Part shown: one piece after another, positions 1 through 6,325 of the stretch
How the letters are laid out: each line of letters begins with the position of its first letter
How positions within the stretch are numbered: the stretch's first letter is position 1
Assembly: GCA_022564935.1 (NCBI GenBank)
Contig: JADFKM010000080.1
Span: 1 to 6,325, forward strand
Length of the DNA stretch: 6,325 nt
Reading direction: 5' to 3'
From: Candidatus Dadabacteria bacterium
Lineage (GTDB): Bacteria; Desulfobacterota_D; UBA1144; Nemesobacterales; JADFKM01
Notes under the pieces: generated by a model
The model's input: the letters and a program-made list of their open reading frames with translations, nothing else
What the model was told of the DNA's origin: nothing
Databases searched by the model: none
Position numbers and translations under genes: made by a program

Positions 1-143
1 AGTATATTAAACCCACGGACCTGGACAAAAAGGGAGCATCTCGTTCTTTTATTCTTGGGATGAGAGGAGCCGCACACATCGCACCCGCAGCCCACTATGG
101 GCACCCCCGTAGATGTCGCGCAGCCAAGCACTATCACTCTCAT
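1..143 (-). CDS. PhnP-like metallo-beta-lactamase-fold hydrolase, N-terminal fragment
   Basis: Reading leftward from the ATG at 143-141, the frame stays open for 47 codons and leaves the window. The start of the protein, [20 protein letters not shown], followed by CDVC, matches the N-terminus of the PhnP/RomA-like branch of the metallo-beta-lactamase fold: a first beta strand, a G-C/T-x-x-S-x-G-V-P turn, then Cys19, Cys21 and Cys24. In E. coli PhnP the equivalent three cysteines bind a structural zinc. The following R-T-R-C-S-L-F-V segment fits the next strand. The HxHxDH catalytic motif would lie beyond the edge and cannot be checked. Family members hydrolyse cyclic phosphodiesters or related esters; the substrate here is unknown. 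An in-frame TAG four codons upstream excludes a longer start. There is no good Shine-Dalgarno sequence, but a -10-like box lies six bases upstream. The gene follows htrA on the same strand after 74 bases. Family call fairly sure; function not. Confidence 0.82.
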
Positions 144-149
144 GCAAAG

Positions 150-178
150 AATCTATCATCCTGAGGGGACAAATTCAA
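150..178 (-). promoter_or_regulatory. Candidate promoter for the PhnP-like gene
   Basis: On the minus strand TTGAAT (178-173, four of six matches to TTGACA) is followed by 17 bases and TAGATT (155-150, four of six matches to TATAAT), with an extended -10 TGA directly before the hexamer. Six bases then separate it from the ATG at 143. If used, transcription would begin at or next to the start codon and give a leaderless mRNA. The hexamers are only moderate matches, so this is tentative. Confidence 0.35.
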
Positions 179-217
179 AGTCGGTGAAAATTTTAGGGCA
201 CAGGCGCGTAACGAACT

Positions 218-1708
218 CTAATCAATTTTGACGGCCACATATATCGAGTTCCTTTCCCTTTGAATGAGGAAGAGATTTGACCCTTTCTTTTTCAAATCTC
301 CAACCTCACTTTTATATTCGCTTAAATCCGTAATCGGCTTCTTATTAATCTCCAAAATGACGTCCCCCTGTCTGAGTCCAGCTTCTTTGGCCGCGCTCCC
401 TGCGGCCACCTTGGTAACCAAAACTCCGGAGTCGGCCTTCAGTTTGTAAAGCGAAGCAAGCTTAGGGGTAACCTCTTTTACCGTGAGACCCAATCTTTTT
501 TCTCCGTCAATTTCTGATTTTACCTGTTTTACCGAGCCTTTTTCCTTAAACTCCCCCAGAGTAACAGACACTTCCTTTAGCTCACCATCTCTAATAACAC
601 TAAGGGTCATAACCGAGCCGGGGGGCGTGCCGGCAGCCAGCAGGGTTAGATCGGTTAACCTGTCTATCTTCTTGCCGTCCACGCTCATTATTACGTCTCC
701 CCTCTCAATGCCCGCTCTAGCGGCCGGGCCGCCCGTAGTAACATCGGAAACCAGGATTCCTTCATCCACATCCAGTCCGAGACCCTCGGCAAGCTCGGGC
801 GTAACCTCCTGGACCAAGACCCCGAGCCACCCCCTCACTACCTTGCCCGAGGCTCTGAGCTGATCTATTATGGTTTTTGCAATATCCGAAGGGATGGCAA
901 AACCTATGCCCTGCCCCCTCGCAACTATAGCGGTATTGACCCCTACGACTTCGCCCATCAGGTTAAACAACGGCCCCCCGCTGTTGCCCGGATTGATAGG
1001 GGCGTCAGTCTGAATAAAATCGTCGTAGCGTCCCATACCCAGCACCCTGCCTGTGGCGCTCACTATTCCCGCTGTGACAGTGTGGCCGAGACCGAAGGGA
1101 TTGCCGATCGCCACAACCCAATCCCCTATCTCAAGCGACTCGGAATCTCCGAAGCTGAGAAAGGGAAGCTCGCCATCCACATCGATCTTTAATAGAGCAA
1201 GATCGGTATTAGGGTCTTTTCCCACTACACTCGCTACGTATTTCCTCTCGTTCTCCAAGATAACGTGGATATCGGTAGCCTTATCCACCACGTGGTTGTT
1301 AGTGACGACATAACCGCCGGGGGATATGATAAACCCGGTTCCAAGCCCCCTGCGATTATATTCTTGCTGAGGCGCTTGACCAAAAAACTTTTCAAAGAAA
1401 TCACTGAATGGGTCGTCCCCGCCAAAGGGCTGAGGCATGGGGAACAACGGCTTCCTTTTAATAACGCTCGAAGTGCTTATATTAACCACCGCGGGCTTGA
1501 GATTCTTAACAAGTGGGGAAAATGATGGGAGCTCGACCCTTTTGAACACCTGTGTATGGGACGTATCTTTCTGATTACCGGCATTTTTTAGTGCAGTTTC
1601 TTCCCTGCCTACTTGACCCTGTGAGGCTTCTTCGGGCTTTTCACACCCGGGGAGCAAAACAGAAAAAGAGACGGCAATCAAAGCTGTAATAAATAAAACA
1701 TTTTTCAC
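218..1708 (-). CDS. Do/HtrA-family periplasmic serine protease, probable lipoprotein (DegP/DegQ-like)
   Basis: This 496-residue protein has the full DegP/DegQ plan: signal peptide, trypsin-like domain, then two PDZ domains. The start is GTG 1708-1706, with AAGGAGG six bases upstream; an in-frame TTG at 1801 would add 31 residues with no such site and would bury the signal peptide. Residues 1-22 form a signal peptide ending in LLPGC, a lipobox-like site that predicts lipidation on Cys22. The catalytic triad is His139 (TNNHVV), Asp169 (NTDLAL) and Ser243 (GNSGGP). A family-typical PFxDFFxKFF loop sits at 100-109. PDZ1 spans about 292-386 and PDZ2 about 406-494. Do proteases act as oligomers in the periplasm, degrading or chaperoning misfolded envelope proteins; the PDZ domains bind exposed C-termini. 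Length is normal and no key residue is missing. It is transcribed divergently from the amidase gene and toward the PhnP-like gene. Whether it is a DegP, DegQ or DegS orthologue cannot be decided; two PDZ domains argue against DegS. Confidence 0.96.
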   Translation of the reverse strand: MKNVLFITALIAVSFSVLLPGCEKPEEASQGQVGREETALKNAGNQKDTSHTQVFKRVELPSFSPLVKNLKPAVVNISTSSVIKRKPLFPMPQPFGGDDPFSDFFEKFFGQAPQQEYNRRGLGTGFIISPGGYVVTNNHVVDKATDIHVILENERKYVASVVGKDPNTDLALLKIDVDGELPFLSFGDSESLEIGDWVVAIGNPFGLGHTVTAGIVSATGRVLGMGRYDDFIQTDAPINPGNSGGPLFNLMGEVVGVNTAIVARGQGIGFAIPSDIAKTIIDQLRASGKVVRGWLGVLVQEVTPELAEGLGLDVDEGILVSDVTTGGPAARAGIERGDVIMSVDGKKIDRLTDLTLLAAGTPPGSVMTLSVIRDGELKEVSVTLGEFKEKGSVKQVKSEIDGEKRLGLTVKEVTPKLASLYKLKADSGVLVTKVAAGSAAKEAGLRQGDVILEINKKPITDLSEYKSEVGDLKKKGSNLFLIQRERNSIYVAVKID

Positions 1709-1714
1709 AATAAG

Positions 1715-1721
1715 CCTCCTT
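1715..1721 (-). promoter_or_regulatory. Strong Shine-Dalgarno site that sets the htrA start
   Basis: The minus strand reads AAGGAGG, then six bases (CTTATT), then GTG at 1708. This is a near-perfect anti-16S match at good spacing. It overrides the longer reading from the TTG at 1801 and places a basic residue and hydrophobic stretch directly at the N-terminus, as a signal peptide requires. It also shows that this organism uses canonical Shine-Dalgarno initiation at some genes. Confidence 0.85.
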
Positions 1722-1983
1722 ACAATTGCCAGAACCATGTTGCGATTTTGCAGTGGATAACGGAAACACTCTATATTTTGAAACGGCAAGCCGTCCAGCA
1801 ATTTGAGCTATAAAATAATAAACCCGAACTCAGGGATTTGGTTACAATATAAAAATATACCATAAGCAACGCTGAGATTTTATACAACCTCTGGATAATA
1901 AAGCACCGCGTATCAGCATTTTTCAATGTACCCGTACTTGCCTACCCCCGTAAATGGGAATTATGACTCAAAACCGCAGGGAA

Positions 1984-2012
1984 TTTACATTTTAGAGAAG
2001 GGCTGATAAAAT
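1984..2012 (+). promoter_or_regulatory. Sigma70-like promoter for the amidase gene
   Basis: TTTACA (1984-1989, five of six matches to TTGACA) is followed by exactly 17 bases and TAAAAT (2007-2012, five of six matches to TATAAT), with an extended -10 TGA at 2004-2006. This is the best complete promoter in the window. The expected transcription start is about 2018-2020. That coincides with the first ATG of the amidase frame, or gives a leader of roughly 40 bases if the GTG at 2057 is used instead. Confidence 0.6.
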
Positions 2013-2017
2013 TAAGA

Positions 2018-3778
2018 ATGTACATTAACAATTATTTCGTATATATTAGGAATAACGTGGTATTAATGAGATTAGCTTTATCGACCATATTGCTTTTTCT
2101 ATCCCTATCTACCGATATTTCTAACGCATCCGATAGGGGGGGCAATCAACTATTCCAACAAGCCCTGGAGCTATACCAAACCCTCTCTTCAGATCCCGAT
2201 AACATGAACGACAAGGAGGTCTGGATTACAATAGCCAAGGCCTTTAACAGCATATACATAGAATATCCACAGAGCGAAAAAGCCCCGGACGCCCTTTTTC
2301 TTTCCGGCAAGATGTACGAGGAGGCAGGACTCAGATTCGATTCTAAAGACCATCTCGAGAAGTCCGTTAAACTCAGCCGTGAATTTACCGAAAACTATCC
2401 CCAAAGCCCGCTCGCCGACGACGCGCAGATAAGAATTGCCAGGATCATCGAACTCACAGACAAACAAAAAGCCTATACCGAATATCACCAGGTCATTAAG
2501 AGTTACCCTAACGGCAATATGTTTAATGCGGCAAGCTCTAAGCTCCGAGACCTCAGACCACATAAGCCTGCCGTAAAAGTTACGACAAATGAGTACAATA
2601 CAAAATCGAAAAAATCCTCTTCAAGCGGCCTGGTCAGCGTATCCAAAATTCGCAGGTGGTCTACAGAGGACTATACGCGCGTGGTCATCCATGTAGATAA
2701 AGAAATGCCGTTCAAACACTATTTTCTCAAAGCCGATAAAAAACGCGGCACTCCGCCCAGACTGTTCGTAGATATAAAGGGAACGACCGTCGACACCCAT
2801 CTTGAAGAATCCATTGACAGCGGACTGCTTGAGTCTATTAAATTCGCCAGGCACTCAAAAGACACCGTGCGGGTCGTCCTCTATATACGCAGCTTCAAAG
2901 ACTACCGCGTATTCGAGCTACACAACCCCTTCAGAATCGTCATGGATATATACGACAAGGAGTCTTCGCCTGCGAACATTAACGTCGCCGCAGCTCCGAA
3001 AAAACCCCCTTCTCCCAAGGCGGATATTTCAAAGAATATAAAACTCGAAACGCCCTCTCAAGATATAGCCGACTGGCTCGGATTGAAAGTGAACACGGTC
3101 GTAATCGACCCGGGACACGGCGGTCACGACCCTGGAGCCATCGGCCCGGGCGGCGTCAAGGAGAAGGACGTAAACCTCAAAATAGCCAAGGCGCTAAAAA
3201 AGAAGATCGAAAAGGACGGCACCATCCCGAAAGTCATTCTCACAAGAACAGACGACAGGTTCATCCCGCTGGAAGAAAGAACCGCCATTGCGAGAAAGCT
3301 TAACGCCGACCTGTTCATCTCGATCCACTGCAACGCATCGAAGCGCAGGAAAGCACACGGCATCGAAACCTATATCCTGAGTTTTACCAAAGACCCCGAG
3401 GCCTTGGAAGTGGCGGCCAGAGAGAATGCAAGCAACACAAGGGGTCTTAGCGACCTGGCCGACATAATAAAGAAGTACGTTCTCAACTCGAAGATAGATC
3501 AATCGATGAGTCTTGCAAAATCCGTTCAAAATTCCATCGTCACCACCCTCGACGGCAAATACTCATATATCAACAACAAGGGCGTCAAGAAAGCCCCCTT
3601 CGTTGTTCTTATCGGAACGGACGTTCCCAGCATATTGATCGAAGCATCGTTCATTTCAAACCCCAGGGAAGAAAAAAGATTGAAAAGCAAAAAGTATATA
3701 AACACCCTGGCCGAGGGAATCTTGGCCGGTCTGAAAAAATACTCCAAGAACAAGCAGATCGCCTACATATCTAAATGA
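2018..3778 (+). CDS. N-acetylmuramoyl-L-alanine amidase with TPR, AMIN and Amidase_3 domains (AmiC-like)
   Basis: This 586-residue enzyme cleaves the amide bond between N-acetylmuramic acid and L-alanine in peptidoglycan, typically to split the septum. Residues 17-37 form a signal peptide (MRLALSTILLFLSLS, likely cut after SNA), so it acts in the periplasm. Residues about 40-180 are tetratricopeptide-like helices with repeated YPQS/YPNG turns, as in YbgF/BamD-type proteins. An AMIN domain (about 207-312) targets peptidoglycan or the septum. A low-complexity Pro/Lys linker leads to Amidase_3 (about 358-575). Zinc ligands are His367 (DPGHGG), Glu382 (KEKD) and His437 (SIHCNA); the catalytic glutamate is Glu542 (LIEASFISN). 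The stretch at about 466-500 matches the insertion that carries the occluding helix in AmiB/AmiC, so activation by an EnvC- or NlpD-type partner is plausible. The start is uncertain: ATG 2018 fits leaderless initiation, GTG 2057 has AGGA five bases upstream, and ATG 2066 gives the cleanest signal peptide. The core is the same in each case. Confidence 0.95.
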   Translation: MYINNYFVYIRNNVVLMRLALSTILLFLSLSTDISNASDRGGNQLFQQALELYQTLSSDPDNMNDKEVWITIAKAFNSIYIEYPQSEKAPDALFLSGKMYEEAGLRFDSKDHLEKSVKLSREFTENYPQSPLADDAQIRIARIIELTDKQKAYTEYHQVIKSYPNGNMFNAASSKLRDLRPHKPAVKVTTNEYNTKSKKSSSSGLVSVSKIRRWSTEDYTRVVIHVDKEMPFKHYFLKADKKRGTPPRLFVDIKGTTVDTHLEESIDSGLLESIKFARHSKDTVRVVLYIRSFKDYRVFELHNPFRIVMDIYDKESSPANINVAAAPKKPPSPKADISKNIKLETPSQDIADWLGLKVNTVVIDPGHGGHDPGAIGPGGVKEKDVNLKIAKALKKKIEKDGTIPKVILTRTDDRFIPLEERTAIARKLNADLFISIHCNASKRRKAHGIETYILSFTKDPEALEVAARENASNTRGLSDLADIIKKYVLNSKIDQSMSLAKSVQNSIVTTLDGKYSYINNKGVKKAPFVVLIGTDVPSILIEASFISNPREEKRLKSKKYINTLAEGILAGLKKYSKNKQIAYISK

Positions 3779-4069
3779 TATTCTGATCTTGCTCCATATT
3801 TGCCTCACTCCTCGGACGGCGCAATTTAATTTTAAGACCTCTCATAAAAAGACGAGCTTTATATCAATGGGTAATACGTTTTCAGGAGACAGAATCAGGA
3901 TGTGTATTAAGTGAAATCTCTCTCCCATGCAGTGCCTAGAAGTAATTAACATAAAAACGATTACAGTCGCTGCGGTACACCAAATGAACAGTCCTCACTA
4001 AATTTATTCTTTAACAAAACATATGTAAGTCACTTTTAAGAGCCACCTATCTGAAATATAATCTAGTGT
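3779..4069. other. Intergenic region between the amidase gene and polX
   Basis: These 291 AT-rich bases contain no open frame with recognisable protein character on either strand. I looked for a rho-independent terminator after the amidase stop and found no GC-rich stem followed by a T-run. The only site I would name is the TATAAT just before polX. Termination of the amidase transcript is therefore unexplained, and read-through into polX remains possible. Confidence 0.5.
4034..4062 (+). promoter_or_regulatory. Candidate polX promoter with consensus -10
   Basis: A perfect TATAAT at 4057-4062 lies seven bases before the polX ATG at 4070. At 17-base spacing the -35 position (4034-4039) reads TTTTAA, a poor match, so the -10 would carry most of the recognition. 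Transcription would start at or very near the A of the ATG. No Shine-Dalgarno sequence lies in the space between, which fits a leaderless message. Confidence 0.5.
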
Positions 4070-5790
4070 ATGAACAAAAACCGGGAGATCGCTCAGATCT
4101 TCGAAACAATCGCCGATATGCTCGAGGTTCTTGAAGAGAACAGGTTCAAGATAAGGGCCTACAGGAACGCCGCCCGAAACATAATGGAGCTTGGCGATAA
4201 GATCGAGGAGGTGGAGGGGCGCGGTGAGCTGCAAAGCATTTCCGGCGTGGGAGCCGACTTGTCCAGAAAAATCTCCGGATATTTAGAAACCGGAAAGATC
4301 GAGGAGTATGAGAGACTCAAGGAGCGGGTTCCTCCCGGAGCGGTCGAGCTGCTTTCAATTCAGGGTCTGGGCCCAAAGACCCTCGCGACGCTGATAAAAA
4401 AGCTCGGGGTAAGGGGGTTGTCCGATCTCGAAAAAGTCCTGGATGGAGAAGAAATTAAGAAGCTGCCAAGGATGGGACAAAAGAAAATAGAGGAAATGAG
4501 AAGGGGGATACAAATTGTCAAAGAGGGTGGAGAGAGAATCCCGCTGGGCGCCGCATTGCCTACGGCCCTTGAAATCACCTCCCTCGTAAGGGAGATGCCG
4601 GGCACCCTGGACGCTGTAATCACAGGCTCTATAAGGAGAATGAAAGAAAACAATAAGGACATAGACATACTCGCCCTGACCCGAGACGGCGGCTCAGTCA
4701 TTAAGGCGTTCGTCGAGCTTCCGATAGTGCGGGAAGTGCATGCGCAGGGCGAAACGACTGGAAGCATAATCACAGGAGAAGGGGTTAAGGTCAATCTTAG
4801 AGTCGCAGGCCCCGACTCTTGGGGAGGAGCGCTACAGTATTTCACAGGCTCGCAGGCCCATAACGTGAAGCTTAGAATATTAGCGCTCAGCAAAGGCTGC
4901 AACCTCAATGAGTACGGGGTGTTCCGAGGCGAGAATAGAATTGCCTGGAAATCCGAGGAAGAGTTCTACGAAGCATTGGGACTCGAGTGGATCCCCCCTG
5001 AGCTGAGGGAAGACAGAGGGGAGATAGAGGCCGCAGCCAAGGGCGAGATACCCGATCTTATACAACTTGCCGATATCAGGGGAGATCTCCACACCCATTC
5101 CACCTGGAGCGACGGAAGGTACGGTATCGAGCAGATGGCCGCCGCTGCCAGGGATATGGGCTATGAGTACATCGCCGTCACAGACCACTCCCCTTCCTCG
5201 CGCATTGCCAACGGGCTGAGCACCGAAAGGCTTATGGAGAAAAAAAAGGACATACAAAGGGCAAGAAAAAGAGTCACCGGCATTTCCATACTTTTTGGAG
5301 CGGAGGTAGACATAAAAAGCGACGGCAGCCTGGATTATCCCGACGACGTACTTAAGGAGCTGGATGTAGTAATAGCGGCCGTCCACAGCGGATTCAATAT
5401 GGAGCGGGCAGCTATGACTGCGCGCATTACGGCCGCCTTGAAAAACCCCTGTGTGCACGCTCTCGCCCACCCCACCGGAAGACTCATTGGAACCAGAGCG
5501 CCTTATGAGATGGACATAGACGAAGTCATCGATACGGCGCTCAAACACGGCAAAGCGCTCGAGGTCAACTCCCAGTATCTGAGACTCGACCTTAACGACA
5601 TCAACACAAAGCAGGCCGTGGATAAGGGCGTTAAGATAATTATCTCAACCGACGCCCACCATACCAATCAGCTGAAATTGATGGGCCTTGGAGTCGGCAC
5701 GGCAAGAAGGGGATGGTTACAAACAAAAAACGTGATCAACGCTTTGGGAATCAACGACCTTAAAAGATGGCTGAAAACCCCGGGGAAGCT

Positions 5791-5800
<10 letters not shown>
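4070..5800 (+). CDS. polX: DNA polymerase/3'-5' exonuclease PolX (Pol X plus PHP domains)
   Basis: This 576-residue protein matches bacterial PolX in length and order. Residues 1-50 form the Pol X N-terminal 8-kDa-type domain, starting canonically at M1, which supports ATG 4070. Helix-hairpin-helix segments lie at about 54-75, 94-124 and 129-147. The palm has the GSIRR motif (186-190) and two catalytic aspartates, Asp197 and Asp199; the thumb region has YFTGS (257-261), Asn265 and NEYGVF. The C-terminal PHP domain has a complete metal-ligand set: His341, His343, Asp348, His373, Glu412, His439, His467, Asp528 and His530. Family members fill short gaps in base excision repair; their PHP domain gives 3'-5' exonuclease, with AP-endonuclease and 3'-phosphatase activity reported for some. 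Three conserved palm positions look altered: Lys196 where GDxD has Gly, Thr230 in GETK, and Asn242 where VDLRV has the third catalytic Asp. Polymerase activity may be reduced or lost while the nuclease is kept; this is inference. ligA follows 60 bases downstream. Confidence 0.96.

Positions 5801-6325
<525 letters not shown>

Follow-up and report, generated by a model that had tools for sequence, protein, structure and literature searches.

The window analysed here, a whole contig of 6,325 nucleotides from a 1.99 Mb MAG of Candidatus Dadabacteria (88.6% complete), encodes a PolX in which Asn242 replaces the third catalytic aspartate of the palm and all nine metal ligands of the PHP nuclease domain are retained. 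The protein is probably an ortholog altered in place, in which the constraint on the palm has been relaxed, that is, a noncanonical PolX at an early stage that works as a PHP nuclease.

Identification and features of the polX gene

The product of the polX ORF gave matches to HHH_8, HHH_5, DNA_pol_B_thumb, and PHP that all exceeded the Pfam cut-offs, a match of 530 bits to the NCBIfam PolX equivalog, and an end-to-end alignment of 554 bits with the solved Thermus PolX (PDB 3au2). A single chain carries the 8 kDa, HhH, palm/fingers, and PHP domains and matches over its full length, so the protein is a prokaryotic PolX. The palm (100 residues) and fingers (63 residues) are equal in length to those of the canonical L008. 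The features of the window are summarized in Table 1.

Table 1. Features of the 6,325-nucleotide window.
Feature	Position	Strand	Basis
Initial part of an ORF truncated by the contig end, resembling a metallo-beta-lactamase-fold hydrolase	3-143	-	
DegP-like protease	218-1801	-	Pfam
AMIN/amidase_3 gene, conserved upstream neighbour	2018-3778	+	Pfam; gene order in relatives
polX ORF, 576 aa, full-length	4070-5800	+	Pfam HHH_8, HHH_5, DNA_pol_B_thumb, PHP; NCBIfam PolX equivalog
Palm domain, residues 153-252 (approximate boundaries)	4526-4825	+	Thermus PolX alignment; palm-specific changes
GSIRR motif, dNTP site, intact	4625-4639	+	Sequence alignment
Lys196 (AAG), ordinary variant of the Gly preceding the first Asp	4655-4657	+	Alignment
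Asp197 (GAC, 4658-4660) and Asp199 (GAC, 4664-4666), first and second catalytic Asp, kept	4658-4666	+	Alignment
Thr230 (ACT) replacing the conserved Lys of GxTK	4757-4759	+	Alignment
Asn242 (AAT) replacing the third catalytic Asp	4793-4795	+	Alignment
YFTGSQAHN, fingers/dNTP site, intact	4838-4864	+	Alignment
PHP nuclease domain, nine metal ligands all present (residues 341-530)	5078-5797	+	Pfam; alignment
NAD-dependent DNA ligase (LigA)-like ORF, N-terminal part, running off the contig	5861-6325	+	Named from sequence

Catalytic residues of the palm

VNLRV of the query aligned gap-free on VDLRV of the Thermus PolX, which places Asn242 at the third catalytic Asp. The placement is unambiguous because of the full-length identity to a solved PolX. 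D242 and K230 were present in 17/17 close canonical relatives, and neither N242 nor T230 was found in any other member of the order in the PolX alignment of the order. Among 104 PolX of other phyla, sampled via a whole-protein search, residue 242 was D in 85, Q in 7, E in 4, R in 4, and N in none, and residue 230 was K or R in 90. These results bear out the initial annotation, which had read Asn242 and Thr230 as replacements of the third aspartate and a conserved lysine and had reported Asp197, Asp199, and the nine PHP ligands as retained. The same annotation had counted Lys196 as a further lost residue, which proved incorrect: K or R occupied position 196 in 28/104 PolX of other phyla, as well as in numerous members of the order with an intact triad. 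Its suggestion of a lineage-wide variant is not supported for N242. In the sequences compared, Asn242 is peculiar to the query genome, and the loss of palm catalytic residues recurs in the order by other substitutions.

D197, D199, GSIRR, Y257, F258, G260, S261, and N265 are all intact in the query. Canonical, polymerase-competent PolX carries three acidic palm residues, whereas the query carries D197, D199, and N242 and so falls among the noncanonical PolX, which have at least one non-acidic triad position. Neither deletions in the palm or fingers nor substitutions in the dNTP site, both of which are frequent though not required in noncanonical PolX, were found in the query, where GSIRR and YFTGSQAHN are unchanged.

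PHP nuclease domain

The nine ligands HHDHEHHDH are located at residues 341, 343, 348, 373, 412, 439, 467, 528, and 530, and PHP retention is likewise a feature of noncanonical PolX. The nuclease of B. subtilis PolX requires Phe440, Arg469, Arg474, Asn498, and Arg503 (PMC6616362). The query counterparts, assigned by eye from a constant +2 offset and not by alignment of the B. subtilis sequence itself, are F442, R471, R476, N500, and R505, which are invariant across the order. Gln takes the place of His as the first PHP ligand in eight scattered proteins from several phyla (L003, L005, L093, L094, L099, L191, L193, and L214) and also in the Thermus PolX, in which VH replaces the usual pair.

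Palm-specific acceleration

We compared the query with its 17 close relatives in a conservation test built on whole-protein hits. Among the columns invariant in these relatives, 10 of 30 were changed in the query palm versus 10 of 152 elsewhere (Fisher p 2e-4). The ten palm changes are I176M, A185T, T194N, T202A, L224H, K230T, Q240K, D242N, V246A, and Y251W, several of which (e.g., A185T, T194N, Q240K, and V246A) go beyond those in the initial annotation. With the topology taken from the non-palm columns, the palm branch of the query was 0.94 versus a prediction of 0.42 based on its PHP branch (2dlnL 17.7), a test that is slightly optimistic because the other branch lengths were fixed. This was the largest palm acceleration among 31 rows, and the fingers and N-terminal branches of the query matched expectation. 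In a wider, unbiased set of columns, the palm excess of departures was only a trend (p 0.06). The first wide conservation test (4/17 in the palm versus 0/77 elsewhere) was dropped as evidence on N242 since its loci had been picked by DNA patterns; these patterns covered residues 238-246 and 313-320, so that D242, Q240, and V246 were conserved by the selection of loci.

The second most accelerated palm was that of L016 (2dlnL 14.4), the triad of which is intact. This acceleration is perhaps a relaxation ahead of the loss of catalytic residues, and it indicates that acceleration alone is no proof of a dead site.

Altered palms across the order

The query is the sole genome of its family among the genomes compared, and the genomes nearest to it are all from the same order. 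Counted from the relative G003, the phylum comprised 56 genomes besides the query, of which the order accounted for 42 and family f8 for 14. The query triad is DDN. Elsewhere in the order, palms were altered lineage-wide: the 13 members of genus g6 (L021-L033) had NDD or NSD, and the two families represented by L034-L036 had SDQ (f7) and EEV and EEF (f5). The PHP ligands HHDHEHHDH were kept in every altered-triad member, and the fingers motifs were also changed in g6, f7, and f5. We found no report of an altered-palm PolX in this lineage in the literature.

The best tree of the non-palm columns contained three palm-loss changes. Joining all of the altered rows as one clade cost 19.9 log units, which falls short of a firm rejection (p-AU 0.07); with the query set aside, the altered rows may be a single clade (p-AU 0.46). 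Canonical Dadabacteria had a terminal-branch palm/PHP ratio of 1.11 and canonical outgroups one of 0.93, compared with 2.49 in the query, 2.91 in g6, and 3.18 in f5/f7; listed in the same sequence, the fingers/PHP ratios were 1.11, 0.62, 1.37, 3.04, and 4.55. With its palm ratio raised but its fingers ratio near canonical, the query looks like an earlier stage, in which the palm would have relaxed and the fingers not yet.

The median genome size was 1.7 Mb for genomes with altered palms versus 2.5 Mb for the others, a correlation confounded by kinship. Genome streamlining is known in marine Dadabacteria (PMC8115339). In the streamlined family f8 (G043-G056, approximately 1 Mb), PolX was found in none of the 14 genomes and ligA in 13, and neither the amidase gene nor polX adjoined ligA in the flanks examined. 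Relatives contain separate proteins of approximately 300 residues (L037:124-1041, L038, and L039) with a PolX-like N-terminal HHH_8 and HHH_5, without palm or PHP domain, and with a C-terminal half without Pfam match.

Gene neighbourhood

The LigA-like ORF begins sixty bases downstream of polX. Within the order, the ligase was found next to polX at 31 loci and the amidase at 25, whether the palm was canonical or altered. These common flanks indicate that the palm was altered within the resident ortholog and that the gene was not replaced. The PolX neighbours given in the main text of a published survey are LigD, MutS2, and, in Methanomicrobia, an ATP-dependent ligase (PMC9226535). No Ku was found in the query genome, an absence that is uncertain at 88.6% completeness, or in 41/43 genomes of the order. 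A partnership of PolX in end joining was rejected on the lack of Ku in the query genome; end joining is not an evident partner of the query PolX.

DDQ PolX of a Chloroflexota order

The triad DDQ was found in 37/44 distinct PolX of one sampled Chloroflexota order (the DDQ PolX are L191, L193, L214, L216, L219, L220, L224, and most of L238-L285), with the other polymerase motifs and the PHP motifs kept. Over the 44 DDQ sequences gathered, Gln242 was accompanied by Trp244 (100%) and Ala258 (97%), and GSxRR, D197, D199, K230, and N265 were each at 100%. The palm/PHP ratio was 1.14 for DDQ versus 1.16 for DDD, which suggests that the DDQ palm is evidently maintained by selection. Since the constraint on this palm matches that on a normal palm, an amide at 242 alone is no proof of a dead palm. 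Five DDD proteins (L272, L273, L275, L278, and L279) with Arg244 and Phe258 nest inside the DDQ set in the non-palm tree, through reversal, domain exchange, or tree error. Positions 242, 244, and 258 appear to switch together, and the branches concerned are only moderately supported. The DDQ group is absent from the main texts of both PolX surveys (PMC9226535 and PMC12926913), the supplements of which may list it.

Discussion

The general phenomenon is already known. According to Prostova et al. (2022, PMC9226535), noncanonical PolX with an altered triad make up 27.5% of prokaryotic PolX, and two such enzymes from Deinococcus lacked polymerase activity and were strong Mn-dependent 3'-5' exonucleases. 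In a second survey (PMC12926913), conservation was likewise higher at the PHP site than at the polymerase site. The query resembles noncanonical PolX as described by Prostova et al. (D. radiodurans PolX, PDB 2w9m) in its full domain order, altered triad, intact PHP domain, and palm-specific change, but it has lost the third Asp only, without palm or fingers deletion, and its dNTP-site motifs are intact and its palm is far less degraded. In regards to the canonical Thermus PolX, the query shares the end-to-end alignment, the first two Asp, the dNTP site, and the PHP ligands, and it differs by a palm with Asn242 and Thr230. With the Chloroflexota DDQ PolX it shares an amide for the third Asp along with D197, D199, the dNTP site, and PHP, whereas the amide of that group is Gln, fixed with Trp244 and Ala258 in most of the order in a normally constrained palm.

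In Pol beta, the catalytic metal is bound by Asp256, which may also assist in deprotonating the primer (PMC10275647), and the substitution D256A, to Ala and not Asn, abolished polymerase activity (PMC3753620). Asn242 replaces the counterpart of this ligand of the catalytic metal, the proposed acceptor of the proton of the primer 3'-OH, and Thr230 and the neighbouring palm changes would add to its effect, so that gap filling is predicted to be strongly reduced or absent. The 8 kDa, HhH, and fingers domains would still bind gapped or 3'-damaged DNA, and the PHP domain would trim or clean 3' ends and perhaps cut AP sites. The ends would then be left for another polymerase to fill and for LigA to seal, a cooperation suggested by gene order only. 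We infer the loss of polymerase function and, from the palm-specific decay, the intact PHP domain, and the published noncanonical PolX, the role as a PHP nuclease. The claim of the initial annotation that the protein acts mainly as a nuclease is therefore the best-supported reading, with the activity itself deduced from sequence. Its claim that Asn should severely impair nucleotide transfer is weakened by the constrained Gln242 palm of Chloroflexota but not overturned. Several observations count against the preferred reading: D197, D199, and the dNTP-site residues are intact and the fingers evolve normally; the Chloroflexota palm is constrained with an amide, L016 is accelerated, and the wide set gave a trend of p 0.06; and Asn242 comes from one genome only, with the Pol beta evidence drawn from Ala rather than Asn.

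The intact dNTP-site motifs and fingers, and the palm/PHP ratio of the 44 Gln242 PolX, would also fit a palm that is altered yet working, in which the amide at 242, with D197 and D199 beside it, would still allow nucleotide transfer at a lower rate or with another metal dependence. We consider this unlikely, since the query lacks the companion Trp244 and Ala258, has lost the K230 that every DDQ sequence retains, and shows an accelerated rather than a constrained palm. It is also quite unlikely that an amide at the third ligand constitutes a second, still-used palm state, represented by Gln242/Trp244/Ala258 in Chloroflexota and newly entered by the query with Asn242, with altered chemistry such as metal need or substrate.

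Asp can change to Asn by one transition (GAT to AAT), and Asn242 is known from a single genome and a short contig; a base error, strain polymorphism, or minor allele in the MAG consensus of a species with canonical PolX is nevertheless very unlikely. Nine further substitutions at palm columns that do not vary among the relatives, together with the palm-specific lengthening of the branch, are beyond one error, and this excess and lengthening make a lone base error an unlikely source of Asn242. An ongoing loss of the entire gene would fit the absence of PolX from the streamlined sister family f8 and the smaller genomes among those with altered palms, but it is very unlikely: the polX ORF is intact, its PHP and N-terminal columns are not relaxed beyond the branch prediction, and the full set of PHP ligands persists in lineages whose palms have decayed much further.

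The query is an apparent early intermediate, in which the triad is broken and the palm is relaxing and the dNTP pocket and domain lengths are still canonical. Within the order, the palm of the same syntenic gene may be intact, partly decayed, or heavily decayed, and the nuclease is retained in every case. This graded decay makes it possible to test by what sequence of steps a polymerase loses its main activity. The comparison with Chloroflexota indicates that the label of altered triad mixes decaying and constrained palms and that the label alone is insufficient for loss of function.
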